Made by a program: the position numbers and the translations under genes
Notes under the pieces: generated by a model
What the model was told of the DNA's origin: nothing
The model's input: only the letters and a program-made list of their open reading frames with translations
Databases searched by the model: none
NCBI RefSeq assembly: GCF_022749195.1
Contig: NZ_CP094226.1
Span: 1,266,001 to 1,330,000, forward strand
Source: Streptococcus oralis
GTDB taxonomy: Bacteria > Bacillota > Bacilli > Lactobacillales > Streptococcaceae
DNA length: 64,000 nucleotides
Direction of reading: 5' to 3'
In this document: piece after piece, positions 1-64,000 of the stretch
How positions within the stretch are numbered: the first letter of the stretch is position 1
How the letters are laid out: the number at the start of each line of letters is the position of its first letter

Positions 1-2482
<2,482 letters not shown>

Positions 2483-2489
2483 ACCCTTC

Positions 2490-2498
2490 ATTATACCA
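2490..2498 (-). promoter_or_regulatory. Extended -10 promoter of the HAD-gyrB unit
   Basis: The minus strand reads TGGTATAAT, an extended -10 (TGn plus consensus hexamer, TATAAT at 2495-2490). Seven bases separate it from the ATG at 2482, so transcription would begin at or next to the start codon. No Shine-Dalgarno sequence fits that ATG. Confidence 0.6.
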
Positions 2499-2672
2499 TT
2501 TTTTTATGAAAAAAGCGATGATTTCCTAGATTTTTCGGCTCTATAATTTCTATAGAAAGTAAAACACTATTGCATCTATAGAGTCTTTTTGTGAAGAAAA
2601 GCTCCTCTATGAATAATCAAGCAAAATCTTTCCTATTTCAAATGTACAAATTAAAAAATAGAAACTACTGAC

Positions 2673-2798
2673 AACCGCGTCATTATTCGCAAACGAAACG
2701 CTTTTGGATTTCCAAACTTTAAAAATAGAATCCTCATTGCTTTGAATACCACATTAGAGAGCAGAAAAAGATTATTCCAATATGGAATCTCTTGTTAA
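2673..2798 (+). pseudogene. Remnant of an ISL3-family (IS1167-like) transposase C-terminus
   Basis: The frame from 2673 reads NRVIIRKRNAFGFPNF, then KNRILIALNTTLES, and stops at TAA 2796-2798. This resembles the conserved C-terminal end of ISL3-family transposases (IKxIKRNAFGFRNFxNFKxRI), as I remember it from pneumococcal IS1167. No upstream transposase frame is left, and stops occur just before it in the same frame. The rest of the 460-base gap (2483-2942) is AT-rich with no other gene visible apart from the gtfR terminator. The match is by eye only. Confidence 0.6.
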
Positions 2799-2861
2799 TT
2801 CATTTCAGTTTCCAATGATTCCATCTTTCTTTTCAATTGTAATTTATTCTCCAAACAGGCA

Positions 2862-2899
2862 AAAAACGATAACATCCTTTTAAGGTGTTATCGTTTTTG
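2862..2899 (-). terminator. Rho-independent terminator of gtfR
   Basis: A long hairpin with arms aaaacgataacatcctt and aaggtgttatcgtttt (one bulged base) lies about 45 nt past the gtfR stop. It is flanked by A- and T-runs on both sides, so it could work in both directions. Confidence 0.85.
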
Positions 2900-2942
2900 T
2901 ATATCATCAGATAAAGTTTGATTTTTGTTGAGCTACATTCGA

Positions 2943-5900
2943 TTAGTTTCTTCCGAAGTTTTGACCTCTACCATCGCGGTCAAAATACATCCAACTTCCA
3001 TCTTCAAGTTGAATCCATTTGCTTCGAGCCATATCCCCTGAATTGACATCGAAATATCGACTCACTCCATTCACATCAACAACTTTTCCTTTGACTTGCT
3101 TGCCGTCTTGCGTGAAATAGAGAGTCTGTTGACCAACCTGCTGCAAGCCTGTCACTGCTTTTCCAGCTTGATCAAAATAGTACCACTCATTTTGGGAACC
3201 TTCGACAAACTTGTTGGTTGCCATCTCTCCTGAGTTAGCATCAAAGTAACGGATACTCTTATCTGAAAGTGTCACGATTTTACCCTTGACTTGCTTGCCA
3301 TCTTGGTCAAAGTAAAGTGTTTGTTTGCCAATCTTTTGAAGGCCTGTCACTGCTTTTCCAGTTTGGTCAAAGTAATACCATTCGTTCTTGGCACCTTCTG
3401 CAAACTTGCCGACTGCCATTTCTCCCGAGTTGGCATCAAAGTAACGGATGGATTTATCAGCCAAAGTTACTACTTTACCCTTGACTTGTTTACCATCTTG
3501 GTCAAAGTAAAGTGTTTGTTTGCCAATCTTTTGAAGACCTGTCACTGCTTTACCAGCTTGGTCAAAGTAATACCATTCGCTCTTGGCACCTTCTGCAAAC
3601 TTGCCGACTGCCATTTCCCCTGAGTTGGCATCAAAGTAACGGATACTCTTATCTGAAAGTGTCACGATTTTACCCTTGACTTGCTTGCCATCTTGGTCAA
3701 AGTAAAGTGTTTGTTGACCAATCTTTTGAAGACCTGTCACAGCAACTCCATCTGCTCCGAAATAGTACCAATCACTTGGGTTATCACCCTGAGCAAAACG
3801 ATTAATAACAGCATTTCCTGAATCCTTGTCAAAGTAACGAAGTTTGCCATCCTTAGCACTCACAATCTTGCCCTTAACCTGATAGCCGTTTTCATCAAAG
3901 AATTGCTGTCCATCTCCTATCTTGACAAGACCTCGAGCCATAACGCCCTTGGCATCAAAGTAACGCCAGTTTTCACCATCAGTAGTGTAGTAACGGTTGA
4001 GAACTTGGGCACCAGTTTGATCATAGTAGTACTGATTACCGTTTTCATCTTCACGGATAGAATCACGAAGTTGAATACCACTCTTCAAGAAATAAACGTG
4101 CTTGCCATCAATTTCATGAGCACCTGTTACAAGATAACCTCGTTTATCGAAGTAATACCAATTTCCATTTTCATCTTGGATAAAGGAATTTTTAGCTTGA
4201 TAACCACTAGTTGAATAGAACTTAGTACCATTGGCATCACTAACAAATCCTGTGTAAGCATTCTTATTAACTAATTGCTTAGGCAATACTATCTCGCCAT
4301 TTTTGTTAGTGAGGTAGTCGTTGCTAGCCCAGTCTTTAAGAACATAGTAAGCACCACGACCTAAGATATTGGTACCATTGAAGTACTTAGCCGACCACTT
4401 GGTAATCTTCTCATCTGTTGTCATCTTTTGACCATTGGAAATCTGTACTCGTTCAAAGATTTCTGGATATTTAGCTTTAAGCTCATCCAAGTAGGCTCCA
4501 CCGTACTTACCTTGGAAATCAGTCCCATTGGTCTTACTATTAGCTACATAGAGTTTTTCCTTGATTTCTGAACCTTCACGGTAGGTTCCATAGTTATTGA
4601 CACGTGTTGCTGTTACCACTTCCTTACCTGGTAGGTTATAGATTTGGTCTGGTACCCAGTCCGCGATGGCTTGGATATTGACACTGTGAAGCGCACGGAG
4701 AGCATTGAGCAAATCTTTTAAAGAACCATATTTATTGTTCTTGCTCATCGCCATATCGTAGCGGTCTTCAAAGGCATAACCATTCTGAATGATAGAATCC
4801 AAGAAAGTACCGTCTTGGCTAGATACATACTGAGGTGGTAGCTCAAATGAAGTTACTCCCCATTCCTTGAAGAGGTTGACATTTTTAGCAATGACTTTAT
4901 TGGTATATTGGTCATCGCGGGTTGCAAAGTCTTGGAAGTTAGAAAATCCTTCGTAAATCAACTGAGAATCAAGAGCTGCGCTAGATTCATAAACTTGACC
5001 ACTAGCGTTTTTCTTCTTGCTTGCTGTTGTACGAGCATCCTGATCTGCCTTAGCGCCAACTGGTACCCAAACAGCCAGATATCCAGAAACTTGGACATTG
5101 CTGTAGCCTGCGATATCATTCATATCAAAGGTCAAAATACCATTAGCATCTGTCTTCTTCCAGAGCGATTGTGGCACTTCTTCGTCAGTTAGATAGCGGG
5201 AAATGCCATCTTTGGTCGTCAAAAGTACAGGGCGATAGTATTGATTCTTGTGGGCTGCTCCCATATTGACTTGCAGTTTATCCCATACATTTAACTTGAG
5301 GTTAGGGTTGTTTGAAGCAATAACTGCCATCCCTTGAGTACGAGTTTCTGCTGTTCCTTCATCTGTTGCTTCATTGGCACCAGTACCGTAGCGAACAGAC
5401 GTTAAAATACCATTGTAAGACCATTTATCAGCCTCACGAGGTACACCCATATATGTGACTTTCATGTCTTGTCCACCTGCTACATACTTAATACGAGCAC
5501 GCAGCAAGGCATCAATAGCATCGTGGTAAGGAGATTTTTTCTCCATGTATTGACCATCATCGGTATAGAGGTCACCATAGTAGACCCGAGTGATAGAGTC
5601 TTTATTGGAGAGCATGAGAGCATGAGCGGTTGGGATATTGAACTGCGTATACTTCTTGTCTGCCTTACGCATATCTTCGTTATAGATCTTGAAGGCTTGC
5701 TTGAGTTCATCCATAGTAAAGGTCAAACCATCCGTATTTGGATTGATATTTTCTCGGATGATGTCAGCAATAACGGTTTGTACTTCACTGTCATGAGCCC
5801 GCACAAAGATATAGTTAGCCATTCGTTCGCCATTTTTCTTTTCAGAAGAACGGTCATTTAGACTATTTGTAATCGTAGGTTCTACTCCGCTACGGATAGA

Positions 5901-7670
5901 TAGATTACGCATGAATGAATAAAGCAAGGACAAGCGTAGCTTGTTGTCAATTGCTAGTTGAGCGCCTTTAGTATCTTTGTTGTAGTCAGGATCGTTATCA
6001 GACCAAGCTTCCAAGATAGACAAATGCTTGATGGCTTCTTCTTCACTTTCTCCCACCTTGTAGCGAGACTTGAAGTAGTCAGATGCGATTTGGAGCAAGT
6101 CTGCGTTGACATTGTCCACCGCATCGACACGAACTCCATCAAAATTAGCAGTCGGATCATTGGCTACGATGCTTCCAAAGTTCATCATAAAATGCAACCA
6201 GTTGAGTTGTTCGGCCTGAACAGCTGGATTAGAGTTGTCAAAGTCGTTAGCGAGCAAGAACTCATAACCACCGTTTGACTTGTCAATGAAGTACTTAGGT
6301 TTACCTGTTTGACTAGTAGGGGTACGGTTAAGCAGACGGAATTTAGAGTTAGCATGAGAGCTCTTCTCATTATTGGTATAAAGCAAAGCTCCACCCTGCA
6401 AGTGGTCCTTTTTAGTACCAGTTGTTTCAGACTCTGACTTGATATTCCAATTTGGCTGGGTTTTGACAAAGGCACCCATCAGCGTTCTCAACCATTTGGT
6501 ATCGCCTTCTTTACCAATTTTTTCCTCAATTTTGCGCTGAACCTGCTGAGAAGCTCCTGTCAGGAGAGCTTGTTCAACTTTGTTTTCAAAAGCACCTGCT
6601 CCCAGACCTTGCTGATTCATATAGTTGAGGTAATTAATTTGAGTACGTTTATCAGGCCACCAAGCCATCAAAAGAGGACGCAAGTCTGTTTCTGTCGAAG
6701 CCGTCCATGTTTTTCCATCTTTTAAGATGAACTTTGGACGATACCAGCTATCTGCTGTCAAATAACCGTCTACAGTTTCAATATCCTTGTCAGTCGTACC
6801 ATAGAAAGCATTCTTTTGGGAGAATTCATTATTGAGACTGCTGGTTCCTTGTTGGAACTGATATTCATTTGAATCAACTAAGGCACCAGTTTCTGCATCA
6901 AAATAAAGTATTCTGCCATTAAGTTCAACTGCAAAGTTCTTTTTAACTGTACCATCGTCCTGAACATAGTAATTTTTACCATCAATGGTCTTGATATGAG
7001 ATAGGACATCATCATCATGGTCAGCATTTACAGGTGCAGGTTGAGCCTGATCTGCTACCATTCTTTCAGCTACTGCTCCTTGTTTTTGAGCAGGTTCGGG
7101 CAAGCGATCTTTCTTTGCAACCTTTGGATTTGCAACAATCTTGTCTGCAACAGCCGTTTTTTCTCGTTTGTCGCCTTCTTGGTCTTGGGCAGTTGTTGGC
7201 CCTGCTTGTTTATTCTGCTCTGCTACTTCTGTTTTAGGAGTTTCTGTGATTGCATTAGCAACTTTAACTTCTTCAGCAACAGCAGCCTTTTCTGTAGATG
7301 CTTCTTTCGTATCTGCTGGTTTAGCAGGCTCTTGAGCATTGGTTTGAACTGTTGCTTCTGTATTTTCTGCTGGTTTAGCATGTTTTCCACTAGCAGCAAC
7401 ATCGCCTATCACCTTGTCCGCAGGGGTTGCTTTTTCTGCTTCTTGCTCAGATGCTATTTTAGCTTGGGCTGGAGTTTGCTGACCCGGACCACTAGTCTGA
7501 GCTGTAGCAGGTTCTTGAACTACAACCTGCTTTACATCATCCGCATGGACAACGCCTGGTTCTAGACCAAGTACCTTTGGTGCTACAATAAGTGCCAAGG
7601 TAGTCAAAGCAATGGCTACCCAGTTTTTCTTAACTTTATGCATCTTATAATGAATCTTTTTCTCCATCAT
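2943..7670 (-). CDS. gtfR: Extracellular glucosyltransferase (GH70 glucansucrase), GtfR type
   Basis: Secreted sucrose 6-glucosyltransferase that splits sucrose and polymerises glucose into alpha-glucan for plaque matrix; 1575 residues. The N-terminus has a [10 protein letters not shown] export motif and a hydrophobic signal segment, then a low-complexity Ala/Thr/Glu/Lys/Pro linker to about residue 215. The GH70 core is circularly permuted: nucleophile Asp516 in DGVRVDAVD, acid/base Glu554 in EAWSDND, transition-state Asp627 in RAHDSEV, and the [10 protein letters not shown] motif further on. The C-terminus is a chain of aromatic YYFD/YFDQDG glucan-binding repeats. The length and linked rgg match S. 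oralis GtfR, reported to make mostly soluble glucan. A strong AAGGAGG ribosome site precedes the start. It is probably activated by the adjacent Rgg. Confidence 0.95.
3150..3734 (-). repeat. Three near-identical 195-bp tandem repeats in gtfR
   Basis: Three consecutive 65-residue glucan-binding units, each starting GLQKIG and containing [13 protein letters not shown], fill 3540-3734, 3345-3539 and 3150-3344. They are almost identical at both DNA and protein level. The flanking units ([12 protein letters not shown] upstream, [12 protein letters not shown] downstream) have diverged. This suggests recent duplication or gene conversion and is a likely site of length variation. Confidence 0.9.
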
Positions 7671-7756
7671 AAAGCCTCCTTCTGAATTTAGTATAAAGTT
7701 ATGCCCTTATTCTAGTATATTTTTCAAAATGATCATTTTTTGTTGCACATCTACAA
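7671..7756 (-). promoter_or_regulatory. rgg-gtfR intergenic region with candidate Rgg operator
   Basis: This 86-bp gap holds a perfect 14-bp palindrome AAAATGATCATTTT at 7726-7739 and two TATACT hexamers closer to gtfR. No good -35 box lies at the right distance, as expected for a promoter that needs an activator. Placement of the palindrome just upstream of the -10-like boxes fits Rgg binding; that is inference. Confidence 0.5.
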
Positions 7757-8620
7757 CTATGAAAGGCAAATTCTTTCAAACTGTTCTTTAAGCTTTTGGG
7801 CAACACCAAAGGAATCTAAAAATTCAAAAAAAGATAGGCATTGCTCGATATCACTGAGAGCATTGGTATTCCCGACCTTATAGGCATACAGAGCCCTATG
7901 ATACTTAATCAGCGTTCGATCATATAGATCGGTTTCAGGGATTTTAGAGTGATCGAGATAATTGAGAAACCTCCTAGCAACTAGCAGATGGTTTCCTTCT
8001 ATACAGACGCTAATGACATTAAGTAGCATCTTGATAATACGGCGGCGATTTTCCGGTAGGTTGTTATAAAACTGGGTACGATTGATCATCTCACTAGCGA
8101 AGGTTTCCAACGTTTCCAAGGTCATCAAATCAACGCTGTTTGTAAAGAGCCAGAGTTCATAACGTCCCCACTCCTCAACAGAAAAGAGATGATCCGTCAG
8201 AAATTCTATATCCTTCTTGCTAATCTGAAAATCTGAGCAACAGGAAGACAGAAGGGCTCTGACAATGATCGTATTGAGTTTGTAGTTCTTCTTCTCAGGA
8301 AACTGTTCGGTCAAAGCTTCTGAGCTTGACAAAATATTTTGGAGCTTGACAACATTGTTTTCCTGATATGCATCAGCTACTTTTTTTGAGAACAGCACAT
8401 CATCTGAATCAATGTAATTATGGTAAACATACTGAAACTCCTCTAGGGAAACGGCCATATTTTTTAAACAGCAATAAAAAGAATCAAGTGTGATACCATT
8501 GACTCCCCGTTCAAAACGGGATAGCTGAGCCACGGAAATATCACCAGCAGCTACCTCTTTCAGGGACATTTTTTTTGATTCTCTAATGACTTTGAATATT
8601 TTTCCGAAAGTTTCCAACAT
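7757..8620 (-). CDS. rgg: Rgg/GadR/MutR-family transcriptional regulator of gtfR
   Basis: Cytoplasmic DNA-binding regulator, 287 residues. Residues 1-65 form an XRE-type helix-turn-helix (GKIFKVIRESKKMSLKEVAAGDISVAQLSRFERG); the rest is the all-helical repeat domain typical of Rgg proteins. I start it at the ATG at 8620 because a GGGGAG ribosome site sits 4-9 nt upstream; a longer frame to 8647 adds nine residues without one. It lies just upstream of gtfR in the same direction, the arrangement known for rgg-gtfG in S. gordonii. By that analogy it activates gtfR. No convincing SHP pheromone gene is seen beside it. Confidence 0.88.
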   Translation of the reverse strand: MLETFGKIFKVIRESKKMSLKEVAAGDISVAQLSRFERGVNGITLDSFYCCLKNMAVSLEEFQYVYHNYIDSDDVLFSKKVADAYQENNVVKLQNILSSSEALTEQFPEKKNYKLNTIIVRALLSSCCSDFQISKKDIEFLTDHLFSVEEWGRYELWLFTNSVDLMTLETLETFASEMINRTQFYNNLPENRRRIIKMLLNVISVCIEGNHLLVARRFLNYLDHSKIPETDLYDRTLIKYHRALYAYKVGNTNALSDIEQCLSFFEFLDSFGVAQKLKEQFERICLS

Positions 8621-8963
8621 ATCACTCCCCCAGTTTCGTATATGCAAAAAATTCTTACTAATTTTAATATACTAGTAACACGTTTCAATTATATTACAGA
8701 GAAAGTACTTTATATTTCAAATTAATACAAGCAGATTAATTCGCATGATAAGACCGTTTAATATAGCATTTATTGAATATTATATCTTTTTCATGAAACT
8801 ATTGATTTCAGTAACAATCTGAAGTATTCTATCTAACAACCTGAAAACACTAACATTTTTAGAGATTGATTTCCTTCTTATGCTAGACAAAGCTTGATTG
8901 ATTTATAAAAGTTTGATATAAAATCGCAAGACAATCATATGAAACATTTTTAGACATGGAGTA
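8621..8963. other. AT-rich intergenic region upstream of rgg
   Basis: This stretch between the rgg start and the DJ-1 gene terminator should hold the rgg promoter. I see no consensus -35/-10 pair, no strong repeat and no supported gene. A 25-codon frame at 8745-8822 on the plus strand was considered and not accepted. Confidence 0.5.
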
Positions 8964-8991
8964 AATAAAAAAACGAGAGCCGAACTCTCGT
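8964..8991 (-). terminator. Terminator after the DJ-1/PfpI gene
   Basis: A 7-bp stem (ACGAGAG/CTCTCGT) with a 5-nt loop is followed on the minus strand by a run of seven T. It sits immediately after the stop codon and ends the dinG-rodA-DJ-1 unit. Confidence 0.85.
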
Positions 8992-8992
8992 C

Positions 8993-9547
8993 TTACAGTT
9001 GATTTCCAAAGACATCTCGATAGAGCATGCCGACTCGTAAACTTTCGGCGTCTCCTCCTAATTGCTCTACGAGCTTATAGGCAAAGGCAAGTGCGGTTGA
9101 CGGTCCTCGGCTGGTTGTTAGATTACCATCTACAACCACTGTTTGCTTTTGATAAATTCCGTCAGTAATTTGCTCCTTAACTCCGTCATAACAAGTAAAG
9201 TGCTTGTCTTTCAGGACACCTGCTTGTTGAAGAGCGATTGGGGCTGCACAGATGGCAGCAATATTCTTTCCTGCTTGGTCAAAGGCTTTAATCTGTGAAA
9301 TGAGGGCTTGATTATCCCGTAGGTGAGCTGAGCCTGGCATACCACCCGGAAGAACGACCAAGTCATAGTCGGACAAATTGCCATCAAAAACACGATCAGC
9401 TTTTACCTGAATGCCATGCGATCCTGTCACCTGCTCTTCAAATCCTACCATATCACATGAAATGTTTGCTCGACGCAAGACATCGACTACTGTAAAGGCT
9501 TCAATTTCTTCAAAACCCTGGGCTAAGATAACTGCTACATTTGCCAT
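8993..9547 (-). CDS. DJ-1/PfpI family protein
   Basis: Cytoplasmic protein of the DJ-1/ThiJ/PfpI superfamily, 184 residues. The family's reactive cysteine is in IAAICAAPIALQ (the nucleophile elbow, about residue 103), with the upstream acidic VILAQGFEEIEA strand and the LPGGMPGS motif. Such proteins act in glyoxal/redox defence or as chaperones; an older annotation as a thiazole biosynthesis enzyme (ThiJ) is not supported by the family biochemistry. It lies 10 nt after rodA in the same operon. Its exact activity cannot be read from sequence. Confidence 0.88.
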   Translation of the reverse strand: MANVAVILAQGFEEIEAFTVVDVLRRANISCDMVGFEEQVTGSHGIQVKADRVFDGNLSDYDLVVLPGGMPGSAHLRDNQALISQIKAFDQAGKNIAAICAAPIALQQAGVLKDKHFTCYDGVKEQITDGIYQKQTVVVDGNLTTSRGPSTALAFAYKLVEQLGGDAESLRVGMLYRDVFGNQL

Positions 9548-9557
9548 AATGGCCTCC

Positions 9558-10781
9558 TTATTTGATTTGTTTTAGGACGACTTTCTTTCGTTTGAATGGA
9601 ACTTTTCCACTTTTCTCCTCCGCTAGGTTGGTCTGGTAACTCATAGATAAGAGGAGACCGACACCAATGAGGTTACTAATAATAGCGGAGCCCCCTTGAG
9701 AAATAAATGGTAGAGGAATCCCTGTTAAAGGAAGTAAGCCTGTCACGGCACCGATATTTTCAAAGATATGGAAGAGCAACATCATGATAAAACCAGTCGA
9801 GATATAGGTGTAGAACTGGTTGTTTGACTTAAGTGTAATCTTCAACATCCGATAAATAAGAAGCAAGTACAGGGCAACCAAAAAGACTGAACCAATAAAG
9901 CCAAAATCTTCAGCAATCACCGTAAAAATCATATCACTCTCACGTACTGGAATGAGGAGATTGGACACATTGAAACCTTGTCCAAACAAGCCACCACTTC
10001 CAATCGCAATTTGTCCCTGCGCCTGTTGGTATGTCGTTGTTTGCGCAAAGTCAAAGGGATTGAGCCAAGCCAAGATACGGTTAATCTGGTAAGTTGGCAT
10101 CCCAATCTGATGCAAGAAGGCACGTCCATCCTTGCTTATAAAGATGGCCATAAATCCTACAACTGCAGTCACCCCTGTCGCAAAAACCGGAATGATGATC
10201 TTCCACGAAACACCTGAAAGGAGGACCATACCGGAAAAAATAGCTACAAAGACCAAGGCCGTCCCCAAGTCACTTTGTAGGGCTAAGAGGATCAAGACTG
10301 GTGTAGTAAAGGCAATCATCCAACCAATCAATAGAAAATCCAAGGGAATAGTTCGTCGCCATTCCTTGTGTTTTTGAGTGAATCTTACAATGGCTCGAGC
10401 CAACATCAAGATATAGGAAATCTTCATGAACTCCGATGGCTGGAAAAGTGTCGTTCCACCAATCGATACCCAGTTCTTGGCACCTGTTGACGCTACAAGA
10501 TTTGGATTGTAGAAAACAAGGGGGAGGACCATCAAAGCCAACCCTAGACCATAAAGATAGGGAGTCACCTTCCATAAAAACTCGGTATTAAAGAACATGA
10601 CCACAAATCCAATGACAAGCCCCAAGGAAATCCAAGCGATTTGCTGACCTAGAATTGGTAATACATTATTTGGATAGTCATGACTAACTGCTATATAAAT
10701 GGCCACTACTCCAATCACCAGTAAACAAAACACTGGTAGGAGGAGGCTATAATCGACTCGAGAGTCGAAGGAACGTTTCAT
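9558..10781 (-). CDS. rodA: SEDS-family peptidoglycan polymerase RodA
   Basis: Integral membrane glycan polymerase of the FtsW/RodA/SpoVE family, which works with a class B PBP in peripheral cell-wall synthesis; 407 residues. About ten hydrophobic segments are visible. The family signature lies in the loop region LLIPVRESDMIFTVIAEDFG and the C-terminal segment PLTGIPLPFISQGGSA. Of the two SEDS proteins in streptococci, RodA is favoured over FtsW by its place beside dinG and by the lack of division genes, but the assignment rests partly on remembered synteny. It starts 5 nt after the DinG stop. Confidence 0.9.
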   Translation of the reverse strand: MKRSFDSRVDYSLLLPVFCLLVIGVVAIYIAVSHDYPNNVLPILGQQIAWISLGLVIGFVVMFFNTEFLWKVTPYLYGLGLALMVLPLVFYNPNLVASTGAKNWVSIGGTTLFQPSEFMKISYILMLARAIVRFTQKHKEWRRTIPLDFLLIGWMIAFTTPVLILLALQSDLGTALVFVAIFSGMVLLSGVSWKIIIPVFATGVTAVVGFMAIFISKDGRAFLHQIGMPTYQINRILAWLNPFDFAQTTTYQQAQGQIAIGSGGLFGQGFNVSNLLIPVRESDMIFTVIAEDFGFIGSVFLVALYLLLIYRMLKITLKSNNQFYTYISTGFIMMLLFHIFENIGAVTGLLPLTGIPLPFISQGGSAIISNLIGVGLLLSMSYQTNLAEEKSGKVPFKRKKVVLKQIK

Positions 10782-10786
10782 ATTTT

Positions 10787-13279
10787 TTACCTTTTCTCTT
10801 TCTGGGATTTTTCTTTCATTCTATTGCGACGAGATTGTAGAAAATCAGCTACAGCAGGCTCTAGCTGTTCTCTAGCAAGGACCTGAATAGCCCTTTCTTT
10901 TGACAAGGCCTGAGCGATTTGTTTGCCGTAACGCTTGCTGACGACACGACTGTCTAAGATAACAGCAACCGAACCTTGGTCAGATCTTCTAACAGTGCGG
11001 CCCAGAGCTTGTTTTAGCCGAATGATCGCCATCGGTAACTGATAATCATAGAAAGGATTTTTCCCTTCTTGACGCAGTTCCTGGTTTAATTTTTTGGTTA
11101 AAGGTTCTTGGGGATTTTGGAAAGGCAATCTCGGAATCACTTGGATCACGCAAGGATGGGTTGAAAAATCAACCCCTTCCCAGAAACTACCTGTTCCAAG
11201 CAAGATCTGACGTTCACCTTTTTCAAAACGTTTTTTCAGTTGGCTTGGTTCCCCATTTTTATACTGAGCTAGATGCGGTTGGTCTAGCAGGTCCGAAACT
11301 GCCAGCAACATCTCTTTTGAGGTAAACAAAACCAATAAGGGTTCTTGAAAGGCTTGTAAGCTTCGAATGACAGAAGCCACTTCACTAGCATAGTCAACAG
11401 GCGAAACTTCTGTCACAAGAGGAAAATCATTGACTAGAAAGACTTCTTGTTGCTCCTGTTTTGCTACATCAAGCCTAACAAGTGGAGCATCCGGAAATCC
11501 CAATAAATCTGCTAGGGAAACCCGATTGCTGATTTCAAGAGTGGCAGATACTCCTAGGAGCCTACAATCTTCTGGCAATAAGTCTGCTAGTATAAAGCGG
11601 CCTTTTTTACTTGAACAAATCAAGACATCCCTGCTCGATTTCTCTGCTGTAGCAAGCCAAAATTCACGGTCCGAGGTGAAAAAGTTTGCAATCTCTCTAT
11701 ACTCTGGGAGAGCTAACTCCGAAAAATGCTGGCGCAACTCTTCGAGAGAATCCAACCACTTTCCATTCTTAAGGCCTGACTGATAGTGCTCTATCAAGTA
11801 TCGACATTCAAAACCTATACTCTCAAGCAAGCGTTTCTGAACCAAATCTTCCTCTGACTCTAAGGACTTTTCAATTTGAGTTACAAGATCCTCTAGGCGA
11901 TAAGCCTGCTGGGCTAGATTTTCGAGAGCTAGCAGCATTTTTTGTGCTTCATCCAAAATCACCAAACGATTGTCGACAAACTCGGGATTGTCTTCCAAAC
12001 GAGTGACCAGATAGGCATGATTGGTCAGAAGAACACGACTGGTCTCGGCCTTTTCCTGCCCTCGTTTCCAAAAATCCTCTGTAGCAAATAAACTTTTCTT
12101 TGAAAGCTTGCCATCGTGGACTAGTTCCGGCAGAAAATGCTGGTAGCGATAAAGCTGCCCGATTTCGTCCAAATCACCAGTATCTGTCTCCGTTAGCCAG
12201 ATGAGCAGTTGCATTTTAAAGCGAGTAAATAGACGATTGGACTCAGATCGACGGAGAACTCTGTGAAAGGCATCCAGTTTTAAATAATTTTGAGGCCCCT
12301 TGAGACTATGAATTTCCAGATGGAAGACCTCTTTTAAGCGCTGACCTTCTTCTTGCATGATTTGATTTTGAAGAATTTTGGTCGGAACACTCACTAGAAT
12401 CCCTGCTTGACTCTCCGAGTTCAAAGCTGGGAGGAGATAACCATAAGTCTTGCCCAGTCCCGTTTGAGCTTGGATAAAAGAAGTCTGGTGTTCTTCCAAT
12501 AAGTCCTCAACCTTCTCCGCAAATTCCAACTGTTGCGGACGCTCCTCCAGCCCCAATAAAGAAATGTTTTTAGCAAAATCTTTGGATAACTTTCGTGGGA
12601 CTAAGGCTTTGCTTTCCTTTCTCAGGAAAAGCCCATGGAGTTCTATCAATTCCAGAGAGGACAGGAGAGATTGTTGCTGATAGACCTCCTCAATAACCAG
12701 ATAACTTTCATAGAGAAGGTTATCTGCAAGGTCTAACAAGCTTTCTAAGAGCCCTTTAGGTAACTCGAAGAGTTTTTGACGCATGTAAAGCAAGAGTTCT
12801 GCTGTTGCCTGAGCATCAGACAGGGCAGTATGGGCATGTTCCAGCTCAATTCCCAACTCTTGACAAAGGATGCCCAAATTGTACTTTTCAAACTGAGGAT
12901 ATAGAACTTGGGCTAACTCAACAGTATCCACCCGCGGGGTGCGCAATTCATATCCTTCAAAAAAGAGGAATTCTGCAAGGAGGTTGGCATCAAATTGTAC
13001 ATTGTGCGCAACAAAAATACCGTCCTTAACCAATTCAAAAATTTTTCCAGCCACCTGAGAAAACTCTGGAGCCGCAGCCAAACGCTGATCGGTCAGACCT
13101 GTTAATTCTTTGATATGAGAATCCAAGGGTTCATGGGGATTGACATCAGTCGCATACTGATCGACGATTTCGCCATTCTCAATCACCACAATGCCTACTT
13201 GAATAATTTTTGCCTTACTTCCGGTGCTGGTCGCCTCTAAATCAACGACCACATACCGATCATTTCTCGCATTCATCAT
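10787..13279 (-). CDS. dinG: DinG-type 3'-5' exonuclease/helicase
   Basis: Fusion of an N-terminal DEDDh exonuclease (VVDLEATSTG at residue ~12, HNVQFDANLL at ~96, HTALSDAQA at ~154) with an XPD-like superfamily 2 helicase: Walker A QTGLGKTYGYL near residue 275, a DEAQ box in VILDEAQKM, and motif VI QALGRTVRR near residue 760. It has 830 residues, the normal size for Firmicute DinG. Like other Gram-positive forms it shows no obvious four-cysteine iron-sulfur cluster, so it may act mainly as a nuclease. First gene of the dinG-rodA-DJ-1 unit. Starts at either of two adjacent ATGs (13279 or 13276). Confidence 0.9.
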   Translation of the reverse strand: MMNARNDRYVVVDLEATSTGSKAKIIQVGIVVIENGEIVDQYATDVNPHEPLDSHIKELTGLTDQRLAAAPEFSQVAGKIFELVKDGIFVAHNVQFDANLLAEFLFFEGYELRTPRVDTVELAQVLYPQFEKYNLGILCQELGIELEHAHTALSDAQATAELLLYMRQKLFELPKGLLESLLDLADNLLYESYLVIEEVYQQQSLLSSLELIELHGLFLRKESKALVPRKLSKDFAKNISLLGLEERPQQLEFAEKVEDLLEEHQTSFIQAQTGLGKTYGYLLPALNSESQAGILVSVPTKILQNQIMQEEGQRLKEVFHLEIHSLKGPQNYLKLDAFHRVLRRSESNRLFTRFKMQLLIWLTETDTGDLDEIGQLYRYQHFLPELVHDGKLSKKSLFATEDFWKRGQEKAETSRVLLTNHAYLVTRLEDNPEFVDNRLVILDEAQKMLLALENLAQQAYRLEDLVTQIEKSLESEEDLVQKRLLESIGFECRYLIEHYQSGLKNGKWLDSLEELRQHFSELALPEYREIANFFTSDREFWLATAEKSSRDVLICSSKKGRFILADLLPEDCRLLGVSATLEISNRVSLADLLGFPDAPLVRLDVAKQEQQEVFLVNDFPLVTEVSPVDYASEVASVIRSLQAFQEPLLVLFTSKEMLLAVSDLLDQPHLAQYKNGEPSQLKKRFEKGERQILLGTGSFWEGVDFSTHPCVIQVIPRLPFQNPQEPLTKKLNQELRQEGKNPFYDYQLPMAIIRLKQALGRTVRRSDQGSVAVILDSRVVSKRYGKQIAQALSKERAIQVLAREQLEPAVADFLQSRRNRMKEKSQKEKR

Positions 13280-13475
13280 TAAAAATTATATCAAAAAAAG
13301 CATGATTTGACACCCCTCAACTTTGATAACAATCTTGCTTCACTTTCGAGTTCGATTAAAAATCAAGACCTTAAAAGTGAGAATTTCTCGCAAGTTCAGC
13401 AGTTACTTTCCAGTTCTGGAGTATTTGAAAATCTTATCAGCATAGTTACATCAATACAAAAAGACAACCAAGGAA

Positions 13476-14327
13476 TTAGTTGCTTTTTTGAGATATTTGT
13501 TTCATTGTTTTCGGAAGTGTCTTGCTAATTTCTGTTGGCAAGACAAGATAGTGTTCTTGAGCTAGTTCTTGCGCGATAGCTGAATGAAGATGAGTCGCTA
13601 CCACCACTTTCTCATAGAGGTTGACTTGGTGAAACTGACCTGCAAAACCTGCAATCATCCCAGCCAGAGTATCTCCCATCCCACCAGTTGCTTGATAGGG
13701 GCCTCCGACTTCTAATTGATAATATTCAGACTGACCAGCTTGCCAGATACGAGTCGCTGGACCTTTCTCAACTAAAATCGTCCCTTGAGGAAAAGCTGAA
13801 AGAGCACTAGCAGTCGTCTCTTTATTTTGATGATCAAGAACTATACCAGATAGTCTTTCCCATTCCTTTTGGTGGGGAGTTAGGATGAGCTGACTGGAAG
13901 GAAATGGTAACTGGCCTTTTGCTAAGATGCCCAAAGCACCACCATCTACAATCAAAATCTGGTCTTTTCTGAGACTGTCAAAGACCCGTTTTACGAGTTC
14001 TTCTCCAAATGCATCCTCTCGCAAACCCGGACCTAACAAGACAACTTCTGCCTTTACTAACTGTTCTTTTAACAATTGCTGGTCTTGAAGAGAAAATGCC
14101 ATGGCCTCAGGTAAATGACTGTGCAGAGCCGGAATATTCTCCTTATCCGTGCCAACAGTCACCAAACCAGCCCCACTTTTGACAGCTGCAATAGCTGACA
14201 TGATGATAGCTCCCCCATAAGGATAGGTCCCTCCCAGCAAGAGCAGACGACCGTAATCTCCCTTATGGCTGTGACGAGAACGTTCAATAATGACTTTTTC
14301 TAATAAAGTTTGATCAATCACTTTCAT
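13476..14327 (-). CDS. nnrD: ADP-dependent NAD(P)H-hydrate dehydratase
   Basis: Repairs NADHX/NADPHX, the hydrated damage products of the nicotinamide cofactors, using ADP or ATP; cytoplasmic, 283 residues. It is a stand-alone C-terminal YjeF-type domain with a ribokinase-like fold: GDYGRLLLLGGTYPYGGAIIM near the N-terminus, a middle HQKEWERL motif, and the catalytic GPYQATGGMGDTLAGMIAG loop. The partner epimerase domain is not fused and is not in the window. A TATAAT box at 14352-14347 lies just upstream, so it is probably transcribed alone. Confidence 0.9.
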   Translation of the reverse strand: MKVIDQTLLEKVIIERSRHSHKGDYGRLLLLGGTYPYGGAIIMSAIAAVKSGAGLVTVGTDKENIPALHSHLPEAMAFSLQDQQLLKEQLVKAEVVLLGPGLREDAFGEELVKRVFDSLRKDQILIVDGGALGILAKGQLPFPSSQLILTPHQKEWERLSGIVLDHQNKETTASALSAFPQGTILVEKGPATRIWQAGQSEYYQLEVGGPYQATGGMGDTLAGMIAGFAGQFHQVNLYEKVVVATHLHSAIAQELAQEHYLVLPTEISKTLPKTMKQISQKSN

Positions 14328-14354
14328 CGATTTTTCCTCTCACTCCATTATACT

Positions 14355-14379
14355 ACAAAAGGAGGGGCAAACCTCCTTC
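14355..14379 (-). terminator. Terminator of the folD-Cof phosphatase unit
   Basis: Stem AAGGAGG/CCTCCTT with a 6-nt loop and a short T-run, directly after the Cof-type phosphatase stop on the minus strand. The G-rich arm resembles a ribosome site, but no frame follows it. Confidence 0.7.
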
Positions 14380-14382
14380 TAT

Positions 14383-15156
14383 CTATTTTCCCTTAAATTC
14401 CGCAAAAGTCTGTAAGATTTTAGCTGCTACTGCTGGAGAAGGAGCTCCTTTTAGATCTAACGTGTCATCTGCATATGGACTAAGACCAGCAAAATCTCCA
14501 ATCTGGACAGAATAGAGCGACGTCTTAAACAGTTCAATATCGTTTTGGTCATTTCCAAAAGCGATGAAGTTCTCCCCGCATAACTTTTCAACAGTTGTCG
14601 CCTTATGAGTATCCAAGGGATTAACATAAAGGCACTTTTCATGCGCATGATAGGAGAGATGAGCTAGCCCCAGTCTTTCTAACTGACCAAGCAGATCATC
14701 AAGCAACTCCTCATGGTCACCCATATAAACGACTACCTTAATCGGAGTACCCAAGTCCTCGAGTTTCTGATGACGAGCTACCTTTAGGGGATCTACACTG
14801 GAGATAAATGGAATCTTCTCCACAATCTGACCACTATAGTCAAAGCAGTCATCTACAAAGAAAGGGAGATTATAAGTCTGGCAATAATCCACTAGCGCAT
14901 GATAAACTCTAGCATCGAGATTCCTTTCAAAGATAGCCTGCCCCAGATGATAGGCTACGCCACCATTCAATCCTATGACCAAGCGCTGACTGAGTTTAGG
15001 ACCTAATAAACCCAAGCAATCCCGATAAGAGCGGGCTGAGGCAAACACAAGCTCATGTCCATAATCTTCAGCCTTTAAAAGAACCTGCTTAATCTCCTCA
15101 TCAATGGTCATGTAGTCAAAAGATAGCGTTCCATCCAGGTCAAATACGAATTTCAT
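14383..15156 (-). CDS. Cof-type HAD-IIB phosphatase
   Basis: Cytoplasmic sugar-phosphate or cofactor phosphatase of the Cof/HAD-IIB subfamily, 257 residues. Motif I is FVFDLDGTLSFD at the N-terminus with both catalytic Asp residues; motif II is in LVFASAR; the C-terminal motif IV is IAFGNDQNDIELF. The size and large cap between motifs II and III fit type IIB. It starts 4 nt after the folD stop, so it is translated from the same mRNA. The substrate is unknown; no lineage-specific residues decide it. Confidence 0.88.
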   Translation of the reverse strand: MKFVFDLDGTLSFDYMTIDEEIKQVLLKAEDYGHELVFASARSYRDCLGLLGPKLSQRLVIGLNGGVAYHLGQAIFERNLDARVYHALVDYCQTYNLPFFVDDCFDYSGQIVEKIPFISSVDPLKVARHQKLEDLGTPIKVVVYMGDHEELLDDLLGQLERLGLAHLSYHAHEKCLYVNPLDTHKATTVEKLCGENFIAFGNDQNDIELFKTSLYSVQIGDFAGLSPYADDTLDLKGAPSPAVAAKILQTFAEFKGK

Positions 15157-15160
15157 CTTC

Positions 15161-16018
15161 CTAGTCCTTGTTTAGTGTTCGAAGCGCTGCCTGATAGGTT
15201 TGCTCCATTAGCATGGTAATAGTCATAGGTCCAACTCCACCAGGTACAGGTGTGATGTGACTAGCAAGTGGTGCAACAGCATCATAGTCAACATCTCCAC
15301 AAAGCTTTCCATTTTCATCTCGGTTCATCCCAACGTCAATGACAACCGCTCCTGGTTTGACAAAGTCAGCAGTCACAAACTTAGCACGACCGATAGCAAC
15401 CACAAGAATATCCGCCTTAGCAGCCACCTTGGCAAGATGATGGGTACGTGAGTGAGTCAAAGTCACTGTTGCATTTTTAGCCAAAAGAAGCTGAGCCATC
15501 GGTTTTCCAACAATATTTGAACGACCGATAACAACCGCATTTTTACCTTCTAGATCAATCCCATATTCATGAAACATTTCCATAATTCCTGCAGGTGTCG
15601 AAGGAATCATAACTGGATGACCAGACCAGAGGCGACCCATGTTTAGGGGATGGAAACCATCCACGTCTTTTTCGGGGTCAATGGCTAATAAAACTGCCTC
15701 TTCGTCAATATGTTTTGGCAAAGGTAATTGAACCAAAATCCCATGCCAAGCTGGATCTTGATTGTATTTGGCAATCAAGTCTAACAATTCCGCTTGGGTA
15801 ATAGTCTCTGGAACTCGCTTTACTTCACTACGGAAGCCAGCAGCGAGAGCTGACCGTTCCTTGTTGCGAACGTAGATTTGGCTGGCAGGATTGTCCCCCA
15901 CCAAAATCACTACCAATCCTGGAACTAGACCTGTTTCTTCTTTTAGTTTAGCCGTCTTCTCAGCCAACTGTCCTTGTAACTTAGCCGCAAGAGCCTTCCC
16001 ATCGATAATCTGTGCCAT
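15161..16018 (-). CDS. folD: Methylenetetrahydrofolate dehydrogenase/cyclohydrolase
   Basis: Bifunctional cytoplasmic enzyme that interconverts 5,10-methylene-, methenyl- and 10-formyl-tetrahydrofolate with NADP+, supplying one-carbon units for purines and initiator tRNA; 285 residues, the normal length. Seen are the YVRNKERSA segment with the catalytic Lys near residue 55, the VQLPLPKHI motif, the [14 protein letters not shown] nucleotide-binding segment, and the C-terminal [11 protein letters not shown] signature. A TATAAT box lies about 40 nt upstream. The downstream Cof phosphatase shares its transcript. Confidence 0.97.
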
Positions 16019-16118
16019 ATCTCTTCTCTTTTCTATCCAATATCCTCTATTATATCAAAAAATAACTTGCCATCCTAACACTTCTTGCCTAATGGACCTT
16101 ATAGTCTGAAACTATAAG

Positions 16119-16141
16119 AAAAAGCCCTTGTCGAGCTTTTA
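16119..16141 (-). terminator. Terminator after the TfoX-like gene
   Basis: The minus strand reads AAAAGCTC, a 5-6 nt loop, then GGGCTTTTT. The 8-bp stem includes one U-G pair and is followed by T-rich sequence. It closes the amino acid transporter-TfoX unit. Confidence 0.75.
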
Positions 16142-16166
16142 TGCCTATTTATACTAGGTAAATCTG

Positions 16167-16487
16167 TCATGCTTTCTTTTTGACTTTTGGAGCCGGTAAG
16201 ACTTCATACATCTCCTTGATTAATCTCATTAGAAATGATTTATCTTCAATGTCTTCTATCAAAATCATCTCCTTAGCTCCTTCATAAGGACGTTCAAGCC
16301 TAGTCTGTCCCAGTTGATCCAAGACCAGCTTCACAGGCTTCAGTAACAGACGATTATCGTAGATTCCTCCAATAATCTTTCCACGATAATAAAGAATATA
16401 CTCTCCCATCATTGGACGATAACTCATCTCCTCTAACTCTGATAGCTGTTCGAGAATAAAATCTAAATACTCTTTACTGGATGCCAT
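16167..16487 (-). CDS. TfoX N-terminal domain protein
   Basis: Small cytoplasmic protein, 106 residues, matching the TfoX/Sxy N-terminal domain: YRPMMGEYILYYRGKIIGGIYDNRLLLK followed by LIEDIEDKSFL. The C-terminal TfoX domain found in gamma-proteobacterial competence regulators is absent. In Gram-positives such single-domain proteins have no established role, and a link with competence should not be assumed. It lies 33 nt after the transporter ATPase gene and probably shares its transcript. Confidence 0.75.
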   Translation of the reverse strand: MASSKEYLDFILEQLSELEEMSYRPMMGEYILYYRGKIIGGIYDNRLLLKPVKLVLDQLGQTRLERPYEGAKEMILIEDIEDKSFLMRLIKEMYEVLPAPKVKKKA

Positions 16488-16520
16488 GATGCCTACTCCA
16501 TTTCTTCTAAAAATGAGGTC

Positions 16521-17255
16521 TTACAAAACCTTACTCAAAAATTCCTTGGTCCGTTGTTCTTTTGTTTGATCGAAAATCTCCTCTGGTGTTCCATCTTCGA
16601 CAACAACTCCATCCGCCATAAAGATAACACGGTCTGCTACCTCACGCGCAAAGCCCATTTCATGAGTCACAATCACCATGGTCATCCCTGATTTAGCGAG
16701 GTCTTGCATAACAGCTAGAACTTCTCCAACCATCTCAGGGTCTAGGGCTGAAGTCGGCTCATCAAAGAGCAAAACATCTGGTTCCATAGCAAGTCCACGT
16801 GCAATAGCAATCCGTTGTTGCTGACCACCTGACAAACTCTGTGGATAAGCCGTCGCCTTGTCTGGCAAGCCAACTTTTTCTAACAGTTCCTGTGCTCTTT
16901 TCTCCGCAACTTCCTTGCTTTCACCTTTGGTTTTAATTGGTGACAAAGTGATATTTTCCATCACTGTCATATTGGGAAAGAGGTTGAATTGTTGGAATAC
17001 CATACCCATCTTTTCACGCATGGCAAAAAGGTCATTTTTCTTATCTGTGATATCAACTCCTTCAAAGATAACCTTACCTTTACTTGCTTCTTCAAGTAGA
17101 TTCATCGAACGAAGGAGGGTTGATTTCCCGCTCCCTGACGGACCGATAATGACCACAACTTCTCCTCGTTTAATCTCAAGGTTGATGCCTTTTAAAACTT
17201 CATTTTTCCCAAAAGACTTATGTAGTTCTTCAATTTTAATCAAGGTTTCTGTCAT
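16521..17255 (-). CDS. Polar amino acid ABC transporter, ATP-binding protein
   Basis: Cytoplasmic ATPase of a PAAT-family amino acid importer (GlnQ type), 244 residues. Walker [15 protein letters not shown] near residue 38, Q-loop VFQQFNLFP, signature [17 protein letters not shown], Walker [13 protein letters not shown] and switch His in [10 protein letters not shown] are all present. Its start shares a base with the stop of the permease gene (17255), so the two are translationally coupled. The substrate cannot be set from the ATPase; glutamine, glutamate or a related polar amino acid is likely. No substrate-binding protein gene is adjacent. Confidence 0.92.
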
Positions 17256-17944
17256 TATTTCTTGTCTCCTTGTCCAATATGTTTTTCAAATGCTTTCAAC
17301 GCCACTGTCAAAACAGAGGTCATAATCAAATAGTAAAAGGCTGCAAATAAAAGGGGAGTCAACGGTAAATACGTTGTTGTTGCTACTGTCGTTGCACCAT
17401 TCCACAACTCCATCACCCCAATTGCCGACAAGAGGGAACTATCCTTGATAATGGTAATAAATTCATTTCCCAGCGCTGGAAGAATATTCTTGATAGCTTG
17501 TGGCAAAATAACATAACGCATGGCATTTTTGGGACGAATACCTAGAGAATATGCAGCCTCTAACTGCCCTTTAGGAACCGCATTGATCCCCGCACGAACA
17601 GTTTCTGAAACGTAAGCTCCACTATTCATAGAAATAATCAGAATACCAGGAATCAAACGAGAAAGATCAACTCCTAAAATTCCCACTTGAATAGTCGGAG
17701 CATTGATATGCATAAGAGCAAAGGCAATCATAATCTGAACCATCATTGGAGTACCACGGAAGATCCAAACATACACATTTGCAAACCAAACGAGCGGTTT
17801 AAAGCGTGAACGTTGGGCAAAGGCCAGTAACACACCTATAATGGTCCCTAAGCAGACAACAAGGATAGAAATCAATACGGTAATCAGAGCACCATAGTTA
17901 AAATATGGTAAATACTTTGGTAAAAAAGAAAAATTCATATTCAA
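17255..17944 (-). CDS. Polar amino acid ABC transporter, permease
   Basis: Membrane subunit of the same importer, 229 residues with about five hydrophobic helices. The EAA loop that docks the ATPase reads [26 protein letters not shown]. It heads the unit permease-ATPase-TfoX. A promoter TTGCAT (18000-17995)-17 bp-TATAAT (17977-17972, preceded by TG) lies just upstream. The solute-binding partner must be encoded elsewhere or shared with another system. Confidence 0.9.
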
Positions 17945-17971
17945 TCAACTTTCTATGTATTGGATTGTATG

Positions 17972-18000
17972 ATTATAACATGAATTGAATTAAAATGCAA
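17972..18000 (-). promoter_or_regulatory. Promoter of the amino acid ABC transporter
   Basis: TTGCAT and TATAAT separated by 17 bp on the minus strand, with a TG one base before the -10 hexamer. It drives the permease gene starting at 17944. Confidence 0.7.
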
Positions 18001-18129
18001 TCCTTTTTCCCTAATTTTAACAATTAACTTGATAGAATAGAGAAATAGAGAGAAATCACAGTTTTTTTCTAGTCAACTACCTCTTGTTTATGGTAAAATA
18101 GAAACGATAAGAAATGGAGGAGAATCAAA

Positions 18130-18360
18130 ATGGAATCACATTTGGTTAGAATCATTAACCGCCTAGAAGCGATGACAAAAGATGGTGGAAATCTAAAACG
18201 TAATTTTGAACGTGAAGGTGTTGTTGTCGCAGAAGTTGCATACAGCCACGACGAAGAAAACGGATCACTCTTCACCCTTCGTGATGTAGAAGCTCGTGAA
18301 ACTTATACCTTTGATAGCATTGATTTGATTGCAATGGAGATCTACGAACTCCTTTACTAA
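18130..18360 (+). CDS. DUF1797 family protein (YkuJ-like)
   Basis: 76-residue cytoplasmic protein of unknown function found across Bacillales and Lactobacillales. The sequence runs MESHLVRIINRLEAMTKDGG and ends FDSIDLIAMEIYELLY, which I recognise as the DUF1797/YkuJ family. An AAATGGAGGAGA ribosome site lies 8 nt before the ATG and an extended -10 (TGGTAAAAT) some 40 nt upstream. It is monocistronic, with a terminator after the stop. No catalytic motif is visible. Confidence 0.85.
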   Translation: MESHLVRIINRLEAMTKDGGNLKRNFEREGVVVAEVAYSHDEENGSLFTLRDVEARETYTFDSIDLIAMEIYELLY

Positions 18361-18396
18361 TATAAAAACAACGGGCAGTAAGGTCCGATGAATGAG

Positions 18397-18429
18397 AATC
18401 CTTTTTGTCACCACAAATGGGATTTTTTC
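18397..18429 (+). terminator. Terminator after the DUF1797 gene
   Basis: Hairpin AATCC-tt-TTTGT-cacc-ACAAA-tg-GGATT followed by TTTTTT, 37 nt after the stop. Confidence 0.75.
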
Positions 18430-18517
18430 TTACCTTCAATGTCGCTTGATTCTCCATAAATCCTTCTTTTAAAAACGACCACTTCCCAATCTTTTTACTT
18501 GCTTTACACCTTAATCA

Positions 18518-18556
18518 TGCTATAATGAGAGTATAAAACTTTGACTATTCTTGACC
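18518..18556 (+). promoter_or_regulatory. clpE promoter and CtsR operator
   Basis: An extended -10 TGCTATAAT (18518-18526) is followed at 18540-18556 by TTTGACTATTCTTGACC, a CtsR heptad repeat in reverse orientation with one mismatch from TTTGACY-NTN-TTTGACY. CtsR bound just past the start point would block transcription; heat would release it. Confidence 0.85.
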
Positions 18557-18597
18557 TTTTTCTTAGACCAAGAATAAGAATGAAATGAGGTAGATGT

Positions 18598-20856
18598 ATG
18601 CTCTGTCAAAACTGTAAAATAAACGACTCAACAATTCATCTGTATACCAATATCAATGGGCAGCAAAAGCAAATTGATCTCTGTCAAAATTGCTATAAAA
18701 TTATCAAAACAGATCCAAATAATACCCTCTTTAAAGGAATGACTGACTTAAACAATCATGACTTTGATCCATTCGGCGACTTTTTCAATGATTTGAACAA
18801 TTTCAAACCTTCTTCTAATAACGTCCCTCCAACTCAATCTGGTGGGGGATATGGAGGAAACGGTGGTTATGGACCTCAAAACCGCGGCCCACTTCAAACA
18901 CCCCCTAGCCAAGAAAGAGGACTCCTAGAGGAATACGGTATCAACATTACTGAGATTGCTCGTCGGGGAGATATTGACCCCGTTATTGGTCGAGATGAGG
19001 AGATTATCCGCGTTATCGAAATCCTCAACCGTCGAACCAAGAACAACCCTGTCCTTATCGGAGAACCAGGTGTTGGTAAAACAGCCGTTGTGGAAGGTCT
19101 AGCTCAGAAGATTGTCGATGGCGATGTTCCCCATAAACTCCAAGGCAAGCAGGTCATCCGTCTGGATGTGGTCAGTCTAGTCCAAGGAACAGGGATTCGA
19201 GGCCAATTTGAAGAACGTATGCAAAAGCTCATGGAAGAAATTCGCAAACGCGAGGACATCATCCTCTTTATCGATGAAATCCATGAAATTGTTGGTGCTG
19301 GATCTGCTGGCGATGGCAATATGGATGCAGGAAATATCCTCAAACCAGCCCTTGCCCGTGGTGAATTGCAAATGGTCGGAGCCACTACTCTCAATGAATA
19401 CCGCATCATTGAAAAAGATGCTGCTTTGGAGCGCCGTATGCAGCCTGTCAAGGTAGATGAACCAACTGTCGAAGAAACCATTATCATCCTTAAAGGAGTT
19501 CAAAAGAAATACGAAGACTACCATCACGTCAAGTATACTGATGCTGCCATCGAAGCTGCTGCAAATCTTTCCAACCGCTATATCCAAGACCGCTTCTTGC
19601 CAGACAAGGCTATTGACCTGTTGGACGAAGCTGGTTCAAAGATGAATCTGACGCTGAACTTTGTTGATCCTAAAGTGATTGATCAGCGCTTGATTGAGGC
19701 TGAAAATCTCAAGGCTCAAGCTACACGAGAGGAAGATTTTGAAAAGGCTGCTTATTTCCGCGATCAGATTGCCAAGTACAAGGAAATGCAGAAAAACAAG
19801 GTGACTGATCAGGATACTCCAATCATCAGCGAGAAAACCATCGAACATATCATTGAGCAAAAAACCAATATCCCTGTTGGAGAACTCAAAGAAAAAGAAC
19901 AATCTCAGCTTATCCATCTAGCAGACGACCTCAAAGCTCATGTCATTGGTCAAGATGAAGCTGTCGATAAGATTGCCAAGGCAATCCGTCGTAATCGTGT
20001 TGGACTTGGAACTCCTAACCGGCCAATCGGAAGCTTCCTCTTTGTCGGACCAACTGGTGTCGGTAAAACAGAACTTTCCAAACAACTAGCCATTGAGCTC
20101 TTTGGTTCTGCTGACAGCATGATTCGCTTTGATATGAGTGAATACATGGAAAAACACAGTGTAGCTAAATTGGTCGGAGCCCCTCCAGGTTATGTTGGTT
20201 ATGATGAAGCTGGGCAGCTGACTGAAAAGGTTCGTCGCAACCCATATTCTCTCATCCTTCTCGATGAGGTCGAGAAAGCCCATCCAGATGTGATGCACAT
20301 GTTCCTTCAAGTCTTGGACGATGGTCGTTTGACTGATGGGCAAGGACGTACAGTTAGCTTTAAGGATGCTATCATTATCATGACCTCAAATGCGGGTACT
20401 GGAAAGGCCGAAGCCAGTGTTGGTTTTGGGGCGGCTCGCGAAGGACGTACCAACTCTGTTCTCGGTGAACTCGGCAACTTCTTTAGTCCGGAGTTTATGA
20501 ACCGTTTTGACGGCATCATCGAATTTAAACCTCTCAGCAAGGACAACCTTCTCCAAATCATCGAACTCATGCTAGCGGATGTCAACAAACGCCTCTCTAG
20601 CAACAATATCCACCTCGATGTGACAGACAAGGTCAAGGAAAAGTTGGTTGACTTAGGTTATGATCCAAAAATGGGAGCACGCCCACTCCGCCGTACTATT
20701 CAAGACCATATCGAGGATGCCATCACTGATTTCTACCTTGAAAATCCAAGTGAGAAAGCCCTCAAGGCAGTCATGACAAGCAATGGCAATATTCAAATCA
20801 AATCTGCCAAAAAACCTGAGAAAACAGAAGAGATTGCTTCTGAAATAGAAGAATAA
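18598..20856 (+). CDS. clpE: ATP-dependent Clp protease ATPase ClpE
   Basis: HSP100 unfoldase that feeds substrates to ClpP and helps disaggregate proteins and recycle CtsR; cytoplasmic, 752 residues. It opens with the diagnostic zinc finger [12 protein letters not shown]...LCQNCYK (two CxxC pairs), then a glycine/asparagine-rich linker, AAA+ domain 1 (Walker [14 protein letters not shown], Walker [12 protein letters not shown]), a short UVR-like middle segment ([20 protein letters not shown]) and AAA+ domain 2 ([25 protein letters not shown]). A GAGG ribosome site lies 7 nt before the ATG. CtsR control is shown by the operator upstream. Confidence 0.97.
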
Positions 20857-20863
20857 ATCTCAT

Positions 20864-20899
20864 AAAAAGAACAGGAAACAAGATTTCCTGTTCTTTTTT
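20864..20899. terminator. Bidirectional terminator between clpE and the GyrI-like gene
   Basis: Perfect 13-14 bp stem (AAAGAACAGGAAA/TTTCCTGTTCTTT) with A- and T-runs on both sides, placed between two converging genes. Confidence 0.9.
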
Positions 20900-21513
20900 T
20901 AATTCTCTTCTTGAACTTGATAGCGAAGAATTGTTTTTAATTTGCTTGGCTCCGTTCGATGAAGGTTATTGAGATAAATTTCTCGGTGGACTTCCGAAGT
21001 TCTTTTGAGTTTATGAAGTTGACAAAAATGCTCCATCTCTGCAAAAGTCTCATTTTCAGTATCAAAAGGTCCTACATGAAGCATAGCAAGACTTTGGCCC
21101 TCTTCTATCATTTCAAAACGAATAGCCTCATAGAGAATATTTGGCTTCTTGATTATGACCTCTTCCAAAGCTTTTTCAAATAGTTCTCTCGTAATAAAAT
21201 CGGGTTGCCCAATCATAATGCTATAAGAAAGCTCACTTTTTACCAGTTCTCCCTCCTTCTCCTTTTTCCATACACCTTCTAAAGGAAAGACAGTAAAATC
21301 AGTGTAAACATCATCCAGAGGAGCTTTTTTATACTTCATCTTTATCGCATAGGCTAAGGCATATAAGGCCCCTACGCGTTCTGAAAAATCTTCTTGATTT
21401 GGATCACCTTTACCATCAATCACGATATAGGATTGACCTGATACCTGCAGGATGCTGGGCCTAGCTTTCACTTGATAAAGATCTTTTGCTTCTTTTCTCC
21501 ATTCGTATTTCAT
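20899..21513 (-). CDS. GyrI-like small-molecule-binding protein
   Basis: 204-residue cytoplasmic protein of the GyrI-like/SOUL-type effector-binding fold: KVKARPSILQVSGQSYIVIDGKGDPN near the start and EAIRFEMIEEGQSLAMLHVGPFDTENETFAEM later. It has no DNA-binding domain. The start is set at 21513 (MKYEWRKEAKDLYQ) because an AGGAGA ribosome site sits about 8 nt upstream; the longer frame to 21561 runs into the promoter side. It is adjacent to a WYL/HTH regulator transcribed in the same direction, which may act on the same small molecule. Confidence 0.78.
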   Translation of the reverse strand: MKYEWRKEAKDLYQVKARPSILQVSGQSYIVIDGKGDPNQEDFSERVGALYALAYAIKMKYKKAPLDDVYTDFTVFPLEGVWKKEKEGELVKSELSYSIMIGQPDFITRELFEKALEEVIIKKPNILYEAIRFEMIEEGQSLAMLHVGPFDTENETFAEMEHFCQLHKLKRTSEVHREIYLNNLHRTEPSKLKTILRYQVQEEN

Positions 21514-21567
21514 TTGGTTCTTCTCCTTTCTATCTCTAGTATAGCACCAAAACCCTGACATCTTTTG

Positions 21568-22470
21568 TCAAGGTTTGTAAAGTTTTTGGATTTTTTCTAC
21601 TCTAGAAAGCAATTCCTTCTTCAGATGATTGGGGGCGAGTATTTCCACCCCATCTAGATAAGACAGGAGGTAAGTATACAGACTTTCATGCTCTGGTAGG
21701 ACTGTCTTGACATAATAACACCCATCTTTCCCCAAGCTAATCTCATCTTCTGAAAAATCTTCATAAACCCGGAAAGCAAGCTTGGGACTAAACTTCAAGG
21801 AAACTTCGATTTGATGTGCCACTTGATCTGAGCCATCAACCCAATCCTCCACATTTTTCTGCTTCACAGTTTCAGTTGTTAGGTGATAATTCCTAATTCT
21901 AGACAATTTGAAAAAACGCCACTCTTCCTTCAAACAACAGTAGGCATGAAGGTACCAATCTCTCTTTTTAAATACGAGTCTAAAGGGCTCGACTGTACGA
22001 ATCGTTTTCTGACCACACCCACCTAGATAAGTAATCACCAGTTGCCTTTTCTCTAGAATAGCATGTTTGATGTTATCAAATAATTCTTTTTGACCTTCTC
22101 GCTTTCTCCAGTCAGTCAAGTCTACTTCTATCCAAGGGCTGGTAGAAACTTGAAAAATAGATTCCAACTTTTCAAGTAACAGATCTTGCCTGTCATTTGT
22201 CAGGGCTTGAATTCCTTGCAAAGCTGATAGAAGTTCTAATTTTTCATCCTCCGATACGAGAGTACGATCCAGAACAAAGTCCTTCATTAAAAAGATTCCG
22301 CCCGCCTTTCCAGGTATCGAATATAGAGGAATCCCCGCCATACTCAATCGTTCAACATCGCGATAAATCGTTCGTACAGATACTTCAAATAATCGGGCTA
22401 ATTCAGGAGCCGTTGTACTGCCTTTTTCTAAAAGTAGATATAGGATACGAAATAGTCTTGATTCTGCCAT
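21568..22470 (-). CDS. HTH/WYL-domain transcriptional regulator (YafY family)
   Basis: 300-residue cytoplasmic regulator. Residues 1-60 form a DeoR-like winged helix (LFRILYLLLEKGSTTAPELARLFEVSVRTIYRDVERL); the middle holds a WYL domain (RQLVITYLGGCGQKTIRTVEPFRLVFKKRDWYLHAYC) and a C-terminal extension follows. WYL domains sense nucleic acid or small ligands. A TATAAT box and the ribosome site AGAGAGGTGAT precede the start. The downstream GyrI-like gene is 54 nt away in the same direction. Target genes are unknown. Confidence 0.85.
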   Translation of the reverse strand: MAESRLFRILYLLLEKGSTTAPELARLFEVSVRTIYRDVERLSMAGIPLYSIPGKAGGIFLMKDFVLDRTLVSEDEKLELLSALQGIQALTNDRQDLLLEKLESIFQVSTSPWIEVDLTDWRKREGQKELFDNIKHAILEKRQLVITYLGGCGQKTIRTVEPFRLVFKKRDWYLHAYCCLKEEWRFFKLSRIRNYHLTTETVKQKNVEDWVDGSDQVAHQIEVSLKFSPKLAFRVYEDFSEDEISLGKDGCYYVKTVLPEHESLYTYLLSYLDGVEILAPNHLKKELLSRVEKIQKLYKP

Positions 22471-22583
22471 AAAATCACCTCTCTTTTATTATACCAGTTA
22501 TAGTGCTAGGTCTGGAAAGTTTAACGAGACAAGGATTGACCAAGACAAAGTAGCTTTTTCTGCACCAGTTCGTTGGTTTATTC

Positions 22584-22612
22584 TTGACAGCTTGCCCCTC
22601 GTCCATTATGAT
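22584..22612 (+). promoter_or_regulatory. Promoter of the Nudix gene
   Basis: Consensus TTGACA (22584-22589), 17-bp spacer, TATGAT (22607-22612). It lies inside the longest frame of the Nudix gene and so rules out the upstream start. Confidence 0.8.
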
Positions 22613-22646
22613 AATAATAAAGACACTAGAGAATGAGGAAAAAGCA

Positions 22647-23099
22647 ATGCCAAACCCAACTTATGGTGATAAAAAAGAGAATGTGACCTACCAGCCCCGC
22701 TATGGTGTGTACGCAGTTATTCCGGATGCGGAGAAAAAACAAATTGTCCTAGTTCAAGCCCCCAATGGTGCTTGGTTCTTGCCAGGTGGAGAAATTGAAG
22801 CAGGCGAAGATCATCAAGAAGCACTAAAGAGAGAACTAATCGAAGAACTTGGCTTTACCGCTGAGATTGGAACCTACTATGGGCAAGCTGATGAGTATTT
22901 CTACTCTCGCCACCGTGATACCTACTACTACAATCCAGCGTATCTCTATGAAGCTATTTCTTTCAAAGAAGCACAAAAACCATTGGAAGATTTTAATCAT
23001 ATTGCTTGGTTCCCTATTGACGAGGCTATTGAAAAGCTCAAACGTGGTAGCCATAAATGGGGAATTGAAGCTTGGAAAATCCAGCATGGAATTGGCTAA
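22647..23099 (+). CDS. Nudix hydrolase
   Basis: 150-residue cytoplasmic pyrophosphohydrolase. The Nudix box is complete: GGEIEAGEDHQEALKRELIEELGF around residues 46-69 (GX5EX7REUXEE). The start at 22647 (MPNPTYGDKKENV) follows a GAGGAAAAAG ribosome site; the longer frame from 22584 overlaps the promoter. Substrate class is not clear; candidates include oxidised or non-canonical nucleotides. Monocistronic, or cotranscribed with the small gene 58 nt downstream. Confidence 0.88.
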   Translation: MPNPTYGDKKENVTYQPRYGVYAVIPDAEKKQIVLVQAPNGAWFLPGGEIEAGEDHQEALKRELIEELGFTAEIGTYYGQADEYFYSRHRDTYYYNPAYLYEAISFKEAQKPLEDFNHIAWFPIDEAIEKLKRGSHKWGIEAWKIQHGIG

Positions 23100-23157
23100 A
23101 ATACACGATTTTATCCAAAAAGTGCTATAATAGAGTTAGAAAATCGGAGGAACTGTT

Positions 23158-23457
23158 ATGAAGCTTATCAATACGACAAACTCACACTCGCAACTTGTTA
23201 AAAGCCAATTAGAAAGCACAGACGCAACTCTTGTCGAGGTCTATTCTGCTGGAAACACAGATGTAGTTTTCACACAAGCCCCGCTTCACTATGAAATCCT
23301 CATTTCCAACAAACACCGTGCTATTCGTGAACCTGAAATCGAAACCATCCAAGACTTCTTCTTGAAACGTAAAATCGATAAAGGAAGCATTGATGAAGCC
23401 AATATCAAGACGCTTTATTCAGATAAATTGATTGAGATTTCAATCCCTATGAAATAA
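23158..23457 (+). CDS. DUF1827-like small protein
   Basis: 99-residue cytoplasmic protein, MKLINTTNSHSQLVKSQLES to EISIPMK. I recognise it from memory as the DUF1827 family of Lactobacillales, of unknown function. It has its own TATAAT-like box (GCTATAATAG) and a GGAGGA ribosome site 7 nt before the ATG. No motif points to an activity. Two terminators follow. Confidence 0.75.
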   Translation: MKLINTTNSHSQLVKSQLESTDATLVEVYSAGNTDVVFTQAPLHYEILISNKHRAIREPEIETIQDFFLKRKIDKGSIDEANIKTLYSDKLIEISIPMK

Positions 23458-23461
23458 GAAG

Positions 23462-23486
23462 ACCAGCCAAAAGCTGGTTTTCTTTT
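23462..23486 (+). terminator. Terminator of the DUF1827-like gene
   Basis: Stem ACCAGC/GCTGGT with 5-nt loop, followed by TTTTCTTTT. Confidence 0.8.
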
Positions 23487-23487
23487 G

Positions 23488-23525
23488 CAAAAAAGATTGG
23501 TAGTGCACAGCTACCAATCTTTTAA
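23488..23525. terminator. Terminator of metK (bidirectional shape)
   Basis: 13-bp stem AAAAGATTGGTAG/CTACCAATCTTTT with a 7-nt loop just past the metK stop; A-run on one side and T-run on the other. Confidence 0.88.
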
Positions 23526-23527
23526 TT

Positions 23528-24718
23528 CTATTTCACCGCTTCTTTTAAAGCATCTACCTTGTCTAATCGTTCCCATGGAAGGTCAATATCTGTACGTCCC
23601 ATGTGTCCATAAGCCGCTGTTTGACGGTAAATTGGGCGTTTGAGATCCAGCATTTGAATAATTCCTGCAGGGCGAAGGTCAAAGATTTGACGCGCTGCTT
23701 TTTCAAGCTTGCTTTCAGCTACTGTTCCTGTACCAAAAGTATCGATACGAACAGAAACAGGTTGCGCCACCCCGATAGCATAGGCCAATTGCACTTCTGC
23801 CTTCTTAGCAAGGCCTGCTGCAACGATGTTCTTGGCAATGTAGCGAGCTGCATAAGAGGCTGAACGGTCCACCTTAGTCGCATCCTTACCAGAGAAGGCA
23901 CCACCACCATGGCGAGAGTAGCCACCATAGGTATCCACGATAATCTTACGACCAGTCAAACCTGAGTCTCCTTGAGGTCCACCGATTACAAAACGACCAG
24001 TTGGATTGATGAAGAATTTGGTTTGCTCATCCAAGTAAGATGCTGGAATAACTTCCTTGATAACCTTGCTAATCACATCATTGTGAATTTGTTCATTGCT
24101 AACTTCTGGGTCGTGCTGAGTTGAAATAACGACTGTATCCACACGTACTGGACGATCATTTTCATCATACTCAACCGTAACTTGTGATTTAGCATCTGGA
24201 CGGAGATAGCTGATTTCACCAGACTTACGAAGTTCTGCCAAACGACGAACCAACTTGTGGCTAAGTGAGATTGGTAATGGCATGAGTTCTTCTGTCTCAT
24301 CCACCGCAAATCCAAACATAAGACCTTGGTCCCCAGCACCAATCAAGTCCAGTGGATCTTGATCTGCATTCCCACGAACCTCCAAGGCTTCGTTAACACC
24401 TTGGGCGATATCTGGTGACTGCTCAACAAGTGACGGATGAACTCCCACCGTCTCCGCAGAAAAACCATATTCTGTATTGGTATAACCAATCTCTGCAATG
24501 GTATCACGAACCACACGGTTAATATCCACATAAGCATTTGTAGAAATTTCACCAAAAACATGGACGGAACCAGTGTAGACAGCTGTCTCAGCAGCAACGT
24601 GCGCATCTGGATCTTTAGCTAAAATAGCATCCAAAATCGCATCTGAAATTTGGTCTGCAATCTTATCCGGATGCCCCTCAGATACAGATTCAGACGTGAA
24701 TAATTTACGTTCTGACAT
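23528..24718 (-). CDS. metK: S-adenosylmethionine synthetase
   Basis: Makes SAM from methionine and ATP in the cytoplasm; 396 residues, the normal length. Seen are [21 protein letters not shown] at the N-terminus (ATP-binding His), [12 protein letters not shown], and the P-loop-like [17 protein letters not shown]. The start codon directly follows an S_MK (SAM-III) riboswitch whose last strand contains the ribosome binding site, so translation is shut off when SAM is plentiful. Confidence 0.98.
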
Positions 24719-24722
24719 AAAA

Positions 24723-24812
24723 ATGTCCCCCCTTAAAAAATATTGTTATAGAGTTACAAAGTACTGATAGGAAAACTACTAGTAATGAATACCTACCATC
24801 TTATCGGGACTA
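24723..24812 (-). promoter_or_regulatory. S_MK box (SAM-III) riboswitch ahead of metK
   Basis: On the minus strand GTCCCGATAAGATGG begins the element, CTTTGTAACTC lies in the core, and GGGGGGAC (24732-24725) overlaps the metK ribosome site. GTCCC (24810-24806) can pair with GGGAC of that site, the anti-Shine-Dalgarno/Shine-Dalgarno helix that SAM stabilises. The order and spacing match the S_MK box of Lactobacillales metK leaders. Confidence 0.9.
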
Positions 24813-24824
24813 TATAACCTTATC

Positions 24825-24833
24825 ATTATACCA
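24825..24833 (-). promoter_or_regulatory. Extended -10 of metK
   Basis: TGGTATAAT on the minus strand, about 15 nt before the S_MK box. The -35 region is weak (CTGCAA-like), as is usual with an extended -10. Confidence 0.65.
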
Positions 24834-24867
24834 CTTTTTACTTTTTTTTGCAGTATTTTCTCTAAAT

Positions 24868-24895
24868 CAAAAAAAGAACCTTACGGCTCTTTTCT
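24868..24895 (-). terminator. Terminator of the VWA surface protein gene
   Basis: Minus-strand stem AAAAGAGCC/GGTTCTTTT (one G-U pair), loop GTAA, then a run of T. It is about 140 nt past the stop and just before the metK promoter. The 130 bases between stop and hairpin show nothing recognisable. Confidence 0.7.
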
Positions 24896-25032
24896 CGGCA
24901 TAATAATTTGGCTTGTACTCCATAATACAGAAGATCATACCTATGTTTATCTGCATACTTCGTTTACAAACTACCTATTTTTTCGGCTGATTTTTCCTCA
25001 CAATGTTTTAACAAACAATCTTCCAGTTAGGC

Positions 25033-26412
25033 TTACTGTTCCTTAGACTTTCTATTGCTTACAGTTAAGCCAAGTCCAGCCATTAGGAGGCCAAGTCCTA
25101 CAATACCATAGTTCGCTGTATCATTACTTCCTGTATCAGGGAGTTTCGCCACTTCTTTTTTATAAGCTGTAGCTACTGGAACTGTGGTAGTTGGAGTCGC
25201 ACTTCCTGTCTGAGCAACAGGTAGTGTTGTACGACGTTCTAGGTAAAATTGGTAATTATCTTTCGTTACCTTGTAATTGTGTCCTTCAGTCACAGTTTCA
25301 ACAATCCATGTAGTTGCATCCTTAGTTAAAGAATCAGCCAAGTTACGATTAATATTCATTAATCGACCTTCAGATACAAAATCTTTATAGCTAATATCGG
25401 TCCCTGTCGAAGTTGCAACAATTCTTTCGATTTTTGCGGCTTTCAAAGACGCAAGAGTATTCGCCATCGTTGGAATTGAAGGATCCTCCTTCATTGGAGC
25501 ATCTGTCAACAATACGACAAACTTTTTATTTTTAGGTGACTTAGACCAGTCGTAGGTTGAAACAATTTGTGTAAGAGTAGGTGTAGATGTTTCAGGGAAG
25601 TCTCCACCATGTGCAAGCTTAATGCCTGCTAAGGCTTTTTCAAGCTCAGCTGGGTCAGAGGTAAAATAAGATTCATTAAATTTTGTTAAAATTGTACCCT
25701 CATCTGCTAATCCACCTATACGTCCATATACTTCATCACTAAAGGTAGCTAATCCAAAACGTGCTGCTACTCCATCTTTAGCAAGATTTCTTGCAAACTC
25801 ATTGATATTGTTACGGACAGTGTCAATAGTTCGAGACATAGATGCTGAACGGTCAACAACAAAAACGATATCGGCAGAGTTAGATTTTGAAATCGTTCTT
25901 GTCGCTTTCTTGATTTCGACTGTAGTTGTTTTATTAACACGTTCATATTGGGTATAAGAATTTCCATCTTCATCTTTCCCACTCACTGTACTCTCAGTTG
26001 TTTCAGTCTTTGGAGCAGGAAGTTCTTCACTTTTTACAGGTGCCACTTCTGTCTTTGTGACTTCAACTGTTGCAGTTTCTTCATGAATCTTTTGATCACC
26101 TTCTTGGCGTTCTTTCACGTCAATAGGTGAAACCTTCTTAGAAACATCAACAAGTTCTCCAGGTTTTGCATCTGATTGGTTAACGACTGGTTTCGCCTCG
26201 TCAGCTTTAATTTCTGCAACAGCAGCTTCGACTGCTGACTTACTTGCTTCAGTTTTCTTTACTGTTTCAGTTGAAGTAGATGCCGGTTTTGTTGTTTCAT
26301 CTGCAGAAACTTGTCCAACCTGAGCAAAAGCAAACAAAATTGCTACAGAAGCCAACCCAACTTTCATTTTACGGAATGAAAAACGTTGTTGTTTCATAAA
26401 TGATTTATCCAT
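25033..26412 (-). CDS. LPXTG cell-wall-anchored protein with VWA domain
   Basis: 459-residue surface protein. A YSIRK-like signal (RFSFRKMKVGLASVAI) with cleavage expected after VSA near residue 37; a Thr/Glu/Lys/Pro-rich stalk to about residue 175; a von Willebrand A domain with MIDAS motif DRSAS (Asp187); and a C-terminal sorting signal LPDTG at residue 424, hydrophobic helix and basic tail RKSKEQ for sortase A. The VWA domain could bind host matrix or another protein through a metal ion. It is monocistronic. The binding partner is unknown; no pilin motif or isopeptide signature is evident. Confidence 0.9.
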   Translation of the reverse strand: MDKSFMKQQRFSFRKMKVGLASVAILFAFAQVGQVSADETTKPASTSTETVKKTEASKSAVEAAVAEIKADEAKPVVNQSDAKPGELVDVSKKVSPIDVKERQEGDQKIHEETATVEVTKTEVAPVKSEELPAPKTETTESTVSGKDEDGNSYTQYERVNKTTTVEIKKATRTISKSNSADIVFVVDRSASMSRTIDTVRNNINEFARNLAKDGVAARFGLATFSDEVYGRIGGLADEGTILTKFNESYFTSDPAELEKALAGIKLAHGGDFPETSTPTLTQIVSTYDWSKSPKNKKFVVLLTDAPMKEDPSIPTMANTLASLKAAKIERIVATSTGTDISYKDFVSEGRLMNINRNLADSLTKDATTWIVETVTEGHNYKVTKDNYQFYLERRTTLPVAQTGSATPTTTVPVATAYKKEVAKLPDTGSNDTANYGIVGLGLLMAGLGLTVSNRKSKEQ

Positions 26413-26616
26413 AGAAGCCCCCTTTTCTTTTCACGGATCAAATGATATAATCCGATTGTTTTATAGTATAATAACACAAATTTGTATAGTTTTCAATTTT
26501 TTTCCTTACGATTTCAATAAAATATTGGTCTAAAAAAAAGTTTTAAAGCAATTACTGTTTTATAAATCAAATTATTTAAAATATATAATTATTATTTTCT
26601 TTGAATAGTTCAGAAA

Positions 26617-26658
26617 ATAAAAACTCAGTAGAATCAGGTGATTCTACTGAGTTTTTAA
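26617..26658 (-). terminator. Terminator of the DEAD-box helicase gene
   Basis: Perfect 18-bp stem (AAAACTCAGTAGAATC and its complement) with a 2-nt centre; it overlaps the helicase stop codon and is followed by T-rich DNA on the minus strand. The AT-rich gap from here to 26412 shows only likely promoter sequence for the VWA gene. Confidence 0.9.
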
Positions 26659-27998
26659 AATGTTTGGCGTTTGGCTTTTCGCTCGGCACGGCCACGTGAG
26701 CGATTTTCAGCACGCTTGGTTTTGCGGCGTTTTTCATCCACCGCCCATTGAATCTTCTTCTTATAGCCTGGTTTGACCTTTTTCTTTTTCTTTTTGACCA
26801 AGCCAATCATTTCAATATCAAGCTTATCCTGCTTCTTTTCACGATTGGCACGACGATCACGGTCATAGGTATTTTGAAACTCTCCGTCTTTGACCATCTT
26901 AGGAGTAAACTTGATCCCTAATTTTTCTAACTCACGGATATCCGAGTCATCACTTGGCTGGTAAAGGGTAATCGCTGTACCAGGAAGACCATTGCGTCCA
27001 GTACGTCCAACACGGTGAACAAAGAAGGACAAGTCTTGCGGAATGGCATCATTGATAACATGACTGACACCTTCAATGTCAATCCCACGCGCTGCCAAGT
27101 CTGTTGCAACAATGTACTCAAAATCCAGATTTTTCACCTGATTCATGATCCGTTTGCGTTCACGAGGGGCAATATCTCCATGAATCTTTGCCACCTTCAA
27201 GCCTTGAGCAGTCAAGTAGGCATGTAACTCATCAGCACGCGTTTTTGTGTTAACAAAAATCATTGCCAAATAAGGCTGCATCAACTGAGTCAGCTGGTAA
27301 ATTTGAGCATTCTTGTCGCGGCCCTTGGTCGAAATCAACCAATTATCGATCGTATCTGAGATAACTGTCTTAGTCTTGATTTTTTCCATGACAGGATTTG
27401 ACAAGTATTTTTTCAAGAATGGTTGCAATTTTTGAGGAATCGTCGCTGAAAAGACCATGAATTGCAAGTCTTTTGGAAGGCTCCCTGCAATCTTATCAAC
27501 GGTTTCCAAGAATCCCATATCCAAGGTCATATCGGCTTCATCAACTACAAAGGTCTTGGCCTTGTGAATAGCCAAATCACCAGATTTGACCAAGTCATAG
27601 ATACGACCCGGCGTTCCGATAACGATATGTGGTTGGTTGCTGGCAAGTTTTTCAATCTGACGAGCCTTATCCGTACCACCTACATAATTAACCACACGAA
27701 CTTCAACATCTGAGTGAGCTGCAATCTGACGAGCTGCTTGGTAAATTTGAGTAGCCAACTCACGACTTGGTGCAGTAATGACTGCTTGCACACTATCGCT
27801 AGTTTCATCTAATTGCTGGAAAATGGGTAATAAGAAAGTATGAGTCTTTCCTGAACCTGTTTTTGACTCGCCCACCAAGTCACGACCCGCCAAGACAATA
27901 GGAATCAACTTTTCCTGAACTTCGGTAGGAGTCGTAAACTTCAACTCCTCCAAGGCTTCTACTATATAATTTTTAAATTGAAATTTCTTAAATGACAT
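26655..27998 (-). CDS. DEAD-box ATP-dependent RNA helicase (CshB-like)
   Basis: 447-residue cytoplasmic RNA helicase, probably acting in ribosome assembly or mRNA turnover and cold growth. The Q motif FKKFQFKNYIVEAL..TTPTEVQ, motif I GESKTGSGKT, motif II VDEADM, motif III SAT, and the helicase C motifs ARGIDIEGV and HRVGRTGRNG are present. The tail is very basic (KKKKKKVKPGYKKK to RKAKRQTF), as in CshB-type helicases. A TGGTATAAT box lies about 30 nt upstream. The choice of CshB over CshA rests on length and tail only. Confidence 0.9.
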   Translation of the reverse strand: MSFKKFQFKNYIVEALEELKFTTPTEVQEKLIPIVLAGRDLVGESKTGSGKTHTFLLPIFQQLDETSDSVQAVITAPSRELATQIYQAARQIAAHSDVEVRVVNYVGGTDKARQIEKLASNQPHIVIGTPGRIYDLVKSGDLAIHKAKTFVVDEADMTLDMGFLETVDKIAGSLPKDLQFMVFSATIPQKLQPFLKKYLSNPVMEKIKTKTVISDTIDNWLISTKGRDKNAQIYQLTQLMQPYLAMIFVNTKTRADELHAYLTAQGLKVAKIHGDIAPRERKRIMNQVKNLDFEYIVATDLAARGIDIEGVSHVINDAIPQDLSFFVHRVGRTGRNGLPGTAITLYQPSDDSDIRELEKLGIKFTPKMVKDGEFQNTYDRDRRANREKKQDKLDIEMIGLVKKKKKKVKPGYKKKIQWAVDEKRRKTKRAENRSRGRAERKAKRQTF

Positions 27999-28096
27999 AC
28001 TATCCTCGATTCTATCCTTTCAATTATACCATATTTTGTCCCATTGCAGTAGTCCCATTTGAGTCTCAGTCCTGTAGTAAAGATTCGAATAGATTA

Positions 28097-28127
28097 AAAG
28101 GTTGGAACCTCTGATTCCAACCTCTTT
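28097..28127 (-). terminator. Terminator of the EEP-family gene
   Basis: Stem AGGTTGGAA/TTCCAACCT with 7-nt loop, followed by TTTTAAT on the minus strand, just past the stop at 28130. Confidence 0.85.
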
Positions 28128-28129
28128 CA

Positions 28130-28945
28130 TTATTTCCAGGTCAATACAGCATTCAAACCATAGTGATCACTGACTTGTGGACTATTTTGGCCATCGAAAA
28201 CTACTTGTAAACTCTCTACTTCTAACTCTTTGGTCGTAAAGACGTAGTCGATTCGTAGTGGCTCAGTATTGCCTTTCCAGCCATCAATTTCTGGTGGAAC
28301 GGTATAGCTACCACTTCTTTCTTTCGCAACTTCAAACGCGTCTTGTAATCCTAATGGGCTAGCTAAAATCGCTTGATAGCCTTCCTGACCAGCTGGATTA
28401 TTAAAATCACCTGCTAAAATCAGAGGTTTGTTCAACTCTTTTAGTACAGCCTCAAATCGTGCCCATTCTTCTTGGAAACCTTTATCCCACCAAGAGAGAT
28501 GAACGCTTGCAAGAGCAAGTTCCTTGCCTTCAACCTCTGTCTCAGCCAAGGCAACACGGCGAGTATGGTAATCCGTTGGATCATCTACATCTGATACTAA
28601 AATCTCACGCGCCTTAATAGGTGTTTTAGATAAGATGGCTACGCCTTCATGGTAGCGATCATAGCCAATATGATTGTAAGCCCAAGTCCAGTAGTAGTTT
28701 TTCCCTTTCTCAGCCAATTTTTCGACCAGGAGTCGGACATAGTGATCCTGATGAATGGGTTCTGCTGATGGTAAAGCTTGATAGTGAGTGTTAACCTCTC
28801 CCTCAGGCGAAGTCATTTCTTGATTAATTTCTTGGAAACAAATCAAATCATAGTCCTTATCGAGAATATCTTGGAGTAAGATTTGGAATTTTTCCTCTGC
28901 TTCCTTCTCCATCCAACTGTGGGTATTGAGTGTTAGAAATTTCAT
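28130..28945 (-). CDS. Endonuclease/exonuclease/phosphatase family protein
   Basis: 271-residue protein of the metal-dependent EEP superfamily. Visible are MKFLTLNTHSW at the start, the metal-binding Glu in DLICFQEINQ (near residue 40), RRVALAETEV, LILAGDFNNPAG and the C-terminal QVSDHYGLNAVLTW with catalytic Asp-His. No signal peptide is seen, so it acts inside the cell unless exported otherwise. Relatives range from nucleases to sphingomyelinases and inositol phosphatases; the substrate is open. It lies 51 nt past the ptsG stop, separated by a terminator. Confidence 0.85.
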   Translation of the reverse strand: MKFLTLNTHSWMEKEAEEKFQILLQDILDKDYDLICFQEINQEMTSPEGEVNTHYQALPSAEPIHQDHYVRLLVEKLAEKGKNYYWTWAYNHIGYDRYHEGVAILSKTPIKAREILVSDVDDPTDYHTRRVALAETEVEGKELALASVHLSWWDKGFQEEWARFEAVLKELNKPLILAGDFNNPAGQEGYQAILASPLGLQDAFEVAKERSGSYTVPPEIDGWKGNTEPLRIDYVFTTKELEVESLQVVFDGQNSPQVSDHYGLNAVLTWK

Positions 28946-28962
28946 GCTTTTCTCCTAAAACA

Positions 28963-28989
28963 AGAGGTTGGAAAACAGCTTCCAACCCC
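28963..28989 (-). terminator. Terminator of ptsG
   Basis: Stem GGTTGGAA/TTCCAACC with a 6-nt loop on the minus strand, followed by CTCTTGTTTT. The stem is the same 8-mer used in the terminator of the next gene. Confidence 0.8.
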
Positions 28990-28996
28990 AAGTATA

Positions 28997-31183
28997 TTAC
29001 AATTCTACTTTAGCAACTGCTGTTTTAGCTGCAAGAGAACCTGTTTGTTCTAATTTAACTGATTTGAGGACATCACCATTTGTGAAGACAACCACTGTTG
29101 ATGTTTTGCGTCCTGCTTCTCGAATAGCATCCAAGTCAGCTGTAACAAGAAGATCACCAGCAGCCACTTTTTGTCCTTCAGAAACATGAACAGTAAATGG
29201 TTTTCCTTCAAGACTTACTGTATCCAAACCAATATGAACAAGCACTTCAAGACCTGAGTCAGTGACAAGACCAAGAGCGTGTTTTGTTGGGAAGATACTT
29301 GTTACAGTACCAGTAACTGGAGAAACAATGTTACCATTTGCTGGTTCTACTGCAAATCCATCACCCATCATTTTTTGAGCAAAAACTGGATCTTCCACTT
29401 GTTCCAAAGCAACAACTTGACCGTCAGCTACTGAGTAAACTTCCTCAGTTACACCTTTGTAGTGTACAGTATTTTGTTGAGTTTCTGTCATTTGGCTTGG
29501 AAGAGTTTCAGGAATAATTTCACCTGAATCAAGGATATCTTGGATATCAGATTTCAATACGTCAGCTTTTGGTCCGTAGATAGCTTGGACACCTTGTCCT
29601 TTCATGACAAGACCCATAGCTCCTTCTGCTTTCCATTGTTCCTCAGTACCAACACGATCTGCATCTTTAACAGTTACACGAAGACGAGTCATACATGCAT
29701 CCACATCTACGATATTTGCACGACCGCCAAGAAGGTTAATGATATTTACGGCTTGAGAAGCTGCAGCAACTTTTGGAGTTCCAGGAGTTGCTTCTTCTGA
29801 TGCTCCTTCAGCTGTTTCGTAGTTTCCGTTACGTCCTGGAGTTGCGTAATTGAATTTTTTGATCATGAAGTTGGCAATGAAGTACATGATAACCGCAAAG
29901 AGAACAGTTACCCAGATAAAGTTAACGATATCCATACCAATACCAGCATTAATTGCCAATGGTGTACGAGTCAAGAATTCAATTGAACCGAATGAGTGGA
30001 CACGAAGGTGAACAATATCTGCCATAGCAAAGGCAGCACCTTGAACTACTGAATAAACAAGGTAAAGCGGTGTTGCGATGAACATAAACATATACTCGAT
30101 AGGTTCAGTAACCCCTGTCAAGAATGTTGCAAGGGCTGTCGCAATCATCATACCCTTGTATTGGTGTTTCTTGTCAGCATCAACATTGCGGTAGATAGCA
30201 ACGATGACACCCATCAAGATACCAAATGAACCGATCATTTGTCCAACTTTGAAACGAGCTGGAGTGACTGTTGTAAGAAGGTGTTGGTATTGGTCAGCAT
30301 TTGAACCTTTAAGGTTAACAAGGTCAGTTACCCATGCAAGCCAAAGTGGATCTTGACCAAATACTTGTGTTCCTTTTGCTGCACCAGTTAACACTTCGTA
30401 TGTTCCACCAAGAGCTGTATAGTTCATTGGGATTGTCAACATGTGGTGAAGACCAAATGGCAAGAGCAAACGTTCCAAAGTACCATACAAGAATGGTGCA
30501 AGGACTGGAGCAGTTTCTTGTGAGTTGGCAATCCAAATACCGAAGTTGTTGATACCTGTTTGAACTACTGGCCAAAAGGCAGCAAGTAGAATTGCAGCAA
30601 TAGCTGAACGAAGAATAACGACGAATGGTACGAAACGTTTACCATTGAAGAATGAAAGGGCATCAGGAAGTTTACGGAAGTTGTAGTATTTGTTATAAGC
30701 TGTTGCCCCAACAAAACCAGAGATAATCCCTACGAAAACCCCCATGTTAAGAGCTGGTGCCTCAAGAACGCTGATAAAGTAGTCAGCAACCTTGATTGAA
30801 CCACCAAAGAAGGTAGTAACCATTGCTTCAGGGTTTTTCAACATATCACCTGTCACACCGAAGATAGCACCTGTGATACGGTTAATCAAGATAAAGGCAA
30901 GTCCAGCTGCAAATGCACCACCTGCACGTTCTTTTGCCCAGCTTCCCCCAATAGCAAGGGCAAACAAGATATGAAGGTTACCGATAACCCCCCAACCAAT
31001 TTGCTCAAGGATTCCACCTGTAATCACTAGAGGAGCAAGGTTTGGGTCAATCATCACGATTGATTTACCGATTGAGATCATCAATCCAGCCGCTGGCATA
31101 ACAGCGATAACCACCATCAAAGCCTTACCGAATTTTTGCCAAAACTCGAAAGACAAGACATTTTTGAATGTAGCTTTCATCAT
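28997..31183 (-). CDS. ptsG: Glucose-type PTS permease EIICBA
   Basis: Membrane phosphotransferase that imports and phosphorylates glucose (possibly other hexoses); 728 residues, domain order IIC-IIB-IIA. The EIIC portion (residues 1-430) has about ten membrane segments and the GVTEPIEYMFMF signature; EIIB carries its phospho-Cys in DVDACMTRLRV; EIIA carries its phospho-His in LVHIGLDTVSLEG. The promoter has a 25-nt inverted repeat containing a cre site, so CcpA control is likely. Monocistronic. Confidence 0.93.
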   Translation of the reverse strand: MMKATFKNVLSFEFWQKFGKALMVVIAVMPAAGLMISIGKSIVMIDPNLAPLVITGGILEQIGWGVIGNLHILFALAIGGSWAKERAGGAFAAGLAFILINRITGAIFGVTGDMLKNPEAMVTTFFGGSIKVADYFISVLEAPALNMGVFVGIISGFVGATAYNKYYNFRKLPDALSFFNGKRFVPFVVILRSAIAAILLAAFWPVVQTGINNFGIWIANSQETAPVLAPFLYGTLERLLLPFGLHHMLTIPMNYTALGGTYEVLTGAAKGTQVFGQDPLWLAWVTDLVNLKGSNADQYQHLLTTVTPARFKVGQMIGSFGILMGVIVAIYRNVDADKKHQYKGMMIATALATFLTGVTEPIEYMFMFIATPLYLVYSVVQGAAFAMADIVHLRVHSFGSIEFLTRTPLAINAGIGMDIVNFIWVTVLFAVIMYFIANFMIKKFNYATPGRNGNYETAEGASEEATPGTPKVAAASQAVNIINLLGGRANIVDVDACMTRLRVTVKDADRVGTEEQWKAEGAMGLVMKGQGVQAIYGPKADVLKSDIQDILDSGEIIPETLPSQMTETQQNTVHYKGVTEEVYSVADGQVVALEQVEDPVFAQKMMGDGFAVEPANGNIVSPVTGTVTSIFPTKHALGLVTDSGLEVLVHIGLDTVSLEGKPFTVHVSEGQKVAAGDLLVTADLDAIREAGRKTSTVVVFTNGDVLKSVKLEQTGSLAAKTAVAKVEL

Positions 31184-31207
31184 TCAAATCTCCTTTATTT
31201 TATTTAG

Positions 31208-31276
31208 GCAAACGTTTTACGAAAACGTTTGCATTTGGTTATGTATTAATTATACCACTTTTATTTTTTTTGTAAA
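31208..31276 (-). promoter_or_regulatory. ptsG promoter with cre-containing inverted repeat
   Basis: TTTACA (31276-31271), 16-bp spacer and TATAAT (31254-31249, with TG one base before) form the promoter. Downstream at 31208-31232 lies a perfect inverted repeat with 11-bp arms (GCAAACGTTTT) and a 3-nt centre. It contains ATGCAAACGTTTTCG, which fits the cre consensus WTGNAANCGNWNNCW at all but the last base. Confidence 0.8.
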
Positions 31277-31326
31277 GGCTTTTATAAAAAAATTGTCTAT
31301 TTTTTTTAATTTTTAAAAAAGAAAAA

Positions 31327-31360
31327 GAAAAAGAAAAGTTTACGAAAACTTCTCTTTTAA
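31327..31360 (-). terminator. Terminator of the ftsEX unit
   Basis: Minus-strand stem AAAAGAGAAGTTT/AAACTTTTCTTTT (one G-U pair), about 50 nt past the ftsX stop and followed by T-rich sequence. Confidence 0.7.
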
Positions 31361-31408
31361 ATATGTATTATTTTTCTGATTTGTACTGCAATTTGCATTT
31401 AAATCCAA

Positions 31409-32335
31409 CTAGATCTTCAAGAATCGACGCATCGAAATCCCCGAACCAATTGAACCAATGAAAATTCCGATTATAAATAATAGGACTGTCATCAGAGGAA
31501 TAAACACATCTGGCGTAATCATTGACAAGTTTTGACCTACCAAGGATTTATTGACCGATTGATAGACCATATTGTACACAAAGAATACAAGGACAGAAGG
31601 AATCGCTGCACCAAGCAAGCCAATAAAAGCACCTTCTAGCAAGAATGGACCACGAATATAGCCATTTCTTGCTCCTACCAGACGCATAATCTGAATCTCA
31701 CGACTACGTGAAATAATGGTGATACGAATAGTGTTGGAAATGAGGAAGACTGCGATAAAAATCAAGAGCCCTGCAATAACCAATCCCCAAACACGAATAA
31801 AGGAAGCCAGTTCAAAAAGTCGTTGAGTGTTGGCTCCACCATCTTGAACTTCTGATACTCCCTCAATTTTCTTAGCTTCTTCAGCTACAGTTTTAACATC
31901 ACTTGGAGAATTTGTATCAACGATATAAGCATCATAGAGAGGGTTTGCATCCCCTTCAAAGACCTTCCAATCGTCACCCATTGTTTCCGTTAGTTTTTCG
32001 TACTGTTCTTCTTTACTTGAGAAGGTAACACTCTTAACAGCAGGTATAGCTTTCAAAGCATCATAGACCTTGTGGTAGTCATTATTGGTAACTGTCTGAC
32101 CTTCTTTTACAATCGTCTCACTGTTATCAGCTACATCCTTACGAATGTATACCATGACCCGAACGTTGTTTTCAATATCGGTAGCCAGTTTAGCTGTGTT
32201 AAAAATTACGGATGCAAACAGGGCAACGAGGGTCAAGGTAATCATAACCGAACTCACTGCTGCTACTGTCATCCAGCCATTTCGCTTTAAACTTTTTAAT
32301 GATTCAAATAAATGGCGAAAAAATCTACTAATCAT
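31409..32335 (-). CDS. ftsX: Cell-division protein FtsX
   Basis: Membrane subunit of FtsEX, which in streptococci activates the peptidoglycan hydrolase PcsB at the septum; 308 residues with four membrane helices and a large extracellular loop between the first two (about residues 50-170). I place the start at 32335 (MISRFFRHLFESLKSL), which overlaps the ftsE stop by 8 nt; the longer frame to 32398 lies wholly inside ftsE and gives a non-typical N-terminus. The 308-residue length matches pneumococcal FtsX from memory. Confidence 0.95.
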   Translation of the reverse strand: MISRFFRHLFESLKSLKRNGWMTVAAVSSVMITLTLVALFASVIFNTAKLATDIENNVRVMVYIRKDVADNSETIVKEGQTVTNNDYHKVYDALKAIPAVKSVTFSSKEEQYEKLTETMGDDWKVFEGDANPLYDAYIVDTNSPSDVKTVAEEAKKIEGVSEVQDGGANTQRLFELASFIRVWGLVIAGLLIFIAVFLISNTIRITIISRSREIQIMRLVGARNGYIRGPFLLEGAFIGLLGAAIPSVLVFFVYNMVYQSVNKSLVGQNLSMITPDVFIPLMTVLLFIIGIFIGSIGSGISMRRFLKI

Positions 32336-33020
32336 CGTATCCATATTCTCCTTTAGCTTCGTCACGAACGACACGGCCATTTTCAATGGCAATGACACGG
32401 TGGCGCAAGGTATTTACAATCTGGCTATTGTGAGTCGCCATCAAGACAGTAGTACCTTGGAGATTGATGCGTTCCAACAGATTCATAATTTCCCAGGAAT
32501 TATCTGGGTCCAAGTTTCCTGTTGGCTCATCGGCAATCAATACTTTAGGATTGTTGACAATCGCACGAGCAATCGCAATCCGTTGCTGCTCTCCACCTGA
32601 GAGTTCATTAGGGAAAGAGCGAACCTTATGTTTTAAACCAACCAGGTCCAATACTTCCATAACACGTTTTTTGATGTTGCGACGGCTCTCACCGATTACT
32701 TCCATTGCATAGGCAATATTCTCATAAACGGTCTTCTTAGGCAAAAGTTTGTAATCCTGAAAGACTACCCCGACACTACGACGTAAAAGCGGGACATCTT
32801 TCTTCTTAATTTTAACTAAATTAAAGCCTGCAACTGTTAGGCTTCCTTTTTCAATCTTTACTTCTCGGTATAAAGCTCGAATAAAGGTTGACTTACCTGC
32901 CCCAGAAGGTCCTACAATATAGGCAAACTCTCCTGGTTCAATGGTAACAGATACTCCACGGAGGGCAGTCGTTCCATTGTCATACTTTTTGACAACATCT
33001 CTCATTTCAATGATTGACAT
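32328..33020 (-). CDS. ftsE: Cell-division ATP-binding protein FtsE
   Basis: ATPase partner of FtsX on the cytoplasmic membrane face; 230 residues. Walker A GPSGAGKSTFIRAL, Q-loop VFQDYKLLP, signature [16 protein letters not shown], Walker B VLIADEPTGNLD and switch His ATHNSQ are present. It starts 17 nt after the prfB stop and overlaps ftsX by 8 nt, giving the conserved order prfB-ftsE-ftsX. Expected to be essential in this group, as in pneumococcus. Confidence 0.97.
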   Translation of the reverse strand: MSIIEMRDVVKKYDNGTTALRGVSVTIEPGEFAYIVGPSGAGKSTFIRALYREVKIEKGSLTVAGFNLVKIKKKDVPLLRRSVGVVFQDYKLLPKKTVYENIAYAMEVIGESRRNIKKRVMEVLDLVGLKHKVRSFPNELSGGEQQRIAIARAIVNNPKVLIADEPTGNLDPDNSWEIMNLLERINLQGTTVLMATHNSQIVNTLRHRVIAIENGRVVRDEAKGEYGYDD

Positions 33021-33037
33021 ATGAGTTCCTTTCTATC

Positions 33038-34133
33038 TTAGCTGATTCGCCATTTGAGGTAGGCATCGATAAAACCATCAAGGTCTCCATCCATCACCTT
33101 ATCTACCTGAGCAACTTCAAAGCTTGTACGGTGATCTTTTACCATAGTATAAGGCGTGAAAACATATGAACGGATTTGGCTTCCCCATGTGATTTCTTTT
33201 TTCTCACCTTTAAGGGAATCAACTTCCGCAGCTTTCTTTTCTTGCTCCATTTGATAGAGCTTAGCCTGCAACATCTTCATGGCACGATCTCTATTTCCAT
33301 ACTGGGTACGATCGACCGTTGATTGGACGACAGTTCCCGTAGGAATGTGTGTCAAACGCACACCTGTTGACACCTTATTGACGTTTTGTCCTCCAGCACC
33401 ACCTGAACGGAAGGTATCCATTTTGATATCATCTTCACGAATCTCCACTTCGATGGTATCATCCAACTCAGGCATAACCTCTACGGATGTAAATGATGTA
33501 TGGCGACGTTTGGCAGAATCAAATGGCGAAATACGGACCAAACGGTGAACACCCATTTCCGACTTGAGGAGACCATAAGCATTGGGTCCTTCAAAAGACA
33601 AGGTCACAGACTTGATACCTGCTTCATCCCCAGCCTGGTAATCCAAGACTTCTACTTTAAAGCCTTTGGCATTTCCATAACGAGTATACATACGAAGCAA
33701 CATATCCCCCCAGTCCTGAGCCTCAGTACCACCAGATCCTGGATGAATTTCCAAGATAGCATTATTATGGTCATAAGGTTCCGACAAGAGAAGGGTCATC
33801 TCGTAGCTGGTCATCATCTTATCCAGTTCTGTCAACTGTTCAACAAGTTCATCATGGACTGACTCATCTTCTGCTAAAAAGTCCAATAAAATCTCAACTT
33901 CATCCTGCAACTCTTCCATTTTACGGAAGGTGTTGTAGGTGTTTTTTAATTCATTTAATTCTTGCGACGTTTTTTGGGCCGCGATATTATCGTTCCAAAA
34001 ATCAGGTTCTGTCATCTTGTTTTCCAAGATGGCAATCTCTTCCTCTAAACCTTCGAGGTCAAAGAGACCCCCTAAAAGAAGCTAATTTTTCACGATTTGC
34101 GTCAATTTTTTGACGAATTTCTGAAATGTCCAT
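33038..34133 (-). CDS. prfB: Peptide chain release factor 2, with programmed +1 frameshift
   Basis: Recognises UGA and UAA stops and releases the finished chain; 364 residues after frameshifting. Translation begins at ATG 34133 ([20 protein letters not shown]), reads 24 codons to an in-frame TGA (34061-34059), and must shift +1 to GAC at 34060. The signal is the classic one: AGGGGG (34073-34068), then TCT CTT TGA C. After the shift the frame runs to 33038 and includes the GGQ motif ([12 protein letters not shown]) and the SPF anticodon-like motif ([10 protein letters not shown]). Low RF2 favours frameshifting, so the protein regulates itself. Confidence 0.97.
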
Positions 34134-34215
34134 AGATACTCCTTTTCATATCGTTTTATTATACCATAATCTCTCATTTCTTTCCATATTTTGCTTTTCA
34201 CCGCTTTTGATAACA

Positions 34216-34242
34216 GAAGAAAAGAGGCTCTAAAGCCTCTTG
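34216..34242 (-). terminator. Terminator of the CBS/ACT gene
   Basis: Stem AAGAGGCT/AGCCTCTT with a 4-nt loop, just past the stop, then TTTTCTTCTG on the minus strand. Confidence 0.82.
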
Positions 34243-34243
34243 T

Positions 34244-34900
34244 TTAAAGGACTTTAGCAGAGGTATGAGTGATCTCCTCCACTTGAATTCCTTCTTTTTC
34301 AAACTTTTCCTTTAATGAAGTCAAATCGATTTTTCCATCAATTTGAACTTCGATGACGACCTTACCATCCTTACGTGGAATGTTAACAGTATGGGAAATA
34401 TTTAAATCCTCTTCAACGATTAGAGCTACAATTTTTCCCAGTACTCCGACTTCATTTTCTGTAATGAAACGAACACGAATCCCCTCTTCTCCGTACCCAG
34501 CGATTTCCAAGAAAGCCTGAAAAACATCGCGATCTGTAATGACGCCGTAGACCTGATGATTGTCTACGACTGGTAATATCCCAATCTTATTTTTCAGCAT
34601 CAGGTAGGTCGCATCTTCTAAACTAGCATAGCCAGAAACAGTCACGACATCTCGAATCATTACATCTTTTACTTTGGTTTTATTCAGAAGATAATTCATC
34701 TCATAGATAGAGAGACTGGTTGCTTTAGATGGGCTGGCTTCCGCAATGGTTCCTTCTGTTACCAATCCAACTAATTGATCGTTTTCGATAACAGGTAAAC
34801 GGTGCAATCCTTGCTCGCGCATCAAATCTGCTGCGTGTGCTACAGTCGTATCTGGACTGATATAAACTACCTTACGGGTCATGAAATCTTTAACTGCCAT
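34244..34900 (-). CDS. CBS-domain protein with C-terminal ACT domain (AcuB-like)
   Basis: 218-residue cytoplasmic protein. Two CBS motifs (about residues 1-60, MTRKVVYISPDTTVAHAADLMREQGLHRLPVIEND; and 75-130, KVKDVMIRDVVTVSGYASLEDATYLMLKNKIGILPVVDNH) form a nucleotide-binding Bateman module. An ACT-type domain follows (RVRFITENEVGVLGKIVALIVEEDLNIS). Relatives are called AcuB, but a role in acetoin use is not shown in streptococci. Located next to the liv branched-chain transporter in related genomes, here separated from it by the inserted fusion-kinase operon; it may sense adenine nucleotides or amino acids. Confidence 0.85.
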   Translation of the reverse strand: MAVKDFMTRKVVYISPDTTVAHAADLMREQGLHRLPVIENDQLVGLVTEGTIAEASPSKATSLSIYEMNYLLNKTKVKDVMIRDVVTVSGYASLEDATYLMLKNKIGILPVVDNHQVYGVITDRDVFQAFLEIAGYGEEGIRVRFITENEVGVLGKIVALIVEEDLNISHTVNIPRKDGKVVIEVQIDGKIDLTSLKEKFEKEGIQVEEITHTSAKVL

Positions 34901-35023
34901 GAGACTTCTCCTTCTATATTGCTACTTTTATTATACACTTTCTTAGAAAATCTATCAAACGCTTTCATCTCTTTTTCAAGATTTTGAATAATCTGAGAAG
35001 TTTGCATAAAATGCCAGTGTAAG

Positions 35024-35051
35024 TTAAAAGGGAACCGAAGTCCCCTTTCTT
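35024..35051 (-). terminator. Terminator of the fusion-kinase/permease operon
   Basis: Minus-strand stem AAAGGGGAC/GTTCCCTTT (one G-U pair) closed by a TTCG tetraloop, followed by TTTTAACTT; directly after the permease stop. Confidence 0.85.
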
Positions 35052-35052
35052 C

Positions 35053-36480
35053 TTAAATCGTAATAGTGTCTCGATCTTTTATCATATAATGTTTTAACGG
35101 GCTGAGACTAGCTAGCCAGTATAGTAAACCACCGAATAGCGCAGTAAATCCGCTACCAGTTGTGATTAAAAAGATTGGACTTTGAATCTGTGCAGTTACA
35201 GGGTTGTAGACAAAAAGTACCGCTACCAATAAGGAGATAAATACACAAGACAAGCCAACTAAGTTAAATCCTTTAGTAAATTCGTAGGCGTCATGCCCTT
35301 CAAGGAAATAGGCTGAACGCAAGTCGAGTTTTCGTTTTCTTAAGATAAAATAGTCAACAACAATCATACCAATAATTGGTCCCTGAATATAGGCGGCTAG
35401 GGAGATGAAGGATCCGAAATACTCTTCTACTCCTCCCCAGATAGTGAGTAGACTCACATAAACCATGGCAATCCAAACCATTAGTTTATAGCTTACTTTG
35501 GGCATCCCACTTTTGACAATCATACAGTTCACATATGATCCTGTCCCCTGGGTTCCAATATTGGCAAAGGCTACTAGTAGGAGACTTAAGAGAGCAAAGG
35601 CTGGGGTGCTTAGAGTTGATAGCATGGTTGTTGGATCACTTTCATAAACACCTGTTTTGGCAAACATGGCTAGAGCCATGACTCCACCTGTCGCAACGAA
35701 GAATGGAGCCACAACTCCGTATGATAAGGCTGTAGCCCAATAACCACTACGTTCTGATTTTGCCAAACGTGGTAAAACCAATGCCTGTGTAGACCAAGAG
35801 AAAGCAAAGGCAACATTTCCTTCTCCAGAGAGCATGAAGCGTTCTAATGGCGTCAAATCTCCTTGGGTGGCTGGTTGGATGTTCATAATATCCGTTATAG
35901 GAACGGCGACAAAGCAGATTCCAACGATGATGAGACCGACAATCAATAAGGCGATAACCAAGAAGCGATTGGTCCATTTAATCACTTCCGGGCCTCCAAG
36001 AGCAATGAGAGTCCCAAGAAGAACACAGAGGGTACCAAGAATAGGTGCCCATATTCCCTTGTCCAAACCAAGACCAAAATTATTTGCCAAATGAATCATG
36101 GAACTGGCAAAAAGATTAGCTGCAACAGCATACCATCCAAAGTTAGCCAAGCTAATAATGGTTGATAACAGGGCTACACCTCTTTTTCCCAGAACAGCTC
36201 TCAACCAAATCCACAAATCAATTCCATACTTAACCGCAAACAAAATAGGGAGACATTCAATAAAGACCCAGATAATGTTAAAGCTAAAAATATTTACCAA
36301 CATTTGATTAAAGGTCAAATATTGAGCTACATAAGCCCCTTGGGTATAACACCAAGTGGCAATGGCAAAACCACTTGTCGATAGAAATAGATCCCAGAAA
36401 GAGTACTGACGATCCTTATTAGTCATGGGAACAATTCCTGTTATGGTTTCTTGTTGGATATAGTCATTCATTTTAGACAT
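35053..36480 (-). CDS. NCS1-family permease (cytosine/purine/thiamine-type)
   Basis: 475-residue membrane transporter with about 12 hydrophobic segments, of the nucleobase:cation symporter-1 family: the N-terminal SFWDLFLSTSGFAIATW, the helix-1/2 segment WCYTQGAYVAQYLTF, and later GPIIGMIVVDYFILRKRKLDL. Known NCS1 members carry cytosine, purines, hydantoins, allantoin or thiamine-like compounds. Its gene begins one base after the stop of the small membrane protein and ends the operon headed by the cytidylyltransferase-kinase fusion, so it probably imports the compound that the kinase phosphorylates. That substrate is not known. Confidence 0.85.
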   Translation of the reverse strand: MSKMNDYIQQETITGIVPMTNKDRQYSFWDLFLSTSGFAIATWCYTQGAYVAQYLTFNQMLVNIFSFNIIWVFIECLPILFAVKYGIDLWIWLRAVLGKRGVALLSTIISLANFGWYAVAANLFASSMIHLANNFGLGLDKGIWAPILGTLCVLLGTLIALGGPEVIKWTNRFLVIALLIVGLIIVGICFVAVPITDIMNIQPATQGDLTPLERFMLSGEGNVAFAFSWSTQALVLPRLAKSERSGYWATALSYGVVAPFFVATGGVMALAMFAKTGVYESDPTTMLSTLSTPAFALLSLLLVAFANIGTQGTGSYVNCMIVKSGMPKVSYKLMVWIAMVYVSLLTIWGGVEEYFGSFISLAAYIQGPIIGMIVVDYFILRKRKLDLRSAYFLEGHDAYEFTKGFNLVGLSCVFISLLVAVLFVYNPVTAQIQSPIFLITTGSGFTALFGGLLYWLASLSPLKHYMIKDRDTITI

Positions 36481-36481
36481 G

Positions 36482-36667
36482 TTATTGAATTCCTCCCGTC
36501 ATTGCTAAGATAATCAAAACAAGGTTGATTAGGACTATGGAGATGATTAAAATGAAATCACTTTTTAGGAAGGGTTGAACAAACTCGTAGTTTGGTGACT
36601 CCATTTCTTCCAATCTTCTCTTTGTTTCAGTTGCTACTAAATCTTCAATTTCGGATGTCGTTTTCAT
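36482..36667 (-). CDS. Small single-pass membrane protein
   Basis: 61 residues starting MKTTSEIEDLVATETKRRLE with a charged, helical N-terminal half and one membrane helix near the end (FILIISIVLINLVLIILAM). The start at 36667 is chosen because GGAGG lies 11 nt upstream inside the fusion gene and the ATG is one base past that gene's stop; the longer frame overlaps the fusion gene by ~100 nt. I do not recognise the family. Its place between kinase and permease, one base from each, suggests an accessory subunit of the permease. Confidence 0.75.
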   Translation of the reverse strand: MKTTSEIEDLVATETKRRLEEMESPNYEFVQPFLKSDFILIISIVLINLVLIILAMTGGIQ

Positions 36668-36668
36668 C

Positions 36669-38447
36669 TTAGTTTTCCTCCAAATACAAGTCAAGGGCCA
36701 GTTGTCCATATTGTTTGGTATAGCGATACCAGATGTAGAGAAATTCACCAACTGGTTTTCCGACACTCTCCTGGAACAACGCCCACAAGAACCAATAATA
36801 TGAGGTTACTGCTACATAAGCCAAATAGTGACGTTTGGTTTTCTTATCTGGTACTTCCTGTAGATACAATTCCAGTACTTTTTCAGCATCCTCTACGGTA
36901 TAATTGGAACACGCGATAAAGGTGCCCAAATCTCCTGCTGGCTCTCCCATTCCAGAATATTCCCAATCAATCAAGCTCATTTCGCCTGCTTCATTCAACA
37001 AGAAATTAGGACTATAGGAATCTCCATGACAAAGAACAACCTGTTTCGGATCGTTCTGTAAATAATTTTTGAGAAGTGAAACAGTTTCATCCAATTCCTC
37101 GAGACCATCAAACTCGAATCGATTTCTAGCCTTCAATTTTTCTCTAAAATCATCAATCCCCTCAAATTGGTCAAAGGAATGTTCCGTTTTTTCTCCAGAT
37201 TGGTGTAACCGTCTCAAGAGGTCCATTGCTTGTGCCACATCATCCCAATTATCATAATCCAGTTGCTTAGCATTGGGAATAAATTCTGAAATTTTCCAGC
37301 CCTCATCCTTGTTCATAGCTACGAAGGTACGGTCAATCTTTAATTTTGCAGCAATTTCCATAGAAGCTGCTTCACTAGCTCGGTCGATATAATTTTCCGT
37401 TCCCCTGCCCGGATGACGGTAAACATATCTTTTTCCTAGACAGTCAAATGAAAATGATGTGTTGGTTAATCCATCTTTTAGTGGTTTGATATTGACAATA
37501 TCTGAAGCCACACACTTTAATGTCTTACAGATATTATCAATAATGGCCGAATCTGCATTTACCAAATAACGTTCATCAAATTGACGGAGTTCATCTAGTG
37601 AATCAAATTCTTTAACAATATCCGCTGAATAGTGACGAGCTTCTAAAAGGAGTTCCTTGACGTGGCGACTATAGTAATCTTCCCAAAGCTGTTCCCGATA
37701 AGGTTCGTGCTTAAACTCGGTTTCTAAAATTTCCTTGAATTTCTCGCTGAATGCGCGGTCGAAATAAACGTGCCCCACCATGGCCCAAGTATTTTCTCCA
37801 CCAATCTGGATATCAATAATCGTGTGATTCGAATCCTCTATAGCACAATATTCGTCCGTTTGACCTTCTGCAAATATCGTCGAGTAATAACCTCTATAAA
37901 TATATTGCTCAAACGGATTTTCCACAAAATAATTATCCGATGAACAAATATAAGTGTTGGAAAGTTGATTTTTAACCAACATGAGAGATGAACAGTTATT
38001 GTATTTGTAGTAATCATTATTCACTACAATTTTTACACCAGACTTCTCTGCAAGATAGAACATTTTTTCTTGAAGATAGCCTACAATAACGGTTATATCT
38101 TCTATTCCTGCTTCTTGCAGTTGTCTAATTTCCCTCTCTATCAAGCGTTCCCCCTTGACTTGAAGCAATCCTTTAGGAATTTCATAAGACAAAGGAGCAA
38201 AACGACTACTCATGCCAGCAGCCATTATAATGGCATTTTCTACTCGATAGGGTTCTAAAACTTTTTGGCCCAGTTCTGTTAAGTGAAGCTCCTCATCAAC
38301 CCACTTCTCTTCTTTCAGTTTTTTCAATAATGTGTTAATTGTTCCTAAAGATAGGTCTAACTCTTCAGCTAACTGTCTCTGAGTAAAGGTCTTTTCTTTA
38401 TGTATCAACATAAAACGCAAAAGTTTAAATTGTTTCTCTGTTAGCAT
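36669..38447 (-). CDS. wHTH-nucleotidyltransferase-kinase fusion (LicC-LicA-like)
   Basis: 592 residues in three parts. Residues 1-67 form a winged helix (TFTQRQLAEELDLSLGTINTLLKKL). Residues 70-300 form a sugar-nucleotide/CTP:phosphocholine-type nucleotidyltransferase (AAGMSSRFAPLSYEIPKGLL at 76-95, like LicC). Residues ~310-592 form a choline/ethanolamine-type kinase with the Brenner motif HGDSYSPNFLL (His474, Asp476) and metal-binding DWEYSG (Asp494), like LicA. The protein could phosphorylate a small alcohol, activate it with CTP and control its own gene. Choline is a guess from similarity. The promoter has a palindrome on the -10 box. The teichoic-acid lic1 genes are not in this window. 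Confidence 0.88.
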   Translation of the reverse strand: MLTEKQFKLLRFMLIHKEKTFTQRQLAEELDLSLGTINTLLKKLKEEKWVDEELHLTELGQKVLEPYRVENAIIMAAGMSSRFAPLSYEIPKGLLQVKGERLIEREIRQLQEAGIEDITVIVGYLQEKMFYLAEKSGVKIVVNNDYYKYNNCSSLMLVKNQLSNTYICSSDNYFVENPFEQYIYRGYYSTIFAEGQTDEYCAIEDSNHTIIDIQIGGENTWAMVGHVYFDRAFSEKFKEILETEFKHEPYREQLWEDYYSRHVKELLLEARHYSADIVKEFDSLDELRQFDERYLVNADSAIIDNICKTLKCVASDIVNIKPLKDGLTNTSFSFDCLGKRYVYRHPGRGTENYIDRASEAASMEIAAKLKIDRTFVAMNKDEGWKISEFIPNAKQLDYDNWDDVAQAMDLLRRLHQSGEKTEHSFDQFEGIDDFREKLKARNRFEFDGLEELDETVSLLKNYLQNDPKQVVLCHGDSYSPNFLLNEAGEMSLIDWEYSGMGEPAGDLGTFIACSNYTVEDAEKVLELYLQEVPDKKTKRHYLAYVAVTSYYWFLWALFQESVGKPVGEFLYIWYRYTKQYGQLALDLYLEEN

Positions 38448-38478
38448 TTCTCAGTCCTCCTGTTCAATTTTTTCTTAC

Positions 38479-38511
38479 TCATATTATAATATGAACAAGA
38501 ATAACTGTCAA
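38479..38511 (-). promoter_or_regulatory. Promoter and palindromic operator of the fusion-kinase operon
   Basis: TTGACA (38511-38506), 17-bp spacer, TATAAT (38488-38483): a full consensus promoter. The -10 box lies inside a perfect 16-bp palindrome, TCATATTATAATATGA (38479-38494). A repressor bound there would cover the -10; the winged helix at the N-terminus of the first gene product is the obvious candidate. Confidence 0.75.
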
Positions 38512-38575
38512 TTCAAATAGGGAAACAATTAGTAAAAATTAAGACCTTCTTCCCTTTCCTCAAAAACATATAAAT

Positions 38576-38602
38576 AAAAGAGCTCCTTATTCTGGAGCCC
38601 TG
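38576..38602 (-). terminator. Second hairpin terminator downstream of livF
   Basis: Minus-strand stem GGGCTCC/GGAGCTC (one G-U pair) with 7-nt loop, followed by TTTTATTT. It lies between the liv operon and the promoter of the fusion-kinase operon. Confidence 0.65.
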
Positions 38603-38650
38603 AAATATTTTATATTCTTGATAAGTAGTCGTATTAGGTGTCGCTTGGTT

Positions 38651-38811
38651 GCAATCCTTATCTGACGACTAAAAAGGTCCCCCAGACTATAGAGGGATTG
38701 CGTGCGCAATCTCCATCCACAACCTAAACTAGTCTCCCAGACTTGAGGAGATTTTCTTGCGCAATCCTCATCTGGCGACTAAAAAGGTCCTCCAGACCTT
38801 TTTAGCCACCT
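38651..38811. repeat. Three tandem 55-bp imperfect repeats at the livF 3' end
   Basis: Units begin at 38651, 38706 and 38761, each with GCAATCY and each carrying CCCAGAC or TCCAGAC at the same offset, an exact 55-bp period. Units 1 and 3 match at 34 of the first 37 bases; unit 2 is more diverged. Unit 3 includes the livF terminator and stop codon. A 7-bp inverted repeat GATTGCG/CGCAATC spans the junction of units 1 and 2. Confidence 0.8.
38772..38806 (-). terminator. Terminator of the liv operon
   Basis: Minus-strand stem CTAAAAAGGTCT/GGACCTTTTTAG around a short loop. The left arm includes the livF stop codon TAA and the right arm supplies the T-run. Confidence 0.8.
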
Positions 38812-39512
38812 AGATATGCTTTTCTGACTTCATCTGATGCTGCAAGTTCTTTTCCTGTTCCTGATAGGACAATCTTTCCTGTTTCAAGTACATAACCACG
38901 GTCAGAGATAGCGAGAGCTTTGTTAGCGTTCTGTTCAATTAGGAGAACCGTTGTTCCTTGCTTCTGAATATCTTGAATGATATCGAAAATTTCTTGGATA
39001 AAGATTGGGGCAAGTCCCATTGACGGCTCATCCAAGAGAAGGAGCTTAGGTGTAGACATGAGAGCGCGTCCCATAGCCAGCATCTGCTGTTCACCACCTG
39101 AAAGAGTTGCCGCATCTTGGTTTTTACGCTCTTCAAGACGTGGGAAGCGTGAGAAAACTTTTTTCAAGTTAGCTTGATTTTCTTCACGATTTTTCTTTAA
39201 AAAGGCTCCCATTTCTAAGTTTTCCATAACAGTCAAACCTGGGAAAACATGGCGTCCCTCAGGAACTTGTGAAAGACCAGCTGCCACGATTTTTTGCGCT
39301 GGTAGCTTTTGAATTTCTTTTCCTAAAAACTGAATTTTACCAGCACTAGGACGAACCAAACCTGAAAGGGTACGAAGAATGGTTGTTTTACCAGCACCAT
39401 TAGCACCAATCAAGGAAACAACTTCACCTTCATTAACCTCGAAACTTACATCACGAACTGCTTGGATCATACCGTAATGCACAGAGAGGTTTTCAACTTT
39501 TAACATAGACAT
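38802..39512 (-). CDS. livF: Branched-chain amino acid ABC transporter ATPase LivF
   Basis: Second ATPase of the Leu/Ile/Val importer, cytoplasmic, 236 residues, the usual LivF size. Walker A LIGANGAGKTTILRTL, signature TLSGGEQQMLAMGRALM, Walker B LLLLDEPSMGLAP and switch VLLIEQNANKAL are present. The start shares one base with the livG stop (TAATG), giving translational coupling. Last gene of livJHMGF. Confidence 0.95.
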   Translation of the reverse strand: MSMLKVENLSVHYGMIQAVRDVSFEVNEGEVVSLIGANGAGKTTILRTLSGLVRPSAGKIQFLGKEIQKLPAQKIVAAGLSQVPEGRHVFPGLTVMENLEMGAFLKKNREENQANLKKVFSRFPRLEERKNQDAATLSGGEQQMLAMGRALMSTPKLLLLDEPSMGLAPIFIQEIFDIIQDIQKQGTTVLLIEQNANKALAISDRGYVLETGKIVLSGTGKELAASDEVRKAYLGG

Positions 39513-40276
39513 TAGGCTTCACCTCCTAGATAAGCTTCGATAACGCGTTTGTCGTTCTTGATCTCATCCGGAGTCCCATGAGCGATTAACCGACCATATT
39601 CAAGAACATAGATACGCTCAGTGACTTCCATAACCAAATTCATGTCATGCTCGATGAGCATGATGGTAATTTTAAATTCATCTTTGATACGACGGATCAA
39701 TTCTGTCAATTCAGCTGTTTCTTGAGGATTCATCCCAGCTGCAGGTTCATCCAAAAAGAGGATTTTAGGTTCTGTTGCCAGAGCACGAACGATTTCCAAT
39801 CGACGTTGTTGGCCATAGGCTAGATTCTTCGCAAGAGTATCTGCGTCACCTTCCAAATCAAAAATCTTCAGCAAGTCCAAAGCTTTATTTTTTAATTCTT
39901 CCTCATTCTTATAGAAAACAGGTAAGCGTAGAAAGCTAGCGAGGACATGTTGTTTATGATGATTGCTAAACGCAATCAAAACATTTTCCAAAACTGTTAA
40001 GTCCTTAAACAGACGAATATTTTGGAAAGTACGACTGAGTCCAAGTGAAGCAATCTTATAGGGAGTTTTCCCATTTAGGAGGTGACCATCTAGTGTCACA
40101 GTACCTTCGCTTGGTTCATAAACACCGGTCAAGAGATTGAAAAGGGTTGTTTTACCAGCTCCGTTTGGTCCAATCAGACCAACCAATTCTCCCTCGTTCA
40201 ATTCAAGAGTGACATCTCCAACAGCTGTTAGACCGCCAAAATGTTTGGTTAACTGTTTAACTTCAAGTAATGCCAT
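39512..40276 (-). CDS. livG: Branched-chain amino acid ABC transporter ATPase LivG
   Basis: First ATPase of the importer, 254 residues. Walker A LIGPNGAGKTTLFNLL, Q-loop RTFQNIRLF, LivG-type signature NLAYGQQRRLEIVRAL, Walker B ILFLDEPAAGMNPQE and switch VMLIEHDMNLVM. Start and stop each overlap the neighbouring liv gene by one base. Confidence 0.95.
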   Translation of the reverse strand: MALLEVKQLTKHFGGLTAVGDVTLELNEGELVGLIGPNGAGKTTLFNLLTGVYEPSEGTVTLDGHLLNGKTPYKIASLGLSRTFQNIRLFKDLTVLENVLIAFSNHHKQHVLASFLRLPVFYKNEEELKNKALDLLKIFDLEGDADTLAKNLAYGQQRRLEIVRALATEPKILFLDEPAAGMNPQETAELTELIRRIKDEFKITIMLIEHDMNLVMEVTERIYVLEYGRLIAHGTPDEIKNDKRVIEAYLGGEA

Positions 40277-41232
40277 TAGTTTTGTCCCTCCTTCTTAGAT
40301 TTTTTAAAGAAACGTGATAGACTCAATTCCCATGTCCCAAGAAGTCCACCTGGTCTGAAAATCATAACCAATACAAGAGCCAAGGCGTAGATGATCATAC
40401 GTACGCTAGCTACATCTTGAAGGAGCATATTTAAAATTCCTAAAACAATCGCTGAAACGATGGTACCAGTAATCGATCCAAGTCCACCAAATACAACGAT
40501 AATCAACACGTTGATGGAATTAATAAAAGTGTAATCTTTTGGGACGACAGAACCGATAAAACCGGCCTGAAGTGAACCAGCAATACTAGCTGTAATAGCT
40601 CCAAAGACAAAAGCGATAATCTTGATCTTTGTAGTGTTTACCCCAACGGATTCTGCAGCAATCTCATCCTCACGAACAGATAGAGTAGAGCGTCCAATTG
40701 GACTACGTAGGAAGTTGAGAGTTGCAATAGTTGTGATCACCACAAATAGATAAACCATTTGCCAGTTGGTAAAGTTTGGAATACCCAAGATACCAGCAGC
40801 ACCATTGGTCAAACTTCCACCATTAATGATAAAGATACGAATGATTTCTGAAACACCCAGTGTCGCAACAGCCAGGTAGTCACCCTTCAAACGAAGCGTT
40901 GGAATCCCAACGAGCAAAGCAACTGCACCAGAAATCAAAGCGCCCAAGACCATCGCTCCAAAGAAGGCACCATAGGTTGGTGATTTTGAACCAATAATCG
41001 CTGCTGCATAAGCCCCAATCGCCATAAAACCCGCATGACCGAGTGAGAATTGTCCTGAAAAACCAACGATTAAGTTCAAACCTACTGCAAGGATGATATT
41101 AATTCCAATTTGTTCTAAAATTTGGACATGGAATAGATTGAGAACACCAGCAGAAACCAGTACACTAATCAATCCATAACCCGCTAACAGAAGGAATAAC
41201 CAGAGAATATTTACTTTAAGATTTGTCTTCAT
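40276..41232 (-). CDS. livM: Branched-chain amino acid ABC transporter permease LivM
   Basis: Membrane subunit, 318 residues with about nine hydrophobic segments. The family segment GLNLIVGFSGQFSLGHAGFMAIGAYAAA lies near residue 55, and the ATPase-docking loop is RSPIGRSTLSVREDEIAAESVGVNTTKIK. It begins 3 nt after the livH stop. Confidence 0.95.
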   Translation of the reverse strand: MKTNLKVNILWLFLLLAGYGLISVLVSAGVLNLFHVQILEQIGINIILAVGLNLIVGFSGQFSLGHAGFMAIGAYAAAIIGSKSPTYGAFFGAMVLGALISGAVALLVGIPTLRLKGDYLAVATLGVSEIIRIFIINGGSLTNGAAGILGIPNFTNWQMVYLFVVITTIATLNFLRSPIGRSTLSVREDEIAAESVGVNTTKIKIIAFVFGAITASIAGSLQAGFIGSVVPKDYTFINSINVLIIVVFGGLGSITGTIVSAIVLGILNMLLQDVASVRMIIYALALVLVMIFRPGGLLGTWELSLSRFFKKSKKEGQN

Positions 41233-41235
41233 TGT

Positions 41236-42114
41236 TTACACCTTCTCTTTCACATTCTTACCAAGGATACCTGCAGGTCGAACAATCAGAATCAAAAGCA
41301 AGATCCCATATACGATAGCATCACGGAAATCAGACATACCGAAGGCAGTAGCAAATGTTTCCAACAAGCCAATCACAAATCCTCCTAGAGCTGCACCAGG
41401 GATAATCCCGATACCACCGAGTACGGCCGCAACGAATGATTTTAGACCTGGAGTCACACCCATCAAAGGTTCAAGAGAGTTATAGTAAAGGGCAATGAGG
41501 ACACCTGCTGCACCAGCAAGGGCTGAACCCAAAGCAAAGGTAAAGCTGATTGTACGATTTACATTAATTCCCATCAATTGAGCTGCGTCACTATCAACTG
41601 ATACCGCACGCATGGCTTTCCCCATTTTTGTTTTTTGGACGATCAATTGCAATAAAACCATCAAGAGTACAGAAACTGCTAAAATCATCAATTGAACATT
41701 TGTCAAGCTAATTGGTCCCAAGTCAAAGCGAACTGTTTCAATTGCTTGAGGGAAGGCACGAGTATTGGCGCCTACTAGATAAACCATTCCGTATTCCAGT
41801 AGGAAAGACACTCCGATGGCAGTAATCAATACAGCAATACGTGTAGAGTGTCGTAAAGGACGGTAGGCAAGAAACTCAATCACAACACCAAGTAGTGCGG
41901 TCCCTGCCATTGAAATAATTAAAGCTAAAAAGAAATCCATTTGGAAAGAATTAATCAAAAAGTAACCAATAAAGGCACCCATCATGTAAATATCGCCATG
42001 GGCGAAGTTGATGAGTTTGATAATTCCATAAACCATGGTATAACCCAGAGCCAAAAGTGCATAAACACTACCCAGAATTAGACCATTCACAAGTTGTTGG
42101 AGCATAGCATTCAC
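41236..42114 (-). CDS. livH: Branched-chain amino acid ABC transporter permease LivH
   Basis: Membrane subunit, 292 residues with about eight hydrophobic segments. It opens with the LivH signature LVNGLILGSVYALLALGYTMVYGIIKLINFAHGD; the docking loop is KTKMGKAMRAVSVDSDAAQLMGINVNR. It is separated from livJ by 110 bases that include a hairpin, which likely lets the binding protein be made in excess. Confidence 0.95.
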   Translation of the reverse strand: MNAMLQQLVNGLILGSVYALLALGYTMVYGIIKLINFAHGDIYMMGAFIGYFLINSFQMDFFLALIISMAGTALLGVVIEFLAYRPLRHSTRIAVLITAIGVSFLLEYGMVYLVGANTRAFPQAIETVRFDLGPISLTNVQLMILAVSVLLMVLLQLIVQKTKMGKAMRAVSVDSDAAQLMGINVNRTISFTFALGSALAGAAGVLIALYYNSLEPLMGVTPGLKSFVAAVLGGIGIIPGAALGGFVIGLLETFATAFGMSDFRDAIVYGILLLILIVRPAGILGKNVKEKV

Positions 42115-42173
42115 TCTTTTCTATCGTTATTTTTTAGAAAATTTCATTATTTTCACAAGTTCATAAACACCGA

Positions 42174-42205
42174 AACAGGGAGTGAGTCAAAGGCTCATTC
42201 CCCAT
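42174..42205 (-). other. Hairpin between livJ and livH
   Basis: Minus-strand arms GGGAATGAG and CTCACTCCC (one A-C mismatch) with a 7-nt loop and no T-run. It is probably a 3' stabiliser or partial terminator that raises livJ mRNA over the rest of the operon. Confidence 0.5.
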
Positions 42206-42224
42206 TTCAATTACTATTCTAATG

Positions 42225-43385
42225 TTATGGTTTTACAACTTCTGCTTCTTCAACTTTACCATTGTTCATGGTCATCATGTAAGCAGTTTTCACTGTATTG
42301 TGGTCAGCATCAAAGCTTGTTTGACCAGTTACACCATCAAAATCTTTGGTTTTAGCAAGGTTGTCCTTGATTTCACCTGAGTTTTTAGCACCTTTTGCAG
42401 CATTTGCTACTAGGTAAACTGAGTCATAGGCCAAAGCTGAGAATGTTGAAGGCTCTTCATTGTATTTAGCACGATATGCTTCAAGGAAAGCTTTAGCTTT
42501 TGCAGAAACATCAACAGTAGTTGAGAATCCTGAGATGAAGTAAATGTTTGATGCTCTTTCAGCAGTTGCTTGTTGAACAAATTCTTCACCGTTAAATCCA
42601 TCACCACCAATGATTGGTTTATCAATTCCCATACCACGAGCTTGGTTTACAATTTTACCTGCTTCTGTGTAGTAACCTGGAACAACGATAGCGTCAAACT
42701 CTTTGTCTTTCATTTTAGTAAGGGCTGCTTGGAAGTCCGTATCACCTGCTACAAACGTTTCATCTGCTACAATTTCACCCTTGTAGGCTTCGCGGAAAGA
42801 TTTAGCAATACCTTTAGCATAGTCACTAGCATTGTCAGTATAAAGAACAACCTTCTTAGCATTCAATTTATTTGTTACATAGTTAGAAATAATCTTCCCT
42901 TGGAAGCTATCTTGGAATGTTCCGATAAATAGGTAATCTTGACCTTTAGTCAAACCGTCTTGAGTTGCACTTGGTGAAATCAATGGTACTCCAGCTTTGG
43001 TAGCGTTAGCTACAGCTGCAGCAGTTGCACCAGATGTCGCAGGTCCTACAATAGCTGCTACTTTTGATTGGGTAACAAGGTTTGTTGTAACAGAAGCTGC
43101 TTCAGCAGTTTCAGACTTGTTGTCTTTGTCTACAACTTCGATTTGTTTTCCATCAATTCCACCTGCAGCGTTGATTTCGTCTACAGCAAGTTGGGCACCT
43201 TTTTGTTCAGCTGTACCGTAAGCTGCCACAGCACCTGTCTCTTCAAAGTTAAAACCGATTTTAATTGTTTTTTCGTCTACTGGATTTCCAGTTGTGTTTG
43301 ACGCTCCTGTCTTGACCTCTCCACAGGCAGCAAGAAGAGCCACACTAGCAAGAGCCACAAAAGATAGGGCAAATTTTTTCTTCAT
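42225..43385 (-). CDS. livJ: Branched-chain amino acid-binding lipoprotein LivJ
   Basis: Solute-binding lipoprotein of the Leu/Ile/Val importer, on the outer face of the membrane; 386 residues. The signal MKKKFALSFVALASVALLAAC ends in a lipobox with Cys21. The mature part is a type I periplasmic-binding fold (IKIGFNFEETGAVAAYGTAEQKGAQLAVDEINAAGGI). The start at 43385 has the ribosome site AAGGAGA; the longer frame to 43514 adds a non-signal N-terminus and covers the promoter TTGACA-17-TATATT. Confidence 0.96.
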   Translation of the reverse strand: MKKKFALSFVALASVALLAACGEVKTGASNTTGNPVDEKTIKIGFNFEETGAVAAYGTAEQKGAQLAVDEINAAGGIDGKQIEVVDKDNKSETAEAASVTTNLVTQSKVAAIVGPATSGATAAAVANATKAGVPLISPSATQDGLTKGQDYLFIGTFQDSFQGKIISNYVTNKLNAKKVVLYTDNASDYAKGIAKSFREAYKGEIVADETFVAGDTDFQAALTKMKDKEFDAIVVPGYYTEAGKIVNQARGMGIDKPIIGGDGFNGEEFVQQATAERASNIYFISGFSTTVDVSAKAKAFLEAYRAKYNEEPSTFSALAYDSVYLVANAAKGAKNSGEIKDNLAKTKDFDGVTGQTSFDADHNTVKTAYMMTMNNGKVEEAEVVKP

Positions 43386-43427
43386 TTTTAATCTCCTTAT
43401 AGTTGTTTCAAAAAATAGTATGTTAAG

Positions 43428-43456
43428 AATATACCGAATTATCAGAAAATTGTCAA
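43428..43456 (-). promoter_or_regulatory. liv operon promoter
   Basis: TTGACA (43456-43451) and TATATT (43433-43428) with a 17-bp spacer on the minus strand. The sequence between it and livJ is AT-rich, but I could not assign a CodY box with confidence. Confidence 0.75.
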
Positions 43457-43473
43457 TGTATTTGTTTAACTTT

Positions 43474-43743
43474 TTAAATGATAACGTTTTCTTCAGTCCG
43501 ATAGAGATTCCCAACGAAGGGAGTTTCTAGCTCTTGAATATGGCAACGTCTAATTTTCTTGATATATCTTTCCTTACTTAATCTCTCAACTAAGTCATCT
43601 AGCTCCTCAGTTGGAACATAGAGCTGCAAGTAACGATGTTTTTTGGAATGGTAACAGATATCACCGTATTCCTGAAGTTTTTTTGCATCTCGATTATAGT
43701 AGAGATAGATGATTAATCCTGATCGATTTGTTTTTTCAAACAT
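43474..43743 (-). CDS. UPF0298/DUF2129 family protein
   Basis: 89-residue cytoplasmic protein of unknown function, [22 protein letters not shown] to [10 protein letters not shown], matching the UPF0298 (YlbG-like) family from memory. It lies between clpP and livJ, as in related streptococci. A TGGTATAAT box precedes it at about 43780. No catalytic residues can be named. Confidence 0.8.
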
Positions 43744-43783
43744 GAGGAATCCTCTTTCTAAGAAATCTTCCCCTATTATACCA

Positions 43784-43815
43784 AAAAAAGCAAACTCCGT
43801 CGAGTTTGCTTTCTA
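43784..43815 (-). terminator. Terminator of clpP
   Basis: 11-bp perfect stem AAAGCAAACTC/GAGTTTGCTTT with 4-nt loop, just past the clpP stop, followed by a T-run on the minus strand. Confidence 0.88.
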
Positions 43816-43821
43816 GGTTGC

Positions 43822-44412
43822 TTAGCTTAAAGAATTGTTGGCCATGATTTCATCGATAAAGCCATATTCAAGTGTTTCTTGGGCACTCATCCAGTAATCA
43901 CGTTCTGCATCTGCATGAATTTGCTCAACTGATTTACCAGAGTTATCTGCAAGAATTTGCTCCAAAGTCTTACGAGTTTTGAGCAAGTGCTCTGCAGCGA
44001 TTGCCATATCTGTCTGTTGGGTACCACCACCTGTACCACCCATTGGTTGGTGAATCATGTACTCTGCATTTGGAAGCATGAAACGTTTGCCTTTTGCGCC
44101 ACTTGATGCAATGACAGTCCCCATGGATGCAGCCATCCCCATAACGATTGTTTGGACATCTGCCTTGATAAAGTTCATGGTATCAACGATTGCCAAACCA
44201 GCTGAAACAGATCCTCCAGGTGTGTTGACATAAAGGTAAATATCTTTTGTGCTGTCTTGGGCATCCAAGAAAAGTAATTGGGCGATAACGGAGTTGGCCA
44301 TGTTGTCTTCAACTGGACCTGTTAGCATGATGATGCGGTCTTTCAGAAGGCGAGAGTATATGTCATAGGAACGTTCTCCACGGCTTGTTTGTTCAATAAC
44401 TACAGGAATCAT
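43822..44412 (-). CDS. clpP: ATP-dependent Clp protease proteolytic subunit
   Basis: Serine peptidase that forms the tetradecameric barrel fed by ClpE, ClpC, ClpX and others; 196 residues. The catalytic Ser96 lies in [14 protein letters not shown], the His in [11 protein letters not shown], and the Asp in [11 protein letters not shown] CtsR box overlaps the -35 element upstream, so its expression should track that of clpE in this window. Monocistronic. Confidence 0.97.
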
Positions 44413-44465
44413 TCATTTCTCCTTTTATGTTGAATTTTCTTAGTCTTACGACTCAATACAGAACT

Positions 44466-44495
44466 ATTATATCTTTTTGGTCAAAAAAGGTCAAA
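44466..44495 (-). promoter_or_regulatory. clpP promoter overlapped by a perfect CtsR box
   Basis: The plus strand reads GGTCAAA-AAA-GGTCAAA at 44479-44495, a perfect CtsR heptad repeat. Its outer half supplies the -35 TTGACC (44494-44489), 17 bp from TATAAT (44471-44466). CtsR binding would directly exclude RNA polymerase. Confidence 0.92.
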
Positions 44496-44584
44496 TTTTT
44501 GCTCTATTCTCTAAACAGAAACAAAAACTCAACCTCCTTTCAAGTCAAAAACGAACTTCTAGTTTCAATATTTACTTTGGGATT

Positions 44585-45214
44585 TTATTTAGTACCGAAC
44601 AAGCGGTCTCCAGCATCTCCAAGACCTGGAACGATATAACCGTGTTCGTTCAAGCGTTCATCCAAGGCTGCTGTAAAAATCTCTACATCTGGGTGTGCTT
44701 CTTGAAGAGCTTTCACTCCTTCCGGAGCAGATACTAGGCAGACAAACTTGATATTTGAAGCGCCACGTTTTTTAAGCGAATCTACAGCCAAGATTGCTGA
44801 GCCACCTGTTGCCAACATTGGATCAACGACAAAGATTTGACGTTGGTCAATATCCTCAGGCAATTTCACCAAGTATTCAACTGGTTGAAGGGTTTCTTCA
44901 TCACGATACATACCGATATGACCAACTTTAGCTGCTGGAACCAAGCTCAAGAGGCCATCTACCATGCCGATACCTGCACGCAAGATTGGGACAATCGCCA
45001 ATTTTTTACCAGCCAATTGTTTTTGAACGGTCTTTGTGATAGGTGTTTCGATTTCCACATCTTCAAGTGGAAGATCACGAAGTACTTCATATCCCATCAA
45101 CATTGCAATCTCATCTACTAGTTCACGAAAAGCTTTTGTAGAAGTATCTGTACGTCGCAAGATTGACAATTTGTGTTGAATGAGTGGATGATTAATGACT
45201 TCAATTTTTCCCAT
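44585..45214 (-). CDS. upp: Uracil phosphoribosyltransferase
   Basis: Converts uracil and PRPP to UMP in pyrimidine salvage; cytoplasmic, 209 residues. The PRPP loop [15 protein letters not shown] and the uracil-binding [19 protein letters not shown]-terminus are diagnostic. I place the start at 45214 ([16 protein letters not shown]), the length known for streptococcal Upp; the longer frame adds seven residues and contains the likely ribosome site GAAGGA. Confidence 0.97.
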
Positions 45215-45255
45215 TTTCTGAGTTCCTTCTTTCAATTTATTCTTCTTATTATATC

Positions 45256-45289
45256 AAAAAACGGTTTAAAAAGCTTTCTAAACCATTTA
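45256..45289 (-). terminator. Terminator of the dCMP deaminase gene
   Basis: Minus-strand GGTTTA/TAAACC stem with A-rich inner part, followed by TTTTTT; about 20 nt past the stop. A TATAAT box for upp follows at once. Confidence 0.75.
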
Positions 45290-45302
45290 TTTTTATTAAT
45301 TT

Positions 45303-45770
45303 TTAAATCAAATCTGCCTCTTGAAGAGCTGTCTGAACAGTCTCTAATGGTAAATGGGTTAACTCGGTGCCTTTTTCTTGATAAAGGTACTGGGCATAGT
45401 CATCCATTCGGTACTGGTTGATATAAACCACGCGCTTACAACCAACTTGTAGCAGTTGTTTGGTGCAGTTCAGACAAGGGAAATGGGTCACATAGGCTGT
45501 AAATCCTCTGGGAACCCCTCGCTCAGCCCCTTGGAGAATAGCATTAACCTCGGCGTGAAGGGTTCGAACACAGTGACCTTCAATGACCAGACATTCGTGG
45601 TCAATACAGTGCTCCGTTCCTGATACGGAACCATTATAGCCAGTTGAAATGACTTTATTGTCCTTAACGAGGACAGCTCCCACTTTGGCACGTTTGCAGG
45701 TCGAACGATTGGCAATCAGTAAAGCCTGGGCTGCAAAGTACTCATCCCAAGCCAGTCTTTTTTCTGTCAT
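45303..45770 (-). CDS. comEB: dCMP deaminase, ComEB-like
   Basis: Zinc-dependent cytidine/deoxycytidylate deaminase, 155 residues, giving dUMP for thymidylate synthesis. The zinc site is TLHAEVNAI (His-Ala-Glu) and FPCLNCTKQLL (PCxxC); the N-terminal ANRSTCKRAKVGAVLV is typical. The family is called ComEB in Gram-positives for its place in the B. subtilis comE operon, but a DNA-uptake role is not expected. It lies 18 nt downstream of the TetR gene and may share its transcript. Confidence 0.9.
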   Translation of the reverse strand: MTEKRLAWDEYFAAQALLIANRSTCKRAKVGAVLVKDNKVISTGYNGSVSGTEHCIDHECLVIEGHCVRTLHAEVNAILQGAERGVPRGFTAYVTHFPCLNCTKQLLQVGCKRVVYINQYRMDDYAQYLYQEKGTELTHLPLETVQTALQEADLI

Positions 45771-45788
45771 AATTCTTCTCCTTATCCC

Positions 45789-46346
45789 CTATTTTTTGAA
45801 AAATGGCAAGCGTAAATCTGCAATCTTTTCAGCTGGAACCTTCATGCCATCCTTGATCCATTTGAGCAGAACCGATACGATGGCAGAACTCCAAAAGGAA
45901 TGAAGGTAGCTGCTGACACCTTTTGATTTTCCGTGATATTTTTCTAGAAATTCCTGCATGGCTTGGACAAAAATCTTTTCCAAATGGTAGTCCAGAGCAA
46001 GTTGAATAACCTTGGCTTCTTTCTTGGCTGCGCGGAAAAGGTGTACCCAGACTAGATAAAGATCGGTTTTGACATCGTAATGGCTCAACTGTTCCATAAT
46101 GTTATGGACACTGCGTTTAAAGACGCTTTCCAAAATCTCTTCTTTGGAGTCATAGTTACGATAGAAGGCGGCACGAGAGACGCCAGCCCGTTTGACCAGC
46201 TCCGAAATGCTGATCTTGGCCAAATCTTTTTTCTCTAGAAGTTGCAAAAGAGCCGTCTCGATTGCTTCTCTGGTTAAAAAATTGGATTCTTGATTTGATT
46301 TTCTGAGATTTTCAAGAGATTTTTCAGATATTTTACGTTCAGACAT
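45789..46346 (-). CDS. TetR/AcrR-family transcriptional regulator
   Basis: 185-residue regulator. The N-terminal helix-turn-helix is TREAIETALLQLLEKKDLAKISISELVKRAGVSRAAFYRNYDSKEEIL (about residues 24-72); the C-terminal ligand domain is not conserved enough to name a ligand. It is divergent from degV, with an inverted repeat TTTGTCA-9-TGACAAA in the degV leader that may be its operator. Resembles the DhaS-like subgroup by its Tyr-Arg-Asn-Tyr helix end, but this is weak. Confidence 0.85.
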   Translation of the reverse strand: MSERKISEKSLENLRKSNQESNFLTREAIETALLQLLEKKDLAKISISELVKRAGVSRAAFYRNYDSKEEILESVFKRSVHNIMEQLSHYDVKTDLYLVWVHLFRAAKKEAKVIQLALDYHLEKIFVQAMQEFLEKYHGKSKGVSSYLHSFWSSAIVSVLLKWIKDGMKVPAEKIADLRLPFFKK

Positions 46347-46432
46347 AACAATTTCTTTCTACTTGTGACAACAGAGAGGTGGTACTTTTGTTTCAAGGGC
46401 TTTCATGATATAATTGTAAAAAAAGACAGAAC

Positions 46433-46457
46433 CTTTGTCAATGTATAAGTGACAAAG
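46433..46457. promoter_or_regulatory. Inverted repeat in the TetR-degV divergent region
   Basis: CTTTGTCA (46433-46440) and TGACAAAG (46450-46457), 8-bp perfect arms with a 9-nt centre. It lies just downstream of a TATAAT box (46409-46414) in the degV 5' leader. Size and symmetry suit a TetR-family operator. Confidence 0.55.
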
Positions 46458-46470
46458 ATGGAGAATTTCT

Positions 46471-47316
46471 ATGACTTGGAAGATTGTAGCTGACTCTGGT
46501 TGTGATTATCGTCAACTGGCAACTCCTGCTATTGATACGGAATTTGTTAGTGTTCCTTTAACCATTCAAGTAGCTGATCAGGTCTTTATCGATGATGCCA
46601 ATCTCGACATTAACCACATGATGGAAACCATGTATGCGACTTCTGAGGCTTCAAAATCAGCTTGTCCTAGCCCTGATGATTACTTGCGTGCATTTGAAGG
46701 TGCTAAGCATATCTTTGTCGTTACTATCACTGGTACTCTTTCAGGTAGCCATAATAGTGCACAGCTCGCTAAGAATATCTATCTGGAAGAACATCCTGAC
46801 GCTCAGATTCATGTGATTGATACATTGTCTGCAGGTGGTGAGGTTGACTTGATTGTCGAGAAAATCAATAGTTTGATTGATCAAGGACTTTCTTATGAGG
46901 AAATTGTTGAAGCTATTACAGCCTACCAAGAAAAAACGAAGTTGCTCTTTGTTCTTGCTAAGGTTGATAACTTGGTAAAAAATGGCCGTTTGAGTAAGCT
47001 TATCGGTACAGTCGTTGGCCTCCTCAACATCCGTATGGTTGGGGAAGCAAGTGAAACTGGAACCTTAGAACTGCTCCAAAAAGCGCGTGGACCAAAAAAA
47101 TCCCTTCAAGCAGCCTATGAAGAACTCATCAAGGCTGGCTATGCTGGTGGCCGTATCGTCATGGCTCATCGCAGCAATGAAAAATTCTGTCAGCAATTGT
47201 CAGAACGCTTGCTGGAAACCTTCCCACAAGCCAATATCAAAATCATCCCGACGTCTGGTCTCTGCAGTTTCTATGCAGAAGATGGCGGTTTGTTGATGGG
47301 ATATGAAATTAACTAA
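46471..47316 (+). CDS. DegV-family fatty-acid-binding protein
   Basis: 281-residue cytoplasmic protein of the DegV/FakB family, MTWKIVADSGCDYRQL at the start and TITGTLSGSHNSAQLA in the middle. These proteins hold a fatty acid for phosphorylation by FakA in use of host fatty acids. Streptococci carry several DegV paralogues, and the chain preference of this one is unknown. A GGAGA ribosome site precedes the ATG. Terminator follows. Confidence 0.88.
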   Translation: MTWKIVADSGCDYRQLATPAIDTEFVSVPLTIQVADQVFIDDANLDINHMMETMYATSEASKSACPSPDDYLRAFEGAKHIFVVTITGTLSGSHNSAQLAKNIYLEEHPDAQIHVIDTLSAGGEVDLIVEKINSLIDQGLSYEEIVEAITAYQEKTKLLFVLAKVDNLVKNGRLSKLIGTVVGLLNIRMVGEASETGTLELLQKARGPKKSLQAAYEELIKAGYAGGRIVMAHRSNEKFCQQLSERLLETFPQANIKIIPTSGLCSFYAEDGGLLMGYEIN

Positions 47317-48546
<1,230 letters not shown>

Positions 48547-48594
48547 ATATACATTACTAAACGGAACAATCCGCCCCAAAAGAAAGGAACTACT

Positions 48595-49116
48595 TTGGAA
48601 CATATTATCTTGCTAAGGGGAGTGACTCCTAATGGAAAAAATGCTATCCCTAAAATGTCTTATCTAGTAGATATCTTGACAGAAGCTGGTTTTCAACAAG
48701 TTCGAACTTATATTCAAAGTGGAAATATTATTCTTGAAAGTAACTTAGCTCTCGAAGAAATACGAGAACAGGTTCATACTCTAATAAAGGAGAAGATTGG
48801 AGCCGATCTCAAAATAATCATTAAGAATAAGGATATTTTTAAAAACATTGTCCAAGAAAATCCGTTTGGAGAACACTATCTTTATGACCGTGTACACGTG
48901 ATTTTTTATCAAGAACCTATTCAAAGTCTCCCTTTAGAAAAAATAAAAATGGATTACGGCGAAGAAGAAATTTGTGTCGGTAATCACTGTCTCTACCTCT
49001 ATCTCCCTAGAACTGCAAAACAAAAAAAGCTCAATACCAACTATCTTGAAAAATTGTTTGGCGTGGTTCTGACCATGCGAAAGTTAAACGTAGTTGAAAA
49101 ACTATTAACCAAATAG
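48595..49116 (+). CDS. DUF1697 family protein
   Basis: 173-residue cytoplasmic protein. It starts with TTG (MEHIILLRGVTPNGKNAIPK), preceded by AAAGGAA; the family segment LRGVNVGGKN-like and YIQSGNIILES identify DUF1697. Function unknown. The 48-base gap after the flavoprotein suggests cotranscription. Confidence 0.78.
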   Translation: MEHIILLRGVTPNGKNAIPKMSYLVDILTEAGFQQVRTYIQSGNIILESNLALEEIREQVHTLIKEKIGADLKIIIKNKDIFKNIVQENPFGEHYLYDRVHVIFYQEPIQSLPLEKIKMDYGEEEICVGNHCLYLYLPRTAKQKKLNTNYLEKLFGVVLTMRKLNVVEKLLTK

Positions 49117-49130
49117 TACTTGAAACCAGA

Positions 49131-49163
49131 AAAAATCAGCAGAGGTAACTCCGCTGATTTTTA
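49131..49163. terminator. Bidirectional terminator between the DUF1697 and MerR genes
   Basis: Stem AAAATCAGC-GAG/CTC-GCTGATTTT with one internal mismatch and a 4-nt loop, between converging genes. Confidence 0.85.
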
Positions 49164-49901
49164 TTTTATCTGTGTCCGAACGTAAGTTGCAATGACATCT
49201 GATGTGTATTGAGCTGTACCAGGTCCAAACTTGTCAATGTTTTCCTTAAACTCTGGGTTGTAGACGTAGCCTTTGCCGATATGACCGAATACCTCAATAG
49301 AGCAGTCAAATCCATAAGTACGAATAGCTTGCAATAGTTTGGCTGCTTGCTCTTGGTTTTCGGCCGCTGTTGCAGGCAGACCAGCTTGAAGGTTTTGTGC
49401 CAAGGCTTGAAAAACTTGGTTGAAGGCGGCTGTAGCCTCATCTTCTCTACCACTTTGGCGCTCGAGAGCCTGGCCCATGACTTCTTGACCATACTTCTCT
49501 ACCGCTTCTTGGTGGTATTTTTGATTGTCTTGATAGCTAAATCCAGTGAATTTTTCCTCAATGGTCATTTTTCTTTCTCCTTTTTGTTCTTGAATGGTTT
49601 TTTGCAAGGTGGAAATCAAGGTATCCAGATGTTGCCTTTCTCGAGTTAGATAATCCAACTGCCTAGTCAAATGGGGCAATAAATCTGTCCTTTCTTCCTT
49701 TAACAGCTCTGCTATTTTTTCTAAAGAAAAACCTAGATATTTATAATACAGAATAACCTGAAGGCGTTCCAAATCCTCTTGACTATAGGTTCGATAGCCG
49801 TTTTCCGACTTTAAGGGAACCAAGAGTCCTATCTTATCGTAGTGGTGCAGGGTCTTGACAGAGACACCTGAAAGCTGCGCAGCTTCTTTGATATGGTACA
49901 T
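49161..49901 (-). CDS. MerR-family regulator with TipAS ligand domain
   Basis: 246-residue regulator. A MerR winged helix (IKEAAQLSGVSVKTLHHYDKIGLLVPLKSENGYRTYSQED) at residues 3-42, a dimer coiled coil to about residue 105, and a C-terminal TipAS-like antibiotic-recognition domain. The family (TipA/Mta/SkgA) senses hydrophobic drugs such as thiopeptides. Its promoter has the 19-bp spacer typical of MerR targets, so it probably regulates itself. No efflux pump lies next to it. Confidence 0.88.
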   Translation of the reverse strand: MYHIKEAAQLSGVSVKTLHHYDKIGLLVPLKSENGYRTYSQEDLERLQVILYYKYLGFSLEKIAELLKEERTDLLPHLTRQLDYLTRERQHLDTLISTLQKTIQEQKGERKMTIEEKFTGFSYQDNQKYHQEAVEKYGQEVMGQALERQSGREDEATAAFNQVFQALAQNLQAGLPATAAENQEQAAKLLQAIRTYGFDCSIEVFGHIGKGYVYNPEFKENIDKFGPGTAQYTSDVIATYVRTQIK

Positions 49902-49922
49902 GATTTCCTCCTTACAAGAAAT

Positions 49923-49953
49923 AGTATAACCCCTCCCCTTAGGTCAGAGTCAA
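49923..49953 (-). promoter_or_regulatory. MerR-type promoter with a 19-bp spacer
   Basis: TTGACT (49953-49948) and TATACT (49928-49923) are separated by 19 bp on the minus strand, the hallmark of promoters that MerR proteins activate by untwisting DNA. The spacer holds the G-rich CTAAGGGGAGGGG. Confidence 0.7.
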
Positions 49954-50014
49954 GCGTTTTTGAGAAAAATTTTTAACTTTTTGAGAAAGGTGTGAAAACT
50001 TGAAAATGGTTTTC

Positions 50015-50043
50015 TTGACAGACCTTTGAAAACATGATAGGAT
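50015..50043 (+). promoter_or_regulatory. Promoter of the NSS symporter gene
   Basis: TTGACA (50015-50020), 17-bp spacer, TAGGAT (50038-50043). The mRNA would have a leader of about 105 nt. Confidence 0.7.
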
Positions 50044-50049
50044 AGTCAA

Positions 50050-50128
50050 GTCTATCAATCAAACAGAAGGCTCATAGAGAGCCATTGAGAGAAGGCTATT
50101 TGACCACTCAAGTAGCCTTTTCTTATTT
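50050..50128 (+). promoter_or_regulatory. Structured leader with attenuator ahead of the NSS symporter
   Basis: A small hairpin GGCTC/GAGCC (50069-50083) is followed by a 12-bp terminator hairpin, arms AAGGCTATTTGA and TCAAGTAGCCTT (50092-50119), with TTTTCTTATTTT after it. The terminator lies before the start codon, so readthrough must be controlled. AGCC of the first hairpin could pair with GGCT of the terminator as part of an alternative fold. It has none of the T-box, glycine or lysine riboswitch motifs I know. Confidence 0.65.
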
Positions 50129-50154
50129 TAAAAAACGAGATTGGAGTTTCAACT

Positions 50155-51495
50155 ATGTCAGAAAAATCGCAATGGGGCTCGAAACTAGGCTTTATCCTAG
50201 CATCTGCTGGCTCAGCCATCGGGCTTGGTGCCGTTTGGAAGTTTCCCTACATGACTGCTGCTAATGGAGGTGGAGGCTTTTTGCTAGTCTTTCTCATTTC
50301 CACTATTTTAATCGGTTTCCCGCTCCTGCTGGCTGAGTTTGCCCTTGGCCGTAGTGCTGGTGTTTCCGCTATCAAAACCTTTGGAAAACTTGGTAACAAT
50401 AGCAAGTACAACTTTATCGGTTGGATTGGTGCCTTTGCCCTCTTTATCCTCCTCTCCTTTTACAGTGTTATCGGAGGATGGATTTTAGTCTATCTAGGTA
50501 TTGAGTTTGGAAAATTGTTCCAACTTGGTGGAACGGGTGATTATGCTCAGTTATTTACTTCAATCATTTCAAATCCAGCCATTGCCCTTGGCGCACAAGC
50601 TGCCTTTATCTTGTTGAATATCTTTATTGTATCACGTGGGGTTCAAAAAGGGATTGAAAGAGCCTCGAAAGTCATGATGCCGCTACTCTTTATCATCTTT
50701 GTCGTCATCATCGGGCGTTCTCTCAGCTTGCCAAATGCCATGGAAGGGGTTCTCTACTTTCTCAAACCAGACTTTTCAAAACTAACTAGCGCTGGTCTCC
50801 TCTATGCTCTGGGTCAATCTTTCTTTGCCCTCTCACTAGGGGTGACAGCTATGCTGACCTATGCATCCTACTTGGACAAGAAAACCAATCTGGTCCAGTC
50901 AGGTATTTCCATCGTATCCATGAATATCTCGGTATCCATCATGGCAGGTCTAGCCATTTTCCCAGCCATGTCAGCCTTCAATATCCAGTCTGAAGGGGGA
51001 CCAAGCCTGCTCTTTATCGTCTTGCCTCAACTCTTTGACAAGATGCCTTTTGGAACTATTTTCTACATTCTTTTCCTCTTGCTCTTCCTCTTTGCGACGG
51101 TTACTTCTTCTGTCGTTATGCTGGAAATCAATGTGGGCAATATCACCAACCAGGACAATCGCAAGCGTGCTAAATGGAGTGCTATTTTAGGGATCTTGAC
51201 CTTTATCTTTGGTATTCCTTCAGCCCTTTCTTACGGTGTTATGGCGGATGTCCACATCTTTGGGAAGACCTTCTTTGACGCTATGGACTTCTTGGTTTCC
51301 AATCTCCTCATGCCATTTGGAGCCCTCTGCCTGTCACTTTTTACAGGCTACATCTTTAAGAAGGCTCATGCTAAGGAGGAACTCCATCTTGATGAAAGAG
51401 CATGGAAACAGGGACTTTTCCAAGTCTGGCTCTTCCTTCTTCGTTTCATCATTCCTATTATCATCATTGTGGTTTTTATCGCCCAATTTATGTAA
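50155..51495 (+). CDS. Sodium-dependent transporter, NSS family
   Basis: 446-residue membrane protein with about eleven helices, of the neurotransmitter:sodium symporter family. The signature GSAIGLGAVWKFPYMTAANGGGGF lies near residue 16, containing the sodium and substrate sites of helix 1. Bacterial members take up amino acids (tryptophan, tyrosine, leucine and others); the substrate here is not known. It is preceded by a leader terminator, so expression probably responds to a metabolite or tRNA. Confidence 0.9.
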   Translation: MSEKSQWGSKLGFILASAGSAIGLGAVWKFPYMTAANGGGGFLLVFLISTILIGFPLLLAEFALGRSAGVSAIKTFGKLGNNSKYNFIGWIGAFALFILLSFYSVIGGWILVYLGIEFGKLFQLGGTGDYAQLFTSIISNPAIALGAQAAFILLNIFIVSRGVQKGIERASKVMMPLLFIIFVVIIGRSLSLPNAMEGVLYFLKPDFSKLTSAGLLYALGQSFFALSLGVTAMLTYASYLDKKTNLVQSGISIVSMNISVSIMAGLAIFPAMSAFNIQSEGGPSLLFIVLPQLFDKMPFGTIFYILFLLLFLFATVTSSVVMLEINVGNITNQDNRKRAKWSAILGILTFIFGIPSALSYGVMADVHIFGKTFFDAMDFLVSNLLMPFGALCLSLFTGYIFKKAHAKEELHLDERAWKQGLFQVWLFLLRFIIPIIIIVVFIAQFM

Positions 51496-51497
51496 TC

Positions 51498-51532
51498 AAA
51501 AAGGACTTGAGTAGTAAACTCAGGCCCTTTCT
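51498..51532. terminator. Bidirectional terminator between the NSS gene and manA
   Basis: Stem with inner TGAGT/ACTCA and outer AAAGG/CCTTT pairs, a few unpaired bases between, flanked by A- and T-runs. It lies between the converging stop codons. Confidence 0.7.
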
Positions 51533-51535
51533 TTT

Positions 51536-52480
51536 TTATGGATGGCTAACAATCAATTCCAAACCTTGCCCTTCCAAGGTCCAAGCTTCAACATCACTTG
51601 GTAGGATAAAGTGGCTACCTTTTTGGATTGGGTAGTTTTTCCCTTCAACAGTAAGCTGACCTTGACCAGCTAAGACACTAAACAAACTGTAGTCTGCTGT
51701 CTTTTTAAAGTCAACTTTTCCAGTGATTTCCCACTTGTAAACTGCGAAGAAGTCATTAGACACAAGGAGAGTGGAACGTAAATCATCTGCTTTGATAGTT
51801 ACGGGACGGCTATTAGCAGGTTCACCAATGTTCAAGACATCGATGGATTTTTCAAGGTGAAGTTCACGCAAGTTGCCCTTGTCATCCTTACGGTCAAAGT
51901 CATAAACACGGTAGGTGGTATTGCTAGACTGCTGGGTTTCAAGAATCAAGATACCCGCCCCAATAGCGTGCATAGTTCCACTTGGTACATAGAAGAAATC
52001 TCCTGCTTTAACTGGCACTTTTGTCAACAGCGCATCCCAGTTTTTGTCCTCGATTTGCTGGCGGAGTTCTTCTTTTGATTTGGCATTATGGCCATAGATA
52101 ATCTCTGAACCTTCGTCTGCTGCGATGATGTACCAGCACTCTGTTTTTCCGAGCTCGCCTTCATGTTCTAATCCATAGGCATCGTCTGGGTGAACTTGGA
52201 CGCTGAGCCAGTCATTGGCATCGAGAATCTTGGTCAAGAGTGGAAACACAGGTTCTGGACGGTTACCAAACAATTCACGGTGTTCTGCATACAATGTAGC
52301 TAGGTCTGTTCCCTCGTAGCGACCATTGGCTACCTTAGATACCCCATTTGGGTGGGCTGAGATAGCCCAGTATTCTCCGATTTTTTCACTTGGGATATCG
52401 TAGCCAAACTCATCACGTAGCTTGGTTCCACCCCAGATTTTTTCTTGCATAACTGATTGTAAAAATAATGGTTCTGACAT
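51536..52480 (-). CDS. manA: Mannose-6-phosphate isomerase, class I
   Basis: Zinc enzyme interconverting mannose-6-phosphate and fructose-6-phosphate; cytoplasmic, 314 residues, the short Gram-positive form. The metal ligands lie in VQVHPDDAYGLEHEGELGKTECWY and PSGTMHAIGAG. A TATAAT box with TTCAAT 17 bp upstream sits about 30 nt before the start. Monocistronic. Confidence 0.95.
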   Translation of the reverse strand: MSEPLFLQSVMQEKIWGGTKLRDEFGYDIPSEKIGEYWAISAHPNGVSKVANGRYEGTDLATLYAEHRELFGNRPEPVFPLLTKILDANDWLSVQVHPDDAYGLEHEGELGKTECWYIIAADEGSEIIYGHNAKSKEELRQQIEDKNWDALLTKVPVKAGDFFYVPSGTMHAIGAGILILETQQSSNTTYRVYDFDRKDDKGNLRELHLEKSIDVLNIGEPANSRPVTIKADDLRSTLLVSNDFFAVYKWEITGKVDFKKTADYSLFSVLAGQGQLTVEGKNYPIQKGSHFILPSDVEAWTLEGQGLELIVSHP

Positions 52481-52599
52481 CTTATTCTCCTGTTTGTTTT
52501 TCTCACTTCATTATAGCAAAAAGCTAGATCTAATTGAACTATTTTTCACATCTTATAAAGTAGGGAGAAGATTTTATAAAAATAGTGAACAAATGCGCT

Positions 52600-54057
<1,458 letters not shown>

Positions 54058-54143
54058 TTATTACTTCTATTATACTAAAAAGGAGGCAAAAAGTTTTGAA
54101 CTCTCTGGATAATGATAGCACTAAACTTACTTTTATATATACG

Positions 54144-54172
54144 AAAAAAAGACTGAAACCAGTCTTCTTTTT
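54144..54172 (-). terminator. Terminator of the SemiSWEET gene
   Basis: Stem AAGACTG/CAGTCTT with 4-nt loop and a seven-T run on the minus strand, just past the stop. Confidence 0.85.
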
Positions 54173-54431
54173 ATATCAATGCAGTAATAGCCGTTATCAG
54201 GCCAAAAACAATACCTGGCGCATTAGCAGCCGCAAGGGGGATATCTCTTTCTTTCTTGAAAAGACCGTAGTAAACCCATAGACTACAGTTAATGGCTGCG
54301 ACTAAGGGTTGGATGAAGTTTCCTTTTTGACCAGCCAGGTTGTTCATGATTTGTGGGAAGTAAGACACATACATCATAACGGACATGAAGGTCGCTACCC
54401 AACCCAAAATTTTCATTTGTTTTTCAGACAT
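54171..54431 (-). CDS. SemiSWEET-type sugar transporter
   Basis: 86-residue membrane protein with three helices, of the SemiSWEET/PQ-loop family, which works as a dimer to move sugars down a gradient. The PQ motif is in YVSYFPQIMNNLAGQKG. The start at 54431 (MSEKQMKILGW) has a GAGG ribosome site; a longer frame begins at 54449. It lies upstream of the GH1 glycosidase in the same direction. Sugar specificity is not known. Confidence 0.85.
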   Translation of the reverse strand: MSEKQMKILGWVATFMSVMMYVSYFPQIMNNLAGQKGNFIQPLVAAINCSLWVYYGLFKKERDIPLAAANAPGIVFGLITAITALI

Positions 54432-54540
54432 TTTCAAAACCTCTTTCATTTTTATGAATCATATTTTATAATCTTTTTTCAATACAATCAAGACTTTGTA
54501 GCTTTTGTTATGAAGATGTAAACTATCACAATCTTGTGAT

Positions 54541-54572
54541 AAAAAAAAGACCGGATTGCTCCGATCTTTTTA
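54541..54572 (-). terminator. Terminator of the VOC gene
   Basis: Minus-strand stem AAGATCGGA/TCCGGTCTT (one U-G pair), loop GCAA, then eight T. The element is repeated almost exactly at 54992-55030. Confidence 0.85.
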
Positions 54573-54583
54573 AGTTCCGCTCT
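54545..54583. repeat. 39-bp direct repeat, copy 1 (left of the VOC gene)
   Basis: Matches copy 2 at 54992-55030 at 35 of 39 positions, including the terminator hairpin and the bases beyond it (aagttcNNctct). The two copies flank the VOC gene. Confidence 0.8.
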
Positions 54584-54628
54584 AAGAATGTTTAAATTTT
54601 TAGATAAAAAATTTGATAATAGAATTAC

Positions 54629-54976
54629 CTACTTCATACGATAAAAATCAATCACTAAACCAGCAGGGCCTTTTACAAGCAAGGATTCTGTCCCCCAATC
54701 GGTTTCACAAGGGCCTTGTAAAATCTCGACACCAAGCTCTTTTAACCGTTGGTAGTTCTGCTCTACATCCTCAACCTCAATGTGAAGAATGATTCCTGAC
54801 TGAAAGTTTTCCAAAGGAACCAAATGATTTTGTGACAACATGAGACAGTGACTGCCAATCGTGAACTGAGCAAAACTGTCATCAACATAATCGGCTTTTT
54901 TGTCAAAAATACGCTCCAAGTCAGCACAGACTTGAGGAACATCTGAAACGATGATATCTAATTGATTTAAATTCAT
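54629..54976 (-). CDS. VOC (glyoxalase/bleomycin resistance) family protein
   Basis: 115-residue cytoplasmic protein with the paired beta-alpha-beta-beta-beta fold of the vicinal oxygen chelate superfamily; it starts MNLNQLDIIVSDVPQVCADLERIF and ends PAGLVIDFYRMK. Glu and His residues in IILHIEVEDVE and the end of the fold may bind metal. Relatives include drug-binding and dioxygenase proteins; the role is unknown. It is bounded on both sides by the repeated terminator. Confidence 0.8.
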   Translation of the reverse strand: MNLNQLDIIVSDVPQVCADLERIFDKKADYVDDSFAQFTIGSHCLMLSQNHLVPLENFQSGIILHIEVEDVEQNYQRLKELGVEILQGPCETDWGTESLLVKGPAGLVIDFYRMK

Positions 54977-54989
54977 TTACTATCCTCCA

Positions 54990-55018
54990 GAAAAAGACCG
55001 GATTACTCCGATCTTTTC
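54990..55018 (-). terminator. Terminator of spxB
   Basis: Minus-strand stem AAGATCGGA/TCCGGTCTT with loop GTAA, then TTTTT, about 70 nt past the spxB stop. It is followed by the VOC ribosome site. Confidence 0.82.
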
Positions 55019-55030
55019 AAGTTCGACTCT
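54992..55030. repeat. 39-bp direct repeat, copy 2 (between spxB and the VOC gene)
   Basis: Second copy of the terminator repeat; four mismatches from copy 1 at 54545-54583. Confidence 0.8.
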
Positions 55031-55085
55031 TGAAAATCAAAGAATAAAATCTACAAAGTTTACTTTTGATTTTCGACGAGAGGAA

Positions 55086-56861
55086 TTATTTGATTGCGCG
55101 TGATTGCAATCCTTCTTCTTCCAAGAAGAGGCGGAATGGTACGAGTTCTTCTGCTTCGTATTTTTCCTTGAAGGCTTTGATTGCTTCTTCTGAGTGTTGT
55201 TTTGGATCCAATTCAAGTACTTCTACTGGAAGTGGACGATGTTGAGAGATGCGAGCATCGATCACAACAGTTTTACCTTCTTTGTTCAATTTAACAGCTT
55301 CTGCAACAACTGCATCGATATCTTCGATACGGTCAACTGTAAATCCTACAGCACCTTGCGCTTCAGCGATTTTCGCATAGTCAGCATTAGGGAAGTCACA
55401 ACCAAACAAGTGTTTGTTTGTGTCTTCGTATTTGTCCTTGATGAAGGCATATTTACCATTTGAGAAGACAACGTTGATAACTGGAAGGTCGTATTGAACG
55501 TTTGTGATCACGTCTGGGTAGCACATGTTAAATGCACCGTCACCCATGATGTTCCATACTTGGCGATCAGGATTGTCTTTCTTAGCAGCGATACCACCAG
55601 GAAGGGCAATACCCATTGTCGCAAAGAGTGGAGATGTACGCCACATGTTCTTAGGTGTCATGTGAAGGTGACGAGTAGATGTTTGAGTAGTGTCACCTAC
55701 GTCGATTGAGTAGATAGCGTCTTGATCAGCATGTTTGTTGATTGCATTGTAAACTTGGTACAATTGCAATTCACCCTCAGTTTTACCTTCGAGTTTGTTC
55801 ATGTAATCACGCCAGTTTTGGTTGTTCTTCACGTTTGCACGCCACCATGGAGTAGATTCTACTGGGTTTACTTTGTCAAGGATTGCTTTCGCTGCTTGAC
55901 CTGCATCACCAAGGATAGAAGCGTCAAGGGCATGACGTTTACCAAGTTTGTAAGGGTCGATATCGACTTGAATGAATTTTTCAGTGTTCTTGAAGGCTTC
56001 GTAAACTTCAGCAAATGGGAAGTTTGAACCAAGGAAAAGAACTGTGTCTGCTTCAAAGACAACTTCGTTGGCTGGTTTCCAACCAACACGGTAAGCAGAA
56101 CCTGTCAAACCTTCGTAGTTCCATTCAAAAGCTTCAAAGTTTTTACCAGTTGTGATGATTGGTGCTTTGATTTTACGTGACAATTCAGTAATCACTTCAC
56201 CAGCTTTAACACCACCGTAACCAGCGTAGATAACTGGGCGTTCAGCATTGTTCAAGATTTCAACAGCTTTGTCGATTTCAACTTCGTTCAAAGCAGGAGC
56301 GATGAATGAGCGTTCGTATGAACCTGAACCGTAGTATGAGTTTTCGTCGATTTCTTGGAAGCCGAAGTTTACTGGAATTTCAACAACAGCTGGACCTTTT
56401 TTAGAAACTGCAGCACGGCAAGCTTCGTCGATTACTTTTGGCAATTGCTCAGCGTAAGCGACACGTTTGTTGTAAACAGCGATACCGTTGTACATTGGGT
56501 TTTGGTTCAATTCTTGGAAGGCATCCATGTTGAGTTCGTTAACTGGACGTGATCCAAGGATAGCAAGGAATGGAGTGTTATCCATAGCTGCATCGTAAAC
56601 ACCGTTAATCAAGTGAGTCGCACCTGGACCACCTGAACCAACTGCAACCCCGATTGAGCCGCCGAATTTAGCTTGCATAACCGCTGCAAGAGCACCTGTT
56701 TCTTCGTGGCGAACTTGCAAGAAGCGGATATCTTTGTCTTCAGCCAAAGCGTCCATCAATGAGCTGAGTGTTCCTGATGGGATACCGTAGATTGTGTCTA
56801 CGCCCCATGTTTTCAATACGTTAAGCATTGCTGCAGATGCAGTAATTTTCCCTTGAGTCAT
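55086..56861 (-). CDS. spxB: Pyruvate oxidase
   Basis: Thiamine pyrophosphate/FAD enzyme converting pyruvate, phosphate and O2 to acetyl phosphate, CO2 and H2O2; the main source of the peroxide used against competitors in mitis-group streptococci. Cytoplasmic, 591 residues, the known length. The TPP cofactor Glu lies in [11 protein letters not shown], and the Mg/TPP-binding motif is [18 protein letters not shown]. cre-like sites lie upstream, so CcpA may regulate it. A truncated BOX element separates it from copA. Confidence 0.98.
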
Positions 56862-56920
56862 AATGATAACTCTCCTTCAAATATTTTTAAAACTTGATAA
56901 ATCCGTTTTCATATACTAAT

Positions 56921-56933
56921 TGGAAACGTTTCA
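56921..56933 (-). promoter_or_regulatory. cre-like site in the spxB promoter region
   Basis: TGGAAACGTTTCA (plus strand) contains the 10-bp palindrome GAAACGTTTC and resembles the cre core, with mismatches at the outer bases. It lies about 60 nt before the spxB start, next to a possible -10 (TATATG, 56916-56911). Confidence 0.55.
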
Positions 56934-57021
56934 GCAAATTTTTACTCTACTACTTTACCACATTTGTTTTGGGTCTCCTAAGAATGTGCTCAGAAGTTTT
57001 TATTCTCTATTACAGTACAGT

Positions 57022-57036
57022 TTGAAAACGTTTTTA
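57022..57036 (-). promoter_or_regulatory. Second cre-like site upstream of spxB
   Basis: TTGAAAACGTTTTTA fits WTGNAANCGNWNNCW at all but one position. It is 160 nt before the spxB start, upstream of the first site. Confidence 0.5.
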
Positions 57037-57054
57037 ATATCTGTTTTATAATAA

Positions 57055-57165
57055 TACTCAATGAAAATCAAAGAGCAAACTAGGAAGCTAGCCACAGGTT
57101 GCTCAAAACACAGATTTGAGTTTGAAGATAAAGTTGACGTGGTTTGAATAGATTTTCGAAGAGTA
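57055..57165 (-). repeat. Truncated BOX element
   Basis: Read on the minus strand it begins with a boxA-like end (TACTCTTCGAAAATC, then TTCAAACCACGTCAAC) and finishes with a boxC-like end (CTAGCTTCCTAGTTTGCTC, then TTTGATTTTCATTGAGTA). The second half of boxA and most of boxB are missing, and a short piece around CTCAAAACACAGATTTGAG remains. The ends form an imperfect inverted repeat. Recognised from memory of pneumococcal BOX sequences. Confidence 0.8.
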
Positions 57166-57192
57166 TAAAAAGCGAGCAAGCCCGCTTTTTAG
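57166..57192 (-). terminator. Terminator of the cop operon
   Basis: Stem AAAAAGCG/CGCTTTTT with a partly paired 8-nt top, overlapping the copA stop and butting against the BOX element. Confidence 0.85.
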
Positions 57193-59411
57193 TCTATCTT
57201 AGTAACATTGAGTATGAGTGAACTAATCAAAACAGATACAGAACTAAAGGCCATGGCTAGACCAGCCAGTTCTGGATTGAGAACGAGACCAATTCCTGAA
57301 AAGACTCCTGCTGCAATCGGAATACCAATGAGGTTATAGATAGAAGCCCAGAAAAGATTGAGTAGAATACGATTAAAGGTCTTCTTACTCATATCAAAAG
57401 CACGTGCCAATCCTAGTAAATTGTTGGTTGTAAGGACAAGATCTGCGGATTCAATGGCAATATCTGTCCCAGAGCCCATGGCAATTCCGACATCCGCTAC
57501 ACTGAGGGCTGGCGCATCATTGATGCCATCTCCAACAAAGGCAAGTTTACCATTCTTTTGAAGCTTGTGAATTTCATGTGCCTTTTCCTCTGGCAAGACA
57601 TTTGCAATCACTTCTTCAATTCCAATTTGCTCTGCAATCGCATGCGCTACTCCAGCATTATCTCCGGTAAGCATGACCGTTCTAAGACCACGTTTTTTCA
57701 ATTTAGCAATAGCTTCTCGAGCATTTTCCTTAGGGACATCCTGCAAGGCAATTAAGCCTTTTAACTGACCATCCACGGATAGGAAGACAACTGTTTTTGC
57801 TTCTTTCTCAAGCAAATCAAATCGTTCTTGATAATCATGTGGAATAGCAAGGTCAGCTAAGAGCTTAGCATTCCCCAGCAAGACTTGTTTACCATTAATA
57901 ATCCCAGTCACACCTTTTCCATGCAAGGCTTGGAAGTTTTCCACTGGGTAAAGGCTAATTCCTAGTTCAGATGCACGATTAACAATAGCTTGAGCTAGCG
58001 GGTGTTGAGATACATCTTCCAGTGAAGCAGCCAAGCTGATCACTTCTCCTTCATCTCCGACAACATCTGTCACTACTGGCTTCCCTTCGGTCAAGGTTCC
58101 TGTCTTATCAAAAACAACCGTTTGGACTTTTTGGATTTCCTGTAGAACTGTACCATTTTTGAGAAGAACCCCCATCTTGGCACTTCGTCCTGTTCCAACC
58201 ATGAGTGCTGTCGGTGTCGCGAGTCCTAGTGCACAAGGACAGGCAATTATCAAAACTGCTACTCCATAAAGAAGAGAAGTCACAAAGCTATCTCCAAGTA
58301 AAACAAACCAGACCCAAAAAGTAAGAAGTCCTAAAATGACAACTGCTGGTACAAAAATCCCAGAAATCTTGTCGGTCAAATCTTGAATAGGAGCACGACT
58401 CGTTTGCGCTTTCTTCACAAAGTCCACAATCTGAGCCAACATAGTCTCAGAACCAACTTTTTCAGCTCTAAAGATGATCGTACCACTATTATTGATGGTT
58501 GAACCAATGACAGTATCACCGGCAGACTTATCTACTGGAATACTTTCCCCAGTCACCATTGACTCATCAATACTAGTTTCACCTTCTAAAACAATACCAT
58601 CAACGGCAATTTTTTCACCTGGTCGAACGCGAATGAGATCCCCAACTTTGACTTGTTCTAGAGGTATTTGAACATAAACATCATCACGCAAAACCTCTGC
58701 TGTTTTTGCTTGTAGGTCTAATAATTTTTCGACTGCTTGCGAAGCGTTTTTGCGCATGCGTTCTTCAAATACTGCACCTAAAAGAATGAAGAAGAGGAGA
58801 AATCCTGCAATTTCAAAATAAACAGGCAAACCAGTGAAGAGTGCAACTAAACTATAGACATAAGCTACCAAGGTTCCTAGAGCTACCAAACTATCCATGT
58901 TGGCGTTATGTTTTTTAAAGCTAGCCCAAGCACTTCTGATATAAGGAACTCCAGATACCAACATAATGGGGGTCGTAGCTAAGAAAGTTCCCCAAAGCAT
59001 GACTTGGTGACTAATTCCTCCTGTCGACAACCCAATCATGAGAATCACAAGAGGCACAGTAAAGATACTAGTAATCCAAAAACGCTGTAAAAGTGATAGA
59101 GATTTTCGAGTCTTCTCAACTACGGTATAACTCCCCTTTTGCATCTTCATGCCACATGAAAATTCATGCTCACCCAATTCTTGAGGAGTAAAGCGAATGG
59201 CTTTCTCCTCATCTACGCCGATTGGTTCTAGGATCCCTTCTTCTTCGAAGAGAACTTCTTTATAACAGTTTGATGGTGTCACACGATGAAAGGTAATCTC
59301 AGCAGGAATCCCTTTTTGCAGTTGAATGTGGGCTGGATGGTAGCCTTTGTCTGCCGTAATACGGATTTTTTGAACACCATTTTTAAGGCTTGCTTTTACA
59401 ATTTCAGTCAT
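57189..59411 (-). CDS. copA: Copper-exporting P1B-type ATPase
   Basis: Membrane pump that removes Cu(I) from the cell; 740 residues. The N-terminus (1-105) is a cupredoxin-like domain ending in HEFSCGMKMQKG, in place of the CxxC heavy-metal domains of most CopA proteins. After this come eight membrane helices, the metal-binding CPC motif in ACPCALGLATPTALMVG, the phosphorylation site DKTGTLTEG, the SQHPLAQA motif and the GDGINDAPAL hinge. It follows cupA by 9 nt in copY-cupA-copA, the order known in pneumococcus. Confidence 0.96.
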   Translation of the reverse strand: MTEIVKASLKNGVQKIRITADKGYHPAHIQLQKGIPAEITFHRVTPSNCYKEVLFEEEGILEPIGVDEEKAIRFTPQELGEHEFSCGMKMQKGSYTVVEKTRKSLSLLQRFWITSIFTVPLVILMIGLSTGGISHQVMLWGTFLATTPIMLVSGVPYIRSAWASFKKHNANMDSLVALGTLVAYVYSLVALFTGLPVYFEIAGFLLFFILLGAVFEERMRKNASQAVEKLLDLQAKTAEVLRDDVYVQIPLEQVKVGDLIRVRPGEKIAVDGIVLEGETSIDESMVTGESIPVDKSAGDTVIGSTINNSGTIIFRAEKVGSETMLAQIVDFVKKAQTSRAPIQDLTDKISGIFVPAVVILGLLTFWVWFVLLGDSFVTSLLYGVAVLIIACPCALGLATPTALMVGTGRSAKMGVLLKNGTVLQEIQKVQTVVFDKTGTLTEGKPVVTDVVGDEGEVISLAASLEDVSQHPLAQAIVNRASELGISLYPVENFQALHGKGVTGIINGKQVLLGNAKLLADLAIPHDYQERFDLLEKEAKTVVFLSVDGQLKGLIALQDVPKENAREAIAKLKKRGLRTVMLTGDNAGVAHAIAEQIGIEEVIANVLPEEKAHEIHKLQKNGKLAFVGDGINDAPALSVADVGIAMGSGTDIAIESADLVLTTNNLLGLARAFDMSKKTFNRILLNLFWASIYNLIGIPIAAGVFSGIGLVLNPELAGLAMAFSSVSVLISSLILNVTKID

Positions 59412-59420
59412 AATATTCTC

Positions 59421-59792
59421 CTATTCTACAATCATCTTACCGTGCATCATATTCATGCCACAAGAGAAACCATACTCACCTGCTTCTTCAGGTGTGATTT
59501 CAACCACATATTGGTCTCCCATAGGCAGATCTGCATGCACTCCAAAGTCTGGAAAAACGATTTGATCCAAGCAAGGTGAAGGATCCTTGCGGTCAAAGAT
59601 AATACGTGCTGGCACTGATTTTTTAAGAATAATCAACTCAGGAGTATAGCCCCCCATGACTTCCACTCGAATCTCTTGGTAGCCCTTTTTTTGCTGAGCT
59701 CTCTTAGCATCTTCTTGCGGTTTTTTGAAAAACCAAAAGAGGATAAAAGCAATCATTCCTAAAACAACAATAGATACAAATAGATTTAACAT
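59421..59792 (-). CDS. cupA: Membrane-anchored copper chaperone CupA
   Basis: 123-residue Cu(I) chaperone with one N-terminal membrane helix (FVSIVVLGMIAFILFWFF) and a soluble cupredoxin-type domain. Copper ligands lie in SPCLDQIVF and YGFSCGMNMMHGKM (Cys and Met residues). It passes copper to the related domain of CopA. This family is largely restricted to streptococci. Confidence 0.95.
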   Translation of the reverse strand: MLNLFVSIVVLGMIAFILFWFFKKPQEDAKRAQQKKGYQEIRVEVMGGYTPELIILKKSVPARIIFDRKDPSPCLDQIVFPDFGVHADLPMGDQYVVEITPEEAGEYGFSCGMNMMHGKMIVE

Positions 59793-59802
59793 AGCGTCTC
59801 CT

Positions 59803-60198
59803 TTACATACAATTACATCTTACTTCTGTTACAGCGCTTGATTTCTTCTTAGAAATCACAGCTTCTAAGTCTTCTAAGTCAGCCTGAGTAAAATCACATT
59901 CCACTATCAATTCAGCCAACAAGTTCTTAATCCTACGAGAACAAACCTTGTCTTTGATATCTTGGACAAGCAAGTCTCGACTTTGATCCAGAGTTAAAAG
60001 TGCTGAATAGACAAAGGACTTGCCTTCTTTTTTCCTTGTCAGACACTCTTTCTCAACCAAACGAGCCAAAAGAGTTTGAATGGTCGACTTGGACCAGTCA
60101 AACCGTTCCGCCAGAACCCTGATCAAATCCGTACTGGTCTGCTCTCCTTGCATCCAAATAATCTTCATGACCTGCCATTCTGCATCTGAAATCTGCAT
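59803..60198 (-). CDS. copY: Copper-responsive repressor CopY
   Basis: 131-residue BlaI/CopY-family repressor: winged helix (QISDAEWQVMKIIWMQGEQTSTDLIRVLAERFDWSKSTIQTLLARL) and a C-terminal dimer part ending VRCNCM. Only one CxC pair lies at the tail, shorter than the CxCxxxxCxC of Enterococcus hirae CopY; other Cys residues (in KECLT, KVCSR, VECDF) may help. Start at 60198 is chosen by the GGAGGTG ribosome site and family length. Two cop boxes lie upstream. Confidence 0.93.
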   Translation of the reverse strand: MQISDAEWQVMKIIWMQGEQTSTDLIRVLAERFDWSKSTIQTLLARLVEKECLTRKKEGKSFVYSALLTLDQSRDLLVQDIKDKVCSRRIKNLLAELIVECDFTQADLEDLEAVISKKKSSAVTEVRCNCM

Positions 60199-60216
60199 AA
60201 TCACACCTCCTAAATC

Positions 60217-60268
60217 TACATTTGTCAATTATAACTCTTAGTATACTCTCAAAATCTACATTTGTCAA
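60217..60268 (-). promoter_or_regulatory. cop operon promoter with two CopY boxes
   Basis: TTGACA (60268-60263), 17-bp spacer, TATACT (60245-60240). GACAAATGTA, a perfect KACANNTGTA cop box, occurs at 60266-60257 over the -35 and again at 60226-60217 just after the start point, 40 bp apart. Confidence 0.92.
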
Positions 60269-60359
60269 CTATAATTTTTATTATTTTTTCGAAAAATAGA
60301 ATTCTAATCATGTAACGAGAGATTTGCAGTCAAATTTTACTATATAAACTATAAAAATA

Positions 60360-60368
60360 TGCTATACT
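60360..60368 (+). promoter_or_regulatory. Extended -10 of the thiD unit
   Basis: TGCTATACT, about 18 nt ahead of the TPP riboswitch. Confidence 0.6.
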
Positions 60369-60385
60369 GAAGAAAAAAGAAAACA

Positions 60386-60469
60386 ACCACTAGGGGTGCG
60401 TAAAGCTGAGATTAACGACTGTTAGATCCCTTTGACTCAATCTAGGTAATGCTAGCTGATGGAAGTGGA
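60386..60469 (+). promoter_or_regulatory. TPP riboswitch (THI element) of thiD
   Basis: All key parts are present in order: P1 CCACT (60387-60391)/AGTGG (60464-60468), AGGGGTGCG, GCTGAGA, CCCTTTGA, and TAGGTAATGCTAGC. About 95 nt follow to the thiD start. No poly-U terminator is obvious there. A TGAGGA/TCCTCA stem (60478-60509) could form; its CCTC could instead pair with the GAGG of the ribosome site at 60554-60557, so control may be translational. Confidence 0.93.
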
Positions 60470-60563
60470 AATGATAATGAGGACTACTTGTCTTCTATTG
60501 CTTTCCTCAAACAGACTAGCTTGTTCTTAAGAATGCAAACTTCAGTTGGTTGGGAGGTTTTAG

Positions 60564-61355
60564 ATGACTTATTTACCCGTTGCTCTAACTATTGCAGGGA
60601 CTGACCCTAGTGGCGGTGCTGGCATTATGGCTGATTTGAAGTCATTCCAAGCTAGAGATGTCTATGGAATGGCCGTTGTGACCAGTCTTGTCGCTCAAAA
60701 TACCAGAGGCGTTCAATTAATCGAGCACGTCTCCAACCAAATGCTGGAAGCTCAATTGGAAAGCGTCTTTTCGGATATCAAGCCTCAGGCTGTAAAAACT
60801 GGGATGTTGGCAACTACTGAAATCATGGAGATCATCCAATCCTATCTTAAAAAGCTGGACTGTCCCTATGTGCTGGACCCTGTTATGGTCGCTACAAGCG
60901 GGGATACCCTGATAGATACTAGTGCGAGAATCTTCCTAAAAACAAACCTGCTTCCCCTTGCGACTATTATTACACCCAATCTTCCTGAGGCAGAAGAAAT
61001 TGTTGGTTTCTCAATTCATAATCCAGAAGACATGCAACGTGCCGGTCGCCTGATTTTAAAAGAATTTGGTCCTCAGTCTGTGGTAATCAAAGGTGGCCAT
61101 CTCGAAGGCAGTGCCAAGGATTTCCTCTTTACTAAGGAGGAGCAATTTGTCTGGGAAAGTCCTAGAATTCAAACCTGTCACACCCATGGTACTGGATGTA
61201 CTTTTGCTGCAGTGATTACGGCTGAACTAGCCAAGGGAAAGACCCTTTATCAGGCAGTTGATAAGGCCAAGGCCTTTATCACAAAAGCCATCCAAGACGC
61301 CCCTCAACTCGGTCATGGTTCTGGTCCAGTCAACCATACAAGCTTTAAAGATTAA
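60564..61355 (+). CDS. thiD: Hydroxymethylpyrimidine/phosphomethylpyrimidine kinase
   Basis: Phosphorylates HMP and HMP-P to HMP-PP for thiamine phosphate synthesis; cytoplasmic, 263 residues. Signatures: AGTDPSGGAGIMADLKSF at the N-terminus, VLDPVMVATSGD, and TCHTHGTGCTFAAVITA anion hole. The ribosome site GGGAGG lies 6 nt before the ATG and is downstream of the TPP riboswitch. It is convergent with thiE, with a shared terminator. Confidence 0.96.
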   Translation: MTYLPVALTIAGTDPSGGAGIMADLKSFQARDVYGMAVVTSLVAQNTRGVQLIEHVSNQMLEAQLESVFSDIKPQAVKTGMLATTEIMEIIQSYLKKLDCPYVLDPVMVATSGDTLIDTSARIFLKTNLLPLATIITPNLPEAEEIVGFSIHNPEDMQRAGRLILKEFGPQSVVIKGGHLEGSAKDFLFTKEEQFVWESPRIQTCHTHGTGCTFAAVITAELAKGKTLYQAVDKAKAFITKAIQDAPQLGHGSGPVNHTSFKD

Positions 61356-61356
61356 G

Positions 61357-61401
61357 AAAAAACTCTCTAGTTCCCACTATAAGGGAATTAGAGAGTTTTT
61401 G
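61357..61401. terminator. Bidirectional terminator between thiD and thiE
   Basis: Long stem AAAAACTCTCTA-TTCCC/GGGAA-TAGAGAGTTTTT with one G-T pair and a 7-nt loop. Confidence 0.92.
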
Positions 61402-61402
61402 A

Positions 61403-62035
61403 TTAGGAAATAATGTCATCTAGCTTTGTTAAAAAAGCTTGCGTTTTTGCTTCTATATCTTCTGCCTGCATCAAATCACGGACAACGGCTACCCCTGCTA
61501 TACCAGTTTCAGCAAGTTGGTCAATATTCTCTGACGTCAATCCTCCGATAGCAACTACTGGAATGGCGACCGTTTGGCAAATGGTTTTCAAGGTTGAAAT
61601 CAGGGTGATAGGTGCATTTTCTTTGGTAATTGTCGGGAAAATAGCTCCTGTCCCCAAGTAATCTGCACCCGATGTTTCTGCTTCAAGAGCTCTTTTTACT
61701 GTTTTAGCAGTGACACCGAGGATTTTTTCAGGACCCAATACTTGGCGGGCTACCGAAACTGGTAGTTCATCGTCACCAATATGCAAACCTGCAGCATCAA
61801 CCGCGAGACAGACATCCAAACGATCATCGATAATCAAGGGTACCTGATAGGCGTCTGTTATTTCCTTGACTTGTTTTGCCAGTTGATAATATTGATTGGT
61901 TGTGAGATTTTTTTCTCGTAGTTGGATGATGGTAACACCTGAACGGCAGGCTGTCTCCACTTTTTCAAGAAAGCTTTCCAAGGAATCTTGGTAGCGATTG
62001 GTTACTAGATACAGTCTAAGTGCTTCTCTATTCAT
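61403..62035 (-). CDS. thiE: Thiamine-phosphate synthase
   Basis: Joins HMP-PP and thiazole phosphate to form thiamine phosphate; cytoplasmic TIM barrel, 210 residues. Motifs: [51 protein letters not shown], and [13 protein letters not shown]. Start at 62035 ([11 protein letters not shown]) is chosen because GGAG lies 6 nt before it; the ATG at 62041 has none. It overlaps the thiM stop by 8 nt. Confidence 0.95.
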
Positions 62036-62831
62036 AAACATCTCCTTTGATGGCTTCTAGCCAATTTTCATCTCTTTTTAGGAGAGAGAGTTGGTTGAGA
62101 ACTTGGTAACGAAAATCTTCCAATCCCATTCCTTGAACAAGTATTCTCTCAGCAGCGATATTGAGATAAGAAACTGCTAGGCAAGAAGCTTCAAATGCAG
62201 TCTTTCCTTGGCTGAGAAAAACGGATGTCAAGGCTCCAACTAAGTCTCCTGTCCCTGTTATCCAGTCTAATTCTGCACAGCCATTTCCCAATATTGCAAC
62301 CTGATTCTCCGAAACAATGAGGTCCTTGGGTCCAGTGACTAAAAATGACATACCAGGATAAAGCTGACACCAGTCTTTCAAGACTTGGAGCAAATCCTCA
62401 GTTTCTTGATCTTTAGCACTAGCATCGACCCCAACTCCGTGGTGCTTTAAACCAACAAGACTCCGTATTTCCGACATATTTCCTTTAAGGACTGTGGGCT
62501 TGTATTCTAAAAGTTCTCTGACTAGATTCTTACGAATGGATGATGCTGCTAGGCCAACCGCATCTACTACCATTGGTAGAGAAGCTTGATTTGCATAAGA
62601 AGCTGCCATACGGATTGCTTTTTCCTTCTCAGCTGACAAATGCCCCAGATTGATAAAGAGAGCTTGGCTTTGTTTGGTAAAATCAAGAACCTCACGGGGA
62701 TCATCTGCCATGACAGGTTTAGATCCCAGAGCCAAAATGCCATTGGCCAGCATCTCACAGGAAATCTCATTGGTGATGCAGTGAATTAAGGAGCTGGAGG
62801 TTAGAGGAAAGGGATTTGTAAATTCCTGCAT
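62028..62831 (-). CDS. thiM: Hydroxyethylthiazole kinase
   Basis: Phosphorylates salvaged hydroxyethylthiazole; cytoplasmic, 267 residues, ribokinase-like. The catalytic motif is [18 protein letters not shown] (Cys often present in GxGC is replaced by Asp). N-terminal [34 protein letters not shown] is diagnostic. It starts on the last base of thiW and overlaps thiE. Confidence 0.95.
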
Positions 62832-63355
62832 CAGTCTATCCTTTCTCCAAAGAAATATACCTGCACTTTTTTAAAGAATTCCTGCTTGATTAAAAATCGA
62901 AAGGCAAGAAAAGCTATGGCTGTACCGATCAAGGTCGCTCCGAAAAATCTCGGAGTATAGATAAACCAACTAAGCTTCGCCGCAGATCCTGTAAAGAGAA
63001 CCATGACAGGATAGGAAACAATGGAACCGATTATGCCCGTTCCCAAGATTTCTCCTAGGGCAGAATAGTGAAATTTTCGACCGTACTTATAAAAGAGACC
63101 TGCTAGAAGGGCTCCAAAAGTAGCTCCTGTGAGGGCCAAGGGCGGAATGCCTTGAGTAGACATACGGATAAAGGCTGTAACAGTAGCCATGACCAAGGCA
63201 TAAATAGGCCCCATCAATATTCCTGCAAGAATGTTGACTACACTGGACATTGGTGCCATTCCTTCAATTCGAAAAATGGGTGTAAGAACTACGTCAAGGG
63301 CAATCATCATGGATAAAATGGTTAATTTGTGAACTTGAAGTTGGTGGTTTCTCAT
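62831..63355 (-). CDS. thiW: ThiW, S component of an ECF thiazole transporter
   Basis: 174-residue membrane protein with about five to six helices. It starts [30 protein letters not shown] and has the ECF-interaction helix features; the family is predicted to import hydroxyethylthiazole with a shared ECF energy module. The energy-coupling genes are not in the window. It follows tenA by 3 nt. Confidence 0.92.
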
Positions 63356-63358
63356 TTT

Positions 63359-64000
63359 CTATTTCTTCTCTTTTTCTAAGGACTGCAAATCACTCGTCCA
63401 TGTTTGGTTTTGGTAAGCCATCTCCCAAAACTTGGCTTCCATGTGGACACTGATGTGGAAGGCATCTAACATTTTTTTCTTGTCCGTCTCATTGCTTTCT
63501 CGATAAAGTTGATTGACCAGCGCTTCTTCCTCTTTAATCTGCTGTTCTAACTCATCGGTGGTATAGGTTTCAATCCACTGTTGATAAAGAGGATTCGGTG
63601 ATGGTTTGCGATTAAGCGCCTTGCCCAAATCATGGTATAACCAAGGACATGGGAGCAAACTAGCAAAAGCAATGCACAAGTTTGGTTCTGAAAATTGCCG
63701 ATAAATATGAGAAATGTAATGATAACAGGTTGGAGCGATTGGTTGCTCCTCCATTTCCTGGTCGCTGATTCCTAATTCCTTGAAAAATTGTTGGCGGATA
63801 AACAACTCACCCTCCACTAGACTCTGAGCATTTTGTTTCAAGAGTCTTTTCATCTCCTCGTTTGAAGTCTTATCAGCCAAGAGGTGATAGGCTTCTGAAA
63901 AAGACTTCAGATAGTAGGCATCCTGAATCAGGTAATAGCGGAAAATAGAAGGTTCTAAATTTCCCTCTTGTAACTGTAAAACAAAGGGATGGTTAAAGGA
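63359..64000 (-). CDS. tenA: Thiaminase II/aminopyrimidine aminohydrolase, 5' end off window
   Basis: Frees HMP from degraded thiamine (aminopyrimidine salvage). The frame is open through the right edge: the first visible residues are SFNHPFVLQLQEGNLEPSIF, the start of the TenA fold, so only about 5-15 residues are missing. A frame starting at 63880 is an internal TTG and not the real start. The active Cys lies in LLPCPWLYHDLG, and the catalytic region NPLYQQWIETY and FWEMAY follow. Heads the tenA-thiW-thiM-thiE salvage operon. Confidence 0.93.
   Translation of the reverse strand, partial: SFNHPFVLQLQEGNLEPSIFRYYLIQDAYYLKSFSEAYHLLADKTSNEEMKRLLKQNAQSLVEGELFIRQQFFKELGISDQEMEEQPIAPTCYHYISHIYRQFSEPNLCIAFASLLPCPWLYHDLGKALNRKPSPNPLYQQWIETYTTDELEQQIKEEEALVNQLYRESNETDKKKMLDAFHISVHMEAKFWEMAYQNQTWTSDLQSLEKEKK

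Follow-up and report, generated by a model that had tools for sequence, protein, structure and literature searches.

A winged-helix, cytidylyltransferase and kinase fusion of Streptococcus oralis belongs to a family with a conserved predicted operator and exchangeable carriers

Results

The window analyzed here, a 64,000-nucleotide stretch of the Streptococcus oralis genome (NZ_CP094226.1, positions 1,266,001 to 1,330,000), contains a minus-strand operon that runs from 38447 to 35053. It consists of a fusion gene (36669..38447) coding for a 592 amino acid protein with a winged helix, a LicC-like cytidylyltransferase and a LicA-like kinase, a gene for a 61 amino acid one-helix membrane protein (36482..36667) and a gene for an NCS1 permease (35053..36480), which confirms the composition given in the initial annotation. 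Also on the minus strand, the operon is flanked by a CBS/ACT gene (34244..34900) and by an open reading frame for an ABC ATPase (38802..39512) that we, like the initial annotation, take to be livF. The block of ~3.6 kb that lies between these two genes (35012..38650) is missing in 8 of 8 fusion-negative relatives examined, which shows that the operon was acquired at this site, as proposed earlier, and the three-gene unit appears to be mobile in mouth streptococci. The fusion family is found in both Bacillota and Actinomycetota. A literature search, for sources available in part, recovered neither the fusion-NCS1 operon nor its operator, a result that does not prove their absence from print.

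The three domains of the fusion, all coded on the minus strand, are real. The winged-helix part (approximately residues 1-65; 38253..38447) has a MarR_2 match over residues 2-53 that passes the Pfam cut-off (PF12802, 31.9 bits versus 27), with a PF01047 MarR match falling under it (21.7 versus 24.6). The cytidylyltransferase part (residues 67-295; 37563..38249) and the kinase part (approximately residues 298-592; 36672..37556) match NTP_transf_3 and Choline_kinase, respectively, and have LicC and LicA as their nearest solved relatives; the best NCBIfam matches of the kinase, GntI and ThiK, are both under cut-off. Comparison with LicC shows that the metal residues D107 and E216 are kept in the window, with W136 changed to Y, D105 to S and D192 to E (LicC numbering). 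In the kinase, LicA residues T29, D176, N181, D194, E196, Y197, W251 and W254 are kept, with V178 changed to Y, E213 to C and Y268 to F. T29, D176, N181, D194 and E196 are present in all 44 NCS1-linked sequences, and 43 of these have C at the E213 position. Catalytic and metal residues are retained and some pocket residues are altered: the choline-contacting glutamate of LicA is missing, and the aromatic cage (Y197, W251, W254) remains. Note that ethanolamine kinases also retain the glutamate that the fusion kinase has lost, so this loss alone is no argument for ethanolamine. The LicC cage position W136 is Y in 43 of 44 NCS1-linked sequences, W in 12 of 16 EamA-linked sequences (19 minus loci L007-L009, which were left out) and mixed in EutH-linked sequences (3 Y, 2 W). 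Because of this mixture, and because the sequences are related, we rejected this position as an unambiguous indicator of the substrate and treat it as a hint only.

The NCS1 permease passes the PF02133 cut-off (70 bits versus 23.5) and falls under that of the NCBIfam nucleobase:cation symporter family TIGR00800 (63.4 versus 353.1), indicating that it belongs to a divergent subfamily; identity is 71-92% in 12 of 14 homologues aligned. Relatives of the 61 amino acid protein sit ahead of NCS1 even at L118 and L074, two loci with no NCS1 gene behind the fusion, which points to the small protein as a probable partner subunit of the permease.

The new result is a predicted operator of the fusion family, GTTCA-N24-26-TGAAC. 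In the window it takes the form GTTCA-N25-TGAAC (38462..38496), as predicted from conservation, and encloses the -10 box of the operon promoter, TTGACA-N17-TATAAT, which lies on the minus strand (38483..38511) and matches the consensus at 12 of 12 positions. Of the 86 winged-helix-bearing fusions, 73 have the pattern in the 3.5 kb upstream (0 of 86 in a reversed-letter control), including 48 of 61 outside Streptococcus. When the search is confined to the region between -300 and +60, it precedes 62 of 89 fusion open reading frames, where shuffles average 0.87 with a maximum of 4. It is missing within that 3.5 kb in 13 of the 86, in both of the fusions without a winged helix that were examined, and at locus L053, where the winged-helix score is weak (22 bits). 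Over the whole genome the operator pattern occurs at two places, the second within an 822 amino acid open reading frame, and the reversed pattern 14 times. The weight of the operator comes from its conservation only. Taken by itself, the site in the window lacks significance, as shuffling gives an expectation of 0.42 and 35 of 100 shuffled sequences contain such a site. A chance pattern was rejected by the shuffles, the arm-orientation controls and the reversed letters, and the built-in regulation suggested in the initial annotation thereby gains a conserved candidate site.

Carriers are exchanged under this operator, which stands ahead of either a fusion or a carrier gene, the carriers coming from four families: NCS1, EutH, the LicB-like EamA proteins and the curated TIGR00908 ethanolamine permease. 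All four also adjoin fusions, with EamA neighbors at 19 of 88 fusion open reading frames and a TIGR00908 permease that exceeds its cut-off (429.6 versus 381.75). EutH and TIGR00908 are sequence families unrelated to NCS1 that, by their names, serve ethanolamine utilization; two EutH proteins were tested, the one at L123 scoring under the NCBIfam cut-off. The operator also precedes the small protein and NCS1 at L118, and EutH at L123, where neither set is linked to a fusion. At L096 and L092, NCS1 and EutH adjoin fusions already equipped with an EamA carrier and with a LicA-like kinase separate from the fusion. On the tree, the NCS1 label requires five changes and the EutH label four. At three closely related loci (L047, L051, L055) the operator precedes a fusion of LicC-like and CobD-like domains, this decarboxylase-like enzyme scoring below the TIGR01140 cut-off (177.5 versus 290.55). 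An operator ahead of unlinked homologues of this cytidylyltransferase/decarboxylase-like enzyme was rejected, as it occurs in 0 of 2 full-length ones.

Choline is present on the cell walls of pneumococcal relatives. The S. oralis genome retains its own intact licABC at another locus, so the fusion operon is a second system. Among streptococci, 3 of 31 genomes with the fusion have an out-of-frame licA, versus 1 of 69 others (Fisher one-sided p 0.087), or 3 of 29 versus 0 of 68 in good assemblies (p 0.025). In two of the three damaged carriers the frame changes at a G tract whose length varies, which could reflect phase variation or a sequencing error. Strains M334 and SK579 are among those whose lic1 looks damaged. 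We rejected lic1 damage as proof, the cases being too few and the statistics weak. Choline-binding repeats are still present in all three damaged genomes, with 10, 13 and 17 PF19127 matches versus 15-30 in 11 other carriers and 8-59 in 18 fusion-negative genomes (p ~0.02 each), a difference that is suggestive only because the 33 genomes were hand-picked (14 of 31 carriers and 19 of 69 others with LicA; genome G151 left out).

Discussion

Several known systems resemble parts of this operon. The bifunctional LicCA protein of Treponema denticola, described for choline and phosphatidylcholine (Kent 2004, cited in PMC8590670), also carries a LicC-like transferase and a choline-kinase-like domain in one chain and makes a CDP-amino-alcohol; compared by description only, it differs in that the available text mentions neither a winged helix nor an operator or a partner of the NCS1 type (PMC8590670). 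The Lic-1 pathway (LicA, LicB, LicC) has the same import, kinase and cytidylyltransferase logic and the same domain folds, but uses separate genes, an EamA-type LicB and no regulator within an enzyme, whereas the carrier here is a PF02133 NCS1 protein. PntC shares the LicC-like fold, and that of T. denticola shares Glu at LicC D192 with the fusion; however, the available account describes PntC and PntC-AEPT as phosphonate-specific and transaminase-fused, not kinase-fused as here (PMC6697681). The closest likeness in layout is to NadR with PnuC, which makes NAD from nicotinamide riboside and has the same order of HTH, nucleotidyltransferase and kinase, a carrier gene in the regulon and a role in nutrient salvage; in the text available, Enterobacterales are the only group for which a trifunctional NadR is reported (PMC12421817). 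As the fusion matches NTP_transf_3 and Choline_kinase in place of NMN adenylyltransferase and ribosylnicotinamide kinase domains, it would work like NadR without being a member.

We lean towards the view that this operon is probably a module that imports and activates ethanolamine under autorepression, with a layout resembling that of NadR. We infer that the NCS1 permease and its small partner would bring in ethanolamine, which the kinase domain would phosphorylate and the cytidylyltransferase domain would convert with CTP to CDP-ethanolamine. Transferases encoded outside the operon may use this product to decorate surface polymers, which in streptococci would probably be teichoic acid. The winged helix would bind GTTCA-N24-26-TGAAC across the promoter and repress the operon in response to a metabolite of the pathway, for which the CDP product is a candidate, so that enzyme, sensor and repressor would be one protein. 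The import-phosphorylate-activate module of the initial annotation is upheld, but its self-containment ends at the CDP-linked product, because the operon has no transferase. Its suggestion that the substrate may not be choline also gains ground from the changed pocket and from the exchange of carriers; ethanolamine is favored because EutH and the TIGR00908 permease replace NCS1 beside fusions or behind the operator. Available text of one survey describes ethanolamine in place of choline on the walls of S. mitis SK598 and SK601, with no genetic cause given, which fits, and phosphocholine in all 28 Oralis-cluster strains, which, like the retained aromatic cage and the EamA neighbors, speaks against ethanolamine (PMC2444020).

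The cage and the EamA neighbors would equally suit a second choline system of the same architecture, route and regulation, which would make CDP-choline as a differently regulated back-up to licABC. We consider this unlikely, although LicC and LicA are the nearest solved relatives, a choline-binding amidase lies near the EamA-adjoining fusion L075, 'cholinephosphate cytidylyltransferase/choline kinase' stands on 2 of 120 homologues among the matches listed, the sole names given, and lic1 damage in three carriers is equally compatible with a back-up. EutH and TIGR00908 partners, loss of the choline-contacting glutamate and the Y at LicC W136 argue against it, as do the few choline-binding repeats in the lic1-damaged genomes and the fusions at L092 and L096, which stand beside a complete LicA-like and EamA set and yet have EutH or NCS1. 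Since EamA/LicB-like partners occur, choline is possible in at least some lineages.

Less likely still is another small alcohol, such as aminopropanol, a methylated ethanolamine or a flat heterocyclic alcohol of the sort NCS1 relatives carry. The nucleobase-like cargo of those relatives, going by family name, is consistent with it, as are the loss of the acidic residue that meets the ammonium group, the sub-threshold GntI and ThiK matches and a CobD-like enzyme that could supply aminopropanol phosphate; exchange with EutH, TIGR00908 and LicB-like carriers fits a heterocycle poorly. That the operator serves a different regulator, or that the winged helix is an allosteric or dimerization part of an enzyme that is not its own repressor, seems very improbable: the 13 winged-helix-bearing fusions lacking the site would agree with this, but the site tracks such fusions over two phyla and several operon layouts and is absent at L053 and from both fusions without the domain.

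Returning to the ethanolamine module, a broader and more doubtful extension is a widespread NadR-like class that would combine ethanolamine kinase, phosphoethanolamine cytidylyltransferase and autorepressor, with exchangeable ethanolamine carriers that include NCS1 with a one-helix subunit. In the mitis group this class might supply teichoic-acid phosphoethanolamine, make the choline pathway dispensable and underlie the SK598 and SK601 variants.

The operon is a concrete and testable candidate for the cause of the ethanolamine-for-choline walls of some S. mitis strains. The fusion is also a candidate for the second natural case, after NadR, of a single chain that serves as enzyme, sensor and repressor, and a new cargo for NCS1 carriers is suggested. 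The choline names given to its homologues may be wrong for many members of the family, and the predicted operator, conserved over two phyla, could be used for finding the rest of the pathway.

An accessory island beside licABC

The initial annotation had proposed that the operon, which comprises a fusion gene (36669..38447, minus strand) followed by genes for a 61-aa membrane protein and an NCS1 permease, was acquired between livF and the CBS/ACT gene, and this is borne out by an empty site in 8/8 fusion-negative relatives examined. The livF-CBS gap in these relatives is ~85-110 bases with no operon between, and homology ends at window positions 35010-35011 (34979 in one case) and restarts between 38649 and 38709. 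The operon is an accessory island, and at ≥80% identity the fusion occurs in 31/284 Streptococcus genomes, two of these 31 having two. It is also a second system beside the genome's own licABC, as licC, licB and licA lie with two further genes, taken for tarJ and tarI, in a single run separate from the operon.

Several side features were observed. The livF-side end of the insertion holds three 37-base units at 55-base spacing (38651-38797), and such units also occur in fusion-negative relatives, in varying register. Several streptococci (loci L026-L030, L050, L031, L032 and L035) have tandem copies of either NCS1 or fusion plus NCS1, two in each case; a fusion remnant adjoins the second copy in L030, and another lies near the fusion in genome G034. 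Elsewhere in the window, a 1587-aa open frame contains several choline-binding repeats (~3015-3938).

In a single scan of genome contigs, 374 relatives of the fusion were confirmed. The best 80 were kept, representing 77 loci; their sources include streptococci, Gemella, Carnobacterium, Lachnospiraceae, Selenomonas and Eggerthellaceae, among others. A protein search gave at least 3265 clusters with E values of 1e-100 or lower. Aligned non-streptococcal fusions are 39-60% identical, and 12/14 aligned NCS1 homologues share 71-92% identity with the window's NCS1 (52% and 56% for the other two). Remoter LicC-LicA fusions (31-35% identity) were seen in G200, G201, G023, G006 and similar Streptococcus genomes, most starting past the winged-helix part.

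A conserved predicted operator

Control of the operon through its own predicted operator (GTTCA-N25-TGAAC, 38462..38496) is strongly supported by sequence conservation. Specifically, GTTCA-N-TGAAC occurs within -300 to +60 of 62/89 fusion ORFs (88 plus the window's own), with a shuffled-letter control giving a mean of 0.87/89 and a maximum of 4, and other arm orientations giving 7, 2 and 8 of 89. The gap is 24, 25 or 26 in 68/72 pairs when 8-40 is permitted. With this gap and ≤3.5 kb upstream, the operator precedes 73/86 wHTH-bearing rows versus 0/86 for reversed letters, a result that favors the built-in regulation suggested by the initial annotation; it precedes 48/61 such rows outside Streptococcus, where counts are cleaner because the window's locus (again as L001) and one genome (L004 and L029, same coordinates) recur among the 88 rows. 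It was absent upstream (3.5 kb, gap 24-26) of the wHTH-less fusions (0/2). The window operator overlies the -10 box and alone is not significant, with 0.42 such sites expected in the window, and its genome has the pattern at 2 places versus 14 for the reversed pattern. Half-sites are 29-31 bases apart, ~three helical turns, a spacing that would suit a dimer joined by the enzyme core.

The strict site, TGTTCA-N24-26-TGAACA, is present in 17/22 fusion-holding genomes (L077 left out) versus 3 for the reversed pattern. We inspected 13 site regions, 12 from 7 of the 22 genomes plus the second site of the window's genome; in some of these the operator overlaps a called start, and the actual start probably lies further downstream. 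The operator lies before a small protein and NCS1, both unlinked to a fusion (L118), at an unlinked EutH gene (L123), with a second fusion and the LicB-like carrier EamA (L121), and with a second fusion whose downstream neighbor is a permease exceeding the TIGR00908 ethanolamine-permease cut-off (L120). In L125 an NCS1-fusion is divergent from a gene of the PF04464 glycerophosphotransferase-like cluster (family assigned via L041), and in L119 the operator is at a gene for a YidC-like/PF04464 protein. Large proteins with a YidC-like N-terminal part were seen at L119:5681-7738, which also has the PF04464 part, and at L041:12936-15707. Other sites are odd or uninformative: L126 has a VanW-like gene at the site, L127 an ORF with weak transferase/kinase likeness, L124 an ornithine-cyclodeaminase-like gene with a separate kinase opposite, and L128 a contig end.

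The close relatives L047, L051 and L055 have the operator upstream of a fusion enzyme that combines a LicC-like transferase with a CobD-like domain (ORFs L047:5224-7140 and L051:3003-4832). These score 177.5 (L047) and 171.3 (L051) bits against TIGR01140, below its cut-off of 290.55, and the best solved match of the L047 enzyme is 6oux, a 'threonine phosphate decarboxylase-like enzyme' that we take to be SMUL_1544. A passage in PMC4585668 proposes that SMUL_1544 makes ethanolamine phosphate. The fused enzyme could possibly provide an uptake-free route from amino-acid phosphate to CDP-amino-alcohol; the operator was not found at two full-length unlinked homologues (2/2).

Substrate of the operon

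Pocket residues were aligned to the genome's own LicA and LicC, with roles as described in sections of PMC4364537 and PMC6697681. LicA T29, D176, N181, D194 and E196 and cage residues Y197, W251 and W254 are kept in 44/44 NCS1-linked rows. Y replaces V178 in all 44 of these and C replaces E213 in 43, a pattern that would indicate a functional kinase whose headgroup pocket has changed. The window transferase has D105 to S and D192 to E with W191, D107 and E216 kept, and W136 is Y in 43/44 NCS1-linked rows. Separate kinases in the loci keep E213 in 8/10 cases. Ethanolamine kinases generally keep the glutamate of this position too, and the residues by themselves do not identify the headgroup.

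The 88 fusion-like ORFs >480 aa (from 97 loci, the 77 plus 20 from a further genome search), sorted by neighboring gene cluster, are linked to NCS1 in 44 cases, EamA in 19, EutH in 5 and EamA with EutH in 1, with none found for 19, a class that may conceal genes as ORFs were chosen by a simple rule. On a 64-row tree the NCS1 label needs 5 changes (well-supported branches require at least 3 of them) and EutH 4, indicating that the carrier has been repeatedly exchanged under one operator; all classes together give 17 changes, a figure inflated by 'none' rows. The family names of EutH and TIGR00908 mark them as ethanolamine carriers, and this exchange is best matched by ethanolamine as the cargo. 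Ethanolamine is the best-supported candidate substrate, and the main rival is that the operon handles choline.

The state of the choline pathway bears on both. LicA is present in 100/284 Streptococcus genomes (102 matches minus two 42% fusion-like ones), and licA is out of frame in 3/31 fusion carriers, G148, G235 (coordinates of L024, Streptococcus sp. M334) and G152 (those of L025, S. mitis SK579), versus split in 1/69 genomes without the fusion (G151, an 85% complete assembly), a difference of modest statistical weight. G235 has also lost the licB end and licC start. The fusion operon is full length in G148 and L024, and the NCS1 of L025 is truncated by a contig end. As a G tract lies at the frame change in 2/3 damaged genes, these may possibly reflect a phase-variable choline kinase or sequencing error. 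G tracts of differing length were seen near the licA start (first 40 codons) in fusion-carrying S. mitis-type genomes (L131, L132, L134), and the tract is short in the window's genome.

The nearest fusion described, going by portions of PMC8590670, is LicCA of T. denticola, and the nearest layout, in part of PMC12421817, is NadR. Text in PMC2444020 reports ethanolamine in place of phosphocholine in SK598 and SK601, and an excerpt of PMC6722419 concludes, judging by gene content, that phosphocholine is mostly absent from two S. oralis subspecies. According to a section of PMC13385700, phosphoethanolamine keeps features recognized by the flippase TacF, so a choline/ethanolamine swap would be tolerable. 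The operon is a real, mobile and widely distributed module; since the same portion of PMC2444020 records phosphocholine for every one of the 28 Oralis-cluster strains, in S. oralis it would act beside choline and not replace it.
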